From Chlorobiaceae bacterium (GTDB lineage: Bacteria; Bacteroidota; Chlorobiia; Chlorobiales; Chlorobiaceae): DNA of 64,000 bases. The position numbers and the translations under genes were made by a program. Shown one piece after another: positions 1 through 64,000 of the stretch; the first letter of the stretch is position 1; each line of letters starts with the position of its first letter. The notes beneath the pieces are model-generated. The model ran no database searches. It was given only the letters and a program-made list of their open reading frames with translations, and was not told the DNA's origin. Where the stretch lies: positions 1 to 64,000 of the forward strand of contig JAAXVR010000010.1 in assembly GCA_013335405.1 (NCBI GenBank), read 5' to 3'.

Positions 1-2
1 AC

Positions 3-929
3 GAGAACGCGAAGCTTTATGCCCTTGCCGACCTCCGGCTTTCTGAACGAAAGATCGAGCTCGCTCAGAACAATGGGGATATTGGTTCCTGGAACACAGA
101 ATCGGTTTCGGACATCTGCCGGAAAACCGGCGAGGCGAAGAAGACGAAAAAGACACAGGATGCCTGGGCTATGCTTGCCGTCCATCTTGACAAGGTTGGG
201 ATAGGGCAGAAGCAGATTTCTTCCTTGTCAGTCCAGGACTGCCAGCAATTCAGGGCATGGCTGACGAACGGCAACTTTTCCCAATCTACGCAGAGCAAAT
301 ATTTCGGTCTGTTCCGGTCCATGCTGAAAGATGCGAATATGGCTGGCCATACCGCTATCGGCCTCCATGATCGAGTCAATGCGATTGCCAGGGGAAGGGC
401 CACTAAAGAATACCTGACACAAGAAGAGCTTGCCAAGCTCTTTGCGACACCAGTCAGAAGTACACGCACAAGAACAGTATTTCTTTTTTCCTGCCTTACT
501 GGAATGAGGTACAGCGATATAAGGGGCTTGAAATGGGAACATGTGCATGATCTCGATGGCGGCCTTTGCCAGTTGCGGTACAAGATGAAAAAGACCGGAT
601 TCGATCATGTCTTGCCGATCAGCGCAGAAGCGCGGGAGATTCTCGGGAACAGAGAGAAACCGGCAAAGCCAGTTTTCCCGGACATTCCCAGTTCTCAGTC
701 AGTGAATTACACCATTGATAATTGGCACAAACGGGCCGGGATCGCAAAAAACATTTCTTTCCATAGTGGGCGACACACTTTCGCTACGCTGGCCCTCTCG
801 AACGGCGTTCCGATCAAGGTGGTGAGTGATTGGCTTGGGCACAGCTCGGTCGTGCAGACGGAGGTTTATGCTCGGCTCCTGGCGGATGAGCGGGACCGGT
901 ATGTTGGGGCGGTGTCACTGAAGAAGTGA
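3..929 (+). CDS. int: Tyrosine recombinase / phage integrase (5' partial)
   Basis: Site-specific recombinase that would integrate and excise the prophage. The frame is open from base 3 without a start codon, so the N-terminus lies outside the window; the first in-frame ATG at 171 is internal, since the upstream codons read as an ordinary SAM-like core-binding domain. Catalytic residues are visible: Arg in TGMRYSDI, the His-x-x-Arg box in HSGRHTFATLA, His in DWLGHSS and the nucleophile Tyr in EVYARLL near the C-terminus. It is transcribed towards the prophage interior. The likely target is the tRNA-Val gene at the other end of the element, inferred from position only. Confidence 0.93.
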   Translation, partial: ENAKLYALADLRLSERKIELAQNNGDIGSWNTESVSDICRKTGEAKKTKKTQDAWAMLAVHLDKVGIGQKQISSLSVQDCQQFRAWLTNGNFSQSTQSKYFGLFRSMLKDANMAGHTAIGLHDRVNAIARGRATKEYLTQEELAKLFATPVRSTRTRTVFLFSCLTGMRYSDIRGLKWEHVHDLDGGLCQLRYKMKKTGFDHVLPISAEAREILGNREKPAKPVFPDIPSSQSVNYTIDNWHKRAGIAKNISFHSGRHTFATLALSNGVPIKVVSDWLGHSSVVQTEVYARLLADERDRYVGAVSLKK

Positions 930-1099
930 ATGCCGTTTATGTTTTCCTGTTATCTACAAACCAGGCCCATCTCTGCATGTCCGCCCTTGTCTATTTCCCG
1001 TCTAATTTCCGTATCTTATCCGTAGAAGTACCTGGTGTAGACACCAATAATAGATCGGCCCCACGGTATCAAATCCCCCATACTCGTTGTTTAAAAAAC

Positions 1100-1327
1100 A
1101 TGAACCGATACACAGACAGTGAAGTAGAATGCGGCATATCCGCTTATGAGTTCGGTGATGACTGGATTCATATTGAGTTCAGTGGTAATGTAGTATATGA
1201 GTATACTTATGCATCGGCAGGCGCCCACTATGTTGAAATGATGAAGCGTCTTGCTAAAGCTGGCGTTGCTTTAGATGAGTTTATTAATAGCCATGTGAAG
1301 CATAAGTACTCACGTCGCGTGCGGTAG
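1100..1327 (+). CDS. KTSC-like small protein
   Basis: A 75-residue protein beginning MNRYTDSEVECG. The central part (FSGNVVYEYTYASAGAHYVEMM) and the end resemble the KTSC domain, in which a beta strand with Tyr-x-Tyr is followed by a helix and a short basic tail; the function of that domain is not established. The frame is open further upstream to 926, but that extension has no convincing start site and overlaps the integrase stop, so the internal ATG at 1100 is preferred. It sits alone downstream of the integrase in an AT-richer stretch with other conversion-type genes. The family assignment is tentative. Confidence 0.5.
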   Translation: MNRYTDSEVECGISAYEFGDDWIHIEFSGNVVYEYTYASAGAHYVEMMKRLAKAGVALDEFINSHVKHKYSRRVR

Positions 1328-1512
1328 CCAGTCATGATGGGATTTGTTTTGACGGCAGAATCTATCCGCCTTGCCGATCCTCTCTGTGTTATCCTATCCG
1401 CATTCAGGATAAGATAATTCTGTTCGTGACCCCTATTAATCCTGTCCTTCCTCTGTCCTTTTTCTGTCGTAATTCTGTATATTCACCGTAGTAGTATCCC
1501 GAGCTGTACCAT

Positions 1513-1773
1513 TTGAACCATAGCTTCCTGGATATGACGATACACCCCCGGCGATTCTCTCTCATTCTGATTTTGCTGGCCGGGATGGTCATGCAGTTAT
1601 CTGTCGTTTCTTTACTTCAGGCTGGCATCGAGTACCACGGGAATACCAACACCCGGAAGTTCCATGAACCGAGTTGTCGGTATTACGATTGCCCGCACTG
1701 TACAGCAGTGTTTCGGAGCCGGGAAGATGCAATTGATGCGGGTTATGTGCCATGTGGGGTGTGTAGGCCGTGA
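1513..1773 (+). CDS. Small membrane-anchored protein with Ada-type Cys motif
   Basis: A protein of 86 residues, or 79 if it starts at the ATG at 1534. A hydrophobic segment near residues 15-37 could be a signal peptide or membrane anchor. The rest reads YHGNTNTRKFHEPSC, then CPHC, then SREDAIDAGYVPCGVC, which is the pattern of the small metal-binding domain found in Ada and at the C-terminus of secreted nucleases. Here it stands alone without a catalytic domain. The four cysteines of the final part could bind zinc. The role is unknown; position among conversion genes suggests expression in the lysogen. Confidence 0.6.
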   Translation: MNHSFLDMTIHPRRFSLILILLAGMVMQLSVVSLLQAGIEYHGNTNTRKFHEPSCRYYDCPHCTAVFRSREDAIDAGYVPCGVCRP

Positions 1774-1805
1774 GAATTATTTATTAAACTATTTTCAACT
1801 GAGTT

Positions 1806-2327
1806 ATGGAAGAAAATAATACCTCTCAAGAGATTGAGCTGCTTCAACAAAAAATTGAGGTTTTGACAAGTCAATTAGAATACGCCAAAAAACAAGTTTC
1901 AGAGTGGACAGAAGCAAACCAATCACTTTCATTAAATGCTGCTGAAGCGCGTGCGAAAAATCAAAGTCTTGGACGTGGGTTCCTCGGAGGTTTGCTTGGA
2001 CCAAAATATCGAAGAGTTGTTCGTACCGGAGCTGCTGCATCCAATGCAGCTATATCAAAAGAAGTTGCCCAGAAGCGCGCTCAAATAGCAGACGGAAAAC
2101 GAGAGGCCCAAATTGTTGTGCGTCAGATTCAGGCTGAATTGACCGCAACTAAACAACAGATCAAAGAACTTACGTCTATGTCAAAACAATCATTTAAGAA
2201 AGATGTTTCAAAGAAAGCAAGCGACTCTCTTATTTTATTGCAGAAAATTAAAGACGCTCATGAAGCTGGACTTTTAACTCAAGAAGAGTTCGAAGAAAAA
2301 AGAAAAAAACTTGTTGCAGACATTTAA
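1806..2327 (+). CDS. Coiled-coil protein with C-terminal SHOCT domain
   Basis: A 173-residue protein. Residues 5-50 form a coiled coil (repeated Leu/Ile heptads with Gln and Glu), followed by a Gly-rich stretch (GRGFLGGLLGP) and a second helical segment. The last 35 residues, containing LLQKIKDAHEAGLLTQEEFEEK, match the SHOCT pattern, a short C-terminal oligomerisation motif of membrane-associated or defence-related proteins. Base composition is AT-richer than the phage core. The 46-aa Cys/His gene starts 13 bases downstream, so the two are probably co-transcribed. No enzymatic function is visible. Confidence 0.7.
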   Translation: MEENNTSQEIELLQQKIEVLTSQLEYAKKQVSEWTEANQSLSLNAAEARAKNQSLGRGFLGGLLGPKYRRVVRTGAAASNAAISKEVAQKRAQIADGKREAQIVVRQIQAELTATKQQIKELTSMSKQSFKKDVSKKASDSLILLQKIKDAHEAGLLTQEEFEEKRKKLVADI

Positions 2328-2340
2328 AAAGTTACAGCCG

Positions 2341-2481
2341 ATGCAGTGTTTAGGGATTACAAAAACAGAAACCCCATGTCGAAATCAAGCAACTTCAAAT
2401 GGTTATTGTCATCTTCATGGAGGCATTCCAACTCGTCGAGCTTTAAGAAATGATTTTCACAGAACATATTATATAATATGA
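2341..2481 (+). CDS. 46-aa Cys/His putative zinc-binding protein
   Basis: A 46-residue frame beginning MQCLGITKTETPC and ending RTYYII. The order Cys-x-Gly-x-Thr-Lys ... Thr-Pro-Cys-Arg ... Gly-Tyr-Cys-x-x-His-x-x-Gly-Gly is the signature of a widespread family of small zinc-knuckle proteins in phages and bacteria (CxGxTKxGxPC ... CxxHxGG). It lies directly behind the SHOCT gene and upstream of an HNH endonuclease gene. The function is unknown; nucleic-acid binding is plausible for a zinc knuckle but not shown. The family fit argues that this short frame is real. Confidence 0.6.
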   Translation: MQCLGITKTETPCRNQATSNGYCHLHGGIPTRRALRNDFHRTYYII

Positions 2482-2647
2482 CCCCTGAATAAAGAGATGA
2501 GCATAATAATGGGGTCTGGTTAATAATGCTTATTATATTTTTATAACAGGTGATCGGTCTGGTGTTGGTAAATGGTTTAATAGATGATAATGTTGTTGAG
2601 TGTTAAAGTTGTAATCTTTTCAACCAACTATTAAAATTGCCATTATC

Positions 2648-2941
2648 ATGAGAAACAGAAACACTAATTCACGGGGAGGTTCGTGGACATCGCAAGAAAT
2701 TGATGCTGTCTGGAATAAGGGGACTGTAGTTACTGGATATGATCCATCACGTTATCGTAAAGACAAATGTGGTTGGTGGATCGAATATTCAAAGCACGGT
2801 AAAACAGAACAATATGGATGGGAAATTGATCACATTAAGCCAGTTGCATTAAATGGTGGTGATGAATTGTCAAATCTTCAACCACTTCACTGGGAGAATA
2901 ACAGAAAGAAAGGTGATACATATCCATGGAATTGTACATAA
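2648..2941 (+). CDS. HNH endonuclease family protein
   Basis: A 97-residue protein with a C-terminal HNH motif: IDHIKPVALNGGDELSNLQP, then HWENNRKKGD. The Asp-His pair, the central Asn of SNLQPLHW and the final Asn-Asn-x-x-Lys match the beta-beta-alpha metal fold of HNH nucleases. The N-terminal half (RGGSWTSQEIDAVW) is unassigned. Single HNH genes near the integrase of a prophage may be homing or nicking nucleases. Packaging-type HNH proteins normally sit beside the terminase, which is not the case here. A good rho-independent terminator follows at once. Confidence 0.75.
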   Translation: MRNRNTNSRGGSWTSQEIDAVWNKGTVVTGYDPSRYRKDKCGWWIEYSKHGKTEQYGWEIDHIKPVALNGGDELSNLQPLHWENNRKKGDTYPWNCT

Positions 2942-2957
2942 ACATGATGTTTATGCG

Positions 2958-2982
2958 AACCCGGAGTAGCTCCGGGTTTTTC
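2958..2982 (+). terminator. Rho-independent terminator after HNH gene
   Basis: A perfect 9-bp stem (AACCCGGAG / CTCCGGGTT) with a 3-base loop is followed by a T run. It ends the 1,806-2,941 gene group. Confidence 0.85.
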
Positions 2983-3095
2983 TCTCCCCCCAAGTCGTCC
3001 TGCAATATTAGACTGTCGCCTCGTTTGCGTAAATTTTGCAGTGCTTGTTCGGCGATGATTAAAGAGCTAAATGATCAATTTAATTCGACAGTTTA

Positions 3096-3698
3096 ATGGA
3101 AAACTCAATGTCATTTTTTCAAACATACGCAAAAGAGCTTGTATCGTTACTTGTTCCTTTACTTGCGTGGATTTTGACTCGATTTTTTCGAACAAAAGCC
3201 AAATTAATTCTTGCAAATCCACATTCTTTCATATTCTTGGTGCCAGAACCTCTTGTTGATGCAGATGGAAAAGTGATAACTCCTACTCAGACAGTCAGAA
3301 CAGCCTCGTATTTATTGAGAAACAATGGAAGCGACCCCGCCAAAAATGTTGAGATAGTTTTTAATTGGAAACCTCGTTGCATTAATATTTGGCCATCTCG
3401 TCATATAACTGAACATGTTGAGATGGATAAACGATATGTCGTTGTGCTTGATAGCCTTGCCCCTAATGAGTTTGTTGGTTTTGAACTGCTCAGCGTTAAT
3501 GAAGAGGTTCCTCAGTTAGTAAGTGCCCGAAGTGAGCAGTGTGTTGCAAAATCCGTAGAGATGTATCCTCAGCCAATTTTGAAGCCATGGCAAATTCGTT
3601 TTTTCATCGTTTTATTGTTGATTGGTGTTGGCACAGCTATATACATTTTATTGTTGATATTACAGTTCTTGCTTCTTGGAACTCCATATGGTAGGTAA
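3096..3698 (+). CDS. Membrane protein of unknown function
   Basis: A 200-residue protein not recognised as a named family. A hydrophobic segment lies at about residues 13-30 (ELVSLLVPLLAWILTRF) and a long one at about 168-195 (FFIVLLLIGVGTAIYILLLILQF). The ~130 residues between them are soluble, with a beta-rich look (TASYLLRNNGSDPAKNVEIVFNW), perhaps an immunoglobulin-like domain on one face of the membrane. The start is the ATG after the AT-rich leader; an overlapping frame at 3071 is a shadow. It lies just before the superinfection immunity gene, so a surface-exclusion role is conceivable but unproven. Confidence 0.6.
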   Translation: MENSMSFFQTYAKELVSLLVPLLAWILTRFFRTKAKLILANPHSFIFLVPEPLVDADGKVITPTQTVRTASYLLRNNGSDPAKNVEIVFNWKPRCINIWPSRHITEHVEMDKRYVVVLDSLAPNEFVGFELLSVNEEVPQLVSARSEQCVAKSVEMYPQPILKPWQIRFFIVLLLIGVGTAIYILLLILQFLLLGTPYGR

Positions 3699-3746
3699 TG
3701 CTCGAAATTGAATAAATAATGATGAATATAATTTTAAGGGGGTAAA

Positions 3747-3965
3747 ATGTTTGGGCTTGATGTTCTCGGGTTTGTCTTTGGGGTGATGTTTACATTGATG
3801 TTTGCCGGATTATATTTTCTGCCATTATTCATAGCCGTCATTCGGAAGCATCACCAGACTGGTGCGATATTTGTTTTGGATCTTCTTGCAGGGTGGACGT
3901 TCATTGGATGGGTTGGCGCTCTTGTTTGGGCATGCACTGAGGTTAAGCGAATTTCGCAAGAATAA
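3747..3965 (+). CDS. Superinfection immunity protein, T4 Imm-like
   Basis: A 72-residue protein with two membrane helices. The segment YFLPLFIAVIRKHHQTG followed by AIFVLDLLAGWTFIGWVGAL and VWAC matches the Imm_superinfect family, named for phage T4 Imm, which blocks DNA entry of superinfecting phages at the inner membrane. A strong ribosome binding site (aaggggg) precedes the ATG. The gene ends directly at a rho-independent terminator, so it is probably expressed as a short unit in the lysogen. This is the clearest conversion or exclusion gene of the left arm. Confidence 0.82.
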   Translation: MFGLDVLGFVFGVMFTLMFAGLYFLPLFIAVIRKHHQTGAIFVLDLLAGWTFIGWVGALVWACTEVKRISQE

Positions 3966-3967
3966 AA

Positions 3968-3990
3968 CCCGGCAGAAAACCGGGCTTTTT
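3968..3990 (+). terminator. Rho-independent terminator after immunity gene
   Basis: A stem CCCGG / CCGGG with the loop CAGAAAA is followed by GC and a run of five T. It lies 3 bases after the stop codon of the Imm-like gene. Confidence 0.8.
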
Positions 3991-4021
3991 GAAAGTCATA
4001 TCATATAAGTTCTTTTACTGA

Positions 4022-5020
4022 CTATTTGAACTCATCTGGGATATCTAAAAAATCATTTGCATTAAGCTCGTCAAAGTATAAATTCCACTTGCCCCATCCA
4101 TATCGCTTTGTGTCCCACAATATTTCGGCATCTCCATTAGCATCAATAATTGCAGGAATAAGTATTTGAAAACACGATTTATAGTTTACAATCTCAGCAA
4201 GATTGCGCATATTTTTTTTAAAAGAATCGTTTTGTCTGTTGAAAAATGATTTTATTGAATATCCATGCATTCCGCCAATAATTGTTATATAACCATTACG
4301 AGGAAATAATGGATGCGGTAATCTTATTATCATTAACATGTCTGACAATAATTTTCCGTCTCTTATTATTGGCGTTAATGTCTCTCCTTTATATATTATA
4401 GAATATGTGCCGGGATTATTAGGTAATGGATTTCCATTCTCTCCTGGCCTTATTGCATCAATTACATGAAATCCGGATTCCGGGTCGCCAACAAAAAAAT
4501 AAGCTGGAAACGGTAATTTGTTTGAGAATACAGGCAGATGATCTGGCCTGCCCGGTATTGGATTTATAATTTTTTTATCTTCATATCCGCATAATGACTT
4601 TGTTAATTCACTTGCGACCGGGCCACCAAGGATAAGTATGTTTCTATGATTTCTGAAATCTAATTTCGGGTTGTCATAATAAACAAAATCAAAATTGCTG
4701 GTCGGATTTAATGAGTTTAATAAACTATTTACAGTGTCATTTGCAGAACGAATATAACCAGACATTCTTGGTTTGCCACCATTTATTGCCAATAGGTGTC
4801 TGTTGGTATTTCCAGGAAGAATTGCTGTGTTTTTATAGTCTCCGAATAGTATTTCTGGGGTAATAATATCCGCAGTATTGAATTTATCAAGTTGACTTTT
4901 ATCATAAATTGAAATTAAAGAATCAATCAATTTGCCTGTTCTTTCCGCGGCCAATGTAACAAGAAATGTTGAACCTAATTTTAAAAAATCTCTTCTATTT
5001 GTTGAAGAATTATCAATCAT
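4022..5020 (-). CDS. Tat-signal protein of unknown function
   Basis: A protein of 332 residues starting MIDNSSTNRRDFLKLG. The ATG at 5020 is chosen because AAGGAG lies a few bases upstream and because it places a twin-arginine signal (NRRDFLK, then a hydrophobic GSTFLVTLAA) at the N-terminus; a longer frame to 5059 is less likely. The mature part has two short Gly-rich loops after hydrophobic strands, ILILGGPVAS and ITIIGGMHGYS, which suggests a nucleotide- or sugar-binding Rossmann-like fold. I do not recognise the family. It is AT-rich and transcribed opposite to its neighbours, typical of a moron. Confidence 0.6.
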   Translation of the reverse strand: MIDNSSTNRRDFLKLGSTFLVTLAAERTGKLIDSLISIYDKSQLDKFNTADIITPEILFGDYKNTAILPGNTNRHLLAINGGKPRMSGYIRSANDTVNSLLNSLNPTSNFDFVYYDNPKLDFRNHRNILILGGPVASELTKSLCGYEDKKIINPIPGRPDHLPVFSNKLPFPAYFFVGDPESGFHVIDAIRPGENGNPLPNNPGTYSIIYKGETLTPIIRDGKLLSDMLMIIRLPHPLFPRNGYITIIGGMHGYSIKSFFNRQNDSFKKNMRNLAEIVNYKSCFQILIPAIIDANGDAEILWDTKRYGWGKWNLYFDELNANDFLDIPDEFK

Positions 5021-5261
5021 AGCATTCTCCTTATGTTTTGTTGGTAATGCTTGTTTCAATTAGAAATCATTTCTAACAAAGATCAATAAGAGATATAAAT
5101 ATAAAATAAAAATGTAAAAATAGCGAAATGATAAGGATTCATAAAGTTTATTTATGCGCACAGGTAAGTCTGCCGAAATAAAAGCGTATTGTCCTTGCCG
5201 TCCTCTTTCCGTAATTTTGCCGCCATCCCCCGAACCCTCAACAGTAAAAGCAAATGAAGTA

Positions 5262-5525
5262 ATGAAGATGCTGAGTTGTAAAGATTGTGTGGCCTGGGAC
5301 TGCAAAACGATGGAAGGAGATTCAAAAGACGATGAAAAAAAATATGGGAAATGCCGACTCAAGCCGCCATTGCGAGTCGGAAATCATTTTGAGACCGCAT
5401 GGCCGATAACCCACCGATATGACTGGTGCCTCGAATGTATACCGAAGCAGCTTGTGAAAGAGGCTTCGGTATTTTTATTCATGCTCATCTGTAAACTTTC
5501 GATTTCTGGCTGTATTCTGACGTAG
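5262..5525 (+). CDS. Small Cys-rich protein; 3' end overlaps a terminator
   Basis: From the ATG at 5262 it encodes 87 residues. The core has CKDCVAWDC, then KKYGKCRLKPP, then TAWPITHRYDWCLE, a Cys-rich pattern found in small phage and bacterial proteins that end soon after an Asp-Trp-Cys motif. Here the frame continues about 33 residues past that motif, through a strong terminator hairpin at 5439-5476 and into the 3' end of the repressor gene on the other strand. The extra hydrophobic tail is therefore suspicious: an ancestral stop codon may have been lost, or the protein is made only as a truncated form. Confidence 0.5.
   Translation: MKMLSCKDCVAWDCKTMEGDSKDDEKKYGKCRLKPPLRVGNHFETAWPITHRYDWCLECIPKQLVKEASVFLFMLICKLSISGCILT
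5439..5476 (+). terminator. Rho-independent terminator inside 3' end of Cys-rich gene
   Basis: A perfect 10-bp stem ATACCGAAGC / GCTTCGGTAT is followed by a T run on the plus strand. It lies upstream of the annotated stop of the Cys-rich gene. It would also keep plus-strand transcripts out of the repressor gene. Confidence 0.75.
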
Positions 5526-5963
5526 TTCGACCAGACGAGCATATTCTTCATCAGTCAGCTCGAGGCCTGTTCCGCAGCAATTCGGGCTTGACATTAAAAT
5601 CCTCTCAACAGTACTGCGGACATCCATTTCCTGTGAAGGGAGTAGCGTTGCCATTGCCTCATAGAGCAGTCGCCCGGCTTTTGCGTACCGATCATCTCCC
5701 TCGCCTCTTTCATGCAGGTCCTTCATAAACATCGGGCCGGTTCCGGTCAGAAACCATGTACCGTTTACTCCCATTGCTATCATTTCTGATAGCAGGTTTT
5801 TTGCTTTCCTGCCTCCACTTGCGTTCATAAAGTTGCTAAGTACGTTCTCATGCACGCCTACTAGAGCGGAAAATTCTTTCTGAGATAGGCCGCTTTGCTC
5901 AAATACCATCCGCAAATTTGCGCCCACCCCATTGTCATCAAGTAATGGGATAATTTTTCGCAT
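5475..5963 (-). CDS. Phage repressor-type HTH (XRE) regulator
   Basis: A protein of 162 residues starting MRKIIPLLDDNG. This start is chosen because AGAGG lies just upstream; the frame stays open to 6020. An N-terminal XRE helix-turn-helix is visible (MVFEQSGLSQKEFSALVGVH, then ENVLSNFMNASGGRK), giving sequence-specific DNA binding. The C-terminal half has no S24 peptidase motifs, so the protein is not a LexA/CI-type self-cleaving repressor; induction would need another route such as an antirepressor. It is divergent from the early genes at 6054, the usual immunity-region layout, and a 23-bp inverted repeat lies between them. Confidence 0.8.
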   Translation of the reverse strand: MRKIIPLLDDNGVGANLRMVFEQSGLSQKEFSALVGVHENVLSNFMNASGGRKAKNLLSEMIAMGVNGTWFLTGTGPMFMKDLHERGEGDDRYAKAGRLLYEAMATLLPSQEMDVRSTVERILMSSPNCCGTGLELTDEEYARLVELRQNTARNRKFTDEHE

Positions 5964-5990
5964 GCCTCTAATATTATTATTTGATAAAAC

Positions 5991-6013
5991 TATTAAAATT
6001 CTTAGATTTAATA
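5991..6013. promoter_or_regulatory. Candidate operator, inverted repeat in immunity region
   Basis: TATTAAA and TTTAATA form 7-bp inverted arms around a 9-base spacer in the AT-rich 90-bp gap between the divergent repressor and the first early gene. The place is right for repressor or Cro binding. AT-rich palindromes arise easily by chance, so confidence is modest. No convincing -35/-10 pair was identified. Confidence 0.4.
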
Positions 6014-6053
6014 CATGCACAAGAACATCATAATACCAAGATAAGCCAGAATC

Positions 6054-6311
6054 ATGCCAGAAGAGAACGTAAAAGCCCGTGTAAAACTCGAAGCTGGTAC
6101 AGTGAAAGAGGTTACGCGAATTTTAGCGGAAGAACGCGGGGAAAACATCACCTATGACGGTGTAGCAAAACGCATCAGGCGGCAGAATCATCTTGAAACA
6201 TTCCGTCTTGCTGTAGCAGTCAGCAACAGGATACGGGAGCGCAGGGAAGCCGAAAAAGAAGAGTTCATGCGGCTGGCTAAACAGAACGAAAACATGAGGG
6301 CAGCATCATGA
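6054..6311 (+). CDS. Early phage protein, possible Cro-like regulator
   Basis: An 85-residue, highly charged protein. The part VTRILAEERGENITYDGVAKRI resembles a helix-turn-helix with a partner helix, but no family is recognised. It is the first gene of the rightward early operon, divergent from the repressor, which is the position of Cro-type regulators. Its stop overlaps the start of the next gene (ATGA), pointing to translational coupling. The regulator role is inferred from position. Confidence 0.5.
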   Translation: MPEENVKARVKLEAGTVKEVTRILAEERGENITYDGVAKRIRRQNHLETFRLAVAVSNRIRERREAEKEEFMRLAKQNENMRAAS

Positions 6312-6634
6312 GCAATGTGGTAGTCATTTCGCCGGAGGATCTTCGGAGCCTGATTTCTGCGGCAGTGCAGGACGTGTTAAGACCCCTGTCTGAAGAGGTC
6401 GAAGAGTTGAAGCAGGTTGTCGTCGAGAAAGCCGATGAGCCGATGAATGCGGAGCAGGCCGCTGATTTCTTGCGGTGCAGTGTCAAGACGGTTATTCGAT
6501 ACCACAAGGAAGAAGGGCTTCCGGCTGTCAGGCGTGGACGGGATTACAAGTTCATGCGCTCACAGTTGCGGGAATGGTTGCGATCACCGGCAGGAGAGCG
6601 GCTTGCAAAGGCTTTACAGTACCGAGAGAGGTAA
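6308..6634 (+). CDS. Excisionase-like / MerR-type HTH DNA-binding protein
   Basis: A 108-residue protein. Residues 1-45 are a helical, charged N-terminal part. Residues 46-95 read MNAEQAADFLRCSVKTVIRY, then GLPAVRRGRDYKFMRSQLREWL, the winged helix of the HTH_17/excisionase family, in which the wing (Arg-Arg-Gly-x-x-Tyr) contacts DNA. Such proteins act as Xis or as early regulators. It overlaps the preceding gene by 4 bases and lies in the early operon. It could help excision by the integrase at the far left, but a purely regulatory role is equally possible. Confidence 0.7.
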   Translation: MSNVVVISPEDLRSLISAAVQDVLRPLSEEVEELKQVVVEKADEPMNAEQAADFLRCSVKTVIRYHKEEGLPAVRRGRDYKFMRSQLREWLRSPAGERLAKALQYRER

Positions 6635-6664
6635 TTCATCAATCAAAAAAACAAGGAGGTCGAT

Positions 6665-6835
6665 ATGCCAAAGTTTATTCACGAACTGGTTTCAACGGCA
6701 AGGTGCTTGATGCCCTGGACTGGTTGTGTGGTTATGGAAGTCGGGTACAATCTGCCGCTTCCGATCACGTTTTCAGCAATCGAGCCGGTTGTTGTCCGCG
6801 ACGATGACGGGATCATATCAAACGGGGAGGCTTGA
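6665..6835 (+). CDS. Small early protein (56 aa)
   Basis: A 56-residue protein beginning MPKFIHELVSTARCLMP and ending SNGEA. A textbook ribosome binding site (aaggaggt) lies just before the ATG. The next gene starts 3 bases after its stop, and that gene's Shine-Dalgarno sequence (ggggagg) lies inside this one, so the two are coupled. No family is recognised. The strong translation signal is the main evidence that it is a gene. Confidence 0.6.
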   Translation: MPKFIHELVSTARCLMPWTGCVVMEVGYNLPLPITFSAIEPVVVRDDDGIISNGEA

Positions 6836-6838
6836 GCC

Positions 6839-7021
6839 ATGCGCGAAAGAATCCTCTTGGCATTGGGAGAGCTGTTCATGCGCGGGTTTGGCGGCGGACA
6901 TTGCGGCTGCAATCCGGGACGCAGAGAGAGGTTCCAGATGCTGATCGACGAGGTAATGCGGGACAACATAAAAAAAGCGAGCTGTGTGGTGACACACATC
7001 AGCCCGCAGAGAGTCGCTTAA
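6839..7021 (+). CDS. Small early protein (60 aa)
   Basis: A 60-residue protein starting MRERILLALGELFMRG. It contains GGGHCGCNPGRRERFQMLIDE, with two cysteines and a histidine that could bind metal, although the set is too small for a full zinc site. The gene follows the previous one by 3 bases with a good Shine-Dalgarno sequence and precedes the ATPase gene by 23 bases. The function is unknown. Confidence 0.55.
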   Translation: MRERILLALGELFMRGFGGGHCGCNPGRRERFQMLIDEVMRDNIKKASCVVTHISPQRVA

Positions 7022-7044
7022 ACAACTAAATCTACGGAAAAAAA

Positions 7045-8946
7045 ATGCGAATCATACTACAACGGCTTACGCTCAAGCATTTCAAGGGGGTCGAAGATTT
7101 CACCCTGGACGCGAAAGGGCAGAGCATTACGGTTTACGGCCGTAACGGGTCCGGCAAGACGACGCTTGCCGATGCGCTTACCTGGCTCCTGACTGGCAAG
7201 GACACGCAGGGGCAGGCTGATTTCTCCATCAAGACCATCGACCAGAAAGGCGAAGGCCTGCACATGCTGGAGCACAGCGTGGAGGCAGAGTTTTCTTTCG
7301 AGCAGGAGGGAATATGGCGGAGCCTCACGCTGAAAAAGGTTTTTGCCGAAAAGTACACGAAGCGGAAAGGATCACGCGGGGATGAGTTCACCGGGCACGA
7401 GACCACTCATTTCGTGAACAGCGTTCCGAAATCGCAGAAGGAATACCTCTTGGCAGTCAACAGTATTTGCCCGGATGAGGTGTTCCGGCTCATCACCTCT
7501 ATTACCTATTTCAATTCCCTGCACTGGCAGAAGAGGCGGGCATTGCTTCTCGATGTCTGCGGGGATGTGAGCGATGCGGATGTTATCGCCTCGAAGGAAA
7601 CCCTCTCCAACCTGACGGAGCTGCTTGATGGCCTGAGCCTGAGCGATTACATGAAGAAGCTCAAGTCCGAAAGGCCGAAGATCAACGAACAGTTGAACCA
7701 GATTCCCCACCGGATTGACGAGGTGAGGCGGACGAAGCCGAAAGAGGAGGCCTGCCTTCCGCCCCAGGGCCTGGGTTATTCAACGCTTCAGGACAAGATC
7801 CGCAGCCTTCAGCATCAGCGGGCCGCGCGTCTTGCCGGAGATACCAGCGAAATCAGCCAGAAGATCGTTGAGATCAGGCAAGCGATCAACCAGGTCAACG
7901 AGCAGCACAGCAAAACACTCCAGACGGCGAACAAGGCAAAGGCCGAGCTGGAAAGCAAAGTCAGGCGTCTTGAGAACGAACGAACCGCATCAAACATCAT
8001 TCTGGACCGGGAGCGGAGCAGTTTTGAAACGGTTGAGAATGAGCTTGAGCGGCTCCGCACTGAATACCGGGAAATCAGGGATGAAGAGTGCCCGACGGTT
8101 ACGGTGAAATGTCCAAACCCATCGTGCGGAGAGGTATTCACGGTGAAGCTGGACGAGGAACAGTTCAATTCGAGCAAGGCCGCACGGATCAAGAAGAATC
8201 AGGAAACCGGCATAGCGAAAGCCGCCGAACGCAGCCAGATCAATCAGCGAATCAGCAAAGTGGTTGCCGAGATCGAAGCCCTCGAAGTTGAGATCGAAAA
8301 AGCGAAGCAGGAAGTGGTTTCAGTAAAAATTCCGGATGCTCCCGACCATACCGAACGCCTTAGCCAGATAACGGAACTCGAAAAGCAGATCGGGTCCGGC
8401 GGAACTCATGACACGTCCGCCATCGATGCCGAGATCGAGGAAGTCAGCAGGATGATCCGTCTGCATGACGAGGCGACCAACAACCGGAAGAAAGCCGTTG
8501 ATGCCGACCAGCGTACTGAAGAGCTGAAAGCCGAACAGAAACGGCTCGGGCAGGAAATCGACCTGATTGATTCCCGCCTCTGGCTCTGCGAAGAGTTCAT
8601 CAGAACAAAGGTTTCTCTTCTTACCGAGCGGGTCAATGAGAAGTTTTCGCCGCTTCAGTTCAAGCTGTTCAACGTGCAGATCAACGGAGGCCTGGACGAA
8701 ACCTGCGAAACACTGGTGCCTTCGCCGGAAGGGGCTCTGGTGCCATGGAGTGACGTGAATACCGGGCACAAGATTCTGGCCGGCCTGAAGATTGTTCAGG
8801 TCCTCAGCTCTCATTTCGGCAAGTGGGCCCCGCTGTTCATTGACAATGCCGAGTCGCTCACCATGGAGATTCCTGATACCGAGTTCCAGCTTATCAAACT
8901 CATGGCAAACGATCTTGACAACTCTTTAACCGTGGAGGCTGCATGA
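7045..8946 (+). CDS. Rad50/SbcC-like AAA ATPase of the phage recombination module
   Basis: A 633-residue SMC-type ATPase. Walker A is at residues 32-40 (GRNGSGKTT) in an N-terminal half-domain. A long coiled coil runs from about 195 to 525. In its middle is a Cys cluster (ECPTVTVKCPNPSCGEVF) at the place where Rad50 has its zinc hook. The C-terminal half-domain has a Walker B-like strand (APLFIDNAESL). The usual LSGGE signature is degenerate (TGHKILAGL). Rad50/SbcC relatives process DNA ends with a nuclease partner; no SbcD-like gene is present, but an MBL-fold hydrolase lies nearby. It overlaps recT by 4 bases (ATGA), so both act in the same recombination step. Confidence 0.82.
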   Translation: MRIILQRLTLKHFKGVEDFTLDAKGQSITVYGRNGSGKTTLADALTWLLTGKDTQGQADFSIKTIDQKGEGLHMLEHSVEAEFSFEQEGIWRSLTLKKVFAEKYTKRKGSRGDEFTGHETTHFVNSVPKSQKEYLLAVNSICPDEVFRLITSITYFNSLHWQKRRALLLDVCGDVSDADVIASKETLSNLTELLDGLSLSDYMKKLKSERPKINEQLNQIPHRIDEVRRTKPKEEACLPPQGLGYSTLQDKIRSLQHQRAARLAGDTSEISQKIVEIRQAINQVNEQHSKTLQTANKAKAELESKVRRLENERTASNIILDRERSSFETVENELERLRTEYREIRDEECPTVTVKCPNPSCGEVFTVKLDEEQFNSSKAARIKKNQETGIAKAAERSQINQRISKVVAEIEALEVEIEKAKQEVVSVKIPDAPDHTERLSQITELEKQIGSGGTHDTSAIDAEIEEVSRMIRLHDEATNNRKKAVDADQRTEELKAEQKRLGQEIDLIDSRLWLCEEFIRTKVSLLTERVNEKFSPLQFKLFNVQINGGLDETCETLVPSPEGALVPWSDVNTGHKILAGLKIVQVLSSHFGKWAPLFIDNAESLTMEIPDTEFQLIKLMANDLDNSLTVEAA

Positions 8947-9836
8947 CACAGCAGAATATGCAACAGCCGGGAAAGCAGGCTTTACAGAAATCGCCTGCCA
9001 ACATTATGAACAGCCTGCTTAATGGTGAAGCTATGCAGGATTCATTCATACGGGCACTCGGTGACAAGGACAAGGCCGGATTATTTGCCGCCTCTGTTCT
9101 CGAGCTTTACAGTGGTGATGACACGCTCCAGAAATGTGAGCCGGGGCTGGTTATCAAGGAGGCAATGAAGGCGGCGCAGCTTGACCTTCCGCTCAGTAAA
9201 AGCCTCGGCTTCGCATGGGTTGTGCCTCGGTGGAGCGGGAAAATGCAGGCTTTTATACCGCAGTTCCAACCGGGCTGGAAGGGCATTGTTCAGCTTGCGC
9301 AGCGAACAGCGATGTACCGCTATATCAACTGCGGAGTCGTTTACGAAGGAGAGCTGCGAAAGATCAGCAAGCTCACCGGCGAGCTTGACATCGAAGGTGA
9401 AGCCTCCAGCGACAAGATCATCGGGTACTTCGCATATATCCAGCTCACGAACGGCTTTTCCAAGTCGTCATACTGGACAAAAGAGAGAATGACCGCTCAC
9501 GCCTTGAAGTACAATCAGGAGAGCAAGAAGGCGGGCAAGCTGACCGGTAATTGGGCGGAATACTTTGACGAACGAGCGCAGGCCACAGTGCTGAAGCATC
9601 TGATAGCGAAGTTCGGGATTATGTCGATCCAGATGCGGGAAGCTGTCAGTGCTGAAGATCAGACACCGGAAGAGCTTGCCGCTCAGGAGATAGCCTCCAA
9701 TGCGAACACCAACAACATCGACTTTGCGACAGCCGTGGTTGTCGATGACGATGGTGCAAACGTGGACAAGACAACCGGCGAGGTAAAAGAGCCGGTTCAG
9801 GCGGCGGCAGTCCAGGACGACGGCCCCGGCTACTGA
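8943..9836 (+). CDS. recT: RecT-family single-strand annealing protein
   Basis: A 297-residue recombinase that anneals complementary single strands during phage recombination and replication. The RecT core is visible: the start of the domain with CEPGLVIKEAMKAAQLDLPL, then SLGFAWVVPR, then FIPQFQPGWKGIVQLAQRTA and INCGVVYEGE. The acidic C-terminal 60 residues are typically variable. It is translationally coupled to the upstream ATPase. In RecT systems the partner is usually a 5'-3' exonuclease (RecE, YqaJ type); none is seen here, so the ATPase or the MBL-fold protein downstream may fill that role. Confidence 0.93.
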   Translation: MTQQNMQQPGKQALQKSPANIMNSLLNGEAMQDSFIRALGDKDKAGLFAASVLELYSGDDTLQKCEPGLVIKEAMKAAQLDLPLSKSLGFAWVVPRWSGKMQAFIPQFQPGWKGIVQLAQRTAMYRYINCGVVYEGELRKISKLTGELDIEGEASSDKIIGYFAYIQLTNGFSKSSYWTKERMTAHALKYNQESKKAGKLTGNWAEYFDERAQATVLKHLIAKFGIMSIQMREAVSAEDQTPEELAAQEIASNANTNNIDFATAVVVDDDGANVDKTTGEVKEPVQAAAVQDDGPGY

Positions 9837-9915
9837 GGCAAAAGCCCCTGCTCGGGAAGTTGCCGTGTGCTATCGAGGCGGCAGGGGTTCCAGGGTCATA
9901 AAAAAAGGAGGAACC

Positions 9916-10137
9916 ATGAAGTGCAAAGACTGCGGAGCGGAGATCCAATTCATCACGCACGTGAGCACATACAAGAAAATCCCATGTGAGACAGAGCTGA
10001 AGCATGGGAACAGTGAGATTACCCTTGTAACCATTGACGGGTATTTGATCACAAAGGCCGGTCCCAACACGCGAGGGTATGAGCCGCATTGGGGGAACTG
10101 TTCAGGGGCGGAAAAGTTCAGGAGGGAAAAGAAATGA
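9916..10137 (+). CDS. Small Cys-containing phage protein
   Basis: A 73-residue protein starting MKCKDCGAEIQFI after a strong aaaggagg ribosome binding site; the frame is open further upstream, but this start is clearly marked. The CxxC near the N-terminus, a central Cys (KKIPCETEL) and a late GNCSGAEKFRR could form a small zinc ribbon. Similar proteins with Pro-Cys-Glu/Asp after the first knuckle are common in phage early regions. The stop overlaps the next start (ATGA). Confidence 0.65.
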   Translation: MKCKDCGAEIQFITHVSTYKKIPCETELKHGNSEITLVTIDGYLITKAGPNTRGYEPHWGNCSGAEKFRREKK

Positions 10138-10304
10138 GTGGAATACCATGTGAGCTTTGCTGTCGGTCATGCGGCGAATATTTCGATGCTGAAGCTGGAA
10201 GCCATGACTTGATCGAGGTGCATGCTATATGCCCGCATTGTGGGACAGAGGATGACCACCTCATAACAGAGATTGACGAAGAGCCTGGAGGAGGTGAATC
10301 ATGA
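10134..10304 (+). CDS. Small zinc-ribbon-like phage protein
   Basis: A 56-residue protein from the ATG at 10134, chosen because aggaggg lies upstream and it overlaps the previous stop by 4 bases. It carries CELCCRSCGEYF and ICPHCGTED, two CxxC-type knuckles spaced as in a zinc ribbon. Its end overlaps the start of the MBL-fold gene by 4 bases, so the three genes form one coupled set. The function is unknown. Confidence 0.6.
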   Translation: MSGIPCELCCRSCGEYFDAEAGSHDLIEVHAICPHCGTEDDHLITEIDEEPGGGES

Positions 10305-11026
10305 AATTCCGGCCTTACGCATCATCGAGCGAAGGGAACCTGTACTCGTTGAATGACGGGCAAACCTCAATCCTGATCGAGTGTGGTGTGCCCTACAACG
10401 AAATGACCGGGCTTATCGGTTATCCGCCAACCTCATTCATGGCCTGCCTTGTCAGCCATGCACACAAGGACCACAGCAAGAGCGTGAAAGAGCTTGTTCG
10501 GCGGGGCGTTGCGGTTTGCTGTTCAGAAAGCACGGCCAGGGCGACGGGCATCCTCAATCACTCTTTCTCGGTGGTTCTGGAGCCGGAGCGGGAAACGAGG
10601 ATCGGCACCTTTGACGTGATGCCGTTTGAGTGCCAGCACCTCGATGTTGGTTCCGGGACCCGGATTCCCTGTTTCGGCTATCTGATCCGCTCAAGGGATG
10701 ACGGCGAGAGTATGGTTTTCGCAACCGATACCTTCTACCTCCCGGTAAAATTTCCCCCGGTCCAGATATGGGCGGTAGAGTGTAATTGGGCGACTGACCT
10801 GGTGCCTCTTGACTGTCCGTATCGGGACAGGCTATTTCAATCGCACATGGGGCTGCATGTCCTCATCGATGCGCTCAGGCAAAACGATTTGACCAGGTGC
10901 CGGGAAATACACCTCATCCATATCAGCAAGAGCCACGGGGACCCGGAAATGTTCGTCAAGGAGATTGAGGCGGCCACAGGGATTCCAACCTATGCGGCAC
11001 CAAGAAACATCAGGAGGGTTTCGTGA
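10301..11026 (+). CDS. MBL-fold metallo-hydrolase of the recombination module
   Basis: A 241-residue metallo-beta-lactamase fold protein. The N-terminus (YASSSEGNLYSLNDGQTSILIECG) and the metal motif SHAHKDHSK (HxHxDH) define the family; FATDTFYLP supplies the bridging Asp, and the late LIHISKSHGDP a further His. Phage proteins of this type are regularly found beside recT and are thought to act as nucleases or DNA-end processing enzymes, which is not proven here. Given the missing classical exonuclease, it is the best local candidate for RecT's nuclease partner. It overlaps the preceding zinc-ribbon gene by 4 bases. Confidence 0.85.
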   Translation: MKFRPYASSSEGNLYSLNDGQTSILIECGVPYNEMTGLIGYPPTSFMACLVSHAHKDHSKSVKELVRRGVAVCCSESTARATGILNHSFSVVLEPERETRIGTFDVMPFECQHLDVGSGTRIPCFGYLIRSRDDGESMVFATDTFYLPVKFPPVQIWAVECNWATDLVPLDCPYRDRLFQSHMGLHVLIDALRQNDLTRCREIHLIHISKSHGDPEMFVKEIEAATGIPTYAAPRNIRRVS

Positions 11027-11082
11027 GGGAATAATTTTGGGGAATAAACAGTGCTTCAAATAACAGAAAAACAGTTACCACC

Positions 11083-11514
11083 ATGCAGAAAAAAACGTTC
11101 AAGGAGAGCCTGCCTTGCCTGCTGACCGATCAGGAGAAGATCGAGAAGGGGCTTGCATTATCGGGCCTGCTTTCGGAAATCAACTCACTCGAGGTGCAGA
11201 AAAAGTCCATGACGGACCGTTTCAAGAAAGAGATCGAAGGGAAGTCGCTTGAGGTCTCGGATATATCACAGATCATCAGCGACGGGTTCGAGCAGCGTAT
11301 GGTTGAGTGCATCGAGGACCGCGATTACGATAAAATGATGATCCATATAATCCGGACGGATTGCGGTGTGATTGTCCGTTCTCGGGCGATGACGCTTGAC
11401 GAGCGGCAGGAGCCAATGTTCGATGACCAGCCGGAGGCCGAAACCTATACGGTGGTCGATGAGGATGAAGACCGGCATATGGGAAATATCGCTTACCTGG
11501 GTGATGGGAGGTAA
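11083..11514 (+). CDS. Phage protein of unknown function, upstream of rusA
   Basis: A 143-residue acidic protein. The first half is helical and charged (SEINSLEVQKKSMTDRFKKE). The middle has ISDGFEQRMVECIEDRDYDK, and the later part RAMTLDERQEPMFDDQPE precedes an acidic tail. Proteins of this length and layout are common in phage replication regions next to recT and rusA. No motif gives a function. The stop codon is immediately followed by the rusA start. Confidence 0.6.
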   Translation: MQKKTFKESLPCLLTDQEKIEKGLALSGLLSEINSLEVQKKSMTDRFKKEIEGKSLEVSDISQIISDGFEQRMVECIEDRDYDKMMIHIIRTDCGVIVRSRAMTLDERQEPMFDDQPEAETYTVVDEDEDRHMGNIAYLGDGR

Positions 11515-11967
11515 ATGAGCATGGAGCCGATTTCTTTTTTCGTTGCCGGCAAGCCTCTGGCCCTTAAACGCCACCAGACAGTCAGGGTCAAGAGTGGGCG
11601 TTCTATCGAATACGATCCAAGTGCAGGGGATAAGGCCGATTTCCTGGCAATGGTGAGGAGATCGGCTCCAGAAACCCCGTTCACAGGCCCTCTTGAGGTC
11701 AAGATGACATACTTTTTCCCCCGCCCGAAATCCCATTACGGTACGGGGAAAAACGGCACCATTCTGAAGATTTCAGCACCTCATTTCCATACCAGCAAGC
11801 CGGACCTGGACAACCTGGAAAAGTTCATTCTGGACGCGCTGAACGAGGTGTTCTGGAAAGATGATGCTCAGGTATGCAGAGTGGCGAAACAGAAGGTTTA
11901 CACCGATCAAACGCCTGGGGTAATGGTGAGGATAGAATCACTTTCAAACGCAAAAACCAATGGCTGA
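11515..11967 (+). CDS. rusA: RusA-family Holliday junction resolvase
   Basis: A 150-residue endonuclease that resolves Holliday junctions during phage recombination. The RusA signature is clear: SKPDLDNLEKFILDALN followed by VFWKDDAQV, carrying the catalytic Asp cluster (Asp-Leu-Asp-Asn ... Lys-Asp-Asp). The N-terminal FFVAGKPLALKRHQTVR matches the beginning of the fold. Two ATGs lie 6 bases apart; ggaggt favours either. It overlaps the replication initiator by 8 bases. Together with RecT and the SMC-like ATPase it completes a recombination set. Confidence 0.92.
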   Translation: MSMEPISFFVAGKPLALKRHQTVRVKSGRSIEYDPSAGDKADFLAMVRRSAPETPFTGPLEVKMTYFFPRPKSHYGTGKNGTILKISAPHFHTSKPDLDNLEKFILDALNEVFWKDDAQVCRVAKQKVYTDQTPGVMVRIESLSNAKTNG

Positions 11968-12793
11968 GGACAATGGCTTTATCGTGATGCACCGGAAAAT
12001 ATTGGAGTGGGAGTGGTACACGGACACAAACACAAAATGCCTTTTCCTGCATCTCCTGTTGAGAGCAAACCATAAAGGGACGAAATGCAGGGGGGAGTCG
12101 ATAAAGCGGGGACAGGTGTTGACCGGGAGGAAACAATTGGCAATTGAGACAGGTCTTTCAGAACAAGAAATCAGAACCTCGTTAAGCAAGCTGAAATCAA
12201 CCAACGAAATAACCATCAGATCAACCAAACAATACAGTGTCGTAACTATCAATAATTACAATAAATATCAGGACAAGACGCCAGTAAAGCAACCAACGAA
12301 ACAACCAACAAAAACGCCGACGAGCAACCAACAATCAACCAACGATCAACCAACGAGCAACCAACGATCAACCACATACAACAATGATAACAAGATTAAG
12401 AAGAATACTCTCCTTACGGAGAGTAAAGAAGCCGCTCAACCAGAAAGGGTTTTGCCTGCAAATCCTGGGTTCTCTCAGGACTTCATGGACAGGGTTTGGC
12501 CGTTCTACCTGAAGACGGGGAAAGCGAAGTACAAGAACGCGGACTCTCAAAGCGTTGCCTTGCGGACCCTCTACAAGGAAGCTGGCGGCAATGAGCAGGA
12601 AGCGATTGATGCGCTGCAATACGCAGTGGCAAACGGTTATCAAGGGTTTCAGTGGTACTTCAAGCACAAATCAAAAACGAACGGACTCGAACATGGAAAA
12701 CGCAATGGAACGCTCGGATATCAGCAGCCAGTCTCAGCTCAGGATTTGCCAGGCATTATGCAGAGTATCGCCAACGATCCTCGATTCGGGTAA
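11960..12793 (+). CDS. Phage replication initiator (DnaD-like N-terminal wHTH)
   Basis: A 277-residue protein. Residues 1-100 (GFIVMHRKILEWEWY, then GQVLTGRKQLAIETGLSEQE and IRTSLSKLK) form the winged helix of phage replication organisers. The middle is a low-complexity linker rich in Gln, Pro, Thr, Ser and Asn (about residues 106-140), encoded by the 11-bp repeats listed separately. The C-terminal part (VWPFYLKTGKAKYKNADSQS) resembles the end of replication proteins that load helicase. As in the lambda O gene, the repeats inside the gene are the likely binding sites of its own product. The next gene starts 100 bases before this stop in another frame. Confidence 0.8.
   Translation: MAEDNGFIVMHRKILEWEWYTDTNTKCLFLHLLLRANHKGTKCRGESIKRGQVLTGRKQLAIETGLSEQEIRTSLSKLKSTNEITIRSTKQYSVVTINNYNKYQDKTPVKQPTKQPTKTPTSNQQSTNDQPTSNQRSTTYNNDNKIKKNTLLTESKEAAQPERVLPANPGFSQDFMDRVWPFYLKTGKAKYKNADSQSVALRTLYKEAGGNEQEAIDALQYAVANGYQGFQWYFKHKSKTNGLEHGKRNGTLGYQQPVSAQDLPGIMQSIANDPRFG
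12324..12375 (+). repeat. 11-bp iteron array, likely phage origin
   Basis: Four full and one partial tandem copies of an 11-base unit (consensus KCAACCAACGA) start at 12324, 12335, 12346, 12357 and 12368, inside the replication initiator gene. Further scattered copies of CAACCAAC occur at about 12197, 12221, 12289 and 12302. The 11-base period matches one helical turn and is out of phase with codons, so selection at DNA level is likely. By analogy with lambda ori inside O, this is the probable origin. Confidence 0.7.
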
Positions 12794-13250
12794 GGGCCAC
12801 TATCGCCTCTCCATCTACACCGGCGAAAGGAGCAAGAAGGGGATTTCGGAAGTCTCGGCCCGGATCATGAAGGCGTTCCCAGGGTGGAGCCGCGAACAGA
12901 CGGAAATCCTCATGGACCGGTTTGCCGAAAACGGGTTTACCGATCAGCGCATGATGGATGCCGCCAACCACGTCATCGACACCTACGAGGGGTACGGCCG
13001 AGTGCCGAACATCGCCAACTTCATCCAGTTCGACAAACAGTACAGGCTGTTCACGATCCAGCAGAAAAACGCAGCCGTGCATCGTGGAGAATACCAGGAG
13101 CAGGATTTCGCCATCGTCCGTATCGAAGGTGTGTCCGCTTGCCGGTCAGCCGCAGGAAAACGCCCGATGTTTGCCCTCAAGACCGAGATCGAACGATACG
13201 GGCTTACAACGCGCGGGCCTCTTTATCCGGGGCAGCAATGGCCAGATTAA
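12693..13250 (+). CDS. Phage replication-region protein
   Basis: A 185-residue protein taken from the ATG at 12693; the first 101 bases overlap the initiator gene in another frame, and a later start cannot be excluded because no strong ribosome binding site is seen. The recognisable part, KKGISEVSARIMKAFPGWSR and MMDAANHVIDTYEGYGRVP followed by NIANFIQFDKQ, resembles small helical phage proteins that follow the replication initiator. A helicase-loader-like or single-strand DNA role would fit the position, but I cannot name the family. Confidence 0.6.
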   Translation: MENAMERSDISSQSQLRICQALCRVSPTILDSGKGHYRLSIYTGERSKKGISEVSARIMKAFPGWSREQTEILMDRFAENGFTDQRMMDAANHVIDTYEGYGRVPNIANFIQFDKQYRLFTIQQKNAAVHRGEYQEQDFAIVRIEGVSACRSAAGKRPMFALKTEIERYGLTTRGPLYPGQQWPD

Positions 13251-13284
13251 CGCAGTCACTATTCACCCGATCAACCCCCGGAAG

Positions 13285-13674
13285 ATGCTGGAAAAAACGG
13301 AATCAGGGATTTTCAGACAGGCTTGCTACGGAGCGCATACGCTGGCCGAAAAAGAGTCCGTCTCCTGGAGGAAAGGGGAGGACAGAAACACCCGGCACGA
13401 CCGGGAAAAAAAACGCGATTGCGGGTTACGGAGAATCTGCGGTATCGCCTGCATTGTCGAGCATCGGCAACGGTTTCACAACATCGAGATCGTCATTCTC
13501 GGCAAGCACATTTCGCTGTTCGTCAAGACCGAATCCGAAATCGAAAAAGCCATGGATTTCCTGCTGGACTTCATCAACATCGACGACGAGCAAAATGAGA
13601 ACGTCGCATACCACTACCACAACGGCACCGAGGGCGAGAAGATCGACAAGAAGCCCTACGATCCTGCTGACTGA
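13285..13674 (+). CDS. Phage protein of unknown function (129 aa)
   Basis: A 129-residue frame starting MLEKTESGIFRQ. The second half (EIVILGKHISLFVKTESEIE, then AMDFLLDFINIDDEQ) has natural protein composition and marked GC-rich third positions. The first half is basic and overlaps open frames in both other plus-strand phases, so the start is uncertain; a frame beginning at 13238 (MARLTQSLF) could represent the true N-terminus if a frameshift lies within. No family is recognised. It closes the replication block, and a 160-base gap with AT-rich sequence follows. Confidence 0.45.
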   Translation: MLEKTESGIFRQACYGAHTLAEKESVSWRKGEDRNTRHDREKKRDCGLRRICGIACIVEHRQRFHNIEIVILGKHISLFVKTESEIEKAMDFLLDFINIDDEQNENVAYHYHNGTEGEKIDKKPYDPAD

Positions 13675-13835
13675 CACGGTCCGGCCACTTCGTCGGGATT
13701 TTACCAGATTCCGGTATCAGCCCGGTGAAGTGTCTGAAAAACTGAGTGTCAGAAGTGGTGATAAGTTGTTATTAAAAAATCATTTATCTGTTATTTAAAG
13801 TGTAAATTACGTATCTTTAAAAAAAGGACACCGCC

Positions 13836-14237
13836 ATGCACATCTACACCGGGTATTTCGCAAAACTACAGACCTACACCGCCGCCGGACTGGTGCCGGT
13901 CGGCATCGCTCTCAGGCCTCCAGCCTGGTATCACGGAGCCAGCCTCAAAAACCTTGCACCGACAGCCAAAATGCTCTACATGAAGGACTGGGAGTACATC
14001 CCTGCATACCGTGAAGGCGTTCTCGGGTTCCTGCATCCTGAGCAGGTGAAAGATGCCCTGGAGCAGTTCGCAAAGCATGATGAGGACGTGGTGCTTCTCT
14101 GCTTCGAGAAACCGGCTGAGTTCTGTCATCGGCAGCTTGTGGCCAAGTGGCTGAGGGATGCCGGGATCCCCTGCGAAGAGTACGACGAGCACCTTCACCA
14201 GAAACCGAAAGAACCCGAAACCTTAACCCTGTTCTGA
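13836..14237 (+). CDS. DUF488 family protein
   Basis: A 133-residue protein with the DUF488 hallmark CFEKPAEFCHRQLVAKWL (Cys-x-Glu-x5-Cys-His-Arg), preceded by GFLHPEQVKDALEQFAKHDE. DUF488 proteins are small and often sit beside DNA-modification or antirestriction genes; their biochemical role is unclear. A good ribosome binding site (aaaagga) and a fresh AT-rich leader suggest that it starts a new operon with the methyltransferase-like and ParB-like genes, 7 bases downstream and beyond. The combination suggests a role in phage DNA modification or protection. Confidence 0.8.
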   Translation: MHIYTGYFAKLQTYTAAGLVPVGIALRPPAWYHGASLKNLAPTAKMLYMKDWEYIPAYREGVLGFLHPEQVKDALEQFAKHDEDVVLLCFEKPAEFCHRQLVAKWLRDAGIPCEEYDEHLHQKPKEPETLTLF

Positions 14238-14244
14238 TCGAATC

Positions 14245-15564
14245 ATGTTCACCGGTTCAGTTCCCCAAGAAGCCAGGACCCTGTTTCAGGGCCTCATCCA
14301 GTCTATCGGAAAGCGAGATTTCTTCATCGGCTGTTCCGGTAACTTCTCGGTTGACAAGGTGATTGCGCAGCTTGGCTGCAACGTCCACAGCAACGACGTG
14401 AGCCTGTACACGAAGCTGGTTGCCGATATTCTCCTCGAAACCGATACGGAGCTGAAGGTGGTGAACCCGGACCTGAAAACCGTGTTTTCCGGGTGGGTGG
14501 ACAGCCGGTTCAAAAAGCTGGCTATGGTGATGTTCGCCATGAAGCTTTCCAAGTTCGCCGCCCGGAAGAACGACTACGAGCGGATTTTCTACGACGCTTA
14601 CCTCGAAGATGCCCTGGGCTACTATGACCGGACCGTGAAAAAACTCGAAGCCGGAGCACTCGATTTCCGCATCAAGAGCTTTTATTTCGGTGATTTTCTC
14701 GCCTTCCTGAAAAAAAAGCAGGGGCTTGGGATCGGCGTTTCTTTTCCTCCAACCTACAAGGCCGGGTACGAAAAAATCTACCGGTTTGTCGAAGAGAGTT
14801 TCGAGTACGAACGGGCCAGCTACGAGGTGTACGATCCGAAGCGTTCGGAGGAAGTTTTCGGTGCCCTGCTGCGTGAGGACGAGAACATTTTCTGCGGAGA
14901 CCAGTACTTCGAGAGCCTTCAGGACTGCGTTGTCGGCAAGATCATGTTGGGCCCGGGCAAGCACCCGCTGTTCGTGTATTCCTCGGTGCAGACCCCGAAG
15001 AAGTTCTACTACGAGCGGCAGGCTGCGGAGGTGAAAAACACCGTCAGCGTCCTGCCCTACGACTATGAGTTCACCCCGGCAACGAAGATCACGGCCCAGG
15101 TGGTGCCTACGGCGCTGATTACCTACTTCAAGCACTTCTTCATGGGGAGCAAGGTCGATTACAGTGCCGGCGGCGATTTCGGCATCATTTTTTTTGCCGA
15201 CAGCAAAGCGTTCGGGTTCTCTGCATTCTCGAAGCAGCTTTCGACCATGACGCACTGCTACCTGCACAGCGATTTTGTGTGCAGGGCCGACACCCCACGA
15301 CTGAGCAAGCTCCTCATCCAGCTCCTCAAAACGAACGAGGTCAGGCGGATCATCGCCCGGAAGATGGCGCACTATTTCGACGGCCTGAAGACGACGGTGT
15401 ACACCGACAAACCGGTTTCGATGAAGTATCGCGGTGTGTTCAGCCTCGACCGCAGGGACAAGGGAAAGCTCATGTACTCTTGCCTGTTCAGCGAGAAAGG
15501 CCTGGACGATGTGTACGGTGAATGGTTAACGAAAACAGTAAAGAGGCATGAACAACCTGCATGA
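14245..15564 (+). CDS. Putative antirestriction adenine methyltransferase-like protein
   Basis: A 439-residue protein. Residues 27-50 (FIGCSGNFSVDKVIAQLGC then NVHSNDVSLYT) have the look of a methyltransferase SAM-binding loop and following acidic strand. The segment IGVSFPPTYKAGYEKIY sits where amino-methyltransferases carry the DPPY catalytic motif, but Asp is replaced by Phe (FPPTY), so catalysis by the usual mechanism is doubtful. The family is seen in phages next to ParB-like genes and is thought to protect phage DNA against restriction. Its end overlaps the ParB-like gene by 17 bases. The name is by family resemblance only. Confidence 0.65.
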   Translation: MFTGSVPQEARTLFQGLIQSIGKRDFFIGCSGNFSVDKVIAQLGCNVHSNDVSLYTKLVADILLETDTELKVVNPDLKTVFSGWVDSRFKKLAMVMFAMKLSKFAARKNDYERIFYDAYLEDALGYYDRTVKKLEAGALDFRIKSFYFGDFLAFLKKKQGLGIGVSFPPTYKAGYEKIYRFVEESFEYERASYEVYDPKRSEEVFGALLREDENIFCGDQYFESLQDCVVGKIMLGPGKHPLFVYSSVQTPKKFYYERQAAEVKNTVSVLPYDYEFTPATKITAQVVPTALITYFKHFFMGSKVDYSAGGDFGIIFFADSKAFGFSAFSKQLSTMTHCYLHSDFVCRADTPRLSKLLIQLLKTNEVRRIIARKMAHYFDGLKTTVYTDKPVSMKYRGVFSLDRRDKGKLMYSCLFSEKGLDDVYGEWLTKTVKRHEQPA

Positions 15565-16285
15565 GATTCGCGCGAAGCTCGACGACATCAACCAACTGAT
15601 TGCACCATACAAGCTGGCGTATGTAAGCCCGAAAGACGAATGCCTGTTCCTCGACAAGAACGCGCATTACATGGAGAAGGAAACCCTCGAACGCCTCACC
15701 CACAACATTTCCCAGGACGGGTTTCTTTCGCAGTTACCGTTCGGTATGAAGCGGCAGAGTGACGGCAAGTTTCTCATTCTCTCTGGCAACCATAGGCTGA
15801 AGGCCTCGATCAAGGCCGGGCTGGAATTCATCCTCATCCTCTACATCGACGAGGTTGACAAGAGCACGCAGATAGCCTATCAGCTTTCGCATAACGCCCT
15901 GGTCGGCAAGGATGACATGCGCATGCTGAAGGAGATTTACCGCGAGATCGAGACGGTTGAAGCCATGGAGTTCAGCGGGTTGAACGGCCTGAACTTCCTC
16001 GATTTCGAGAAGATCAATGCCCCGGCGATCAATGACGCAGATATTGAGCTGACCGAGATGAAGTTCCTCTTCATCCAGAGCCGGGCCAATGAGGTCAAGC
16101 AGGTTCTGGAGGTCCTCGAGAAGATGAAGATCGGTGATGACTGTGCCCTGGTTGTCGGTGATTTCGAACCGTACATCGAGCTGATGACGGCCATAAAGAA
16201 GGCATATGGCGTGAAGAGCGTATCGGTGGCCTTCAACAAGATGGTGGAGATTTGTGCTGAAAAGTTGAGAGAACTCGAACAGTGA
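15548..16285 (+). CDS. ParB N-terminal-like (ParB/Srx) protein
   Basis: A 245-residue protein. Residues 55-110 contain LTHNISQDGFLSQLPFG, then GKFLILSGNHRLKASIKAGL, the ParB/Srx-fold motif (Gly-x-His-Arg) that binds nucleotide. The ParB helix-turn-helix is not evident, so it is not a partition protein of normal build. Stand-alone phage versions accompany methyltransferases and terminase genes and have been proposed to act in DNA modification or packaging. It overlaps the methyltransferase-like gene and ends 1 base before terS, which links this trio to packaging. Confidence 0.8.
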   Translation: MNNLHEIRAKLDDINQLIAPYKLAYVSPKDECLFLDKNAHYMEKETLERLTHNISQDGFLSQLPFGMKRQSDGKFLILSGNHRLKASIKAGLEFILILYIDEVDKSTQIAYQLSHNALVGKDDMRMLKEIYREIETVEAMEFSGLNGLNFLDFEKINAPAINDADIELTEMKFLFIQSRANEVKQVLEVLEKMKIGDDCALVVGDFEPYIELMTAIKKAYGVKSVSVAFNKMVEICAEKLRELEQ

Positions 16286-16286
16286 A

Positions 16287-16802
16287 ATGGCAGGAAGAGG
16301 AAGGCCCCCTGAGAACCTCTACGAGAAGTGGGTTACAGGAAACGAGGAAATTGTCAAGTCGGCTTGCCGGGAAGGAGCTGACCTTAAAGGCCTTGCCGCT
16401 CTGCTCGGCTGTGGCCTTACCACCGTCAAGAACCTTAAAAGCAAGTTTCCGGAATTTGCCGAACTCATCAGGATCGACAGCAAGAAAGCGAACCTTCAGG
16501 TTCAGTCAGCACTTTTCAAACGTGCGATAGGCTATGAGTACGAAGAGACGGTTTCAAAGGTGGTCGTGGGCAAGGATGGCTCCGGCCAGCAGACGTTTGT
16601 GGAGAAGCGCAAACGCCATGTGCCCCCGGACCCTGTGGCAGCGATATTCTGGCTGAAGAACCGGGAACCGGAAGCCTGGAGAGACAGGCGGGAAGTCAAC
16701 ATCACGGACGATCCCGGAGAAAAAGAGATGACACGGAAAGAGCTTGTCGAGGAGGCAAAAAAGATCGGTATGAGTGAAGAAGAAATGTTCCCTGATGACT
16801 GA
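16287..16802 (+). CDS. terS: Terminase small subunit
   Basis: A 171-residue DNA-recognition subunit of the packaging motor. The N-terminus GRGRPPENLYEKWV and a helix-turn-helix (LKGLAALLGCGLTTVKNLK) are typical, and the C-terminal half has HVPPDPVAAIFWLKNREPEA followed by WRDRRE, the most conserved block of this small-subunit family. It overlaps the large subunit gene by 8 bases. The gene starts 2 bases after the ParB-like stop without a strong Shine-Dalgarno sequence, so it probably relies on coupling. Confidence 0.9.
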   Translation: MAGRGRPPENLYEKWVTGNEEIVKSACREGADLKGLAALLGCGLTTVKNLKSKFPEFAELIRIDSKKANLQVQSALFKRAIGYEYEETVSKVVVGKDGSGQQTFVEKRKRHVPPDPVAAIFWLKNREPEAWRDRREVNITDDPGEKEMTRKELVEEAKKIGMSEEEMFPDD

Positions 16803-18228
16803 AGAGGAAAAATTGAGGATAGCAGCCAAGCGGCTCGATTTAAGACGTAAGGCAATGATATTGCAGGCTCGAACAAGCTTTCGGATTTATCGCCGCCTCA
16901 TTAATCCGAGGCTGAAAGATGGGTGGTTTCGTCGCGCTATGGAGATTGAGCTTGAACATTGGTGGGATGATTTCAAAGCTGGAAAAAGGCCAGTGCTTTT
17001 ACTTTCGACGCCTCCTCAGTTTGGAAAAAGTATTCTGATCATTGACTTCATCTCATGGATTTCGGGTAAGGACCCGGCACTCAGGACCATTTTTGCAAGC
17101 TTCAGTGAGCGGCTCGGTGTTCGCGCAAACCTTCGGTTGCAGCGGATTTTCGACACTCCACTTTATGCGAAAGTATTTCCGAAAACCAGCATCAATACCG
17201 CGAATGCTGTTGCCATTTCTGGCCAGCACTTGCGTAACCGTGAAATCCTTGAGTTTGTCGATCAAGACGGTTATTTCCGCAATACCACCGTTGGCGGCCC
17301 GGTAACTGGAGAAAGTCTTGATATCGGCATCATTGATGATCCGGTCAAAGGTCGTGAAGAGGCGAATAGTGAAACCATGCGTGAAAAAGTATGGGATTGG
17401 TTCACTGACGATTTCAGTACCAGGTTCAGTGATTTTGCTGGCATGATCCTGATTATGACGCGCTGGCATGTTGACGATCTTGCGGGTCGTATCATTGAGA
17501 CCAACAAGAGCGCAAAAACGCTGGTGTTTAAAGCGATTGCCGAAGACGATGAAGAACATCGAAAAGCTGGTGAACCGCTATTCCCTGAGCTTAAGAGTAT
17601 CGAATTTCTCCTCAATAAAAAGTCGATGATGCGGCTGGCGAGCTGGTTTGCCCTCTATCAGGGTTCACCGATTATTGAAGGGGGCGATATGATCATGGCC
17701 GAGCGCATCCAGGTTGTCGACAGGATTCCCGGCAAGATCATCAAGAGCGTCCGGTATTGGGACAAGGCCGGAACGGAAGACGGCGGCGCATACTCGGCGG
17801 GTGTCCTCTTGCACCAGCTCGATACGGGCAAGTTCGTCATTGCAGCCGTTATCCGTGGCCAGTGGAGTTCTGGCAGGCGTGAACTGACGATGAGGCAGAC
17901 GGCAGTTATCGACACGGTGAGGGTGCCGGTATGGGTTGAGCAGGAACCCGGCAGCGGCGGTAAGGAGTCGGCTGAGAACACCGTTACCAAAACGCTTGTC
18001 GGGTTCTCGGTTTTTGTCGACAAGGTGAGCGGCGACAAGGTAACGAGGGCAGAGCCGTTTGCGGCACAGGTCGAGTTCGGCAACGTGGTGATGCTTCGCG
18101 CGGAATGGAACAAGGAGTACCTGGACGAAGCGAGGATGTTCCCGAACGGCAAGTACAAGGATCAGATCGACGCTACAAGCGGCGCATTCAACAAGTTGGT
18201 AGGCGATAGAATCTTAATTCTGGAATAG
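16795..18228 (+). CDS. terL: Terminase large subunit
   Basis: A 477-residue packaging ATPase/nuclease. The start is the ATG at 16795 inside the end of terS; a frame start at 16774 is less likely. The ATPase part has a deviant Walker A (LSTPPQFGKS) and a Walker B-like strand (IGIIDDPVKGREE), plus a coupling motif (ILIMTRWHVDDLAGR). The C-terminal RNase H-like nuclease begins near YWDKAGTEDGGAYSAGVL with its first catalytic Asp. Base composition changes inside the gene: hand-counted 60-base lines give 43-48% GC before about 17,600 and 60-67% after about 17,760. This suggests a recombinant gene joined near the domain boundary. Confidence 0.93.
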   Translation: MTEEEKLRIAAKRLDLRRKAMILQARTSFRIYRRLINPRLKDGWFRRAMEIELEHWWDDFKAGKRPVLLLSTPPQFGKSILIIDFISWISGKDPALRTIFASFSERLGVRANLRLQRIFDTPLYAKVFPKTSINTANAVAISGQHLRNREILEFVDQDGYFRNTTVGGPVTGESLDIGIIDDPVKGREEANSETMREKVWDWFTDDFSTRFSDFAGMILIMTRWHVDDLAGRIIETNKSAKTLVFKAIAEDDEEHRKAGEPLFPELKSIEFLLNKKSMMRLASWFALYQGSPIIEGGDMIMAERIQVVDRIPGKIIKSVRYWDKAGTEDGGAYSAGVLLHQLDTGKFVIAAVIRGQWSSGRRELTMRQTAVIDTVRVPVWVEQEPGSGGKESAENTVTKTLVGFSVFVDKVSGDKVTRAEPFAAQVEFGNVVMLRAEWNKEYLDEARMFPNGKYKDQIDATSGAFNKLVGDRILILE

Positions 18229-18232
18229 TGAC

Positions 18233-19546
18233 ATGAAAATCAGGTGGCCGTTTACTCGAAAAGACAGCGTCATCCCGGAGATCAAAAGCCTGACGCTCCC
18301 TGACCTGCTGAAAATGAGCGTAGGAGAGGCGAAATGGTCGTCATGGACAAAAGAGTCGTGGTGGGATCATGAAACGGCTGTAAAGCTCGGTTATGAGGCT
18401 TCAGGCGTGCTTTTCGCCTGCATAGACAAACGGGCAAAAGCCGTTGCCTCTGTTCCCTGGATCGTCGAAACCAAAGCAGGCGAGGAGTGGCAGCCTCTTC
18501 CTGCCCATCCCCTGCAAAACCTTGTCGACAGGCCGAACAAGGACATGAGCTTTTCGGAGCTGATGATTTATGCCGTCCAGTTCCTCGACCTCTCAGGCAA
18601 TGCGCTGTTTCTCGAGATACGGACCGGTAACGAGAAGTTGCCCTCGGAACTCTGGCCGGTTTCCCCGGGCGGTGTCGAGATCATCACCGGGTTTCCCGAA
18701 TCCCTCATCGGTTCGTACAAGATTCCGCAGAAGAACGGATCGAAAAAGGATGTTCAGGCGCAGGACGTTATCCATTTGGCTTATCCGAACCCGCTGGATT
18801 TCCTCTATGGATCCCCGTTGCTCAGGCCGGGAGCCCGGGCGGTCGACATTGACCGGGAGTCCTCGACATTCCAGAAAACGAGCCTTGAGAACCGGGGTGT
18901 TTCCGACATCGCCGTTATCCTGGACCCGATGACGACGCAGGATCAATACGATCAGATCAAGAAGAAGTATGAGGAACGCCAGGCAGGGGCCAGAAATGCA
19001 AGGAAGCCACTTTTCACGAACAAGGACATCAAGCAGTTGAACCAGTCACCGGTGGAGCTGGATTTCTCGAACTCGAGAGCGCGGGTGTGGGAGGAAATCT
19101 GCGCTGTGTTCGGAGTTCCACCGCCAATGATCGGACTGTATGAACGGGCAACCCTGGCCAACATTCAGGAAGCGCGGAAGATTTTCTGGCTTGACACGGT
19201 TATTCCGCTGCTTGACCTGATTTCCTGCCAGCTCAATAACCAGCTTACGTTTGAGTTCGGAACCAATATCCGGCTTCGGTACGACCTGTCAGGTGTTGAG
19301 GCCCTGAAAGAGAACAGGACCGATAAGCTGAACGATGCGAAAACGCTCTGGTCCATGGGGATGCCGTTCGACAACGTCAACGAGTATCTCGAGCTCGGGG
19401 CAGACTCATTCGAGGGCAGTGACGTGGGGTACTTGCCGGCGGGAGTGCTGCCTACCAACATGGACTTGAGCGGCGGTGCAACCGGCACGAATGGCATGAA
19501 CGATGTAGCGGCAAAGCTCGGATATGGCGCAGCTCCTGGGAAATAA
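18233..19546 (+). CDS. Phage portal protein (HK97 family)
   Basis: A 437-residue subunit of the portal ring through which DNA enters the head. It shows the HK97-portal pattern: FACIDKRAKAVASVPWIVE at the start, LPAHPLQNLVDRPNKDMSF, then DVIHLAYPNPLDFLYGSPLL and a late VFGVPPPMIGLYERATLAN with EARKIFWLDTVIPLLDLI. Length is normal for the family. It starts 4 bases after terL and overlaps the head-morphogenesis gene by 23 bases, the standard packaging order. Confidence 0.93.
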   Translation: MKIRWPFTRKDSVIPEIKSLTLPDLLKMSVGEAKWSSWTKESWWDHETAVKLGYEASGVLFACIDKRAKAVASVPWIVETKAGEEWQPLPAHPLQNLVDRPNKDMSFSELMIYAVQFLDLSGNALFLEIRTGNEKLPSELWPVSPGGVEIITGFPESLIGSYKIPQKNGSKKDVQAQDVIHLAYPNPLDFLYGSPLLRPGARAVDIDRESSTFQKTSLENRGVSDIAVILDPMTTQDQYDQIKKKYEERQAGARNARKPLFTNKDIKQLNQSPVELDFSNSRARVWEEICAVFGVPPPMIGLYERATLANIQEARKIFWLDTVIPLLDLISCQLNNQLTFEFGTNIRLRYDLSGVEALKENRTDKLNDAKTLWSMGMPFDNVNEYLELGADSFEGSDVGYLPAGVLPTNMDLSGGATGTNGMNDVAAKLGYGAAPGK

Positions 19547-20297
19547 GGACCGGCAGCGGGAACGGGCATTGTTCGAGGCGCTGATGATCCGCGTATCAGC
19601 CAGGACAGAGAAGGCCATGGCACAGGAAATCTCAAGGGCAATGAAGGCTGCGGCTGTAGCTTATGAGAAAGAAGGCGATTTTGGGCTGCTTGGCGTCCAT
19701 CACGACCATATCGGGCAGGTGCGGAGGATTCTGACGGCATGCTGGAAGACGGCCGTTGACACGTTCGGCCAGCGTATCGTTGACCAGGCAAAAGGCTATT
19801 ACCCCCGGCATATCAAATCTCAAGGCGTTGTCAGGCCTGAAATGTACGAACGGATTCTTGCCGAGTACATCGGTCTGTATGGCGGCGATGAGATCGAGCT
19901 GGTTTCTAACACCACAAAGCAGCAAATAAGGCAGATCATCAACAACATTCGAGGTGAAGGCGGTTCAGTGCCGGAAATTGCGAAAGAGCTGCGAAGTGTT
20001 GCCCCTGGGTTCGGCAAGGTCCGGGCATTGTGCATATCGAGGACCGAAACACATTCAGCAGCAGGGTACAGCCAGAACGAGATGATGAACGCAACGGGAA
20101 TGGCCTATAAGCAGGAATGGGTTGCATGCCTGGACGGGCGAGAGCGTGAAGAGCATGCGGTGGCGAACGGGCAGACGGTGGGGAAGAGCGAGGCGTTCAT
20201 TGTCGGCGGCGAGTCACTTCAGTTCCCCGGCGATCCGGCAGGGAGTCCGGGGAACATCATCAACTGTCGGTGCTGCGCGGTGTATGAGGTGGTGTAG
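19524..20297 (+). CDS. Head morphogenesis protein (Mu F / SPP1 gp7 type)
   Basis: A 257-residue minor head protein. The C-terminal half carries the family motif: RALCISRTETHSAAGYSQNE, then EWVACLDGREREEHAVANG, and at the end LQFPGDPAGSPGNIINCRCC. The proteins of this family are injected or help early head assembly around the portal. The start overlaps the portal stop. After its stop the GC-rich phage sequence breaks off abruptly into AT-rich cargo, and a degenerate second copy of its last ~30 codons lies 1.5 kb downstream (see 21,703-21,798). Confidence 0.92.
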   Translation: MAQLLGNKDRQRERALFEALMIRVSARTEKAMAQEISRAMKAAAVAYEKEGDFGLLGVHHDHIGQVRRILTACWKTAVDTFGQRIVDQAKGYYPRHIKSQGVVRPEMYERILAEYIGLYGGDEIELVSNTTKQQIRQIINNIRGEGGSVPEIAKELRSVAPGFGKVRALCISRTETHSAAGYSQNEMMNATGMAYKQEWVACLDGREREEHAVANGQTVGKSEAFIVGGESLQFPGDPAGSPGNIINCRCCAVYEVV

Positions 20298-20424
20298 GGA
20301 ATATTTAATTCACAAATTAATGCCTTAAATACTACTATCTTTTTTGTGTCATTTTGTAGGTAATTACATGAATAATGCTTAAATTTATTTCTTTTATTAT
20401 AAAATTAACATAACAATATAGGTT

Positions 20425-21474
20425 ATGCCTGAGAAAAAATCTGAGGACAACAATACGTCAAAATCAAATTTCTTCAAAAAAATCATAACTTCGGAACTTA
20501 AAAAAGCATTATTCTTATTTGTTTTTGTTGTTACAACATCTTTATCTGTTTGGGGATTGTATTATCTATTTTTTGAAGAAAATCGTCCAAAAATAAATCT
20601 TCCTATACCTCTTCCTATACCTCTTCATATACCAGTAGAAATAATTTTAGTGTCATTTGTTATATCAATAATATTTTATTCTGCTTTATTGTTTGTACGT
20701 GAAGTAAATGGTGGGAATTTTAAATTTCATGAAGAAGATGACTTGGCCTTTGCGGAAAAAATTATTAAGAAAAGAAATAGTGCGTTAAAGAGTATTGGAC
20801 GTGATTTTAATAACACAGATAACGCTGATGTAAGTGGTCTTAAGGAAAAAGAAATGTTTCTTTTGACTGAAGAGCAAATGTTTTCTTTGTCTATTACAGA
20901 TTTGTTTGTTGAAAAAGCTCAAGCCGTTCTTTCAAGGAGAGGTAATTTTTTAATAAGAGCAGGAGCGTTCACTGTATTTAGTGCTATCATGCTATTGATA
21001 TTTGGCTTTTTTGTGGCAATATTTAGTCAGCCATTATTAGATATTCTTCAAAAATATATCAATTCGGAATTGAAAATAAATATTAAATTTGACTCAGTAC
21101 AAACGGCGCTTCTCGGAAATAAACGCTCAGATGGTCCATGGGTGTTATTGCTTTATTATTTAATCAAAACACTTGGGATTACTGCTTATATCTATATTTG
21201 TGTGAAATTGTTGTTGTCATTAGCTAGGTCGTTTTTCCATGAAGGATTAAGTCTTTTTGAGAGGAGACATGCTTTAAGATTTGGCAGGATGTATATTTAT
21301 CTTAAAAAAGGAAATGTAAGTGAGAAATGGTTGGAAAGGTTTTTCCAGTGGAATAAAGAGACGAAAACTTCATTTCTTGATATGAAGCCGGAGGTTTTAA
21401 CTGAAACATTGATGCATAAGCTGTTTGGTGTATTCCCTGATATTATTCAAAGTTTAAAAAACAAATCTAATTAA
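20425..21474 (+). CDS. AT-rich membrane protein, cargo gene
   Basis: A 349-residue protein of no recognised family. Four hydrophobic segments are visible: about 28-49 (ALFLFVFVVTTSLSVWGLYY), 69-91 (IILVSFVISIIFYSALLFV), 178-205 (AFTVFSAIMLLIFGFFVAIF) and 244-267 (VLLLYYLIKTLGITAYIYI). Between segments two and three lies a charged cytosolic-looking domain, and the C-terminal 80 residues are soluble (SLFERRHALRFGRMYIYLKK). One 60-base line hand-counted inside it has 20% GC against 60% in the gene before. It is inserted between head genes, which is typical of a moron. An exclusion or defence role is possible but unsupported by motifs. Confidence 0.6.
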   Translation: MPEKKSEDNNTSKSNFFKKIITSELKKALFLFVFVVTTSLSVWGLYYLFFEENRPKINLPIPLPIPLHIPVEIILVSFVISIIFYSALLFVREVNGGNFKFHEEDDLAFAEKIIKKRNSALKSIGRDFNNTDNADVSGLKEKEMFLLTEEQMFSLSITDLFVEKAQAVLSRRGNFLIRAGAFTVFSAIMLLIFGFFVAIFSQPLLDILQKYINSELKINIKFDSVQTALLGNKRSDGPWVLLLYYLIKTLGITAYIYICVKLLLSLARSFFHEGLSLFERRHALRFGRMYIYLKKGNVSEKWLERFFQWNKETKTSFLDMKPEVLTETLMHKLFGVFPDIIQSLKNKSN

Positions 21475-21485
21475 AGTTTATAGTA

Positions 21486-21656
21486 ATGGATTATATATTG
21501 TATGTTGATGGCGGTCCAGCTGTAGAGCTACTAATAGATGAAAAAAATTTAAATATTGACTGTGATGAAAAACAGAAAATAATAAAAATCATAACCGAAG
21601 AAGGTAGCGCATTTGTTTCAGCTGATAAATTTATAGCATTAATCCCAAAAGAATAA
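21486..21656 (+). CDS. Small cargo protein (56 aa)
   Basis: A 56-residue frame beginning MDYILYVDGGPAVELL and ending IALIPKE, 11 bases after the membrane-protein gene. It has an acidic, beta-type look and similar AT-rich composition, so the two probably form one expression unit. No family is recognised, and no strong ribosome binding site is seen, so it might be spurious. Confidence 0.4.
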   Translation: MDYILYVDGGPAVELLIDEKNLNIDCDEKQKIIKIITEEGSAFVSADKFIALIPKE

Positions 21657-21702
21657 AAGTTTGAGATTAATGGTTATAGAGTTCTTTTTTTATTAAATGG
21701 TT

Positions 21703-21798
21703 GATGGAGGTGAGTCGCTTCAGTTCCCTGGTGATCCGGTAGGGAGACCTGAAAACAGAAGCAATTGTTGATGCTGCGCGGTGTTGGAGATGGAGGTG
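21703..21798 (+). pseudogene. Degenerate 3' end of a head-morphogenesis gene
   Basis: Bases 21709-21784 align without gaps to 20208-20283, the end of the intact head-morphogenesis gene, with 61 of 76 positions identical by hand count. In the matching frame it reads GGESLQFPGDPVGRPENRSNC, then a stop, then CCAVLEM. Only this tail is present. Most differences are scattered, so it comes from a related phage gene rather than a recent duplication. It marks a recombination joint at the right edge of the AT-rich two-gene cargo. Confidence 0.8.
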
Positions 21799-21804
21799 AA
21801 AAGG

Positions 21805-22443
21805 TTATAAATCCGTTGATGACATGTCATCGAACTGCTTTGATTCCATATTTCTTCGTAGTTCAGAAAGAAGTTCACCCTCAAACATCCAATATCCAGG
21901 ACCGCTCGCAGCAGGAGTGCTATAACCAAGACTATGCAAAGCTTTCAATGCTGCCGCTGAAAGACTTAAGACTTCTCCTTCGAAATTGACTTTTCCGTTG
22001 TCAACTACGATAGCTGTAATGTTCTCGTCGCGGGAGAGAGTAAGGATGTCTCCAGGCTTAATACCAAGAGCTTCTATATTGAGTCTAGGTCGGCGTGCTT
22101 TAACCTTTTCAAGTGCCTCTTGTTCTTCAACGTCTATTTGAGCAGCTCCTGGGGTAATTTCTTTGAACTCGCCAATGCTGATAGCAAGAACCACCTTTTC
22201 AGGATCAATCTTGAAGAACTCTCTCTTTGGATTGATTCTTGCTTCCGAAAAGAGCTGATGAAGCGTTTTTTCTAATTTTACACAATCAATCACTTCCGCA
22301 GCAAAATAACACTCAAATGGGAGCGGTACACCAGAGTGTGCGCTGAGCTGCGTAATCCGAGATTCGACGCTTTCATTTGTAAGTCCGACTTTGACGATCC
22401 CTGGCATGGATTCATTAGTGAGGACGTAAATGATATTTGGCAT
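21805..22443 (-). CDS. GIY-YIG nuclease-like protein with C-terminal DUF4357
   Basis: A 212-residue protein. The N-terminal domain (NIIYVLTNESMPGIVKVGLT) is a GIY-YIG/T5orf172-type nuclease fold with Tyr in the first strand and a Lys-Val-Gly-x-Thr second strand, followed by HQLFSEARINPKREFFKI with the conserved Arg and Glu. The C-terminal part, VLSLSAAALKALHSLGYS then GPGYWMFEGELLSEL, is a DUF4357 domain, common in proteins beside restriction-modification genes. It is the last gene of a three-gene minus-strand operon with a methyltransferase and a nuclease-helicase. Its role may be cleavage or DNA recognition, not proven. Confidence 0.8.
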   Translation of the reverse strand: MPNIIYVLTNESMPGIVKVGLTNESVESRITQLSAHSGVPLPFECYFAAEVIDCVKLEKTLHQLFSEARINPKREFFKIDPEKVVLAISIGEFKEITPGAAQIDVEEQEALEKVKARRPRLNIEALGIKPGDILTLSRDENITAIVVDNGKVNFEGEVLSLSAAALKALHSLGYSTPAASGPGYWMFEGELLSELRRNMESKQFDDMSSTDL

Positions 22444-22516
22444 CAGTAACCTTCTTTGGAGATATTTTTAAACAATAAACGGATTGTAATAGGGTCAACT
22501 TAAATATTTTTATGTC

Positions 22517-23548
<1,032 letters not shown>

Positions 23549-26212
23549 TTATACCTCTATTGTTTCGTATTCTCTTAAATAATAATCAGATGTAAGAATT
23601 GTGTGTCCAAACAATTCTCGAATAATGCATAGGTCGTCATCGGCAACCATACTTGAAGAATGCGGCCATGCTGCAATAAAGGATTGCATGCGAGCTTTTG
23701 TTCGCTCTGTTTCCTCTCGATGATGAGGTTTAAATAGCGAAGGCATTAGCATTAGTTTTTTTATGGTTATTCTTGTTCTCTCCGTGTCTATAACATCGCA
23801 AGCCGCAAGAATATTTAATAAAAACGGGCAACGCCGCCGTGCTGCCTCCAAGGTTGCCTCATCAATACCTTCTTGATCGCAATACTGCCGGACAAATGGA
23901 GACTGGAAAAACTGCTCATACACTGTATTCCTCTCAACCGCAGGAGATCGAATTATGTGATATAAAAACGCCAGCATCTGCTGAACCGCATGCATTTGCA
24001 AAAAAATGTGATAAGCGGCCTTTCGGGCAACACTGCTGGTGCTTATGTGAGATCTGATAGCTTGATTATAATAGTCGTCACTTTCATGCATCTTTGTTGA
24101 AGGGATGCCGTCAGCATCAAAAGGAAAATCTAAATCAAGCTGATCCAGCAGGGGTCTGAATGCGTCATATAGCGCTTGTCCTTTTGGTGTGAGTTCAAGG
24201 GGCGTTATTTCATGCGTGGAATAGTTGCGATCATCAGGCAGAATTCCTAATTCCATTGCCGCTTGTAACTTATACTTGATTTGTCGTTGATATATACCCA
24301 GACGATCTTCGTCTAACCCACCTCTTAAACGTATATATTTATCATCGAAATGAGTTTCGGATCTGAGGCCACTACCGAAGACTTTTAGAATAGAAAGGAT
24401 ATGCCCTAAATGAGTTCCTTGAGGATAGTGATAGCTTGCTTCTGTGTATTCGCCGATTTCTCTTAAAAAAGCCACCCATGTTCCAAATACTCTGGTATAA
24501 TTCGCGACCTTGTATTCGCTTTGTTCAAGATCGGTCCTGCTCGGTTTTCTTCCTAAAGTCTCTGCTAGAGCAAAGTAAGCATCTTTCAATTCATCCCTAG
24601 AGATTCCCATCTCCTGAACGTCTTGGCGATCTAATATCTCTTCTACTCTCTCGTTAAAGATTACCTCACAACCTGTCGAATATTCATATTCGATTTTATG
24701 ACCATTTCCTTTTGTAACGCTGCCGAAACTCTGTCCTTTTGACAGATATTTTCTTATTTGATTTGCTCTTTTGTAGTTACCTATAAAATCCAGGACTTTT
24801 ACTCGATCTTTACCTGAACACAATCTAAGGCCACGGCCTAACTGCTGAATAAAAATGGTTTTTGATTCTGTTGGGCGTAAAAATAACAAAATGCGTACGT
24901 TAGGGAAGTCCATTCCCTCATTGAAAAGATCAACTGTAAATGCAACTTGAATTTTATTTTCTCTGAAAGCTTTCAAATCCTCATTCCGCGTCGGGCTGCC
25001 AGAATGAATCGCTGCTGCGGTTATGCCATGCTGCATAAAGTATTCAGCTGTACGCTCAGCATGACGAATAGATACGCAAAAGCCAATTGCCTTATCACTT
25101 TCACCTTTATCGAGATATTCTTTTAGTATTGCCTCATTTCGCTCAGGAATAATCAACAATCTTTCAAGATCAGCAACATTATACTTTTTACCTTCATACC
25201 GTATACGTGAGTAATCAACATTATCTGTCAATCCATAATAAGTATATGGAACGAGAAAACCCCTATCTATAGCATCAGCCAACGGAAGCTCATAAACTTT
25301 ATTATAATCGAAAAGTTCAAAAATATCTTTACGATCGAGTCTGTCAGGTGTTGCAGTCATACCCAGCATAAATCTGGGTGTAAAATGTGTCAATATTTCC
25401 CGATAAGATGGACTTTGCCCATGATGAACCTCATCAACAACGATATAATCAAACCAATCTCGAGAGAACCGACTAAGCTCTGTAGGTTGTCTCATAGTAT
25501 CTTTCGAAGCAAAAAGAACTTCACAGTCAAGCTCATTTAGTCTTTCCTCGCCGGTCAAAATTCCGATCCGCGCATTTGGCTTTACAAGCCTGAAGGCATT
25601 GATACTTTGAGCTAAAATATCTAGCCTATGCACCATAAATAATATTCGTCGGCCTGTATTTAATGAATCAATCGCAGACAAAACAGTTTTGCCTGTTCCG
25701 GTAGGCAAAACAATAATACCTTTTCTCCATCCTCGTGTATTTCTGAAAAAATCGAGCGCATGCAAGGCTTCTTCCTGAAGTCTCGTTGGCGTAATAGTGT
25801 ACTCCGACAACAAGTCTGGGGCATGAACTCTAAAAGTTTCGCGAAGAGTATCTATTATCAAATGTCTCCATTGTGTGCTTTGAAGTTGGTTATAAGAAAA
25901 ACGCAAAAGTATATAACCTCTACTTAGAATTTCATTTTGTCGAAACAAGTTATCATCAAATAATTCATTGGGGATTATTCCTTCTGCATGATATGTTTCT
26001 CCGTTTACCTCTAAAGCAATGCATGATCTTGAGCCATGGTAGGCAAAATCAATGCGACGTGATTTTCCAGTCCGATCCAAAAAAAGATACTGTGGAACAA
26101 TCTTTTCAATTTGCTGTCCTACAATCGGATATAGAAATTCATCAACGAAAAGTCGTTCGCTTTCTTGTGTTATTTTACTTCCGTATTTCTCGTAATATTC
26201 TTCAATATTCAT
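23549..26212 (-). CDS. Restriction-like fusion: nuclease domain, SF2 helicase and HNR domain
   Basis: A protein of 887 residues from the ATG at 26212 (MNIEEYYEKYG); an upstream TTG at 26236 is less likely. Residues ~35-130 look like a Vsr/DUF559-type PD-(D/E)XK nuclease: RRIDFAY, then IALEVNGETYHAE and later NEILSRGYILLRFS. Then follows an SF2 helicase: Walker A LPTGTGKT, DEVHH box, GMTATPDRLD, and motif VI IQQLGRGLR. After it comes a homing-endonuclease-associated repeat (LAETLGRKPSRTDLEQ, then TRVFGTWVAFLREIG), a DNA-recognition module. The C-terminal ~250 residues are unassigned (a winged helix at LELTPKGQALYDA). Likely the restriction enzyme of the operon, with ATP-driven translocation. 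Confidence 0.85.
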   Translation of the reverse strand: MNIEEYYEKYGSKITQESERLFVDEFLYPIVGQQIEKIVPQYLFLDRTGKSRRIDFAYHGSRSCIALEVNGETYHAEGIIPNELFDDNLFRQNEILSRGYILLRFSYNQLQSTQWRHLIIDTLRETFRVHAPDLLSEYTITPTRLQEEALHALDFFRNTRGWRKGIIVLPTGTGKTVLSAIDSLNTGRRILFMVHRLDILAQSINAFRLVKPNARIGILTGEERLNELDCEVLFASKDTMRQPTELSRFSRDWFDYIVVDEVHHGQSPSYREILTHFTPRFMLGMTATPDRLDRKDIFELFDYNKVYELPLADAIDRGFLVPYTYYGLTDNVDYSRIRYEGKKYNVADLERLLIIPERNEAILKEYLDKGESDKAIGFCVSIRHAERTAEYFMQHGITAAAIHSGSPTRNEDLKAFRENKIQVAFTVDLFNEGMDFPNVRILLFLRPTESKTIFIQQLGRGLRLCSGKDRVKVLDFIGNYKRANQIRKYLSKGQSFGSVTKGNGHKIEYEYSTGCEVIFNERVEEILDRQDVQEMGISRDELKDAYFALAETLGRKPSRTDLEQSEYKVANYTRVFGTWVAFLREIGEYTEASYHYPQGTHLGHILSILKVFGSGLRSETHFDDKYIRLRGGLDEDRLGIYQRQIKYKLQAAMELGILPDDRNYSTHEITPLELTPKGQALYDAFRPLLDQLDLDFPFDADGIPSTKMHESDDYYNQAIRSHISTSSVARKAAYHIFLQMHAVQQMLAFLYHIIRSPAVERNTVYEQFFQSPFVRQYCDQEGIDEATLEAARRRCPFLLNILAACDVIDTERTRITIKKLMLMPSLFKPHHREETERTKARMQSFIAAWPHSSSMVADDDLCIIRELFGHTILTSDYYLREYETIEV

Positions 26213-26472
26213 TTTTTTCAGAGTAACCCATGGCAAATTGAATGTTCAGGTGTCCAGCGTCGAGGGTGCAAAACGCGATGTAACATCTTTTTGATTGCCC
26301 TAAAGATAGGAATAATTCCCCCGAGAATACAGTTTCATAATCAGCCGCCCAGGAGCGTAAATAAACTTCTGGTCGGTCTTTTTTTTTACGCTATTGTTTC
26401 GGTAATCAAAACAAATAAAGTATATTATAAGTACATGAAATTCAATAAGATAACTCAATTTAGGAGGGTTCA

Positions 26473-27027
26473 ATGACAAAGATTTTCGACATACAGTTTA
26501 CTGCGCCGGAAAAGGTCCGTAACGGCAAATCAGCAAAAACAACTACAACCGCTAAGAAAGGCGGTACATCATCAACAAAAAAACAGGAGAAGGTTATGAA
26601 TCAGGAAGAAGAAGTCAACGTCGAGACAGCCCCGGTTGTGGAAGTGCAAGAAGCTGCACCAGCATCAGCACCAGCAGCGGAGTCGGTTATCCCCGAAATT
26701 CTCGGATGCTTTTATGCAAACGAGTACGGGTTTACCGACGTCCACCCGTTCGAGATCGTCAAGGTCGTGTCAGACCGGACGATTGAGGTCCGCAAGATGA
26801 AAGCAACGTTGGATCCCGAGTGGCAGCCGGAATTTGCTCCTGGAGGTTTCGCCGGTCACTGCACAAACCAGAATCAACAGCGGTGGCTGTATGAACCTGA
26901 TCCAGAAGGTGAAATCGTCAGGCTCTGGAAGAGCGAGGCCGGCAAGTATCTCGGCAAGTGGGTATGCAAAGGGCGTTTGTTCCAGATCGCCCCGGAGCCG
27001 AAGCGGTTCTACGATTACAACTTTTAA
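26473..27027 (+). CDS. Phage/plasmid-type protein of unknown function
   Basis: A 184-residue protein with a strong ribosome binding site (taggaggg). Residues 15-70 are a low-complexity linker rich in Lys, Thr, Ala, Pro and Glu. The C-terminal 110 residues form a compact domain (ILGCFYANEYGFTDVHPFEI, then TNQNQQRWLYEPDPEGEIVR) that I have no family name for but whose composition and Trp/Tyr pattern look like accessory proteins of conjugative elements. It opens a plus-strand operon of seven more short genes, divergent from the restriction-like operon. GC returns here to the phage level. Confidence 0.55.
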   Translation: MTKIFDIQFTAPEKVRNGKSAKTTTTAKKGGTSSTKKQEKVMNQEEEVNVETAPVVEVQEAAPASAPAAESVIPEILGCFYANEYGFTDVHPFEIVKVVSDRTIEVRKMKATLDPEWQPEFAPGGFAGHCTNQNQQRWLYEPDPEGEIVRLWKSEAGKYLGKWVCKGRLFQIAPEPKRFYDYNF

Positions 27028-27046
27028 CCGGACGGAGGAGAGTGCC

Positions 27047-27298
27047 ATGAAAAGCGATATCAAAGGGTGCAGTAGCTGCATGATTGAGAGCGAGAGTTAC
27101 GAGCGGTTTCTGGTCAAGATCGGCAGGAGGACAGTTTCGAGAGTGCACTACGACTACCGGAGCCGGTTTGCAGGCCTGTTTTCCTGCGTTGCTCCAGACG
27201 TTGAAGCAGCAAGGGCGAAAAGAGACCTGTGGCTTGAGAAGAATCAGGCGGCAGCGGGTGAGTTTCCAATAATCAACATTCAACAGGAGGAAGTATGA
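27047..27298 (+). CDS. DUF3873-like protein
   Basis: An 83-residue protein starting MKSDIKGCSSCMIESESYERF after ggagg. The later part, VHYDYRSRFAGLFSCVAPDV then EAARAKRDLWLEKN, matches the DUF3873 pattern (Tyr-Asp-Tyr-Arg ... Leu-Phe-Ser-Cys ... Arg-Asp-x-Trp-Leu). This family is common on mobilisable elements of Bacteroidota and has no known function. It overlaps the next start by 4 bases. Confidence 0.7.
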   Translation: MKSDIKGCSSCMIESESYERFLVKIGRRTVSRVHYDYRSRFAGLFSCVAPDVEAARAKRDLWLEKNQAAAGEFPIINIQQEEV

Positions 27299-27516
27299 AA
27301 TACATGGCATTCATCGTAAAAAACGGGCAGGACCGGATGGTTCGCAACCTCATCACCGGCGAAGAGGTGTTCCAGAGCAAGGACCCGAAAAGGTATGAGG
27401 AGCTTCACAGCAAATGGAAGAGAAACAAACGGGCTCGGGATAAAGAGCAGGTGATGAAGCTCCTGGGGCTCACGAAGGTTCGAGGTGCCATGTCGGGCAA
27501 GGTCTATTGGGAGTGA
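27295..27516 (+). CDS. Small accessory protein (73 aa)
   Basis: A 73-residue basic protein (MKYMAFIVKNGQDRMVR, then KDPKRYEELHSKWKRNKRAR and VRGAMSGKVYWE at the end). An ideal Shine-Dalgarno sequence (caggagga) precedes it, and it overlaps the DUF3873-like gene by 4 bases. The positively charged helix could bind nucleic acid. No family is recognised. Confidence 0.55.
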   Translation: MKYMAFIVKNGQDRMVRNLITGEEVFQSKDPKRYEELHSKWKRNKRARDKEQVMKLLGLTKVRGAMSGKVYWE

Positions 27517-27592
27517 CTTTTTTTTTATTCGGTTTTGTTTCTAAAAGAGTGACAAGTGAAGGGTTTCAGTAACAGTAAAACGAGAACAAGCC

Positions 27593-27952
27593 ATGAAAAC
27601 AAAAAGCAGGTACAACGAGGTCAAAGCGAAGCTGATAGCCTTATCGCAGGCGGTCAAGCTGCTGGTGGAGATGGGTGAGGCAGACACGATCAATCAGGCC
27701 CTTATTCTCCATTACCAGAGGCAGACGGAACAGACAGAGTTCCGGTCCTTCTATGGCTGGAAAGATGTTGGCTACAAGGTCAAAAAGGGCGAGCACGGGT
27801 TTCCGGTATGGTCCACACCTAAAACCATGCACTTCAAGAAAACGGTCGAGGTAAACGGCTCCATGGAAGAGCAGGAAAAGGAGGTCAGCCGGTTCGCGGT
27901 GGCCTATCTCTTCCATGCCGGTCAGGTTGAAAAAATCGAAAACAAAAACTGA
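27593..27952 (+). CDS. ArdC N-terminal-like single-strand DNA-binding protein
   Basis: A 119-residue protein. The segment FRSFYGWKDVGYKVKKGEHG followed by FPVWSTP matches the ArdC-type N-terminal domain (Phe-x-x-Trp-Lys-x-x-Gly-Tyr-x-Val-Lys-Lys-Gly-Glu), which binds single-stranded DNA. In ArdC antirestriction proteins this domain is fused to a metalloprotease; here the C-terminal domain is absent and a short charged tail follows. The gene stands a few genes away from the restriction-like operon. A protective role during DNA entry is possible, but a late-operon position makes early expression uncertain. Confidence 0.75.
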   Translation: MKTKSRYNEVKAKLIALSQAVKLLVEMGEADTINQALILHYQRQTEQTEFRSFYGWKDVGYKVKKGEHGFPVWSTPKTMHFKKTVEVNGSMEEQEKEVSRFAVAYLFHAGQVEKIENKN

Positions 27953-27967
27953 GGAGGGAAATAGAAT

Positions 27968-28801
27968 ATGGGACGCGAAGACTTTCACAGTATCCAGGCA
28001 GATAGGGCGGACAGGTTGTCAGCTCGAGCAGAAAAAGCCGAAGCTGAAGCAACAAGTGCATACGAGACATCGAGGCGGTTGGCGGATCAGATACCGTTCG
28101 GGCAGCCGATCCTTGTAGGGCATCATTCTGAAAAAAGACACCGCAGGCAGATCGAGAGGATTCAGAACTATGCGTCAAAGGCCGTTGAGCTTTCGAGGAA
28201 GGCCGACAAGCTGAAAAGCCGGGCAGCAAGTGCCGAGAGCAACCATGCAATATCAAGTGATGATCCGGACGCAATAGAGTCTCTGGTGAAAAAGCTGAAG
28301 GAGCTTGAAGCTCTTCAGGAGCGAATGAAGGCGGTCAATAAGATTGTATCATCACCGCCGAAAAATCAATCGTCACCTCAGAAAATGGAAAAGCTTCTTG
28401 CCCTGGGGTTATCCGAAAAGTCGATAGGGTGTGTTTTTGCAAAGGACTTCATGGGGCGGTATGGCTTTGCTCCCTACCAACTGAGCAACAATAACGCCAA
28501 GATCAGAAATGTAAGGGAGCGTATTGAACAGATCAAAAAGGCGGAGGGGCTGAAATATGAAAAGATCGAACATGACGGGTTTTCTGTTATCATGGACCCG
28601 TCGTTGAACAGAGTCCAGATTGATTTCGATTCCGTGGCGAAGTATCGGGAGCTATGCACTGAAAAAGGGATCAGCCTTCGGAGATATGGTTTTGTTTTCA
28701 GCCGTAGGGACGGAAATTGCTGGCAGAGGAAGATTACCGGAAACGCAGTCTTTGCAGTCAGGCAGGTTGTGAAAATCTTAACCGGGAAGGAGCAGCCATG
28801 A
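27968..28801 (+). CDS. DUF3560 domain protein
   Basis: A 277-residue protein. The N-terminal part is a coiled coil of Ala, Arg and Glu (QADRADRLSARAEKAEAEAT) followed by ADQIPFGQPILVGHHSEKRH then RRQIERIQ, the DUF3560 hallmark. The C-terminal part (YEKIEHDGFSVIMDPSLNRV, then FSRRDGNCWQRKIT) is an additional domain. Families of this kind are found on plasmids, conjugative elements and phages; no function is established. The start is preceded by gaggaggg. Its stop overlaps the next start (ATGA). Confidence 0.8.
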   Translation: MGREDFHSIQADRADRLSARAEKAEAEATSAYETSRRLADQIPFGQPILVGHHSEKRHRRQIERIQNYASKAVELSRKADKLKSRAASAESNHAISSDDPDAIESLVKKLKELEALQERMKAVNKIVSSPPKNQSSPQKMEKLLALGLSEKSIGCVFAKDFMGRYGFAPYQLSNNNAKIRNVRERIEQIKKAEGLKYEKIEHDGFSVIMDPSLNRVQIDFDSVAKYRELCTEKGISLRRYGFVFSRRDGNCWQRKITGNAVFAVRQVVKILTGKEQP

Positions 28802-29025
28802 ATAAACCAAACTGGCAGGAGTATTTCAGGACCGGTTGTTGCCCGTATTGCGGCGGCGAAAACATCGAAGGCCAGAGCATCGACATTGATGGTGACACGG
28901 CAGAGCAGGAAGTTGGCTGCAATGACTGCGACAAGTCGTGGTACGACAAATACCGCCATACCGGGGTATGGGTGCCTTCGGCTGAGCCGGGTGTGTTTGA
29001 TGAATTCATTGAAAGGGAGGAGTGA
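28798..29025 (+). CDS. Small zinc-ribbon-like protein
   Basis: A 75-residue protein with two CxxC knuckles, GCCPYCGGENIEG and VGCNDCDKSWYDKY, spaced about 30 residues apart as in a zinc ribbon. It starts inside the stop of the DUF3560 gene (ATGA) and is followed by the next gene after 4 bases. Similar zinc-ribbon genes occur on conjugative elements. The function is unknown. Confidence 0.65.
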   Translation: MNKPNWQEYFRTGCCPYCGGENIEGQSIDIDGDTAEQEVGCNDCDKSWYDKYRHTGVWVPSAEPGVFDEFIEREE

Positions 29026-29029
29026 AACC

Positions 29030-29302
29030 ATGTACGGAACAGTGAAAGAGATTATCGAGCAGCTCCAGAATTACGACCAGGACAAGCTCATCGGCTTCAA
29101 GATATGGAGCGAAGAGGATGTGACCGAGACCTTCAGCAAGATGAAGCAGGAGGGGTATGTTTCAGAAGAAGAACTCAGCCGGGAAGATGTTGCCGATGTG
29201 CTTTGCTTGTTCACCGACAAGGATTGCACGGAGTACGACTGGCAGGAAATCGAAGACTTCATCCATGACCGTCTTGAGGGCAAATGGCTGGACGAGGGTT
29301 GA
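29030..29302 (+). CDS. Small acidic protein (90 aa)
   Basis: A 90-residue acidic protein (MYGTVKEIIEQLQNYDQDKL, then SREDVADVLCLFTDKDCTEY and IEDFIHDRLEG). It has a strong Shine-Dalgarno sequence (gggagga) and follows the zinc-ribbon gene by 4 bases. No family is recognised. A perfect 12-bp inverted repeat follows its stop. Confidence 0.55.
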   Translation: MYGTVKEIIEQLQNYDQDKLIGFKIWSEEDVTETFSKMKQEGYVSEEELSREDVADVLCLFTDKDCTEYDWQEIEDFIHDRLEGKWLDEG

Positions 29303-29314
29303 TACTTTTTTTCT

Positions 29315-29347
29315 CCCGGCTTGTTTGGGAAAGCGAAACAAGCCGGG
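29315..29347. repeat. Perfect 12-bp inverted repeat
   Basis: CCCGGCTTGTTT and AAACAAGCCGGG are separated by 9 bases, between two small genes. A T run stands before it on the plus strand and none after it, so it is not a standard rho-independent terminator in either direction. It could be a structured RNA element, a processing site or a protein-binding site. Confidence 0.6.
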
Positions 29348-29372
29348 TATCTTTACAGAAAAAAGAAACCTC

Positions 29373-29594
29373 ATGCCAGAAATCAAGTACAGCGAAGACG
29401 AGATCATCGCAGAAACCGGATACACCCCGCAGATGCTCAGGTATCTCAGGAACGGCAGGAAAGCCGGGAAGTACAAGTATGATCCGGTGCTTCTGGAAGT
29501 CATGCACTGGAAGAAATTCGGCGGAGGTGTCGGGTACACCGAAACTGCTCTGAAGCTCCTGAAAGAGAGGCGATTGCTAAGGCCGGTTGAATAG
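29373..29594 (+). CDS. Small HTH-like protein (73 aa)
   Basis: A 73-residue protein starting MPEIKYSEDEIIAETGYTPQ. The segment EIIAETGYTPQMLRYLRNGR looks like a MerR-type helix-turn-helix, and the C-terminal half (TETALKLLKERRLL) a second helix pair. A DNA-binding role is likely, though no family is named. It is the last gene of the cargo operon, and a terminator follows at once. Confidence 0.55.
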   Translation: MPEIKYSEDEIIAETGYTPQMLRYLRNGRKAGKYKYDPVLLEVMHWKKFGGGVGYTETALKLLKERRLLRPVE

Positions 29595-29607
29595 ACTGGC
29601 TTTTTTT
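29579..29607 (+). terminator. Rho-independent terminator at end of cargo operon
   Basis: A stem GCCGGT / ACTGGC (one G-T pair), extendable by AAG / TTT, with the loop TGAATAG is followed by a run of seven T. It separates the cargo operon from the capsid genes, which start 156 bases later and therefore need their own promoter. Confidence 0.65.
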
Positions 29608-29762
29608 ATTCCCCTCACACGAAACCCCTACCAGTCCTTAAAAACCGCCCTGCGATTCTCCCTGACACTGCCAAACGAGAGCCTGATCCTACCCTCAACC
29701 GCCAATCCGTCGGGAATTTTTTTTATTGCCGGTGACACCGATCACACAACCTTTTTACGCTC

Positions 29763-30401
29763 ATGATCACGCTCAAGGCATTGAAGGCAGACACGAATGT
29801 GAACATCTCGGAGATGACGTTTGAGGGCTACTGCGCGGTGTTCAGCAACATCGATGAGGTTGGCGATGTCTTGCAGCCAGGGGCCTGCACGAAGACACTG
29901 CAAGAGCGGTTCCCGAAGCAAGAGATCAAAGGCCTGTGGATGCACGCTGAACCTCTCGGGATGCCCGTCGAGATGCACGCTGACGACAAGGGTGTTTATG
30001 TGAAAGCGAAGGTCACGGATACCACATTCGGGCGTGAATGCCTGGAGTACATCAAGGACAAAGTCGTGGACCGGATGAGTATCGGTTACGACAGCGTGAA
30101 GAAGCAGTACGAAGAGATTCCAAGTGGCGGCGGCATTATTCGCCATCTCCTCGAAATCAAGCTCTATGAGTTTTCTCCGGTCCTTTTCCCTGCAAACCCG
30201 GCAGCGGTGATTACGGGGGTGAAGACCGGCAGCGGTGTGAAGTGGGTTGACAAAGCCGAGTATAAGGCACTGATGAAGGAACAAGAGCCGGCAGGGACCA
30301 CTCTTGAGATTTATCAGCCGCATGAGGTGGCTTCATTCGTTGAATCAATCAAACAACTGGGCGAGTATGCCCGTCAAACAAGGGAAACGTATTATGCCTG
30401 A
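29763..30401 (+). CDS. HK97-type prohead protease (U35)
   Basis: A 212-residue maturation protease that cleaves the capsid delta domain. The catalytic His is seen in GLWMHAEPLGMPV and the Ser in DRMSIGYDS, and the start FEGYCAVFSNIDEVGDVLQP GACTKTL pattern is family-typical. The last ~60 residues are a charged extension. It overlaps the capsid gene by 8 bases. No clear ribosome binding site precedes the ATG. In most phages this gene follows the head-morphogenesis gene directly; here 9.4 kb of other genes intervene. Confidence 0.92.
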   Translation: MITLKALKADTNVNISEMTFEGYCAVFSNIDEVGDVLQPGACTKTLQERFPKQEIKGLWMHAEPLGMPVEMHADDKGVYVKAKVTDTTFGRECLEYIKDKVVDRMSIGYDSVKKQYEEIPSGGGIIRHLLEIKLYEFSPVLFPANPAAVITGVKTGSGVKWVDKAEYKALMKEQEPAGTTLEIYQPHEVASFVESIKQLGEYARQTRETYYA

Positions 30402-31632
30402 AGAAATCAAATCTCTGGTGGAACTGAAGGAGGCGTTTGACAAGACCTCCCAGGAAATGAAGGCTTTGCTCGACAAGCAGGCCACAGAAATCAAGGCTCA
30501 CGGCGAAACCTCCACTGAAACGGCCAGGCAGATCAAGGCCGTAGGCGACAGGCTCACGCAGATGGGGGAGGATACCAAGAAGTTCGATGACCGCATCAAG
30601 GAGCTGGAAGCCAAAGCGCAGCGGGCCGCCGCTTTCGGCAGTGGTGCCGAAGGGGAAACCATCAATGTTTCTCCGGGCCTTCAGTTCGCCATGAGCGACG
30701 AGTACAAGAACGCCCGTGGCCTGAAAACCGACATCTTCACGCTCAAGAGCTTCCACAGGCTTGAGCGCAAGGCCGTCACGCAGCTTACCTCGGCATCGAA
30801 CTCCGCAGGAGACCTGATCCGCGCAATGCGTCAGCCGGAAATTGTCGAATCGACTGGCCGCAGGGTTGATCATATCCGCAGCATGCTGACCGTCACTCCG
30901 AACACCGACGGCGTTGTCGAGTACGTCGAGGAAATCTTCGTGAACAATGCGGCTGCACAGACCGCCGAGCTTGCCGCAAAAGCTGAATCCCAGCTCACCT
31001 TCGACCTGAAGCAGAAAAGCTTCATGACGGTGGCCCATTTCGTCACCTCGAGCCGTCAGGTTCTCCGCAATGCGGCTATGCTCCGCAACCGCATCGACAA
31101 TGCCCTGATTTGGGGCATCCTGGCCAAAGAAGACCACTACCTGCTTTACGGCACCGGTTTGAACGGAGAGATCGAGGGCTTCATGGTAAACAGCAACGTC
31201 CAGGACATCGGCGATTTGCCCACCGGCACGACTGAGCTTGATCATCTGCGCCGCTCTATCGCCCTGGCGAGGGTAGCCGAGTACCCGGTAAACGCCATTC
31301 TCCTGCACCCGAACAACTGGGCGGAAATCGAGCTGCTCAAGGGCTCCGATGACCGGTATCTGTGGGTGAACGTCAACGACGGCGGTATTCCGCGCATCTG
31401 GCGGGTGCCGATCTTCGAGAACACGGCGATCACGGAAGATGATTTCCTTGTCGGCAACTACCAGCTCGGCTGCAATATGTGGGAAGACGAATCGGCCAAT
31501 ATCCGCATTGCAGAGCAGCATGCGGACCTGTTCATCAAGAACGGTGTGGTGATCCTCGGTGAAGAGCGGGTGACGCTGACCATCGAAAGGCCCCAGGCGT
31601 TCGTGAAAGGCTCGTTTGCCGCAGCAGCGTAA
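30394..31632 (+). CDS. Major capsid protein (HK97 fold)
   Basis: A 412-residue capsid subunit from the ATG at 30394 (MPEEIKSLVELKEA); the longer frame is not needed. Residues 1-100 are a helical scaffold or delta domain rich in Glu, Lys and Gln. The HK97 core then shows STGRRVDHIRSMLTVTPNT, the E-loop FVNNAAAQTAELAAKAESQL, then MTVAHFVTSSRQVLRNAAML and, near the end, ENTAITEDDFLVGNY. The protease just upstream would remove the delta domain. A possible terminator lies after the stop. Confidence 0.93.
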   Translation: MPEEIKSLVELKEAFDKTSQEMKALLDKQATEIKAHGETSTETARQIKAVGDRLTQMGEDTKKFDDRIKELEAKAQRAAAFGSGAEGETINVSPGLQFAMSDEYKNARGLKTDIFTLKSFHRLERKAVTQLTSASNSAGDLIRAMRQPEIVESTGRRVDHIRSMLTVTPNTDGVVEYVEEIFVNNAAAQTAELAAKAESQLTFDLKQKSFMTVAHFVTSSRQVLRNAAMLRNRIDNALIWGILAKEDHYLLYGTGLNGEIEGFMVNSNVQDIGDLPTGTTELDHLRRSIALARVAEYPVNAILLHPNNWAEIELLKGSDDRYLWVNVNDGGIPRIWRVPIFENTAITEDDFLVGNYQLGCNMWEDESANIRIAEQHADLFIKNGVVILGEERVTLTIERPQAFVKGSFAAAA

Positions 31633-31660
31633 GGAAATTCCTTTTTCATGGCGGGGGGTT

Positions 31661-31704
31661 CGCTGGTGGTTTAAGTCCTCCTTTTCCACCGGCGGGCCCT
31701 TTTT
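31661..31704 (+). terminator. Possible terminator after capsid gene
   Basis: A 9-bp stem CGCTGGTGG / CCACCGGCG (one G-T pair) with a 16-base loop is followed by GGCCC and a T run. Such a partial terminator could set the high ratio of capsid over connector expression. The GC-rich gap before the T run weakens the call. Confidence 0.45.
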
Positions 31705-31750
31705 ATAAAAAAAGAAGCATGAGTAAAAAAAAATGGCCCCGCAGTAAATC

Positions 31751-32323
31751 ATGGCGACATCAGTAAAAACATCAGACCAGCTCGAAAGTCCGGTAACGGT
31801 TCAGGAGTTGGCCGACTGGATCGGGGTTGAAAGTGCCGACGCGGTTCTTGCCGGGATCCTCAATACGGCGACGGGCTTGGTAATAGCCTTTCTCCAGCGG
31901 GATTTGATGACGCGGGAATGGGTGGCGACGGTTGACTCGATGCCGCTGATTGGTGGTGATGCTTTCGGTTTGAGCGCACATCCCCGGTTCAATCGGGGCG
32001 TGGTGTTGCCGTATGGCGTGACGCAGGTTACTTCGGTGAAGGCTGAAGGCATAGAGCTTGAGAACGGCACGGATTACGAGGCCGATCTGACGACCGGCTG
32101 CGTGTACTTGAAGACGTTTTTCAAGTACGACATCTCCATCACCTACAAGGCAGGGTTTGGCGAAGAAGAAACGGACGTGCCGGAAGAGATCAAGACCGGC
32201 ATCAAGATGCTGGCTTCCTGGCTCTACGACAACCGGGGCGGGGTTCCTGCGGGGAGTCCGCCAGCAATCATCGCTTCCGGCGCAAAGGACGTGATTTATC
32301 CCTTCAGGATCGAAGTGCTATGA
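31751..32323 (+). CDS. Head-tail connector protein (gp6-like)
   Basis: A 190-residue adaptor. The helical N-terminal part (VQELADWIGVESADAVLAGI then LNTATGLVIAFLQ) and the C-terminal EIKTGIKMLASWLYDNRGGV PAG pattern are those of phage gp6-like connector proteins that join portal and tail. It overlaps the next gene by 4 bases. Confidence 0.85.
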   Translation: MATSVKTSDQLESPVTVQELADWIGVESADAVLAGILNTATGLVIAFLQRDLMTREWVATVDSMPLIGGDAFGLSAHPRFNRGVVLPYGVTQVTSVKAEGIELENGTDYEADLTTGCVYLKTFFKYDISITYKAGFGEEETDVPEEIKTGIKMLASWLYDNRGGVPAGSPPAIIASGAKDVIYPFRIEVL

Positions 32324-32661
32324 AATGCAGTGACCTTCATTCCGGGTTGTTACGGCACAGCGTGACGTTCAGGGAGAAAGTTCTTTCAAAAGATGCGGCG
32401 GGCGGTATCAATGGTTCCCAAGCTATAACGGTGGCGACGGTTCGTGCGAAAGTGATCCCGGTCGGATCGAGGGAGTCTTATAAGTACGGAAAGCTGAACG
32501 CTACGGTTTCCCATGTGATCTATTGCCGGTTCAGGGACGACGTGAAAGCAGATATGACGGTGGTATATGGCGGGAGAGAGCTGCAAATCAGGGGAGTTCT
32601 TGACTTGGAGGAGAAGCATCGGTGGCTTGAGATAACCTGCGAAGATGGGGTTGCGACATGA
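32320..32661 (+). CDS. Head-tail joining / adaptor protein
   Basis: A 113-residue protein. The opening LHSGLLRHSVTFREKVLSKD, then VRAKVIPVGSRESYKYGKLN and YCRFRDDVKADMTVVYGGRE, is the pattern of the Phage_H_T_join family (SPP1 gp16 type), which closes the connector after packaging. It is coupled to its neighbours by 4-base overlaps on both sides. Confidence 0.88.
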   Translation: MKCSDLHSGLLRHSVTFREKVLSKDAAGGINGSQAITVATVRAKVIPVGSRESYKYGKLNATVSHVIYCRFRDDVKADMTVVYGGRELQIRGVLDLEEKHRWLEITCEDGVAT

Positions 32662-33089
32662 AGGCAAGAATTTCGGTCGAACATATCGATGAGATCAGGG
32701 CGAAGTTTCAGTCTATGGCCGATTCCCTCGGGCCAACACTTTTCAAGGCCTATCTGAAAGGAGCCGTCAAAGTCCAGAACGAGGCGAGAAAGAGCATACA
32801 GCAGGGCGGACGGTCAGGAAGGATTTACCGGAAGAATAGAGGCAAGTATCACCAGGCGGCTGGACCGGGTGAGCCCCCGAAAACTGACACTGGCATTATG
32901 GTGTCGTCGATTGCGATAGAGCCGGAAGAGAATTGGGTTCTGGTCGGATCGGGCCTGAAGTATGCAAAGGTGCAGGAGTTTGGAACGTCGAACATGCCGG
33001 CACATCCCTGGCTTGTCCCGGCCCTCGAAAAGAATCGGAGAGAGATCGAGGAGGATATTCAGAAGGCAACGATAAGGGCGATCAAATGA
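32658..33089 (+). CDS. HK97 gp10-like tail completion protein
   Basis: A 143-residue protein. It matches the HK97-gp10 family: FKAYLKGAVKVQNEARKSIQ near the start, GEPPKTDTGIMVSSIAIEPE, then GSGLKYAKVQEFGTSNMPAH and PWLVPALEKNR near the end. It acts at the head-tail interface. A 4-base overlap joins it to the next gene. Confidence 0.9.
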   Translation: MKARISVEHIDEIRAKFQSMADSLGPTLFKAYLKGAVKVQNEARKSIQQGGRSGRIYRKNRGKYHQAAGPGEPPKTDTGIMVSSIAIEPEENWVLVGSGLKYAKVQEFGTSNMPAHPWLVPALEKNRREIEEDIQKATIRAIK

Positions 33090-33475
33090 CTCCGCAGTTA
33101 CAGGAAACCATCTTTGATGCGTTGAGTGCCGGGGTGACGGCAGATGTGTTCGATTATGTGCCGGATGGAGCAGCCTTTCCTTACGTCAGGATCGGAGAAG
33201 AAACCTGTATCGAGTGGGACACGGACGATACGAACGGCTTTGAAGTAACGGTGACGGTGCATTCCTGGTCGAGATATGCGGGGATGCTTGAGCTGAAGAA
33301 CATGATGATGGAAGTTTACCGCGCACTGCATAATCAGCCGCTTGCCGTTGAAGGATATCATGTGGTGTCCTGCCAGCAGGAATACAGTGAAACCATGACG
33401 GAGGATGACGGCCTTACCCGCCATGGAGTCCAGCGGTTCAGGGTTTTGATGCACGAATACGAAACATCCACATAA
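33086..33475 (+). CDS. DUF3168-type tail terminator/completion protein
   Basis: A 129-residue protein from the ATG at 33086. The pattern LQETIFDALSAGVTADVFDY, then FPYVRIGEETCIEWDTDDTN, is that of the DUF3168 family, which caps the tail tube as tail terminator. The end TRHGVQRFRVLMHE also fits. It lies between the gp10-like protein and the tail tube gene, as expected. Confidence 0.88.
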   Translation: MTPQLQETIFDALSAGVTADVFDYVPDGAAFPYVRIGEETCIEWDTDDTNGFEVTVTVHSWSRYAGMLELKNMMMEVYRALHNQPLAVEGYHVVSCQQEYSETMTEDDGLTRHGVQRFRVLMHEYETST

Positions 33476-33495
33476 CGAAAAAAACAGGAGAAGCG

Positions 33496-33909
33496 ATGCC
33501 TGGATTACCAAAGGGAGCAAACGGCAGGGATGCCGTTCTCAAGATAGACTCGGTTGAATGCGGTACGGCAAAGGCCGGTGTCAAGGTGAAAAACCTCACC
33601 GTCAATAACGAGCCGGTTGATGTAACGTCGGACGATGATTCCGGTTGGCAGACGTTCCTCGACGAGCCGGGACAGAAAAGCGTGGAATGCCAGGTTCAGG
33701 GTGTGATGAAAAACACCACGTTTGCCGCGAAAGCATCGTCCAGTTCGAATATCAAAGCAGATGTCGAGCTGAGTATTGCCGGTATCGGTGCATGGGCAGG
33801 TGTTTTCATCATATCGAACTTCAAACTCGGTGCGAACTACAAAGAGAGTATAACATTCGAGGCGACGTTCAAATCGAGTGGCGAAGTAACCTTTACTGCG
33901 GCAACATAA
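33496..33909 (+). CDS. Major tail tube protein
   Basis: A 137-residue tail tube subunit of the TP901-1 type: KGANGRDAVLKIDSVECGTA near the start, NNEPVDVTSDDDSGWQTFLD, then FIISNFKLGANYKESITFEA near the end. It has a good ribosome binding site (caggaga) and is followed at once by the chaperone gene, whose ATG overlaps its stop. Confidence 0.88.
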   Translation: MPGLPKGANGRDAVLKIDSVECGTAKAGVKVKNLTVNNEPVDVTSDDDSGWQTFLDEPGQKSVECQVQGVMKNTTFAAKASSSSNIKADVELSIAGIGAWAGVFIISNFKLGANYKESITFEATFKSSGEVTFTAAT

Positions 33910-34265
33910 TGGCACCGATTTACAAAACGGTTCCCGTTGAGCATAACGGTGAAACCCAGCAGGTGAAACTCTCCTTTGAACTGGTGAATGAGATTGAGCT
34001 TGCTGTTGGCTCTATTTACCACGAGCTGATGATGCTGAATGACAACAAGCCGCGGCCTACGCAGTACGTGAAAATGCTGTGGCCGGTTTATCGTGAGGCC
34101 GGTTTCAAGCTCACTCGGGAGGACGTGCATTTCATCGTCAGTACGTCGAAAGATCATGCGTACATGAAAATCATCGAGAGCATCCTGAATTGTGCCCTTC
34201 CTTTCCAGGAAGATGTGGTATTACCGGCAACGATTGAGGAAAAGAAAGGTGGTAAAAAAAAATAG
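33909..34265 (+). CDS. Tail assembly chaperone, short form (gpG-like)
   Basis: A 118-residue protein starting MAPIYKTVPVEHNGETQ and ending in Lys-Lys-Gly-Gly-Lys-Lys-Lys. It corresponds to gpG of lambda, made in excess over the frameshifted form. Its last three codons are AAA AAA AAA, followed by TAG. This A run is the slippery site through which ribosomes can continue in the -1 frame (see next entry). Position between tail tube and tape measure agrees with the function: it coats the tape measure during tail assembly. Confidence 0.85.
   Translation: MAPIYKTVPVEHNGETQQVKLSFELVNEIELAVGSIYHELMMLNDNKPRPTQYVKMLWPVYREAGFKLTREDVHFIVSTSKDHAYMKIIESILNCALPFQEDVVLPATIEEKKGGKKK
34254..34262 (+). other. 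Slippery A run for -1 programmed frameshift
   Basis: Nine consecutive A residues in the last three codons of the short chaperone, directly before its TAG. Slipping back one base gives an open frame to 34477. This is the classical site and arrangement of the tail chaperone frameshift in siphoviruses. Confidence 0.8.
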
Positions 34266-34477
34266 CGGACGGTGGCGATGACGGGGATATTCCATGGGCT
34301 GAATACTACAAGATTGCCGTTGGCATGTGGAGTATTCAGCCCTCCGAGTTTTGGCGCATGTGTCCCGAGGAATGGTGGTGGATTTATCGTGCGAAGGTTC
34401 CACAGACGGAAATGATGACGGAAGAAGACAAGGAAAGGCTCTATAACCTCATTGAGGACGAGGAATGTCAACAGTAG
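34256..34477 (+). CDS. Tail assembly chaperone, -1 frame extension (gpT-like part)
   Basis: The second reading frame of the chaperone, with no start of its own. In the -1 frame the sequence reads KKIADGGDDGDIPWAEYYKI, then AVGMWSIQPSEFWRMCPEEW, and ends LYNLIEDEECQQ at 34477. Trp-rich text with Pro-x-x-Phe/Trp motifs is typical of gpT-like extensions and of the Phage_TAC family. The full fused product (from 33909) would have about 189 residues. It overlaps the tape measure start by 13 bases, as in other phages. Confidence 0.8.
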   Translation, partial: KKIADGGDDGDIPWAEYYKIAVGMWSIQPSEFWRMCPEEWWWIYRAKVPQTEMMTEEDKERLYNLIEDEECQQ

Positions 34478-36426
34478 GCGAGATCAATGTCAGGATTGGC
34501 GGCGATAACAGTGAGCTGAAATCGAAACTCAAAGAATCAGGGGCTCTTGTCGAGACGTTTGGAAACCAAATGGCTATGGTTACTTCCGCTTTTGCCGCTC
34601 TTGGTATTGGTTTAGGTGCGGCTGAACTGGTCGGGTTTCTGAAGGATTGTATAACCCTGGGTGGTGAAGCCGAGCGTGCAGGCCAGAGGCTTGAGTCCGT
34701 TTTGAAGGCCACTGGCAATGCGGCAGGTTTCACGGCTGAGGAGCTTTCCAAGTACGCTTCGGAACTTCAGAAAGCCACGACGTTCGATGACGATGATATT
34801 AAATCGATGATGGCGGTTCTCGGGACGTTCAGAAACATCGCCGGGCCAACCTTCAAAGAGGCGACAGAGGCCGCGCTGAACATGAGCGTCATTCTCGGTC
34901 AGGACCTCAAGAGTTCTGCTCTTCAGCTCGGCAAAGCATTGAACGATCCGATTATTGGCATAACCGCGCTTCAGCGTGTTGGCATCCAGTTTACGGAAAC
35001 ACAGAAAGACCTCGTGAAATCGTTGTGGGAGTCTGGCCGGGCGGCTGAGGCTCAGGCGATTATTCTGAAGGAAGTCCGGCAGGAAATGGGCCGCGCAGCC
35101 AGGGATGAGGCAAAGACGCTTTCTGGTCAGATGCAGCAGCTTTCCGTCGATTACGGGAATCTCAGGGAAGACATTGGTATGACGAACAGCAAGTTCATTG
35201 AGGAAACGGGTGCCGTTAATGATCTAAGAGAGTCAATGAAATTACTTTCATCGTTCATGAAAACAAACAGCGATGATATTCAAGCAACATTCAAAGCTAT
35301 TTCATGGACGGTCGATAAACTGGCGAGTTCAATATGGGGTCTGAACAATGCTTATGCAGTGTTCAAGATGAACATGGAGAAAATGCGGACGGTGCAGCTT
35401 ATTCAGGACGTAAACGATGCGGGTGGACTTGATAAGAGTAGTTCTGGATTGAAAATGATGACCGCTGAAAGCCTCGGTGTTGTTCCGAAAACAGGGGGTG
35501 GTGATGGCAATGGTTCAGGTAACGGAAAAAGTAAGGCGCAGACAGAAGCCGAGGAGCTTGCGAAATCTTTCGAGAAGCTGAAAAAGAGCCTTCAGGATGA
35601 GATCGAGGCCGAGAATGAGAGGTATGAAAAGAGTAAGCAATTGATTGTTGCTTTCTATAAGGACAAGGGGAAACTGACTGGTGAAGCAAACGCGATGATG
35701 CTCAAGTTCGAGCAGGATCATAAAAAGAAGCTCGACGAAATCAACGGTGTTCCAGCTATGAAGAAGGAGCTTGAGGAGCTGCGAAACCACTTCAAGACGA
35801 AACGGGAGCTGGAGCTTGACCGGTTCAAGGAACAAATGGCTGATCTCGAGAAGTGGAGGAAATCGGACATTGTTTCACAGCTTGAGTTCAATGACCTGAA
35901 AGAGCAGCTCGAAAAGGAGCACCAGGACAAGCTCAATGCCATTGACAAAGAAGGCTGGACAGAGCGCCAGAAGTTCATGAATATGAGCTTGCAGGAGCAA
36001 GTAAAAGATGTGTTTGGAACATTGGCGAATATCACCTCTGGTGTGGCTCAGTACAATAAGACCATGTTTGAGATTAACAAGGTCGCTGGTATTGCGAATG
36101 CTCTGATCAATACTTACGAGGCTTATACAAAGACCATTGCAAAGTATCCGGGTCCGTTAGGGATCGCTCTTGCAGCGACGACACTTGCAGCAGGGCTTGC
36201 GCAGGTTATGGCCATTTCGCAGACGAGTTTTAACGGAGGCGGGAAAGGCTCCGCCCCATCGGTTGCAGGATCGACAGCGGCAACTCCGGTTTCAGATGTC
36301 TCTGGAGGAACGTCAAAGTCAGTAACGATCTACGGCCTTAACCCGAGCAACCTATACACTGGCCAGCAAGTAGCAGAGCTTTTGAACGAGTTTATTGCGG
36401 ACGGTGGAACCGTCAACATCCGATGA
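34465..36426 (+). CDS. Tail tape measure protein
   Basis: A 653-residue protein that sets tail length and later enters the host membrane. The N-terminal part (ALGIGLGAAELVGFLKDCIT, then QLGKALNDPIIGITALQRVG) matches the phage tape-measure core, followed by long helical coiled coils (residues ~370-520, rich in Glu, Lys and Leu). A hydrophobic stretch near 560-590 (GPLGIALAATTLAAGLAQVM) could cross the membrane. It starts inside the chaperone extension. The length corresponds to a rather short tail if ~1.5 angstrom per residue holds. Confidence 0.88.
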   Translation: MSTVGEINVRIGGDNSELKSKLKESGALVETFGNQMAMVTSAFAALGIGLGAAELVGFLKDCITLGGEAERAGQRLESVLKATGNAAGFTAEELSKYASELQKATTFDDDDIKSMMAVLGTFRNIAGPTFKEATEAALNMSVILGQDLKSSALQLGKALNDPIIGITALQRVGIQFTETQKDLVKSLWESGRAAEAQAIILKEVRQEMGRAARDEAKTLSGQMQQLSVDYGNLREDIGMTNSKFIEETGAVNDLRESMKLLSSFMKTNSDDIQATFKAISWTVDKLASSIWGLNNAYAVFKMNMEKMRTVQLIQDVNDAGGLDKSSSGLKMMTAESLGVVPKTGGGDGNGSGNGKSKAQTEAEELAKSFEKLKKSLQDEIEAENERYEKSKQLIVAFYKDKGKLTGEANAMMLKFEQDHKKKLDEINGVPAMKKELEELRNHFKTKRELELDRFKEQMADLEKWRKSDIVSQLEFNDLKEQLEKEHQDKLNAIDKEGWTERQKFMNMSLQEQVKDVFGTLANITSGVAQYNKTMFEINKVAGIANALINTYEAYTKTIAKYPGPLGIALAATTLAAGLAQVMAISQTSFNGGGKGSAPSVAGSTAATPVSDVSGGTSKSVTIYGLNPSNLYTGQQVAELLNEFIADGGTVNIR

Positions 36427-37193
36427 GCACGGCACTTCAACAGTATATCGGCTACGACAACAAAGTGACCATCTATAACGTCGTGGCAGACAGCGAACAG
36501 GCGGCGTTTCCAGCGACAAACCTGGCTCACCCTGAAACAACGAGTAGATGGAAAAGCGATAACTCGAGTTCGGTTCAGTACGTGACGGTGACGCTCGGCG
36601 GCCAGGCTGTTGACTATATCGGTTTTGCCGGGCATAATTTCGGGTCAGGGGCTTTTGCATTGGTGATTCAGGGTCAGGCAGCCCAGGGCGGGGCATGGGC
36701 TGATATTGTGGCATCATTCAGCCCGTCGAATGATAAACCGATTCTGAAGACGTTTGCCAGTGCCTCTTACTACTCGGTTCGCTTGAAGATCACTCCGGCA
36801 GGCACGAAGCCGGTTTTGGCGGTGCTGTACGTCGGGAAAATAATGCTGTTGCCGAGGAACACTTACGTTGGCCACACTCCCATCCCATACGGCCGTACTG
36901 TGGATGCAGTCAGTGGATTTTCGGAGTCGGGGCAGTTTTTGGGGCGAATCATCCGGGGGACAACGTACCGGTCGGCGGTGAGCGTGAAGAACATCACGCC
37001 TGCTTGGTATCGGCAGACGTTTGAAGGGTTCGTCGCTGCTTCGGTTACGGCGCCATTTTTCTATGCGTGGAGGTTGACAGACTACGCTCTGGAGATCGGT
37101 TACTGCTGGATAAAAGGTGGAGTTCCTCAACCACAGAACAGCGGCCCGGGTCCTTTCATGGCGGTTTCATTTGACATCGAGGGCATCGCATGA
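36423..37193 (+). CDS. Distal tail protein
   Basis: A 256-residue protein not assigned to a named family. The start (QQYIGYDNKVTIYNVVADSE, then FPATNLAHPETTSRWKS) and FAGHNFGSGAFALVIQGQ suggest a beta-sandwich of the discoidin-like kind, and its place directly between the tape measure and the large tail-tip protein is that of a distal tail hub. It overlaps both neighbours by 4 bases. Confidence 0.7.
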   Translation: MSTALQQYIGYDNKVTIYNVVADSEQAAFPATNLAHPETTSRWKSDNSSSVQYVTVTLGGQAVDYIGFAGHNFGSGAFALVIQGQAAQGGAWADIVASFSPSNDKPILKTFASASYYSVRLKITPAGTKPVLAVLYVGKIMLLPRNTYVGHTPIPYGRTVDAVSGFSESGQFLGRIIRGTTYRSAVSVKNITPAWYRQTFEGFVAASVTAPFFYAWRLTDYALEIGYCWIKGGVPQPQNSGPGPFMAVSFDIEGIA

Positions 37194-39616
37194 AAGCTGT
37201 TACCTACATCGAGATTGACGTTCCGATCTGTTCGAGGAGCTTTGGTAATGCTCCCTGTGGAGCGCAATATGCGGCGGAGAATATCGTTTACCTCAGGAGC
37301 TTCGATGATGAAGGTTCGGATTTCGGGGCAACCATAGACGATGATGGCCTGCTTTCGGCATACGTCGGCTGTGATGATGAAGGCTTCCTGAACGGCGGCG
37401 GAGAGTGCTACAAGACCATTGCGACGTGTCAGGACACGGAGAACTATTCCGGCACGACGGCAACGCTTCGATTCGCTTATGCCGATGCGGACGACAAGGG
37501 GGCCGTGGATGCAATTCCTTCGATCTCTTCGGTATCCTTCCGGCCCCAGCAGGTTTCGCTCGGGGAAAATCTCGGTGTCCGGGCTTCGCTGACCGTGACG
37601 TTTGTCGATCACCGTTGGCCGGAAACGCACAATGCAGGGGATCCCTACTGGTCGACAAGGGGGTATGATCCGTATCCCATGGGCACGTTTTGGGGCAAGT
37701 TTCGAGCGAGATACAAGTACATGCAGGGTGCCGTTATCCGGTATATCGTCGGCATAGAAGGGCAGGCCCTCTCTCAAATGGAAACCAGGTCATTCGTGAT
37801 TGAGAAGATCAGCGGTCCGTCACTTGATGGGAAGGTAACGATTACCGCCAAAGACATTCTGAAGCTTGCTGATGATGAGAAGGCTCAGTGTCCGGTTATC
37901 AGCACAGGCCGGTGCCTCGGGGACGTTACCAGCTCCGCTACATCATTCTCCCTCACTCCGACGGGAATAGGCGATTCTGAATACCCTACGAGTGGGTACG
38001 TGGCCATTGGCGGCAAAGAAATCTGTTCCTTCACCCGGTCCGGCGATGCGATGACGATTACCAGGGCGCAGTTCGGCACGTCGGCGATTGAGCATAAGCA
38101 GAACGACATCGTTCAGCTCTGTTATGCTGTTTTCGATTCTGGCGGAAATGGCCTGGACCCGTCAGACATCCTTTATGATTTGCTTGTCAACTATACGGCC
38201 GTTGATACGTCATGGATAACACTTTCGGACTGGCAGGCGAAAACGGACCTGTATATCGGTCGGCTTTACTACGGCCTTGTTGCAGAACCGACAGCAGTAA
38301 GGACGCTGATCAATGAGCTGATAGAGCAATGCGGCCTGATTATCTGGTCGGATGACATCAACAGGAAGATTCGGCTTGATGTTGTGAGGAAGCTCAATAC
38401 TCCGTCAGTTCAGATTGATGAGGATTCATGGGCGAAGGGTTCCTTCACGGTTTCCGATCAGCCGGATAAGAGGGTAAGCCAGACCTGGGTTTATTACGGG
38501 ATGAGGAATCCTCTCGAGGCTTCGGACGATGTAACCAACTTCACGGCTGCGGTTGCTGTAATCGACGATGAGGCGGAGGTATGGAACGGGCAACCGTCGA
38601 TCAAAAAGATATTCAGCCGGTTCATCCCGAGGAACAACAGGCCGGCGGCTTCAGACCTTGCGTATAAAATCCTTGCGAGGTTTAGGGAGGCTCCTCGGGC
38701 GTTCGAGTTCAGTTTGTGGAGGCATGGAAACATTTCTCTCGGGCTTGCTCAGGCTTACAACCTGAAAGCCTGGCCGCTTCAGCTTCCAAGCGGTGAACAG
38801 GCTACAGTCCCAGGTCAGATAATCGAGATTAATCCAGGGGATGATTTTCTCAAGGCAAAGGCCCAGGAGTTGAGCTGGTATGAGTACGGAGATCTACCGG
38901 ATCAGGGTCTTATTGTAGTCATCGATGCGGATGCCGTCGATGTGAACTTCAGAACCGAATACGACAAAAGCTATAACCCTCCTGACTCTGGTAAAACGGT
39001 GACGTGTCTGATCGAAAGCGGAGTTAAGGTCGGGACATCAGGAGTAGGTTATGCCTTTACTGTTGGATCATGGCCTGCAGGAGTCAACTTGCTATTAATA
39101 AATAACGGAGTTATAAGTGGTAAGGGCGGAAACGGAGGCGGGTCATTAACTGATTTTTCGGTTTTTTATGATGCTCAGGATGGGGGATCATCTATATATA
39201 CGCGAACAGCTATTACTGTGCAGAACAATGGTGTTATATGCTCCGGAGGTGGCGGCGGAGGATATGCGTATTTTTATGAAAATCAGCACAAAACATGCAC
39301 GCCCGGAAGTGGAGGAGCAGGATATCCTGTAGGGTCAAAGGGAACCGGATATTGCAACTACGATAAATTAGTTCTTTACGGCAATAACGGAACGGCAACA
39401 ACTGGAGGAGCATCAACAGCCCATACGCACAATGTAACTGTTGGAACAGGCGGAGCAGGTGGAGACCTATCTGAAAACGGTGACGCTGGTGTAAGATATA
39501 CCGGTTCCGGTAGCGGTGTTAACGGTTCCGGAGGTAGCGCTGGTATCGCAGTTGACGGGATTTCGTATTGCACTGTAACGGGATCAGGCTCAATTATAGG
39601 TACTCAAACAAACTGA
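37190..39616 (+). CDS. Tail tip / receptor-binding protein with Gly-rich C-terminus
   Basis: An 808-residue protein. The N-terminal ~570 residues form the tail-hub part (for example EQCGLIIWSDDINRKIRLDV, then AYKILARFREAPRAFEFSLW), corresponding in place to baseplate hub proteins. The C-terminal ~170 residues are very rich in Gly, Ser and Asn (LINNGVISGKGGNGGGSLTD, then VICSGGGGGGYAYF and GGAGGDLSENGDAG), like the polyglycine adhesins of T-even phages and lambda-J-like tips that bind host receptors. It is the probable host-range determinant. The end is followed 4 bases later by the fibre gene. Confidence 0.75.
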   Translation: MKAVTYIEIDVPICSRSFGNAPCGAQYAAENIVYLRSFDDEGSDFGATIDDDGLLSAYVGCDDEGFLNGGGECYKTIATCQDTENYSGTTATLRFAYADADDKGAVDAIPSISSVSFRPQQVSLGENLGVRASLTVTFVDHRWPETHNAGDPYWSTRGYDPYPMGTFWGKFRARYKYMQGAVIRYIVGIEGQALSQMETRSFVIEKISGPSLDGKVTITAKDILKLADDEKAQCPVISTGRCLGDVTSSATSFSLTPTGIGDSEYPTSGYVAIGGKEICSFTRSGDAMTITRAQFGTSAIEHKQNDIVQLCYAVFDSGGNGLDPSDILYDLLVNYTAVDTSWITLSDWQAKTDLYIGRLYYGLVAEPTAVRTLINELIEQCGLIIWSDDINRKIRLDVVRKLNTPSVQIDEDSWAKGSFTVSDQPDKRVSQTWVYYGMRNPLEASDDVTNFTAAVAVIDDEAEVWNGQPSIKKIFSRFIPRNNRPAASDLAYKILARFREAPRAFEFSLWRHGNISLGLAQAYNLKAWPLQLPSGEQATVPGQIIEINPGDDFLKAKAQELSWYEYGDLPDQGLIVVIDADAVDVNFRTEYDKSYNPPDSGKTVTCLIESGVKVGTSGVGYAFTVGSWPAGVNLLLINNGVISGKGGNGGGSLTDFSVFYDAQDGGSSIYTRTAITVQNNGVICSGGGGGGYAYFYENQHKTCTPGSGGAGYPVGSKGTGYCNYDKLVLYGNNGTATTGGASTAHTHNVTVGTGGAGGDLSENGDAGVRYTGSGSGVNGSGGSAGIAVDGISYCTVTGSGSIIGTQTN

Positions 39617-39620
39617 TAAA

Positions 39621-40325
39621 ATGGCAAGCGTAAATCCAAGACAGAAACTCAGGGGAACAGCATCACAGAACGCAGCGCAGACGCTTCCGGCAGGTGTCAT
39701 TGTCTATATCACAGATCAGAGGCTGATTGCGGTCCATGATGGCATTACGCCAGGCGGGACATTATTCAAGCCCTTGCCTGCTCAAGCATCCGCTGGTGAG
39801 ATTTCTGGAGGGAATGAAGGTGGACTGAGACTTTATTCTCCGGCTGATATTGTCGCGCTTATCAATGCGCATCAGAAGGGGATTCTCCAGGTGGTGAGTG
39901 CAGAGGATTCGACAGCTCTCAATACAACCTCGACAACATGGCAGACCGCCGCAGCCCCGGCTCCGTCTCTCGTTACGAAACGAGCGAACAGCAAAATTAT
40001 GGTTTCGGGATTCGGGCATATCAGGAACGCTTCAACGAGCTATTACACCTATCTCGATATTCGAAGGGAGGTGACAGGCGGAAGCAGTGTCAGTGCGATC
40101 ATGAGTAGTGAAATTGACACTGCTTGTTTGGGTGCTGTCGCAGTAAAGGGGCCTCTCAACTCTGACATGATTCCGGTGTCCTGGGAGTTCCTGGATTCTC
40201 CGAACGTTGCGGCAGGCACGACGATAACCTACAAGGTCAATTACAAGACGAGTAACGCTTCAGGAACGGCTTATATAGGAGCTGCAAACCTTCCGCTCGT
40301 GCTTACCGTCAAAGAGGTTGCCTGA
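39621..40325 (+). CDS. Tail fibre / receptor-binding protein
   Basis: A 234-residue protein. The N-terminal part (RQKLRGTASQNAAQTLPAGV, then IVYITDQRLIAVHDGITPGG) resembles the small N-terminal domain of phage fibres, known from the major tropism determinant, which trimerises. A helical linker and a C-terminal beta domain (TTWQTAAAPAPSLVTKRANS, then FGHIRNASTSYYTYLDIRRE) follow. It probably forms the side or tip fibre. No variable-repeat system accompanies it. Confidence 0.65.
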   Translation: MASVNPRQKLRGTASQNAAQTLPAGVIVYITDQRLIAVHDGITPGGTLFKPLPAQASAGEISGGNEGGLRLYSPADIVALINAHQKGILQVVSAEDSTALNTTSTTWQTAAAPAPSLVTKRANSKIMVSGFGHIRNASTSYYTYLDIRREVTGGSSVSAIMSSEIDTACLGAVAVKGPLNSDMIPVSWEFLDSPNVAAGTTITYKVNYKTSNASGTAYIGAANLPLVLTVKEVA

Positions 40326-40390
40326 TCAATCAGTCGGGATTTTCCTATGATTGGGGAGGCAGTCAACCATCTTTTTCTCAGTGATGAGGT

Positions 40391-40756
40391 ATGCAATACG
40401 AAATCCGAAGAGTGATGCCGCAGCGAGTATTGAATAGTCTCGGTCAGCTTGCTGATGCAGGCATCTTTGGTGCCGCTCTTGCGGTTATAGCTGGCAGGCT
40501 TATTGGGCTGAGTGTTTCTGATGCTGGTGCTCTGATGACAGGGTTGGCGGCGGTATTGATTGCGGCTGGCCGGTTACTTGTCGCAGTGGGCCAGGCGGTC
40601 AAATACTTTGCGGAAGCTCGGCATACCGTCGCGGAAGCAAAAGTGAAAGAGACGTTTACACAGCCGGAAGTTTACAGGATGCTTGAACGCCTGAAGTGCT
40701 GGAATGCTCCTGATTGTCCTCAAAGAGAACTGTTTAAACCGAACCAGAAAACATGA
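40391..40756 (+). CDS. Holin-like membrane protein
   Basis: A 121-residue protein with two hydrophobic stretches, about 19-40 (LADAGIFGAALAVIAGRLIG) and 44-70 (VSDAGALMTGLAAVLIAAG). The C-terminal part is charged and has a Cys pair (LKCWNAPDCPQREL). It overlaps the amidase gene by 4 bases, so it may be the holin that lets the endolysin reach the peptidoglycan. The holin call rests on position and membrane helices only. Confidence 0.55.
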   Translation: MQYEIRRVMPQRVLNSLGQLADAGIFGAALAVIAGRLIGLSVSDAGALMTGLAAVLIAAGRLLVAVGQAVKYFAEARHTVAEAKVKETFTQPEVYRMLERLKCWNAPDCPQRELFKPNQKT

Positions 40757-41364
40757 GACCGCTTTACGTAATACTTGATAACGGCCACGGGCAGGATACG
40801 CCGGGAAAACGATCTCCAGTTTGGCCGGACGGAACGCAGCTCTTCGAATATGAGTTTAACCGAGCCATAGTGAACAGAGTTGTTGTGGGTCTGCAAAAGG
40901 CTGGAATACACTGCACAAGATTGGTTCCCGAGCAGCATGATGTCAGCATAACGGAGCGGATCATCCGGGCAAACCGGATGATTGCGGCTGCCAACAGGGA
41001 CGGGTATCAGTGCATCCTCATTTCGGTTCATGGAAATGCAGGTGGAGGTACAGGGTTCGAGGTTCTTACCAGTGTCGGGAAAACCATAAGCGACGATCTG
41101 GCGGAACTGTTCTATCAGCTCGCTGAAACCGTATTTCTCAAGAATTTCCCGATGAGACGTGATCGGTCAGACGGCGACAGCGACAAGGAGACTGACCAGG
41201 TCAGCATCCTTCCGAAAACGAATTGCCCGGCGGTCCTGACGGAAAACCTGTTCATGGATACCAGGAAAGACTGTCAGCTCATGCAGTCATCGTTCGGGCG
41301 TGATATGATCGCGGAAATGCACGTCGAAGCAATCAAAAAGTACAAGGAGAAATATGCATGCTGA
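40753..41364 (+). CDS. N-acetylmuramoyl-L-alanine amidase (Amidase_3), endolysin
   Basis: A 203-residue zinc amidase that cuts the bond between MurNAc and the peptide stem. Catalytic motifs are DNGHGQDTPGK at the start (zinc His), EYEFNRAIV (zinc Glu), SVHGNAGGGTGFE (zinc His) and ENLFMDTRKDC near the end (catalytic Glu). There is no signal peptide or cell-wall binding domain, so release depends on a holin. It is bracketed by short membrane-protein genes, as usual in a lysis cassette. Confidence 0.93.
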   Translation: MRPLYVILDNGHGQDTPGKRSPVWPDGTQLFEYEFNRAIVNRVVVGLQKAGIHCTRLVPEQHDVSITERIIRANRMIAAANRDGYQCILISVHGNAGGGTGFEVLTSVGKTISDDLAELFYQLAETVFLKNFPMRRDRSDGDSDKETDQVSILPKTNCPAVLTENLFMDTRKDCQLMQSSFGRDMIAEMHVEAIKKYKEKYAC

Positions 41365-41576
41365 AAGCTATCGACATGACAAAGGCCCTTGCCTGGATTG
41401 CGGCCCGGTGGAAAGAGCCTTCGACAAAACGGAGCATCTGGCTCGTCGGGACTGGCATTATTGCTATCGTCTATGCGATCATCAATCGTGAGCCATCGAG
41501 CGCGATTGTTGGAGCAGGGACAACCATATATGGGCTTTTAAACGCAAGTACACCGGAAAGGGGGAGCAATGAATAA
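41358..41576 (+). CDS. Small membrane protein of the lysis cassette
   Basis: A 72-residue protein with one clear hydrophobic segment (IWLVGTGIIAIVYAIINREP) and a second weaker one (AIVGAGTTIYGLLNAST). It overlaps the amidase gene by 7 bases and the next gene by 8. It may be a second holin, an antiholin or a spanin component. Confidence 0.55.
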   Translation: MLKAIDMTKALAWIAARWKEPSTKRSIWLVGTGIIAIVYAIINREPSSAIVGAGTTIYGLLNASTPERGSNE

Positions 41577-42252
41577 GAAGTTGATTGAATTTGCCGGTAA
41601 GATTGACTGGTTTAAAACCGGCATGTTGGTGGCGGTCCTCGCCGGCATAGGAGGAGGATACTGGCAGTTTCGTTCGCTCGAAAACGAGCTGATGATGCTC
41701 AAGGCAGGGAACGCCCTGCGGACCCCAGTTTCGTACAGCAAGAACAAGGCTGGTGACCTGGTGGCTTCGGTCCCAGTCGCGCAGGCCTCGAGCGCAAAGA
41801 TCCTCAAGAAAATCATCCAAAAGGATGACCGGCCTATCCTGCAACGACTGAAAGAGCATGCTGCCGAAGCGGGCAGCAGTGCCTCGATGATAGGCGAATT
41901 CAATACATCACACCATACTGATGCTCTTTTGTCCTCCAGGGCCATTTCTTGCGGCTCAGTGTCAGAATATGAGGATGCTTTCGTCAAAGCCCAGGTGTTT
42001 CGCCGCGGAGGGAAAAAGGATTCGTTGCACTACGAAGCCAGGGATGAAAAGAGCATCATCATTCGAAAGAAGGGCGGTGAGATGATAGCCAGCATCACCG
42101 GGAAAAGTCCTCATGACAGTACGACCGACATGGCCGTGTTCCAGAAGTCAGAAAAGAAAGGGTTGTTTGAGCAGCTTCCCCTCAAGGAAATCGGCATCGG
42201 AGCGGCGGGTTATTTCATCCTGAATTTCCTCATAAACCGAGCAGGGGGGTAG
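41569..42252 (+). CDS. Membrane protein at prophage right end
   Basis: A 227-residue protein with hydrophobic segments at about 18-34 (MLVAVLAGIGGGYWQF) and 206-222 (IGIGAAGYFILNFLINR), separated by a charged soluble domain. No family is recognised. Situated last in the lysis block, it could be a spanin-like or lysogenic-conversion protein. The ~90 bases between its stop and the tRNA contain no gene. Confidence 0.5.
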   Translation: MNKKLIEFAGKIDWFKTGMLVAVLAGIGGGYWQFRSLENELMMLKAGNALRTPVSYSKNKAGDLVASVPVAQASSAKILKKIIQKDDRPILQRLKEHAAEAGSSASMIGEFNTSHHTDALLSSRAISCGSVSEYEDAFVKAQVFRRGGKKDSLHYEARDEKSIIIRKKGGEMIASITGKSPHDSTTDMAVFQKSEKKGLFEQLPLKEIGIGAAGYFILNFLINRAGG

Positions 42253-42342
42253 CGTTTCTGTCGGATTTTGTCCCCTATTTGTCCCCCGTGGTGTTTTGTG
42301 GTGCTTGGGTGCCGACTGTATCTTGTTGTATTATAAGGAGGT

Positions 42343-42415
42343 GGACAATAAAGGATTCGAACCTTTGACCTCTCGCGTGTGAAGCGAACGCTCTAACCAG
42401 CTGAGCTAATTGTCC
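42343..42415 (-). tRNA. tRNA-Val (anticodon CAC), phage attachment site
   Basis: The minus strand folds as a complete 73-nt cloverleaf: acceptor GGACAAT/ATTGTCC, D arm GCTC...GAGC, anticodon stem TTCGC/GCGAG with loop TTCACAC (anticodon CAC), T arm AAAGG-TTCGAAT-CCTTT. CCA is not encoded in the gene. The 3' end lies next to the prophage, so integration probably uses its 3' half as attB. A matching attL copy was not found in the window. Confidence 0.95.
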
Positions 42416-42430
42416 CTGAAAGAAAGCCTA

Positions 42431-42459
42431 ATAATAGGATAAGGCATCCTTTTTTGCAA
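42431..42459 (-). promoter_or_regulatory. Promoter of tRNA-Val
   Basis: On the minus strand TTGCAA is followed after 17 bases by TATTAT, 16 bases before the mature tRNA 5' end. Spacing and sequence agree with a sigma-70-type promoter with a start at about 42,424. Integration on the 3' side leaves this promoter intact. Confidence 0.7.
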
Positions 42460-42628
42460 AAGCACAATTACTTTTATTTTTTTTAACTTACAGTACACAG
42501 CTGAACGAAGCCGCGGCCAGGTTTTCAGGATTTCCGGCATCCGGGCGCATCTTTCCTGTCCTTTTGGACAGGTTATCACAGGCACGGCAGAGGCCATACG
42601 TTTTCATTCAAATAAACCGTTCTTCAAA

Positions 42629-42898
42629 ATGGAAGATATAAACGATAAAAACGAGCTCAACGAGGTTCCATCCGTACCTCCCGTCGATACCGGCGCGCTG
42701 TTCAAGAAAGTCGTTTCCGTAGCGGGTCCCGCACTACTGATTACCCCCCTGGCCATGCCGTTTATCCACGGCCTTTCGGGAATCGCAGTCCTCGGGGCCG
42801 GAGCGCTTTTAGCCGGAACCACTGTCGTCAAGACGGTCACTGCGCTTACACGGCATCCAAAACCCGGTGATATCGAAAACGATCCCGACATGTTCTGA
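42629..42898 (+). CDS. Small membrane protein (89 aa)
   Basis: An 89-residue protein with an acidic start (MEDINDKNELNEVPSV) and two hydrophobic stretches (VAGPALLITPLAMPFIHGLS and IAVLGAGALLAGTTVVKTV). No family is recognised. It is the first chromosomal gene after the tRNA, and 200 bases of non-coding sequence precede it. Confidence 0.5.
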   Translation: MEDINDKNELNEVPSVPPVDTGALFKKVVSVAGPALLITPLAMPFIHGLSGIAVLGAGALLAGTTVVKTVTALTRHPKPGDIENDPDMF

Positions 42899-43135
42899 CT
42901 CACGCTTTGAGCGAACAGCCTTCCTGCCGGGCTTGCATGTCGTAGCGCCTCTTACAGCCGTTATTCGTGCAATGTCCCGGCCTGCTTTATGGAAGATTGC
43001 ACTGGTCCCTCCCGTTCAGCCCCGGGTATCAGGTATTTCCGCATCCGGATTCTCCAGCCCTCTCTCTTTTCATTCCATAATGTTTTTTGAAACCATCAGT
43101 CCCGCTTCAGGGTTTTTGTAAGAAATTCTGAAAAA

Positions 43136-44155
43136 ATGGACAGGAACCCGATGTTTTCCGCTCTGACAAGAAAATTCAGCCGTCTGCTGCTCGTGATCTC
43201 TCTGCTTGCAAGCCTGTTTGCCACAGTCGGCGGCTGTATGGAAGAGCGGCAGCCACTCCCGTCCGCAAAACCTGATGCAACATTACCAAAGGAGACAACA
43301 ATGCGATATAACGACCTTACCCCCGATGAAGAGAGGGTGATCGTCAATAAAGGAACCGAACGCCCATTCAGCGGCGAATATTACCGTAACAAGGATGACG
43401 GCACCTATCTCTGCAAACGCTGCAACGCTCCGCTCTTTCGTTCCAACGACAAGTTCGAGTCGGGCACCGGATGGCCGAGCTTCGACGATGCCATCGAAGG
43501 CGCCGTAAAACAGATTCCCGATGCCGACGGAAGCCGTACGGAGATACTCTGCGCAAATTGCGGGGCGCACCTCGGCCATGTCTTTTTCGGCGAAGGGATG
43601 ACCGGCAGGAATGTCAGGCACTGCGTCAATTCGATTTCGCTCTGCTTCATGCCCGAAGCCGGGACAGAGAAAACCACACAGAAAGCTGTCTTTGCAGGCG
43701 GGTGTTTCTGGGGCGTGGAATATCATTTCAGCAAACTGAAGGGAGTGCTTTCAGTCAAGTCCGGTTATACGGGCGGGAAGACCGAAGATCCATCATACAA
43801 GGAGGTCTGCACCGGGAAAACCGGCCACGCCGAGGCAGTGGAAATCGAATTCGACCCTTCGGTTGTCAGTTATGAAACCCTTGCGAAACTGTTTTTCGAA
43901 ATTCACGATCCTTCGGAGCTCAACAGGCAGGGGCCCGATATCGGTACTCAGTACAGGTCGGCGTTATTTTATACCAGCGAGGAACAGAAGGCTGTTGCGG
44001 AAAAACTTGTCGGTATCCTGAAAGAGAAAGGGTTCAACGTTGTGACAACCCTTGAAAAAGCCGGGAAGTTCTGGGTGGCTGAAGAGTACCATCAGGATTA
44101 CTATGCCAGAACAGGCCACCAGCCATACTGCCATGTCTACCGGAAGCGGTTCTGA
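43136..44155 (+). CDS. Methionine sulfoxide reductase MsrB-MsrA fusion, exported
   Basis: A 339-residue two-domain enzyme that repairs both sulfoxide isomers of methionine. The N-terminus has a signal peptide ending in a lipobox-like ATVGGC, so it is probably a lipoprotein or periplasmic. MsrB follows (zinc Cys in LCKRCNAPLF and LCANCGAHLGH, active Cys in RHCVNSISLCF), then MsrA with the catalytic GGCFWGVEYH motif. The fusion order B-A is the less common one compared with MsrA-MsrB. An alternative start at 43,151 would shorten it by 5 residues. The next gene, an alcohol dehydrogenase, starts 48 bases downstream. Confidence 0.93.
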   Translation: MDRNPMFSALTRKFSRLLLVISLLASLFATVGGCMEERQPLPSAKPDATLPKETTMRYNDLTPDEERVIVNKGTERPFSGEYYRNKDDGTYLCKRCNAPLFRSNDKFESGTGWPSFDDAIEGAVKQIPDADGSRTEILCANCGAHLGHVFFGEGMTGRNVRHCVNSISLCFMPEAGTEKTTQKAVFAGGCFWGVEYHFSKLKGVLSVKSGYTGGKTEDPSYKEVCTGKTGHAEAVEIEFDPSVVSYETLAKLFFEIHDPSELNRQGPDIGTQYRSALFYTSEEQKAVAEKLVGILKEKGFNVVTTLEKAGKFWVAEEYHQDYYARTGHQPYCHVYRKRF

Positions 44156-44203
44156 CGTGCGGCATGAACCCGCCACCGGTTATATAACCGAACAGCGGAT
44201 GCC

Positions 44204-45238
44204 ATGAAAGCGATGCTCCTCGAGAGGATTGTTTCCCTCCGTGAAACTGCAGATCCGCTGACCCTTGCGGATTTTCCGGTTCCCGTTCCCGGAGAGAATG
44301 ATCTCCTCCTGAGGGTGCATGCATGCGGAGTATGTCATACCGAGCTCGACGAAATCGAGGGGCGTACTCCGCCTCCGGTTTTTCCTGTCATTCCCGGCCA
44401 TCAGGTCGTCGGGGAGGTCGTTGACCGGGGCAGAAACGTCAAAGATATCGATGTCGGCAGCAGAAGGGGGGTGGCCTGGATCCATTCTGCCTGCGGAACC
44501 TGTTCATTCTGCAGGAAAGGCCAGGAAAACCTCTGTGCCGGTTTCAGGGCAACCGGACGTGATGTCCACGGCGGCTACGCCGAATACATGGTTGCACCTG
44601 CAGCATTCACCTATGAAATCCCCGATGTGTTTTCGTCCGCCGAAGCGGCGCCACTTCTCTGTGCCGGAGCTATCGGATACCGTTCACTCATGCTTGCCGG
44701 CATCGAAAACGGATCGGTGCTCGGACTGACCGGTTTCGGAGCTTCGGGTCACCTTGTCCTGTCCCTCGCCCGTTTTCTCTATCCCGATTCGCCGGTCGTT
44801 GTCTTTGCCCGAAGCGAAAGAGAGCAGGAATTTGCAAAGAAACTCGGTGCACAATGGTCCGGCGGCACTGAAGCGGAACCTCCCGAATCATGCGATGCGA
44901 TTATCGATACCACCCCGGCCTGGCTTCCGGTAATAACTGCCCTCGAACGACTGAATCCGGGTGGCCGCCTTGTCATCAACGCGATCCGGAAGGAAACATC
45001 GGATCGCCGTCTCCTCGCTGATCTGGATTATGAACGCCATCTCTGGATGGAAAAGGAGGTCCGGAGCGTTGCCAATATTACCCGTTCAGATGTCCGGGAG
45101 TTTCTCGGTCTTGCAGCATCGATGTCCATGAAACCTGAAATACAGGTCTATTCGCTGAATGATGCGAACAGGGCGCTTATGGAGATGAAAAACCACAGTA
45201 TCAGAGGCGCGAAAGTCCTCTTGCCGGCAGATTCCTGA
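44204..45238 (+). CDS. Zinc-dependent alcohol dehydrogenase
   Basis: A 344-residue medium-chain dehydrogenase. The catalytic zinc ligands are in ACGVCHTELDEIEG and PGHQVVGEVVDRG, the structural zinc Cys in SACGTCSFCRKGQENLC, and the NAD(P)-binding part begins near LGLTGFGASGHLVLSLAR, with GFGASG replacing the usual GxGxxG. The substrate is not evident; AdhP-like enzymes act on primary alcohols. It could be co-transcribed with the Msr gene. Confidence 0.88.
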   Translation: MKAMLLERIVSLRETADPLTLADFPVPVPGENDLLLRVHACGVCHTELDEIEGRTPPPVFPVIPGHQVVGEVVDRGRNVKDIDVGSRRGVAWIHSACGTCSFCRKGQENLCAGFRATGRDVHGGYAEYMVAPAAFTYEIPDVFSSAEAAPLLCAGAIGYRSLMLAGIENGSVLGLTGFGASGHLVLSLARFLYPDSPVVVFARSEREQEFAKKLGAQWSGGTEAEPPESCDAIIDTTPAWLPVITALERLNPGGRLVINAIRKETSDRRLLADLDYERHLWMEKEVRSVANITRSDVREFLGLAASMSMKPEIQVYSLNDANRALMEMKNHSIRGAKVLLPADS

Positions 45239-45602
45239 AATCATTTTTTCCGGTCGTTTCTCAGGTGCGAAGAGGTGTATTTCCCTGCTGTTCGTCATGC
45301 CGGGCATCCCTGTTCCCTGGGTATTCTCAGAAAAACGGCTGCTCTGCAGAACCGTTACCGTTCGGATAACGAGCCTCGACAGCCTCTTTCAGGGCTGCGG
45401 CATCTGTAGTTGACGAAGGAAACAGAAGTCCCCGTCCTCGATAGTCCATGATAGCGGTCCTGCGCCCGAACTGCAGTGTTCCTTTCCGAAATAACACCAG
45501 CCAGGGATTCCCTTCAGTTCATTACCTGAAAATATTTCCGTATTTTTATCCGGAAACGATGCCCGATCCAGCCAAAATAAAGAAACACGGAGCCCGGATA
45601 CA
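45239..45602. other. Intergenic region without a gene
   Basis: About 360 bases. An open frame on the minus strand reaches into it from the following gene, but it is antisense to a clear pentapeptide-repeat gene. No promoter or terminator was recognised with confidence. Confidence 0.5.
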
Positions 45603-46598
45603 ATGACTTCAGAAGGTCTTTTACCTATTCTGAAACAGGGAGCGGAAGCATGGAACTCCTGGAGGGAAGGGTTTCCCCATGAAGAAATAGATTTTTCAGG
45701 AGTGGATTTTAACACCATCGTTCCGAAAATCAATCTGGACGGGATCAATTTATCCCGTGCATGCCTCAGCAATGCTGATTTTTCCCTGCTGAGCCTGAAA
45801 AAGGCCAATTTTGCCTTCGCCAATCTGGAAGGAGCTCATTTTCTGTTTTCCAATCTGGAAGGGGCGGATTTTCGTGGAACCAACCTGAAAAAAGCATCGT
45901 TCGAGGATGCCTGTCTCAAGAATATTCTTTTCTGCAATGCTGATTTCCAGGGAACCTCACTGTCAAACGCCCTTTGTTCCGGTGCGGATTTCTCCTGTGC
46001 CCATTTCGGCGGAACAGACTTTTCCGGCGCAAATCTCGAACATGCGAAAGTGTTTTCAGTCACCTACGAACAGCAGGTGCTGCCTGAGATCCTCAAGGAG
46101 AGCGGATTTCGTCCGGGTGAATTATGGAAGCACCGGCTTGATTTCTATCTCGATACGAAGATGAGGTGCAGAGGCGTACATGCGACATCAGCATACGGGA
46201 ACCCCAGATTTATCCAGTTTCTGAGGGACGTCGATTACCTTGAAGAGCTTTACCATTCCCGGTCCGGTTCATCGGTGATTTTCATCTGGTGGTTATTTGC
46301 GGATTGCGGCCGTTCATTGAAACGCTGGGCTTTCTGGACCTTTGCTTTCGTTCTGCTGTTCGCGTTGCTTTACACCCTTCTCGGTGAGGAGAACTTCAAA
46401 TGCCAGTACATAACCTTCGGATTGCCCTCAATGATGTATTTCAGCATCATAAGTTTTACCAGCTATGGATCTGGCGATATCATTCCGATTACCCAGCTGT
46501 CGACTTTCCTTGTCTCGGTCGAGGTGATCGTCGGTTACATGATGCTGGGGGGCCTTATTTCCATTTTTTCGAGCAAACTTGGAAGAAGGTCCGGTTGA
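45603..46598 (+). CDS. Pentapeptide-repeat protein fused to a two-helix ion channel
   Basis: A 331-residue protein. Residues 30-150 are pentapeptide repeats (LSNADFSLLSLKKANFAFAN, then LEGADFRGTNLKKASFEDA), forming a right-handed beta helix. The C-terminal part has two membrane helices (WTFAFVLLFALLYTLL and LVSVEVIVGYMMLGGL) flanking a pore loop, FTSYGSGDIIP, which resembles the K+ channel filter (TxGYGD) with a Ser in place of the Tyr. Such fusions occur in bacteria as predicted gated channels. The filter change suggests altered ion selectivity. No partner gene is nearby. Confidence 0.8.
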   Translation: MTSEGLLPILKQGAEAWNSWREGFPHEEIDFSGVDFNTIVPKINLDGINLSRACLSNADFSLLSLKKANFAFANLEGAHFLFSNLEGADFRGTNLKKASFEDACLKNILFCNADFQGTSLSNALCSGADFSCAHFGGTDFSGANLEHAKVFSVTYEQQVLPEILKESGFRPGELWKHRLDFYLDTKMRCRGVHATSAYGNPRFIQFLRDVDYLEELYHSRSGSSVIFIWWLFADCGRSLKRWAFWTFAFVLLFALLYTLLGEENFKCQYITFGLPSMMYFSIISFTSYGSGDIIPITQLSTFLVSVEVIVGYMMLGGLISIFSSKLGRRSG

Positions 46599-46966
46599 CC
46601 GGGATCCACCGGGAGACTGTCCCGGCAGGGTTCTGATTTGCTCATGATCCTCTCGTTTATCCTTTCTCCGATTCATTTCCTTTTTCCCCATCTCATCATA
46701 ACCGTATGTCGGAGCTTCCATAAAGCGCGGCTTCCGATTCGGCGTGTTAAGAAAAACGACCCGGGATTCATTTTTTTAAAAATCAAGCCGATAATAGCGG
46801 CAACACACGGGCTCAATACATGTAAAGTACTGTTGCGTAATAATATAGAGTTTATTTTCCGCGATATTTTCCGTTTTTTAGTCATAAGTTCTTTTTTTTA
46901 GCTCTTTTATATCAAATTGTCGGTATTCCATCCCCCTGCCGGCGGAAAACAATTATCCAGTGAACA
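46599..46966. other. Intergenic region without a gene
   Basis: About 370 bases, AT-rich in its second half (the TTTTTTTAGC stretch near 46,890). It is the leader of the giant adhesin gene and probably holds its promoter; no clear -35/-10 pair could be chosen. Short frames here lack support. Confidence 0.5.
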
Positions 46967-49900
46967 ATGGGTGCTGATAATTCTGTTCCGGTCGCGAGGG
47001 TATTCGAAGTCAGCGGGAAGGTCTGGGTCAAGGATAAAAACGGAGCCAGGCATCAACTTCGTAAAGGGGAAACTGTCTGTCAGGGCGATAGTATCGTTAC
47101 TGAGGCAGGCAGCCATGCAGAACTGCAGGATATGCATGGCCATATTCTCAGAATTTCCGGCAGCAGGGAGATAATTCTTGCGCCCGGACTGTTTGTCACA
47201 TCGGAAAGCGATGCCTACCATCTGATCCTTCCGCCGGATGAGCCGGCAGATGAAACGTCAAATCACCATATTCCGGAGCCGAAACCGCCGTACACGCAGG
47301 AAGGGCATTGTTTCGTGCGTGCGGAACGGCTGCAGGAGTCGGTGAGTCCCCCTCATTACCGGTTCTTGTCATATACCGGAACCTATGTACCATCGATTGA
47401 TGGAAGAAATGCCGGAAACGACGCTTTCCTTGGCGGGCGGGCCACCACCGACGAAAGGATCGTGATGTCCTTCAGTCCGTTGACGTTCACCCATGAGTTT
47501 GACGCGCACGATCTGAGGGAGTTCGGTCCCTCATTCGGGGATGACGATGTCAATCATGTTCCTGAAGCAACTGACGACAGAGGGATCGTTGTGGAAGGAT
47601 CGAACTTGATTTCCGGCAATATGCTCGATAACGATATCGACGGGACCGGAACGTCGAAGGTGTATGAAATAGCCTATATCCCTGAAGGCGGTGGTCTGCC
47701 GGTTACTGTCGCTGTACCGGTCGGAGGATCGGTCACGGTCGATACCCGGTATGGCGAACTGACTGTTTACAGTGACGGATCCTGGAGCTATACCAGTGAC
47801 CCTGAGGAAGTTCACGGGACGGACAATGTCCTGAAGGATTCCATTCAATACACGATTATCGATATCGACGGGGATAAATCGTCAGCGAAGCTGACGATCG
47901 ATGTCCTCGATACCGCGCCTCAAATAACTTCACCGCAGAATTCTCCAGTCTGTGAGAATGATTTTTCTGACGGTACCAGCCCGGATGATTCGGCTCTGAC
48001 GGTGGGCGGTCCACTTGGCGTCATTCCAGGTGAGGATCCGATCGATACCTATTTTACAGAGCAAAGCGCTCCGACGGGATTAACGTCGAACGGTCAGGCT
48101 GTAAACTACTCTATCAGCCAGGATGGATATACGCTCATCGCATATACGGGTAGTTTTCCGGAAGGTGAGGCTCCCTCTGAAGAGCAGCGGGTATTTATTG
48201 TGACGATTGATGATCCAAAGGATTCCACAGGATCACAGCGTTACCAGTTCACGCTGATCAATCAGATAGATCATCCTGATGATGATGGAGAAAATAAAAA
48301 AGACTTAACCTTCAATTTTCAGGTCAGAGATACCAACGAAGGTAATCTGGATACTGCAAATGGATCGTTTACGGTTTCCGTTATCGATGACGTCGAGAAG
48401 GTGACAAGTCCTGTGAAGGTGGAAGTTGACGAGGACGATCTTGCGGACGGGACGAGCCCTGACCCGACGAAGCTGACGGTGGGCGGGGCGCTGGGCGTGA
48501 TCGTCGATGCGGACGATATCGTAAGCACGAAGTTCACGGTACCGGAAGGGGCGAGCGGTCTGACGTCAAACGGTGAGACGGTGAACTACGATGTCAGTGA
48601 CGACGGCAGGACGCTGACGGCATATACGGGAAGTGACCCGTCCGCCAATAAAGTGTTCACGGTAATCATCACGGAAACCGACCCGAACAATCCGCAATAC
48701 AGCTTTACGCTGCAGAACCAGCTTGATCAAGAGCCTGCCGACGGACAGAACAAGCTGCCGTTGAGCTTCGGCTACGAAGTGACCGACAGGGACGGCGACA
48801 AGGCGTCGGGCGAGATCACTGTCGATGTGCGGGACGATGTCGAAAGGGTGACGAGTCCGGCGAAAGTGAGGGTTGACGAAGATGACCTGCCGGACGGAAC
48901 GAGTCCCAATAATTCGGAGCTGACGGTTGGGGGAGCACTGGGCGTGATCGTCGATGCGGACGATATCGTAAGCACGAAGTTCACGGTATCGGAAGGGGCG
49001 AGCGGTCTGACGTCATACGGTGAGACGGTGAACTATGATGTCAGTGACGACGGGCGGACGCTGACGGCCTATACGGGAAGTGACCCGTCCGCCAATAAAG
49101 TGTTCACGGTACTCATCACGGAAACCGACCCGAACAATCCGCAATACAGCTTCACGCTGCAGCAGCAGCTGGATCATGCGGATGCCGACGGGCAGAACAA
49201 GTTGCCGTTGAGCTTCGGCTACGAAGTGACCGACAGGGACGGCGACAAGGCGTCGGGCGAGATCAAGGTTGATGTTATCGATGACGTCGAGAAGGTGACA
49301 AGTCCTGTGAAGGTGGAAGTTGACGAGGACGATCTTGCGGACGGGACGAGCCCTGACCCGACGAAGCTGACGGTAGGCGGGGCGCTGGGAGCGATCGTCG
49401 ATGCGGACGATATCGTAAGCACGAAGTTCACGGTATCGGAAGGGGCGAGCGGTCTGACGTCAAACGGTGAGACGGTGAACTACGATGTCAGTGACGACGG
49501 CAGGACGCTGACAGCCTATACGGGCGGTAATTCTGACGATCCGGCAAGTCAGGTATTCACGGTAGTGATATTGGAAAGCGATTCATACAGTCCGGATTCA
49601 CCCGGCTACAGCTTCACGCTGCAGCAGCAGCTGGATCATGCGGATGCCGACGGGCAGAACAAGCTGCCGTTGAGCTTCGGTTACGAAGTGACAGACTTCG
49701 ACGGCGACAAGGCATCGGGCGAAATCAAGGTTGATGTGCGGGACGACGTGCCTAAAGCGAAAAATGATGCAACGCAAAGTGTTGATGAAGGAAGCAACAG
49801 TATTGCTTCTCAAGGCAATCCGACGCGGAATCTCCTGAACAATGATGTAACTGGAGCTGATGACCCGATCAGGATAACGGAATTATCCTATGTGAATGAA

Positions 49901-52900
49901 CAGGGCGAAACCGCGACAGCTCCTGTTCCTGTTGACAGCACCGGAGTGACGGTCGATACGCAGTATGGCGAACTGACCGTATGGAGCGATGGCGAATGGA
50001 AATATGTCTCCGACACATATGTTAATCACGTCACGGAACCTGTTTCAGATACATTCAGCTATACCATTACGGACAGGGATGGCGATACATCGAGCGCATC
50101 AAAGACGATTAAGGTAACGGACTCCGTGCCTTCTGTCGGGACACCACTCGACAGCACGGTCTATGAAAAAAATCTGCCGACGGGCACCGATCCGCAAAGC
50201 TCGCTGCTATCGAAAACAGCCTCTCTTGCGGCGATACCTTCCGCCGATCCTGTCGATGTGACCTTCAATAATCCCGTACCGCCTGCAGGGCTGAAATCAG
50301 GCGGCGAGGATGTATTGTATTATCTAAGCGCTGACGGACATACCCTGACAGCTTACACCGGGAATGAATTCAATCCGGACGGCACTCCGGCGGATCAGGT
50401 TTTCAGGATCGTGATCAATGATTCGACATCCGCCGATGCGGCCTATACCTTCACGCTCATCCGGCCGCTCGACCATGCGAGTTCCGATACCATCGATCTG
50501 CCCGTGAAGTTCAAGGTGACCGACATCGATAACGATACTGTCCCCGGTACCTTCACGGTATCGGTCATCGATGACCAATCCGAAACCCCGCAGTCGATCG
50601 TGCTCGATGAGGACGGAACGAAGAGATTCAACACGAATGCCGATGCGACAGAGGCCAATACAAGCATAACCGATACGCCTTCACACGGTACGGCAGTCGT
50701 AAACGCCGATGGTACCATCACCTATACTCCATCGGATGATTACAGCGGCGATGACGTGTTCAGCTATACCCATGTTGATGATTCCGGTACCCCAACTGTA
50801 ACGACCGTCAACGTCAACGTCAATCCGATATCGGATACTCCGGACGTTCAGTCAAGCTATGCCGTTGCCACGTACGAAGACCAGCCGGTGGCGCTCGGCC
50901 TTACGGCGCCGGCTGTCAGCGACAATTCCGACAAGAATGGTGCAGGCACTGCTGCAGATGACCCCGAACGGTTCGGGGCAATTACCATCAGCGGTGTGCA
51001 GGAAGGGGCGAAAGTATACCGTCCGGATGGTACGCTTCTCTTTACCGGTACGTCGACTGACCATGTTTTCACGGTTCTGCTGGTGCAGGATTATGTCGGC
51101 AGTCAGCCGATCACCGGTGCTGACGGCGAATCGCTCTTCGTTGTCGGGACTACGGCCGATCAGTTGCTGACTGTTGATGATTTCCAGGGATTGCAGATCC
51201 TTCCTCCGCCTGACAGTGCTGCGAATTTCACGGTAAGGATGAGTGTCACCGAGTACGAAGTGGACAGTTCAGGAGGCAAAATCAACGCCCCCGGACTTCT
51301 GGGCAAAGAAGCCCATACCGATATTGCCGTCAACGTTACAGCGGTTACCGACCGTGTCGACCTGCAGTGGAACTCAATACCGACAGATCCCGATCATTTC
51401 GGCACGATCCCTGATCCGTCAGCCGAGATTACGGATACGCAGCAGGACGGGACTCTTTACAGATGGATTGCCGAGGATTCACCGGCGTTCAGCCTGAGCG
51501 GTATGCTGACATTCGAGGCCAATGATCCGGCAGATCATACCGGGCTGATTTCAGGCGGACAGAACGGCAATGATTATGACGCTTCGGAGCGTCGTTACAT
51601 CGAACTTTCCAACCTGCCTGAAGGGATAATGATCAACGGCTCCGTCGTGAACAGCGGAAGCTGGAGCAGCAGCTATTTCTATGGCAGTACCCTTCCGGAA
51701 ATCACGGTTCAGCCTCCGAAGGATTTCAGCGGTGACATTCAGGATATCGTGATCACGCTTTACGGTCTGGACAGCGATACTTCAGGCACCACGAACCCTG
51801 ACGGTTCTCCGTTCAGCCCGGAGAGTAAACTTGACAGCGTCAAACTCACGCTTTACGTAACCCCGGTTCCGGACGATATCGAAGCCCCGGATGTGACCAC
51901 TCCGGAGGATACCCCTGTCCGGTTCATGCAGGACCTCGAGGTTTCCGATACCTCGTCTGAGCAGGATAACGGAGGAAATGAGATTATCACCGGCATAACG
52001 ATCGAGGACATTCCCGACGGCTGGAGGCTCTATGACCATAACGGAGCGCTGCTTCTTACGGGGAATGGTTCTGCGGACTGGACTGTTGCAGAGTCTGACA
52101 TAACCTCTGTCCATTACGATGCCGAAAACAACCCCGACGGTTACAACTATCAGTATTACTCGATACTGCCTCCTTCCCATTCGAGCCAGAACGGGACGCT
52201 CTCCATTTCGGTATCGACAACCGACACCAGTGATCCCGACGGTGACCCTTTGACTCCGGCTGTTGCTGATTCGAAAACGGTTATCCATGACGTAACGGTG
52301 ACGGTTACACCAGCGGGGGAAATTGTCGGGACCGATTCCGATCATAACGGCATCGTCGATCCCGATCTTGCGATCAACCCGGATCACACCTATACGGTTC
52401 ACGGAACCGAGGATCTGTTCTATCCGCTCTCGGATGCAGGGTTCAATCTCGAAACGCCCTGGAGCAACGAGGATCAGGACGATTCCGAAACGACGTTCGC
52501 CCTGTTCACGCCAAAGGATTCAGGCGGGGAGGAGATGATTGGTGCGCAGTTCAGTTATGTTGACGGAACGGGTACCCGTATCCTGACCTTCAACGGCTCG
52601 CCGGTGCAGATCGAAATGCAGTACCTCGATTCGGTGCAGTTCAGGCCGAAGGACAACTTCAGCGGGGAGGTGACGATCGATGTCGAGGCAAAGAGCGTCG
52701 ATCAGGGCCCGGATGATGTATCTCCATCTGTTGCGATCAGCGGACTTGCCGTACTGAGTTTTGTTTTCGACCCTGATGCCGATCCGGTGACAATCTCGGC
52801 CTACAGTCCGGGCGGCCTGGAGGATAATGCCATTCCCCTCTCCATCAGGCCCCAGAGCGCAGATGCTTCCGCCCCGGACCCCGCGGAAACGTTCAACATC

Positions 52901-55900
52901 ACGATCAGCGAGATTCCGGCAGGCTCGGTTATCAGGTATGACGGCAGCGTGCTTGCGGCTGCAGGCGGGAACGTGACCATCAATGGTTTTGACAGTACAA
53001 AACCGCTCACCATCACCCCACCCCTCAACAGCGATGAGGATATCGTCCTCCGGGTCAGCGGCCAGTCGAAGGACGGGACCGATTTGAGCAGCACGACGTC
53101 GCCGATCAACATTTTCGTGAAAGTGACAGGCGTTGCCGATTCGGCGGCATTTACGAATACCCTGCCGGCATTCATCGAAAACAATGTCGATACGTCTCAC
53201 ATGATTGCCCTGACTTCGGCATTGTCAGGCTTTTCGATGACGGACGGCAGCGATGGTTCGGAATCATTGACCATAAAAATAACCGGGCTCGAGGCCCGGT
53301 TCGATATCGAAGGGGCAACCTATATCAAGGGTACCGGAGGGGAACGGATCTGGGTCGTGAATGCAGCAGAAGCTGCAGGAGTCAATATCGTCGTTCCGGA
53401 CAACTACAGCGGGACTATCGGTTTTACGGCAACTCCGGTTACGACGGAGCGTGAAGGAAGCATCCGGACCGGTGCTTCCCAGGATTTTTCCATCCAGGTT
53501 ACACCCTCACCCGAAGCCGGGATTACGACATCCTCGACCGGCCAGGAAGACCGGCTGCTCAATCTTTCGTTCGGTGCCGCTTACGAGAACGGGGATACCG
53601 ATGAACAGCTTACCGCCGTCTATATCGAGAAGAGCAGTGTGACCGGCAAGGATTTCACGCTGTACTTCGGCAACGGCACCGGTGAAACGCTCGATGCTGC
53701 AAGCATGCTTCCCGAAGCCGGCATTTCGGTGGTTACTGACGGGGGCATCGAATACTACAAGCTCGAAGGAAGTGCCATCGGCAATATCTATGCGAAGAAC
53801 AGGGCGGATACCGACGGCAGCCACACCTTCGATGTGAGATACGACATTCTTGATGCATCTGTCGACGGGACCCTTTCTCCGGTGACAAGCCAGTCGGGAG
53901 ATGTCGTCTATACGCTTGTCTTCAATGCGGTTTCCGATCCGATCGAAGAAACCCTCGGGTCTATCGAAATCCCTGACGAAGGGGGTTCGGTCACCGGTAC
54001 AGGCGGAAGCCAGCTCGTGACGATTACTTCGAACACCTTGTTCACCGTACCGGTCACGGTTACACAATCCGATCTGCTTTCCGAGGGTCCGAACGGAGCC
54101 GATAGCGACGGCAGCGAAATACTGCTGGAGTTCATCATCGAAGGGGTGCCTTCGGGTGTTTCCGTGCAGGATGCGGTTTATGCAGGGGATGTGTACGATC
54201 AAGATCCGGAGTCAGAAACCTATGGTGCCTATGTGAATTCCGGCCGCTGGATTTATACTGTCGACGAGTTATTCACTTCAACGGAGCAGGTTATCGGGAT
54301 CTCGTTCATTGTTGACGGACCGGAAGGACAGTTTGAGGGATTGAGCCAGCAAATATCCATTACCGCCCTGAGCCGGGATGCCGGTGTTACGCCTGCAACC
54401 GGTTCCACTGTCGTCGAAAACGCATCAGCAGAGTTTACACTTGAAGCTGCGGAGGAATTCGATTATTCGGAATATTCAAATGCAGAGCCTCCGGTTGTTT
54501 CCGGCTTCGCCATTCAGCCCGAGTATCAGCCAGTTGAAGATACGCCGGCAAAGCTCAGCGAGATCGTCGGAAACCCATCGCTTTCGGGGACAGGAAATTT
54601 TGCGGTCACGCTTGCCGGGCTCCCGTCAGGTTCTCTTGTCGAAGGGAACGGCTACACGGTCGATACCTTTACCGATGAAGCCGGAAACACTGTGTACTCA
54701 ATCAATGGCTATGGCGATACCGATGACTTTCAGGAGTTGCTGTCAACCGTCACCGTAACCACGCCGCCGGACGAAAACAGCAACAACGGTTTACCTTTTT
54801 CGCTCGTCATGACCGTTACGACGTCGCTGCCCGGCAGCAGCGTCCAGGAAAACGCCCGGACGGTCATCAGTCCGCCGTTGTCGATCACACCCGTCACCGA
54901 TCCGACCGGAATTGTCATTACCGCTCCCGCTGTCGACGAAGACAATCCGGAAACCTTTACGATCGCCTTCAGTAATGCTGCGGATACCACCGACCATACT
55001 GCGGTGATTGACGGCAAACTCTATCTCCGGTTCGACGATTCCGGCATGGTGACCGACGGGGGCACACTCGCGCTGGTTTCCGGCGGGAGCTCCATGACGC
55101 ATCTGAACATCAGTGACGATCCTGAGATTCCTGACGGTGATTACTATGTCATCGATGGCATCACCTCTCTCGACACTGTGGTGCAGCTCACCTATACACC
55201 GGTCGGCAATGCTTCTGGAAACGTCAGCCTGAAAGCATACCTGAAAACGCAGGAGGAGTATGCTGCCAATGTACTGACAAGCAACTCGACGGCATCATTT
55301 GTCGTCAATCCCGTCAATGACGGTTACTCCATCGGTGCGATCATTGCAGCAGGTGACGAAGATACGCTGATTCAGCTCTCCTTCCCGCCAGGTTCAGGCC
55401 TCGCCGACAGTGATGGTTCGGAAGAGGTGGTCAGTGCCATGGTCGAGCATGTTCCGGATGGTTATCTTGTCTGTTACGGAACGGCTTCAGATTCTGCTGT
55501 GCTCGCGATCAACACCGGCAGCGACGATTCCGGAAACACCTGGGTGCTGCCGCTCGACCCTGACGGTACCCTGCCGGATTATATCGCGGTCAAACCGCCC
55601 GAAGATGCAAGCGGAACCGTTTCCGGGATGAAGCTGACGGTTCTGAGTAAAGAGAATGCCCTGACCGGGCTGGTGTCTTCATCGCAGGAGTTCGAACTCC
55701 ACGTTATGCCTGTGGCCGATCCCGCAGATCCAGACTATTTCAACCCGACGAAAACGTTCGGCACGGAAGGCGACCTGATACCGCTCAACCTGAACCTCAT
55801 CATGAAGGACCAGGACGGTTCTGAAACGGCCACGCTCGTTTTTTCAGGCCTGGGGGCCGATGCGGCATTTTATGACAAGTCGGGTTCTCTCGTTACGGCG

Positions 55901-56521
55901 GTTTATGATGCCGGTACAGGAGAGTATACTCTTACCGGCATTCCGGCTTATGACGAGTCTGGAATTTTCGATGTCAACAACCTCTATGTCCTGCAATCGG
56001 CGATGCATGGAGTCATACAAGTCAAGGCATTTACGGTGGACCATGTAACGGATTATACTGACGGTACCTCTTCAGATGAAACGCAGACAGGGACTTTTGA
56101 ACTGATAATTGCCCCGGTCATCCCGACTTCAGGTGACGATACGATGCTTTATGACGGTGTGGCCGACCTTGCCGGGACGAGGAATTTCAACGGACTTGGC
56201 GGATATGACACCCTTGTCCTCAAAAACGGCGTCAATCTCGATTTCGGTTCGGACCCCGACATTTTCAACATCGAGGAGATCGACCTGAACGAGCATGGAG
56301 TCCATGACCTGTCCAGCATCAGTTTCGAGGATGTCGTCAGTATGACCGATGAAGACCATACGCTCTTTATTCTTGGCGGCAGCGATGACCTTGTACAGTT
56401 TGCAGGGGGAGACGGATGGAACGATCCGGTTTCAGCAGGCGGATACGATCGTTATACCAATACAAACGATTCGTCGGTGAATGTCTATGTCAGCTCAGAT
56501 ATCCAGGCTTCAATAGGATAA
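46967..56521 (+). CDS. Giant LapA-type RTX adhesin, 3,184 residues
   Basis: A very large extracellular protein. Residues 1-80 form a LapA-like retention module (VARVFEVSGKVWVKDKNGAR, then RKGETVCQGDSIVTEAGSHA), which keeps such adhesins anchored in the outer membrane by plugging the secretion channel. Then come VCBS and cadherin-like repeats, including a block of near-identical DUF5801-type units (see repeat), with calcium-type Asp-rich motifs throughout. The C-terminus (SGDDTMLYDGVADLAGTRNF, then LDFGSDPDIFNIEEIDLNEHG) is the type found at the end of type I-secreted adhesins. No LapG-type Ala-Ala-Gly site or type I secretion gene was seen in the window. A terminator follows at once. Confidence 0.85.
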   Translation: MGADNSVPVARVFEVSGKVWVKDKNGARHQLRKGETVCQGDSIVTEAGSHAELQDMHGHILRISGSREIILAPGLFVTSESDAYHLILPPDEPADETSNHHIPEPKPPYTQEGHCFVRAERLQESVSPPHYRFLSYTGTYVPSIDGRNAGNDAFLGGRATTDERIVMSFSPLTFTHEFDAHDLREFGPSFGDDDVNHVPEATDDRGIVVEGSNLISGNMLDNDIDGTGTSKVYEIAYIPEGGGLPVTVAVPVGGSVTVDTRYGELTVYSDGSWSYTSDPEEVHGTDNVLKDSIQYTIIDIDGDKSSAKLTIDVLDTAPQITSPQNSPVCENDFSDGTSPDDSALTVGGPLGVIPGEDPIDTYFTEQSAPTGLTSNGQAVNYSISQDGYTLIAYTGSFPEGEAPSEEQRVFIVTIDDPKDSTGSQRYQFTLINQIDHPDDDGENKKDLTFNFQVRDTNEGNLDTANGSFTVSVIDDVEKVTSPVKVEVDEDDLADGTSPDPTKLTVGGALGVIVDADDIVSTKFTVPEGASGLTSNGETVNYDVSDDGRTLTAYTGSDPSANKVFTVIITETDPNNPQYSFTLQNQLDQEPADGQNKLPLSFGYEVTDRDGDKASGEITVDVRDDVERVTSPAKVRVDEDDLPDGTSPNNSELTVGGALGVIVDADDIVSTKFTVSEGASGLTSYGETVNYDVSDDGRTLTAYTGSDPSANKVFTVLITETDPNNPQYSFTLQQQLDHADADGQNKLPLSFGYEVTDRDGDKASGEIKVDVIDDVEKVTSPVKVEVDEDDLADGTSPDPTKLTVGGALGAIVDADDIVSTKFTVSEGASGLTSNGETVNYDVSDDGRTLTAYTGGNSDDPASQVFTVVILESDSYSPDSPGYSFTLQQQLDHADADGQNKLPLSFGYEVTDFDGDKASGEIKVDVRDDVPKAKNDATQSVDEGSNSIASQGNPTRNLLNNDVTGADDPIRITELSYVNEQGETATAPVPVDSTGVTVDTQYGELTVWSDGEWKYVSDTYVNHVTEPVSDTFSYTITDRDGDTSSASKTIKVTDSVPSVGTPLDSTVYEKNLPTGTDPQSSLLSKTASLAAIPSADPVDVTFNNPVPPAGLKSGGEDVLYYLSADGHTLTAYTGNEFNPDGTPADQVFRIVINDSTSADAAYTFTLIRPLDHASSDTIDLPVKFKVTDIDNDTVPGTFTVSVIDDQSETPQSIVLDEDGTKRFNTNADATEANTSITDTPSHGTAVVNADGTITYTPSDDYSGDDVFSYTHVDDSGTPTVTTVNVNVNPISDTPDVQSSYAVATYEDQPVALGLTAPAVSDNSDKNGAGTAADDPERFGAITISGVQEGAKVYRPDGTLLFTGTSTDHVFTVLLVQDYVGSQPITGADGESLFVVGTTADQLLTVDDFQGLQILPPPDSAANFTVRMSVTEYEVDSSGGKINAPGLLGKEAHTDIAVNVTAVTDRVDLQWNSIPTDPDHFGTIPDPSAEITDTQQDGTLYRWIAEDSPAFSLSGMLTFEANDPADHTGLISGGQNGNDYDASERRYIELSNLPEGIMINGSVVNSGSWSSSYFYGSTLPEITVQPPKDFSGDIQDIVITLYGLDSDTSGTTNPDGSPFSPESKLDSVKLTLYVTPVPDDIEAPDVTTPEDTPVRFMQDLEVSDTSSEQDNGGNEIITGITIEDIPDGWRLYDHNGALLLTGNGSADWTVAESDITSVHYDAENNPDGYNYQYYSILPPSHSSQNGTLSISVSTTDTSDPDGDPLTPAVADSKTVIHDVTVTVTPAGEIVGTDSDHNGIVDPDLAINPDHTYTVHGTEDLFYPLSDAGFNLETPWSNEDQDDSETTFALFTPKDSGGEEMIGAQFSYVDGTGTRILTFNGSPVQIEMQYLDSVQFRPKDNFSGEVTIDVEAKSVDQGPDDVSPSVAISGLAVLSFVFDPDADPVTISAYSPGGLEDNAIPLSIRPQSADASAPDPAETFNITISEIPAGSVIRYDGSVLAAAGGNVTINGFDSTKPLTITPPLNSDEDIVLRVSGQSKDGTDLSSTTSPINIFVKVTGVADSAAFTNTLPAFIENNVDTSHMIALTSALSGFSMTDGSDGSESLTIKITGLEARFDIEGATYIKGTGGERIWVVNAAEAAGVNIVVPDNYSGTIGFTATPVTTEREGSIRTGASQDFSIQVTPSPEAGITTSSTGQEDRLLNLSFGAAYENGDTDEQLTAVYIEKSSVTGKDFTLYFGNGTGETLDAASMLPEAGISVVTDGGIEYYKLEGSAIGNIYAKNRADTDGSHTFDVRYDILDASVDGTLSPVTSQSGDVVYTLVFNAVSDPIEETLGSIEIPDEGGSVTGTGGSQLVTITSNTLFTVPVTVTQSDLLSEGPNGADSDGSEILLEFIIEGVPSGVSVQDAVYAGDVYDQDPESETYGAYVNSGRWIYTVDELFTSTEQVIGISFIVDGPEGQFEGLSQQISITALSRDAGVTPATGSTVVENASAEFTLEAAEEFDYSEYSNAEPPVVSGFAIQPEYQPVEDTPAKLSEIVGNPSLSGTGNFAVTLAGLPSGSLVEGNGYTVDTFTDEAGNTVYSINGYGDTDDFQELLSTVTVTTPPDENSNNGLPFSLVMTVTTSLPGSSVQENARTVISPPLSITPVTDPTGIVITAPAVDEDNPETFTIAFSNAADTTDHTAVIDGKLYLRFDDSGMVTDGGTLALVSGGSSMTHLNISDDPEIPDGDYYVIDGITSLDTVVQLTYTPVGNASGNVSLKAYLKTQEEYAANVLTSNSTASFVVNPVNDGYSIGAIIAAGDEDTLIQLSFPPGSGLADSDGSEEVVSAMVEHVPDGYLVCYGTASDSAVLAINTGSDDSGNTWVLPLDPDGTLPDYIAVKPPEDASGTVSGMKLTVLSKENALTGLVSSSQEFELHVMPVADPADPDYFNPTKTFGTEGDLIPLNLNLIMKDQDGSETATLVFSGLGADAAFYDKSGSLVTAVYDAGTGEYTLTGIPAYDESGIFDVNNLYVLQSAMHGVIQVKAFTVDHVTDYTDGTSSDETQTGTFELIIAPVIPTSGDDTMLYDGVADLAGTRNFNGLGGYDTLVLKNGVNLDFGSDPDIFNIEEIDLNEHGVHDLSSISFEDVVSMTDEDHTLFILGGSDDLVQFAGGDGWNDPVSAGGYDRYTNTNDSSVNVYVSSDIQASIG
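48401..49755 (+). repeat. Tandem near-identical 447-bp units in adhesin gene
   Basis: Three consecutive units with a 447-base (149-codon) period start at 48401, 48848 and 49295. They encode VDEDDL-DGTSP, LTVGGALG-IVDADDIVSTK and DVSDDGRTLTAYTG motifs in each unit. Units 1 and 3 share blocks of near-identical DNA at their starts; the third has a variant middle part. High identity points to recent duplication or gene conversion. Frequent length changes here would alter the stalk. Confidence 0.9.
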
Positions 56522-56526
56522 TCAGA

Positions 56527-56565
56527 GCCAGACAATCCGGGGTTTCCCGGATTGTCTGGCTTCTT
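56527..56565. terminator. Strong bidirectional terminator between adhesin and purB
   Basis: A perfect 15-bp stem GCCAGACAATCCGGG / CCCGGATTGTCTGGC with a 4-base loop lies 5 bases after the adhesin stop, followed by TTCTT. It can also serve the convergent purB gene, whose stop is at 56,605. Confidence 0.85.
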
Positions 56566-56604
56566 GCTGCAGGAGTCCGTTACGGCTGAAATCGTTCTGC
56601 TGTT

Positions 56605-57909
56605 TCAGAGTCCGTTGCGCTCGAAGATGATATCCACGCTTGTTTTGAGCTTCTTCAGGATAGTTTCGATGCTGAAGAGCTCGTTGATCTCTTCGGTGGA
56701 GATATGTTTCAGAAGTTCCTCGTCATTCAGAACAAGGTCGCGCAGGTGGACCTTGGTTTCCCAGCTCCGCATGGCGTTGCGCTGAACGAGCCTGTATGCC
56801 TCCTCGCGGGTCAGCCCTTTTGCCGTAAGCGCCAGGAGAAGGGTCTGCGATGTCGTAAGCCCGTAGGATGTGTTGAAGTTTTCCTCCATCCTTTCAGGGT
56901 AGACGAGAAGGGTGTCGAGGGAGTCGCAGAAGGTTCGCAGCATGTAGCAGAGTGCGATGGTGGAATCGGGCATGATGATTCTTTCGACGGACGAATGGGA
57001 GATATCCCGTTCATGCCAGAGTGCGACGTTTTCCATGGCCGCAAGGGAATTCGATCGGACGACGCGTGCCATGCCGGTGAGTCTTTCGAAGGTTATAGGA
57101 TTGCGTTTGTGCGGCATGGCGGAGCTTCCTTTCTGACCCTTGCTGAAGAATTCCTCGGTTTCACGGACTTCAGTGCGCTGGAGATGGCGCAGTTCGGTCG
57201 AGAATTTTTCGATGGAAGATGCTACGATCGCGAGGGTCGTTGCGTATTCGGCATGGCGGTCGCGCTGCAGTATCTGCGTCGAAATGCTTGAAGGCTCGAG
57301 GCCAAGCTTCCGGCAGACGGCTTTTTCGATCTCGGGGGAGAGATGCTGGTACGTACCGACCGCTCCGGATATTTTGCCAACGGAAACCGTCTCCACGGCC
57401 TTGTTCATACGGTCGAGGTTGCGAAGCATCTCCTGGCGCCAGAGCAGCAGCTTGAGCCCGAAGGTCGTGGGTTCGGCATGAATGCCGTGTGTCCTTCCCA
57501 TTTCCACGGTATACCTGAACTCGCCGGCCCGTCTCGAGAGAACATCCACAAGCCGTTCGATGTCGGTGACGATTATTTTTCCCGCATCCCGCATCTGCAT
57601 TGCCAGACAGGTATCGACGACATCGGAAGAGGTGAGTCCTTCGTGGATGTAGCGGGAGTCCGGGCCGACACTTCCTGCGACGTTGGTGAGGAAGGCTATG
57701 ACGTCGTGCTTGGTTTCCTTTTCTATTTCGAGGATTTCCTCAACGTTGAACGAAGCTTTTTCCCTGATGGTGCACAGAGCGTCCTCGGGAACGAAGCCTG
57801 CTTCGGAGCGCGCTTCCACCGCGGCTATTTCAAGCTGAAGCCATCTTCTGAATTTTGCTTCTTCTGTCCATATGGCCGAGATGTCGGCAGGAGAGTAACG
57901 TGGTATCAA
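56605..57909 (-). CDS. purB: Adenylosuccinate lyase
   Basis: A 434-residue enzyme that splits SAICAR and adenylosuccinate in purine synthesis. The signature loop [19 protein letters not shown] and the start [20 protein letters not shown] are typical, and [16 protein letters not shown] carries the catalytic His. The end [17 protein letters not shown] agrees with the usual length. It is the first clearly housekeeping gene of the host part and is transcribed convergently with the adhesin. Homology is unmistakable. Confidence 0.97.
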
Positions 57910-58014
57910 AACAGGGTCGGTTTAAGTGTTCCTGAAAATCCTGATGCAGGTTGAAGTGACGCAATATAAATCACGGGCAGGGTAAAAACCAGAGCCGTCC
58001 TGAAAACGCGGATT

Positions 58015-59454
58015 TCATTTTGTATCAGGGGCTCGCTCATCTGCTTTCAATTTTTGATATAATTCCAGGATATAATCGAGCGCGGCTTTCCTTTCGTAAG
58101 GAATAAGCCCGTCAATGACGGCATTTTCCATGCCCTTTTTTATCATGCCGACCATTTTCCCTTCCGTCAGGCCCAGCGTATCCATGATATCCTGGCCTGA
58201 AATCGGGGGCCGCCATTTTGCAAGCAGGTCCTTTTCCGCAACTTCGGAAATTTTTTCTTCGACATGGTTGAAATTGTTCATGATCCTTGCGACCTTGGCC
58301 GGATTCTTGCTTGTGACGTCAGCACGGCAAAGGTTCATGAGGTCCTGCAGGTCTTCGCCTGCATCGAACATGAGGCGCCTGACGGCCGAATCGGTGATTT
58401 CCTCTTTTGATAGGGGGATCGGCCTGTGGTGCAGACGGATCATTTTCTGGACATAGTCGAGATGATCGAGAGGCCAGCGCATATTCGAGAAAATCTTCGC
58501 GGCGATCCTGGTGCCAACGGCATCATGGCCGTGGAAGGTCCAGCCGGCGTTTCTGTTGAACCGCTTTGTCGCCGGTTTTCCCACGTCATGGAGAAGCGCG
58601 GCTATCCTGAGCCAGGTGTTTTCTGAATGGAGAGAGACATTGTCGACCACCTGGAAGGTATGGTAAAGCGTATCCTTGTGCCTGAGACCGTCAACCTGCT
58701 CTACTCCGGCCATTGCCGAAAGTTCAGGCATGATCTCGTTCAGAATTCCGGTTTCATGCAGAAGCGAGAGCCCTTTGGAAGGGCGCGGGGAAGCCATGAT
58801 TTTGAAAAATTCATGGCTTGTTCGTTCCATCGAAACGATACGGATCCGTTCGTGCATGATTTTCATCGCGTCCGTCACTTCCCGGAGAAGCCTGAAATCG
58901 AGCTGGGCGGCAAAACGTGCGGCTCTCATCATCCGAAGAGGATCGTCGGAAAAGGTGCTCAGGGGATCGAGCGGCGTCCTGAGCGTTCGCGCATCGATGT
59001 CTTCGATGCCGTGAAAACGGTCTATGAGCTGGTTCCGGCGTTCAGTATTGAGCACGATTGCGAGGGCGTTGATGGTGAAATCCCTGCGTGACAGGTCGTC
59101 TTCGAGTGTTCCGACAAGGGTGATGGGTTTTCTTGAATCGGGATTGTACGATTCCTTGCGGGCTCCGACGAGTTCGAGCTTGAAGGTTCCCTGTTCCGGG
59201 TCGGCAAGTTCCAGCTGTGCAGTGCGGAAGCGTTCGAAAAGGACGAAATTCCTTCCGCGCAGTTCTGCGAGGACGGTCCTGGCAAAAGGCAGGGGATCCC
59301 CGACAACCATCACGTCAATATCCTTGCTGGGACGCCCGAGGATGATATCCCGCACATAACCGCCCACGATGTAGCATTCGATACCGTTTCTGTCAGCGAT
59401 ATTTCCGATACTGCAAAGGATTTCAGGTAATGGAGCGTTTATGCATTCGGTCAT
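58015..59454 (-). CDS. CCA-adding / poly(A) polymerase-type nucleotidyltransferase with HD domain
   Basis: A protein of 479 residues from the ATG at 59454 (a GTG at 59472 is also possible). The nucleotidyltransferase core shows VGGYVRDIILGRPSKDIDVM and RRDFTINALAI, and the HD domain DVGKPATKRFNRN and GHDAVGTRIAAK. These are the motifs of class II CCA-adding enzymes that repair or complete tRNA 3' ends, which is needed because the local tRNA lacks an encoded CCA. Some relatives are poly(A) polymerases, so the substrate is not fixed. It lies 105 bases from purB in the same direction. Confidence 0.88.
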   Translation of the reverse strand: MTECINAPLPEILCSIGNIADRNGIECYIVGGYVRDIILGRPSKDIDVMVVGDPLPFARTVLAELRGRNFVLFERFRTAQLELADPEQGTFKLELVGARKESYNPDSRKPITLVGTLEDDLSRRDFTINALAIVLNTERRNQLIDRFHGIEDIDARTLRTPLDPLSTFSDDPLRMMRAARFAAQLDFRLLREVTDAMKIMHERIRIVSMERTSHEFFKIMASPRPSKGLSLLHETGILNEIMPELSAMAGVEQVDGLRHKDTLYHTFQVVDNVSLHSENTWLRIAALLHDVGKPATKRFNRNAGWTFHGHDAVGTRIAAKIFSNMRWPLDHLDYVQKMIRLHHRPIPLSKEEITDSAVRRLMFDAGEDLQDLMNLCRADVTSKNPAKVARIMNNFNHVEEKISEVAEKDLLAKWRPPISGQDIMDTLGLTEGKMVGMIKKGMENAVIDGLIPYERKAALDYILELYQKLKADERAPDTK

Positions 59455-59616
59455 CAACGTTCGGTTAGGCACTGTTCAGTTATTCATGGTGAAAAAAAGT
59501 AAACGCGGTCAGCAGGTCATGCAGGAAAGAAGCGGAATATCTCCGGTTTTCCTGAAACTTTTTTCAATCGGTGATGTTTCTCGTTGAAATAGTCGCCACA
59601 AAGCCTTTCCAGCCGG

Positions 59617-60873
59617 CTAAGCGGCCGGATCGAGTGCTTCGATTTTATATTTGAACAGGTCTGTCGCGATGAGCGTTCCCAGAAGAAGAATCGCTCCGGC
59701 AAAGACGTAGGGGGCGTGAAAGTTCATTCCGTAAAACACGCTGCCGCTGAACGGTCCCATGATCCGCGCCAGCGAGTTGACCGATTGGCTGAGTCCCATG
59801 ATCTGTCCCTGATTTTTCTGATCGCTGTAAAGGGATATCATGGAAATATTGATGGGAGCGGCAAGGCTTGTGCCGACGGCAAAAAAGAAAAGAATGAAAA
59901 GTCCGACAGAAAAGAGTGAATCGGCAGGGGCGAACGGCACGAAAAAGACCCCGATGAATGTGAAGATATGTCCCCAGAGAAAGAGTTTATGTTCCCCGAT
60001 ATTTTTCGTGAGCTTGCTGATGAGCCCTCCCTGGACGATAACGGACCATAAGCCGACATAGGCGAAAAGATAGCCTATCTGCTCATCCGATGCCGAAAAA
60101 TACTCTTTCCATAACAGGATGGATGCAACCTGCATGTTGACGATAGCGAAGGTGTACATATAGTTTGCCACCATCAGCAGTGCAAGAGGGCGTGATTTGA
60201 ACACGTTTTTGAGCCCTTCCCCGTATTCGCTGATCTTTTCGCTGATGATCTTCAGCGTGCCTTCGGTCTTTTCATTTCCTGAAGAGGATTGTTTCATGAA
60301 TCCGAACTTCAGTTTTTTTGCATTTTTATTGGATTCGGGCAGAAGGAATAGTGCGAGGACCAGATCGATCGCGATGAGGAAGGATGAGACATAACCGACG
60401 GTCTGGATGCCGTAATGATGTTTGAGGATGCCACCGATGACAGGTCCGATGATGAAGCCGATGCCGAATGCGGCACCCATCATGCCCATTGCGCCGGAAC
60501 GGTTTTTGCTGTCGGTGACATCGGTAATGTATGCCTGTGCCGCGGCTATATTGGCCGAACCGATACCCGAAAGGCCGCGGGCGAAAATGAGCAGGGGGAT
60601 GGTCGATGCCTGCGAAAAGACGAGATAGGATACTGCGGTGATGAAAATGCTGATCAGCATGACCGGGCGGCGCCCCATCACATCGCTGAGCTTACCCCAG
60701 AACGGGGAAAAAATAAACTGCATGATGGAGAAAATCGCCGCGATCAAGCCGATCATAAGAGGGCTCGCTCCCAGCTCCTTGGCATAGGTTGGCAGCAAGG
60801 GGAGTACAATACCGAAACCTATGAGATCGAGGAGAACCGTAAGAAGCAGGATGAAGAGGGGCGAGCGTTTCAT
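59617..60873 (-). CDS. Major facilitator exporter (TetA-like)
   Basis: A 418-residue transporter with 12 expected membrane helices. The start [20 protein letters not shown], motif A ([13 protein letters not shown]) and motif C ([18 protein letters not shown]) place it in the drug:H+ antiporter group with TetA-like proteins. A central cytoplasmic loop (residues ~190-225, rich in Lys and Glu) links the two halves. The substrate is unknown; resistance is not implied by the family. It is followed on the same strand by the CCA-type gene. Confidence 0.9.
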
Positions 60874-61067
60874 GCACCAGTGCTGTTATATTGAACTGAA
60901 GCCTCAAAGATAAAAAAATAACACGGATTCCTGAGGGCACCTCTGAAAAGTAATTACGCAGGCCGATTTCCCGAAACTCCGTAACGTCCGCATGCATGTT
61001 GTTCGCCCATCAACCGTTATCGGGGTGACACCCCTGGAGTGTGTTCAACAATCACGGAGCATGTTGT

Positions 61068-61958
61068 TCATTGCCGGTGCAGCAGCTCGCTGAGCTGGCG
61101 GATACCTTCAAGCACCCTGGGGCCGGGACGGAGGAATATATTGTTGTCAAAATTGTCGTAAACGCGGTTTTCCCTGACGGCTTTTATGTTTGTCCATCCC
61201 GGACGCTTTCTGACCTTCTCTTTCGCGGAATAATACTTTGACATATACATGCAGGCGATGATATCGGGGTTTTGCGATATGACCCACTCCTGGGATATTT
61301 CAAAATATTCTTTGGCGATGGCATCGCCGATATTTTCTCCTCCCGCATAAGCTATCAGTGAAGAGGTATAACTTCCTTTGCCGCCGGTCCAGAACGGATC
61401 GTCCCATATTTCAAGGTAAACTCTCTTTTTTGATGTTGCGGTTGCTGCGTTTCGCCTGTATTCATCGAGTCCCTTCTCTATGGTGAGGGCCAGGCTGTCA
61501 GCTTTTTCCACATGCCCGGTGAGCTTTCCGAGCCGTCGAAGGGCTGCAGGAATGTCGTCGGGCGTCCGGCACTGGATCGTCTCTTTCCTGATGCCGAGGG
61601 AGGTTATTTTATCTCCGGCATTCTTTTCTTCGAGGTCGACATCGATAACAAGATCGGGATTGATTGACGCCAGAACTTCGAGCGACGGACGCCCGAATGC
61701 TCCTGCAACAGGGACATGCAGAGCCTCACGTGGCCAGTCGCAGGCACTGGTCCGTCCGACAAGCTGTTCTCCTGCCCCGATAGCGTAGATCATTTCCGTC
61801 AGGCTTGGCGCAAGGCTGACAACGGCAGGTTTACCGGCTTTTTCGGATGGCCGGGTGAATTTGTTGTCCGATTTGCCGGGGTTGCAGCCCGACAGGAAAA
61901 GAACGATGATGGCTGGCAGGAGAAATGAAAAGAGCCTAACCGGGACGATGTTCGGCAT
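61068..61958 (-). CDS. BtuF-like periplasmic binding lipoprotein
   Basis: A protein of 296 residues from the ATG at 61958. The N-terminus (LFSFLLPAIIVLFLSGCNPG) is a lipoprotein signal with Cys anchor. The mature part has the cobalamin or siderophore-binding pattern: VVSLAPSLTEMIYAIGAGEQ, then VGRTSACDWPREALHVPVAG AFGRPSLEVL, and PDLVIDVDLEEKN. It would deliver corrinoids or iron complexes to an ABC importer, whose permease and ATPase are not in the window. The ATG lies 23 bases inside the upstream NUDIX gene, so the two overlap. Confidence 0.88.
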   Translation of the reverse strand: MPNIVPVRLFSFLLPAIIVLFLSGCNPGKSDNKFTRPSEKAGKPAVVSLAPSLTEMIYAIGAGEQLVGRTSACDWPREALHVPVAGAFGRPSLEVLASINPDLVIDVDLEEKNAGDKITSLGIRKETIQCRTPDDIPAALRRLGKLTGHVEKADSLALTIEKGLDEYRRNAATATSKKRVYLEIWDDPFWTGGKGSYTSSLIAYAGGENIGDAIAKEYFEISQEWVISQNPDIIACMYMSKYYSAKEKVRKRPGWTNIKAVRENRVYDNFDNNIFLRPGPRVLEGIRQLSELLHRQ

Positions 61959-62397
61959 ACCGTTGAAGAATCTGCAGGTGATTGAAAGCGAGCGGAAGAA
62001 CAAGCGCTTCCTGAAGCGGGAACCAGCGGATCTCGGATACCTCTTCGGGCATGAGTTTTTCCCGGCCTTTTCCGATGCCGTGAAAGGCAAGTGCGACGGC
62101 ATGGAAGCGGTATTCCGGAAACGCTTCGTCGAAATAATGAAGAAAAACAGGTTCGTCGAAAAGAAGTGCTGTTTCCTCGAAAACCTCCCTCGTTACAGCC
62201 TGCACGGCGGTTTCGAAATCGTCGATATGGCCGCCGGGAAGACACCAGTGTCCGCTGAAGGGTTCGACATTCCTTCTGGTGAGCAGGATGGTTCCGGTAT
62301 GTTCATCATCCGGCCTGATGATTGCTGCAACAGTGGCTTTCGTCATACGTTGTTTTTGATTGCCCGTAAAGATCAGTTCAATTCGCTGTTTTTCCAA
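61936..62397 (-). CDS. NUDIX hydrolase
   Basis: A 153-residue pyrophosphohydrolase. The Nudix box GGHIDDFETAVQAVTREVF then EETAL has all the catalytic Glu residues and only one change (Ala for Gly near the end). It cleaves nucleoside diphosphate derivatives, the substrate being unknown. The start of the lipoprotein gene lies within its end. Confidence 0.92.
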   Translation of the reverse strand: MEKQRIELIFTGNQKQRMTKATVAAIIRPDDEHTGTILLTRRNVEPFSGHWCLPGGHIDDFETAVQAVTREVFEETALLFDEPVFLHYFDEAFPEYRFHAVALAFHGIGKGREKLMPEEVSEIRWFPLQEALVLPLAFNHLQILQRYAEHRPG

Positions 62398-62594
62398 ATG
62401 CGATTTGAGATGAGTTCATCATGCCGCTTTTTCCTTCCGGTCATTTACGGAAAATCGGTGAATGGCATGATACTTTTTTCGCATCGATGCAGTTATATGT
62501 TTATACCTGCCTTACGGATGTGTTTTTCTGAAGTCGGCAACGCCGACTCCTTTCATGGCAGGCCGAAGAAATAGTTTTTCATTTTTTTGTTCTG

Positions 62595-63059
62595 ATGGCT
62601 CTGCATACCCTTACTTATGTACAGAAGATTCCTGTCGCTATCGATGATGCATGGAGTTTTTTTTCTTCACCGCGTAACCTTGCAAGGATAACACCTCCGG
62701 AAATGATGTTCAGGATAACGGGCGGTTCAGCCTCAGGGGAAATTTTCCCCGGGATGATCATCTGCTATACCCTTTATCCATTCATGATGCTGCCGGTGCG
62801 ATGGGAAACGGAAATTACCGAAGCAAGAAAACCGTTCTATTTTGAAGACAGGCAGAAATCCGGACCCTATGAGCAATGGCAGCACAGGCATATGTTCAGG
62901 GAGATCCGGGGCGGCGTGGAAATGACGGACCAGTTGCAATACTGCCTGCCCATGGACTTTTTCGGGGAACTTGTCAATACGCTGATCGTCAGCCGCCGGA
63001 TCGAGGAAGTGTTCGACTACCGGAGAAAAAAAATCGTCGAGATTCTGGGCGCTTTCTGA
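62595..63059 (+). CDS. SRPBCC family protein
   Basis: A 154-residue protein with the START/Bet v 1-like fold. TLTYVQKIPVAIDDAWSFFS, then SPRNLARITPPEMMFRIT and DRQKSGPYEQWQHRHMF match the SRPBCC proteins that bind lipids or small ligands; a cell-division inhibitor-like subgroup has the same start. No ligand can be inferred. Its stop is 22 bases before the Na/Pi cotransporter gene. Confidence 0.85.
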   Translation: MALHTLTYVQKIPVAIDDAWSFFSSPRNLARITPPEMMFRITGGSASGEIFPGMIICYTLYPFMMLPVRWETEITEARKPFYFEDRQKSGPYEQWQHRHMFREIRGGVEMTDQLQYCLPMDFFGELVNTLIVSRRIEEVFDYRRKKIVEILGAF

Positions 63060-63081
63060 AAAACCGGAATGCAGGAGTGTC

Positions 63082-64000
63082 ATGAACGGATTTCTTGCAT
63101 CACAAGGAATGATCGTATTGTTCATCGGTGGCCTGAGCCTTTTCCTCTATGGGATCAGGATTATGAGCGGCGGTCTGAAAAAGGTCTCCGGTGATCGTGT
63201 CAGGCTTCTTGTATCCAAAGTGACCGGCAATCGGCTTTACGGTCTTTTTTCAGGCGCATTCGCTTCGATGACCGTGCAGAGCAGCAGTACCGTGATGGCA
63301 ATCCTTGTCGGGCTTGTCCACTCCCGCATGATGCAGGGAAGCCAGGCATTCGCTGTCATACTCGGAGCTGAAATCGGAACGACGGCAATGGCCCAGCTCG
63401 TTGCTTTCAGGCTGCACGATTATGCCCTGCTTTTTTTCAGCGCGGGATTCGTTTTAAGCACATACGGCAAAAAAGAGGCAACGAAGATGATCGGTGAAGT
63501 GCTCGCCGGATTCGGCCTGCTTTTTTTCGGCCTGAAACTCATGTCGACGGCAACGGTGTCACTCGACAGCTACGAGCCATTGATCGCTTTCCTGCGTTAT
63601 CTCGGCAACCCACTGCTGGCATTCGCTTCAGGGATGCTCGTTACCGCATTTATCCATAGCAGCGCTGCGTTCATCGGTATCGCCATAACGCTTGCCATGC
63701 AGGGTTCGATCACCCTTGAGACCGGTATCGCCATGCTTTTCGGAGCGAATATCGGAACCTGCGTCACCGCTGTTTTCGCAAGTTCAGGCATGATGCGTGC
63801 GGCCAGGCGGGTGGCGCTTGCCCAGGTTCTGTTCAATGTTACGGGTGTCCTGCTTTTTTTCCCTTTTCTCGCTGCTTTCGCCGATCTTGTCCGATGGCTT
63901 ACCCTTGCAGAAGGAGCTGCGTCGCCGGGCGGTTTTCTGTCTGATATTCCCAGGCAGATAGCCAATGCGCATACCCTGTTCAATGTGGCAATGGCGCTGA
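63082..64000 (+). CDS. Na/Pi cotransporter family protein (3' partial)
   Basis: An open frame from the ATG at 63082 to the window end (306 codons seen). It has many membrane helices and the two inverted signature repeats of the Na/Pi (NptA/PNaS) family: FASMTVQSSSTVMAILVGL and AFIHSSAAFIGIAITLAMQ, with GAEIGTTAMAQLV and GANIGTCVTAVFAS. It imports phosphate with sodium, or regulates such flux when fused to a PhoU domain. The C-terminal part is outside the window. A Shine-Dalgarno sequence (caggag) lies before the ATG. Confidence 0.92.
   Translation, partial: MNGFLASQGMIVLFIGGLSLFLYGIRIMSGGLKKVSGDRVRLLVSKVTGNRLYGLFSGAFASMTVQSSSTVMAILVGLVHSRMMQGSQAFAVILGAEIGTTAMAQLVAFRLHDYALLFFSAGFVLSTYGKKEATKMIGEVLAGFGLLFFGLKLMSTATVSLDSYEPLIAFLRYLGNPLLAFASGMLVTAFIHSSAAFIGIAITLAMQGSITLETGIAMLFGANIGTCVTAVFASSGMMRAARRVALAQVLFNVTGVLLFFPFLAAFADLVRWLTLAEGAASPGGFLSDIPRQIANAHTLFNVAMAL

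Follow-up and report, generated by a model that had tools for sequence, protein, structure and literature searches.

The window, a 64-kb stretch of DNA, contains a prophage, for which genes for an integrase (171-929), a terminase (16774-18228) and a portal protein (18233-19546) were identified, together with recombination genes encoding an SbcC-like protein (7045-8946), RecT (8943-9836) and RusA (11515-11967). A metallo-beta-lactamase-fold hydrolase (phrog_392) is encoded at 10301-11026, inside the replication and recombination block. Two neighbouring conserved phage genes occupy 14245-16285, the first belonging to phrog_7858 (unknown function, E 5e-111) and the second to phrog_7405, with ParB-like nuclease similarity. 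Other repeats in the window were a 447-bp unit present three times in tandem at 48389-49749 (84% matches, Tandem Repeats Finder score 1894), which is probably a repeated domain of a phage structural protein, and a 12-bp unit present three times at 20598-20633, TCTTCCTATACC, within an ORF for a membrane-like protein. An Rfam scan of the window yielded a tRNA as its sole match.

The gene at 11960-12793 had been named a replication initiator in the first-pass annotation of this DNA, and the assignment was backed by several searches. PHROG 2514 (DnaD-like helicase loader) matched initiator residues 4-155 with E 2.6e-29, phrog_345 and 678, both described as 'replication initiation O-like', also matched the gene, and the N-terminal domain gave a profile match to gp18 of Salmonella phage L (hhalign probability 99, E 9.7e-18, 31% identity over 99 residues). 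The gene was linked by tblastn to the O genes of HK022, HK620 and Sf6. The N-terminal domain was modelled with AlphaFold2 at a mean pLDDT of 86.5, with helices at residues 57-64 and 68-80 and, after them, a beta hairpin at 84-97. The best Foldseek matches of the modelled domain were winged-helix regulators, with weak E values, and a PDB sequence search returned one weak match of the GntR/FadR type (E 0.015). For the gene at 12693-13247, directly 3' of the initiator, all PHROG matches were sub-threshold (replisome organizer, E 0.09) and pointed to no clear family; no helicase or helicase-loader gene adjoining the initiator was recognised in this search. The neighbouring gene is a candidate helicase loader. 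The features of the initiator locus are listed in Table 1.

Table 1. Features in and around the replication initiator gene, in window positions.
Feature	Position	Strand	Remarks
Replication initiator gene, O-like / DnaD-like helicase loader	11960..12793	+	277 aa; PHROG, hhalign, tblastn
Winged-helix DNA-binding domain, N-terminal, residues 6-102	11975..12265	+	AlphaFold2 model
Specificity cassette (recognition helix, wing, iterons)	12100..12375	.	exchanged as a unit in comparison with L002
Arg57 codon, specificity residue 1, start of HTH helix 2	12128..12130	+	covaries with iteron column 5 (C/A)
Gln69 codon, specificity residue 2, start of predicted recognition helix	12164..12166	+	covaries with iteron column 2 (A/G)
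Wing site 1, TCAACCAAC	12197..12205	+	codons 80-82, S-T-N; silent bases of 80/81 track residues 69/57
Wing site 2, ATAACCATC	12209..12217	+	codons 84-86; 84 and 85 obey the code, p 4e-5 and 3e-22
Wing site 3, TCAACCAAA	12221..12229	+	codons 88-90; 88 and 89 obey the code, p 4e-16 and 1.5e-13
AT-rich stretch between both site clusters	12230..12285	.	GC about 0.30; possible unwinding region
Linker iteron 1, AAGCAACCAAC	12287..12297	+	
Linker iteron 2, AAACAACCAAC	12299..12309	+	12 bp from iteron 1
Linker iteron 3, GAGCAACCAAC	12322..12332	+	in Tandem Repeats Finder call
Linker iteron 4, AATCAACCAAC	12333..12343	+	in Tandem Repeats Finder call
Linker iteron 5, GATCAACCAAC	12344..12354	+	in Tandem Repeats Finder call
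Linker iteron 6, GAGCAACCAAC	12355..12365	+	in Tandem Repeats Finder call
Linker iteron 7, last, end degenerate, GATCAACCACA	12366..12376	+	in Tandem Repeats Finder call
AT-rich flank 3' of the array	about 12376..12420	.	GC 0.37; possible unwinding region
C-terminal part of the initiator, presumed helicase-recruiting domain	12400..12793	+	outside the exchanged cassette

An array of 11-bp units (12-bp upstream) with the core AACCAAC lies inside the initiator gene at 12287-12375, in the DNA coding for the linker. Tandem Repeats Finder called 12320-12374 with a period of 11, 5.0 copies, 88% matches and a score of 89, and the five tandem units seen in the first-pass annotation were confirmed. The best 44-bp self-match at lag 11 in the whole window was 39/44, at 12320; 20 simulated 64-kb sequences (order-1 Markov) reached 30/44 at most. 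The lag-11 match of the linker was reached by 16 of 20 000 synonymous recodings in which the protein and the codon usage of the gene were kept. The period had also been described as out of codon phase; this was borne out, and successive tandem units consequently step through frames 0, 2, 1, 0, 2. Additional units at 12287 and 12299 extend the array by 12-bp and about 23-bp steps. When the host genome (2.47 Mb) was searched with a two-unit motif allowing up to 3 mismatches, the array in the window was the sole occurrence. The scattered copies mentioned in the first-pass annotation are real: AATCAACCAAC is found at 12195 and GATCAACCAAA at 12219, with the weaker ATAACCATC in between at 12209, and they form a cluster of three sites with 12-bp spacing (12197-12229) in DNA coding for the wing of the domain. 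The GC minimum of the gene falls at 12220-12279 (GC 0.30). Among 154 relatives, the AT content of the 20-40 bp past the array was on average 14 points above that of the gene, and the AT enrichment of the array flanks is modest.

Homologs were collected among named phages, in whole genomes and on viral contigs, and the family turned up in genomes of Bacteroidota, Chlorobi, Proteobacteria, Firmicutes and other hosts. When 52 non-redundant linkers were compared with synonymous shuffles, the greatest excess was at lag 11 (z 14.7), followed by lags 4 (z 12.3), 22 (z 10.7) and 7 (z 9.5); lags 4 and 7 reflect spacings within the unit. A motif-free search found units in most genes, with steps of 11 (109) and 12 (48). 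A chain search, with a unit detector seeded with the general core and weighting A/G and A/C equally, located 3-9 chained units in 154/170 distinct genes with steps of 11 (367) and 12 (149); the same units were obtained by the motif-free search. All three reading frames were covered by units in 134 of the 154 genes with arrays, and the position of the array directly after the winged helix was constant among relatives. The chain search found no clear array of this core in the remaining 16/170. Different units occur in some of the GC-rich Chlorobium relatives that have Lys69 (L084, AAAGGGCAATC; L088). Since 61% of synonymous shuffles still yielded at least three units, unit count alone is weak evidence, and it is the letters of the units, rather than their number, that decide between selection on DNA and selection on protein.

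The general core, R-A-C-M-A-A-C, spans columns 2 to 8 of the iteron; its first letter falls in column 2 and its fourth in column 5. In the 154 genes, with few exceptions, Gln69 was accompanied by A and Arg69 or Lys69 by G at the first core letter, while Arg57 was accompanied by C and other residues by A at the fourth. In an unbiased mutual-information scan of 93 residues against 11 iteron columns in 90 genes less than 80% alike, residue 69 and column 2 formed the strongest of the 1023 pairs (z 21.6), and residue 57 and column 5 the second strongest (z 18.3). A hold-out set of 85 previously unused genes of the same family was scored wherever at least three units were present. Residue 69 was paired as Q-A in 37/37 genes, R-G in 18/20 and K-G in 4/4, and residue 57 as R-C in 33/33 and non-R-A in 35/37. 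Two initiator residues predict iteron letters across more than 200 related phages. Rules for Ser69, Asp69 and Asn69 were also sought and not adopted, as cases were too few or inconsistent. The homologous gene of Lactobacillus phage phiAT3 (L268, gene 1489-2286) carries 11-bp units, GTCAATCAANN, of a type outside the two-letter code, and near-perfect 11-bp units, AACAAATCAAC, are present in the initiator linker of Staphylococcus phage SP5 (L266, gene 1495-2382).

The contribution of shared descent was assessed on a tree built from about 91 columns, leaving out columns 57 and 69. Among path-disjoint pairs differing at residue 69, the first core letter was concordant in 27/29 and opposite in 0; among those differing at residue 57, the fourth core letter was concordant in 23/28 and opposite in 1. 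Cross controls on the path-disjoint pairs (residue 69 against the fourth letter, residue 57 against the first) were null. Restriction to well-supported branches left only five independent pairs for each trait, with complete or near-complete concordance (p 0.06). When synonymous third bases were scanned throughout the N-terminal part, residue 57 was strongly associated only with codons 81, 85 and 89 and residue 69 only with codons 80, 84 and 88, which places three wing sites 12 bp apart. The classic base preferences are those of glutamine for adenine and arginine for guanine, and residues 69 and 57 may physically touch the two covarying bases.

Comparison with close relatives gave evidence for exchange of the domain together with its sites. 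The window and the phage L002 are 94.5% identical over 8961-15275, with a single deep dip in identity (0.53-0.88) at about 12100-12375 and a return to 98-100% for several hundred bases past 12400. L002 encodes Arg instead of Gln at residue 69 and its units are GACCGACCAAC, against GATCAACCAAC in the window, a change from A-type to G-type. Four further pairs resemble this one: L085/L087, L186/L190, Sf6/HK620 and L014/L017. Identity was back to 95-100% shortly past the array in the first three of these, and divergence was higher throughout in L014/L017. The flanks of Sf6 and HK620 are 97.7% identical, while the domain and repeats differ.

These data make it very likely that the initiator binds iterons within its own gene, in the DNA coding for the wing and the linker, and opens an origin there. 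The winged-helix domain would bind the 11-bp iterons, core RACMAAC, with Arg57 and Gln69 each reading one base pair of every core. The seven linker sites and three wing sites, at approximately one per helical turn, would align several initiators on one face of the DNA. The AT-rich flanks (12220-12279 and about 12376-12420) could then open and the C-terminal domain, by analogy with O-type initiators, could bring in the replicative helicase; the opening and helicase steps are modelled on lambda O and related initiators. As they are adjacent, domain and iterons could be exchanged or re-evolved jointly by phages, which would generate new origin specificities.

The covariation shows the behaviour of a binding site and not origin use as such, and the sites might instead form an operator, at which the initiator would block transcription of its own gene and limit its own level, replication starting elsewhere. 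Protein bound within a transcribed gene would also be a roadblock. However, known phage origins are laid out in this way, as arrays of four to nine phased sites that have AT-rich flanks and lie within the gene of an O-type initiator, and the database records of the homologs in Sf6, HK620 and phage L annotate an origin here. An operator in place of an origin is therefore improbable; autoregulation may operate alongside origin function.

The repeats lie in a transcribed gene and their strand orientation is always the same, as would be expected if they acted in the mRNA, through structure or control of translation. Against this, T is almost absent from the coding strand of the units (fraction 0.07), leaving A, C and G; the units are poorly self-complementary, and their letters track two residues located at the putative DNA-reading helices, in keeping with the textbook preferences of Gln for A and Arg for G. 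A role in the mRNA is consequently very improbable.

We attach even less weight to selection on the linker protein, in which a flexible Q/P/T/N tether would be maintained and the DNA repeat would be a by-product of a repeated peptide. The motif QPTxNQQxTTNKN is common among relatives and the protein alone yields part of the lag-11 signal, but silent third positions followed the two specificity residues, 57 and 69, with hardly an exception, and protein-level selection of the linker was rejected on these grounds. Where the first core letter was a synonymous third base, A outnumbered G by 121 to 1 in Q69 genes and G outnumbered A by 46 to 2 in R/K69 genes, against an A share elsewhere in those genes of 76% and 66% respectively. 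At Thr codons ending in the fourth core letter, ACC was used 97 times and ACA 9 times by R57 genes, against 4 and 94 times by other genes. The codons of the folded wing were also locked to the code; in S-T-N wings the Ser80 codon was TCA in 67/67 genes with Q69 and TCG in 13/13 with R/K69. A single base change, which by frame converts Gln to Arg, converts Asn to Asp or is silent, was nevertheless made in all copies. The proposal of the first-pass annotation that the DNA rather than the protein is selected was thus strongly supported, as the letters of relatives shift in all copies and frames, silent sites included. It had also pointed to the comparison of homologous genes: there the 11-bp repeat was retained with changed letters, and a linker kept with loss of the DNA repeat was not seen among the homologs. 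Least credible is a neutral array, for although replication slippage can create tandem arrays of short units, the 11/12-bp period was kept in 154/170 distinct genes, changes of the letters go along with changes of the protein, the array holds a constant position just past the winged helix, and the wing sites lie outside any context of tandem slippage.

We consider it likely that a very widespread initiator family obeys the code in which residues 69 and 57 set two iteron letters, that a domain-plus-origin cassette of ~270 bp is swapped or re-tuned between phages, and that the wing and linker protein is largely shaped by the sites that it encodes. Most temperate-phage origins are unmapped, and if the code holds, both origin and specificity could be read from the protein sequence. 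The code would predict which prophages are able to activate or obstruct one another's origins, and the family offers ready-made pairs with which base recognition by winged-helix proteins could be tested. It also supplies many natural experiments in which sites and the protein that binds them are altered jointly with no unfit intermediate, because protein and sites can arrive in one recombination event. Neither the residue-base code nor the wing sites nor any exchange of the cassette was found reported in the literature searched, which excluded most subscription papers, and all three appear to be undescribed so far.

The first-pass annotation had likened the arrangement to lambda O and its origin. 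The principle stands: in lambda, as in the window, repeated initiator-binding sites lie inside the initiator gene beside AT-rich DNA. Strict membership of the lambda O family was rejected, however, as hhalign gave no profile match between lambda O and the N-terminal domain of the window (probability 0.5%), and the annotated lambda iterons are 18 bp long and spaced by 20-24 bp, whereas the units in the window are 11 bp and spaced by 11-12 bp. The nearer kin are O genes of the phage L, Sf6 and HK620 type, which already have 11-bp repeats. ORF20 of Staphylococcus phage 80alpha is likewise an initiator gene, and since its deletion was not complemented in trans, its origin is probably embedded in it (PMC5499656). 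It was considered as a member of the same family and discarded, since ORF20 showed no profile match to the window family and no 11-bp period. SP5, of the same genus, has 11-bp units, whereas the initiator gene of 80alpha, with its annotated origin, is unrelated.

Gene 18 of Salmonella phage L contains six 11-bp repeats, TGTCCAACGGA, which have been called the likely origin (PMC8022706). Its N-terminal domain is homologous to that of the window and its repeats also follow directly after the domain; it differs in having two three-unit blocks separated by a gap, other unit letters and Asn at the position of residue 69, and a DnaB-like helicase gene adjoins it. Gene 43 of Sf6 and gene O of HK620 also share the domain, with 11-bp repeats at the same place, and differ from the window in unit letters, in enterobacterial hosts and in an adjoining DnaB-like helicase gene. 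In the records of Sf6, HK620 and phage L, a rep_origin is annotated inside the homologous gene, right after the same domain. Because phage L gene 18 is homologous and the origins of all three phages are annotated there, the gene in the window is, on sequence grounds, an O-type initiator with a putative intragenic iteron origin of the phage L, Sf6 and HK620 kind, in a different phylum.
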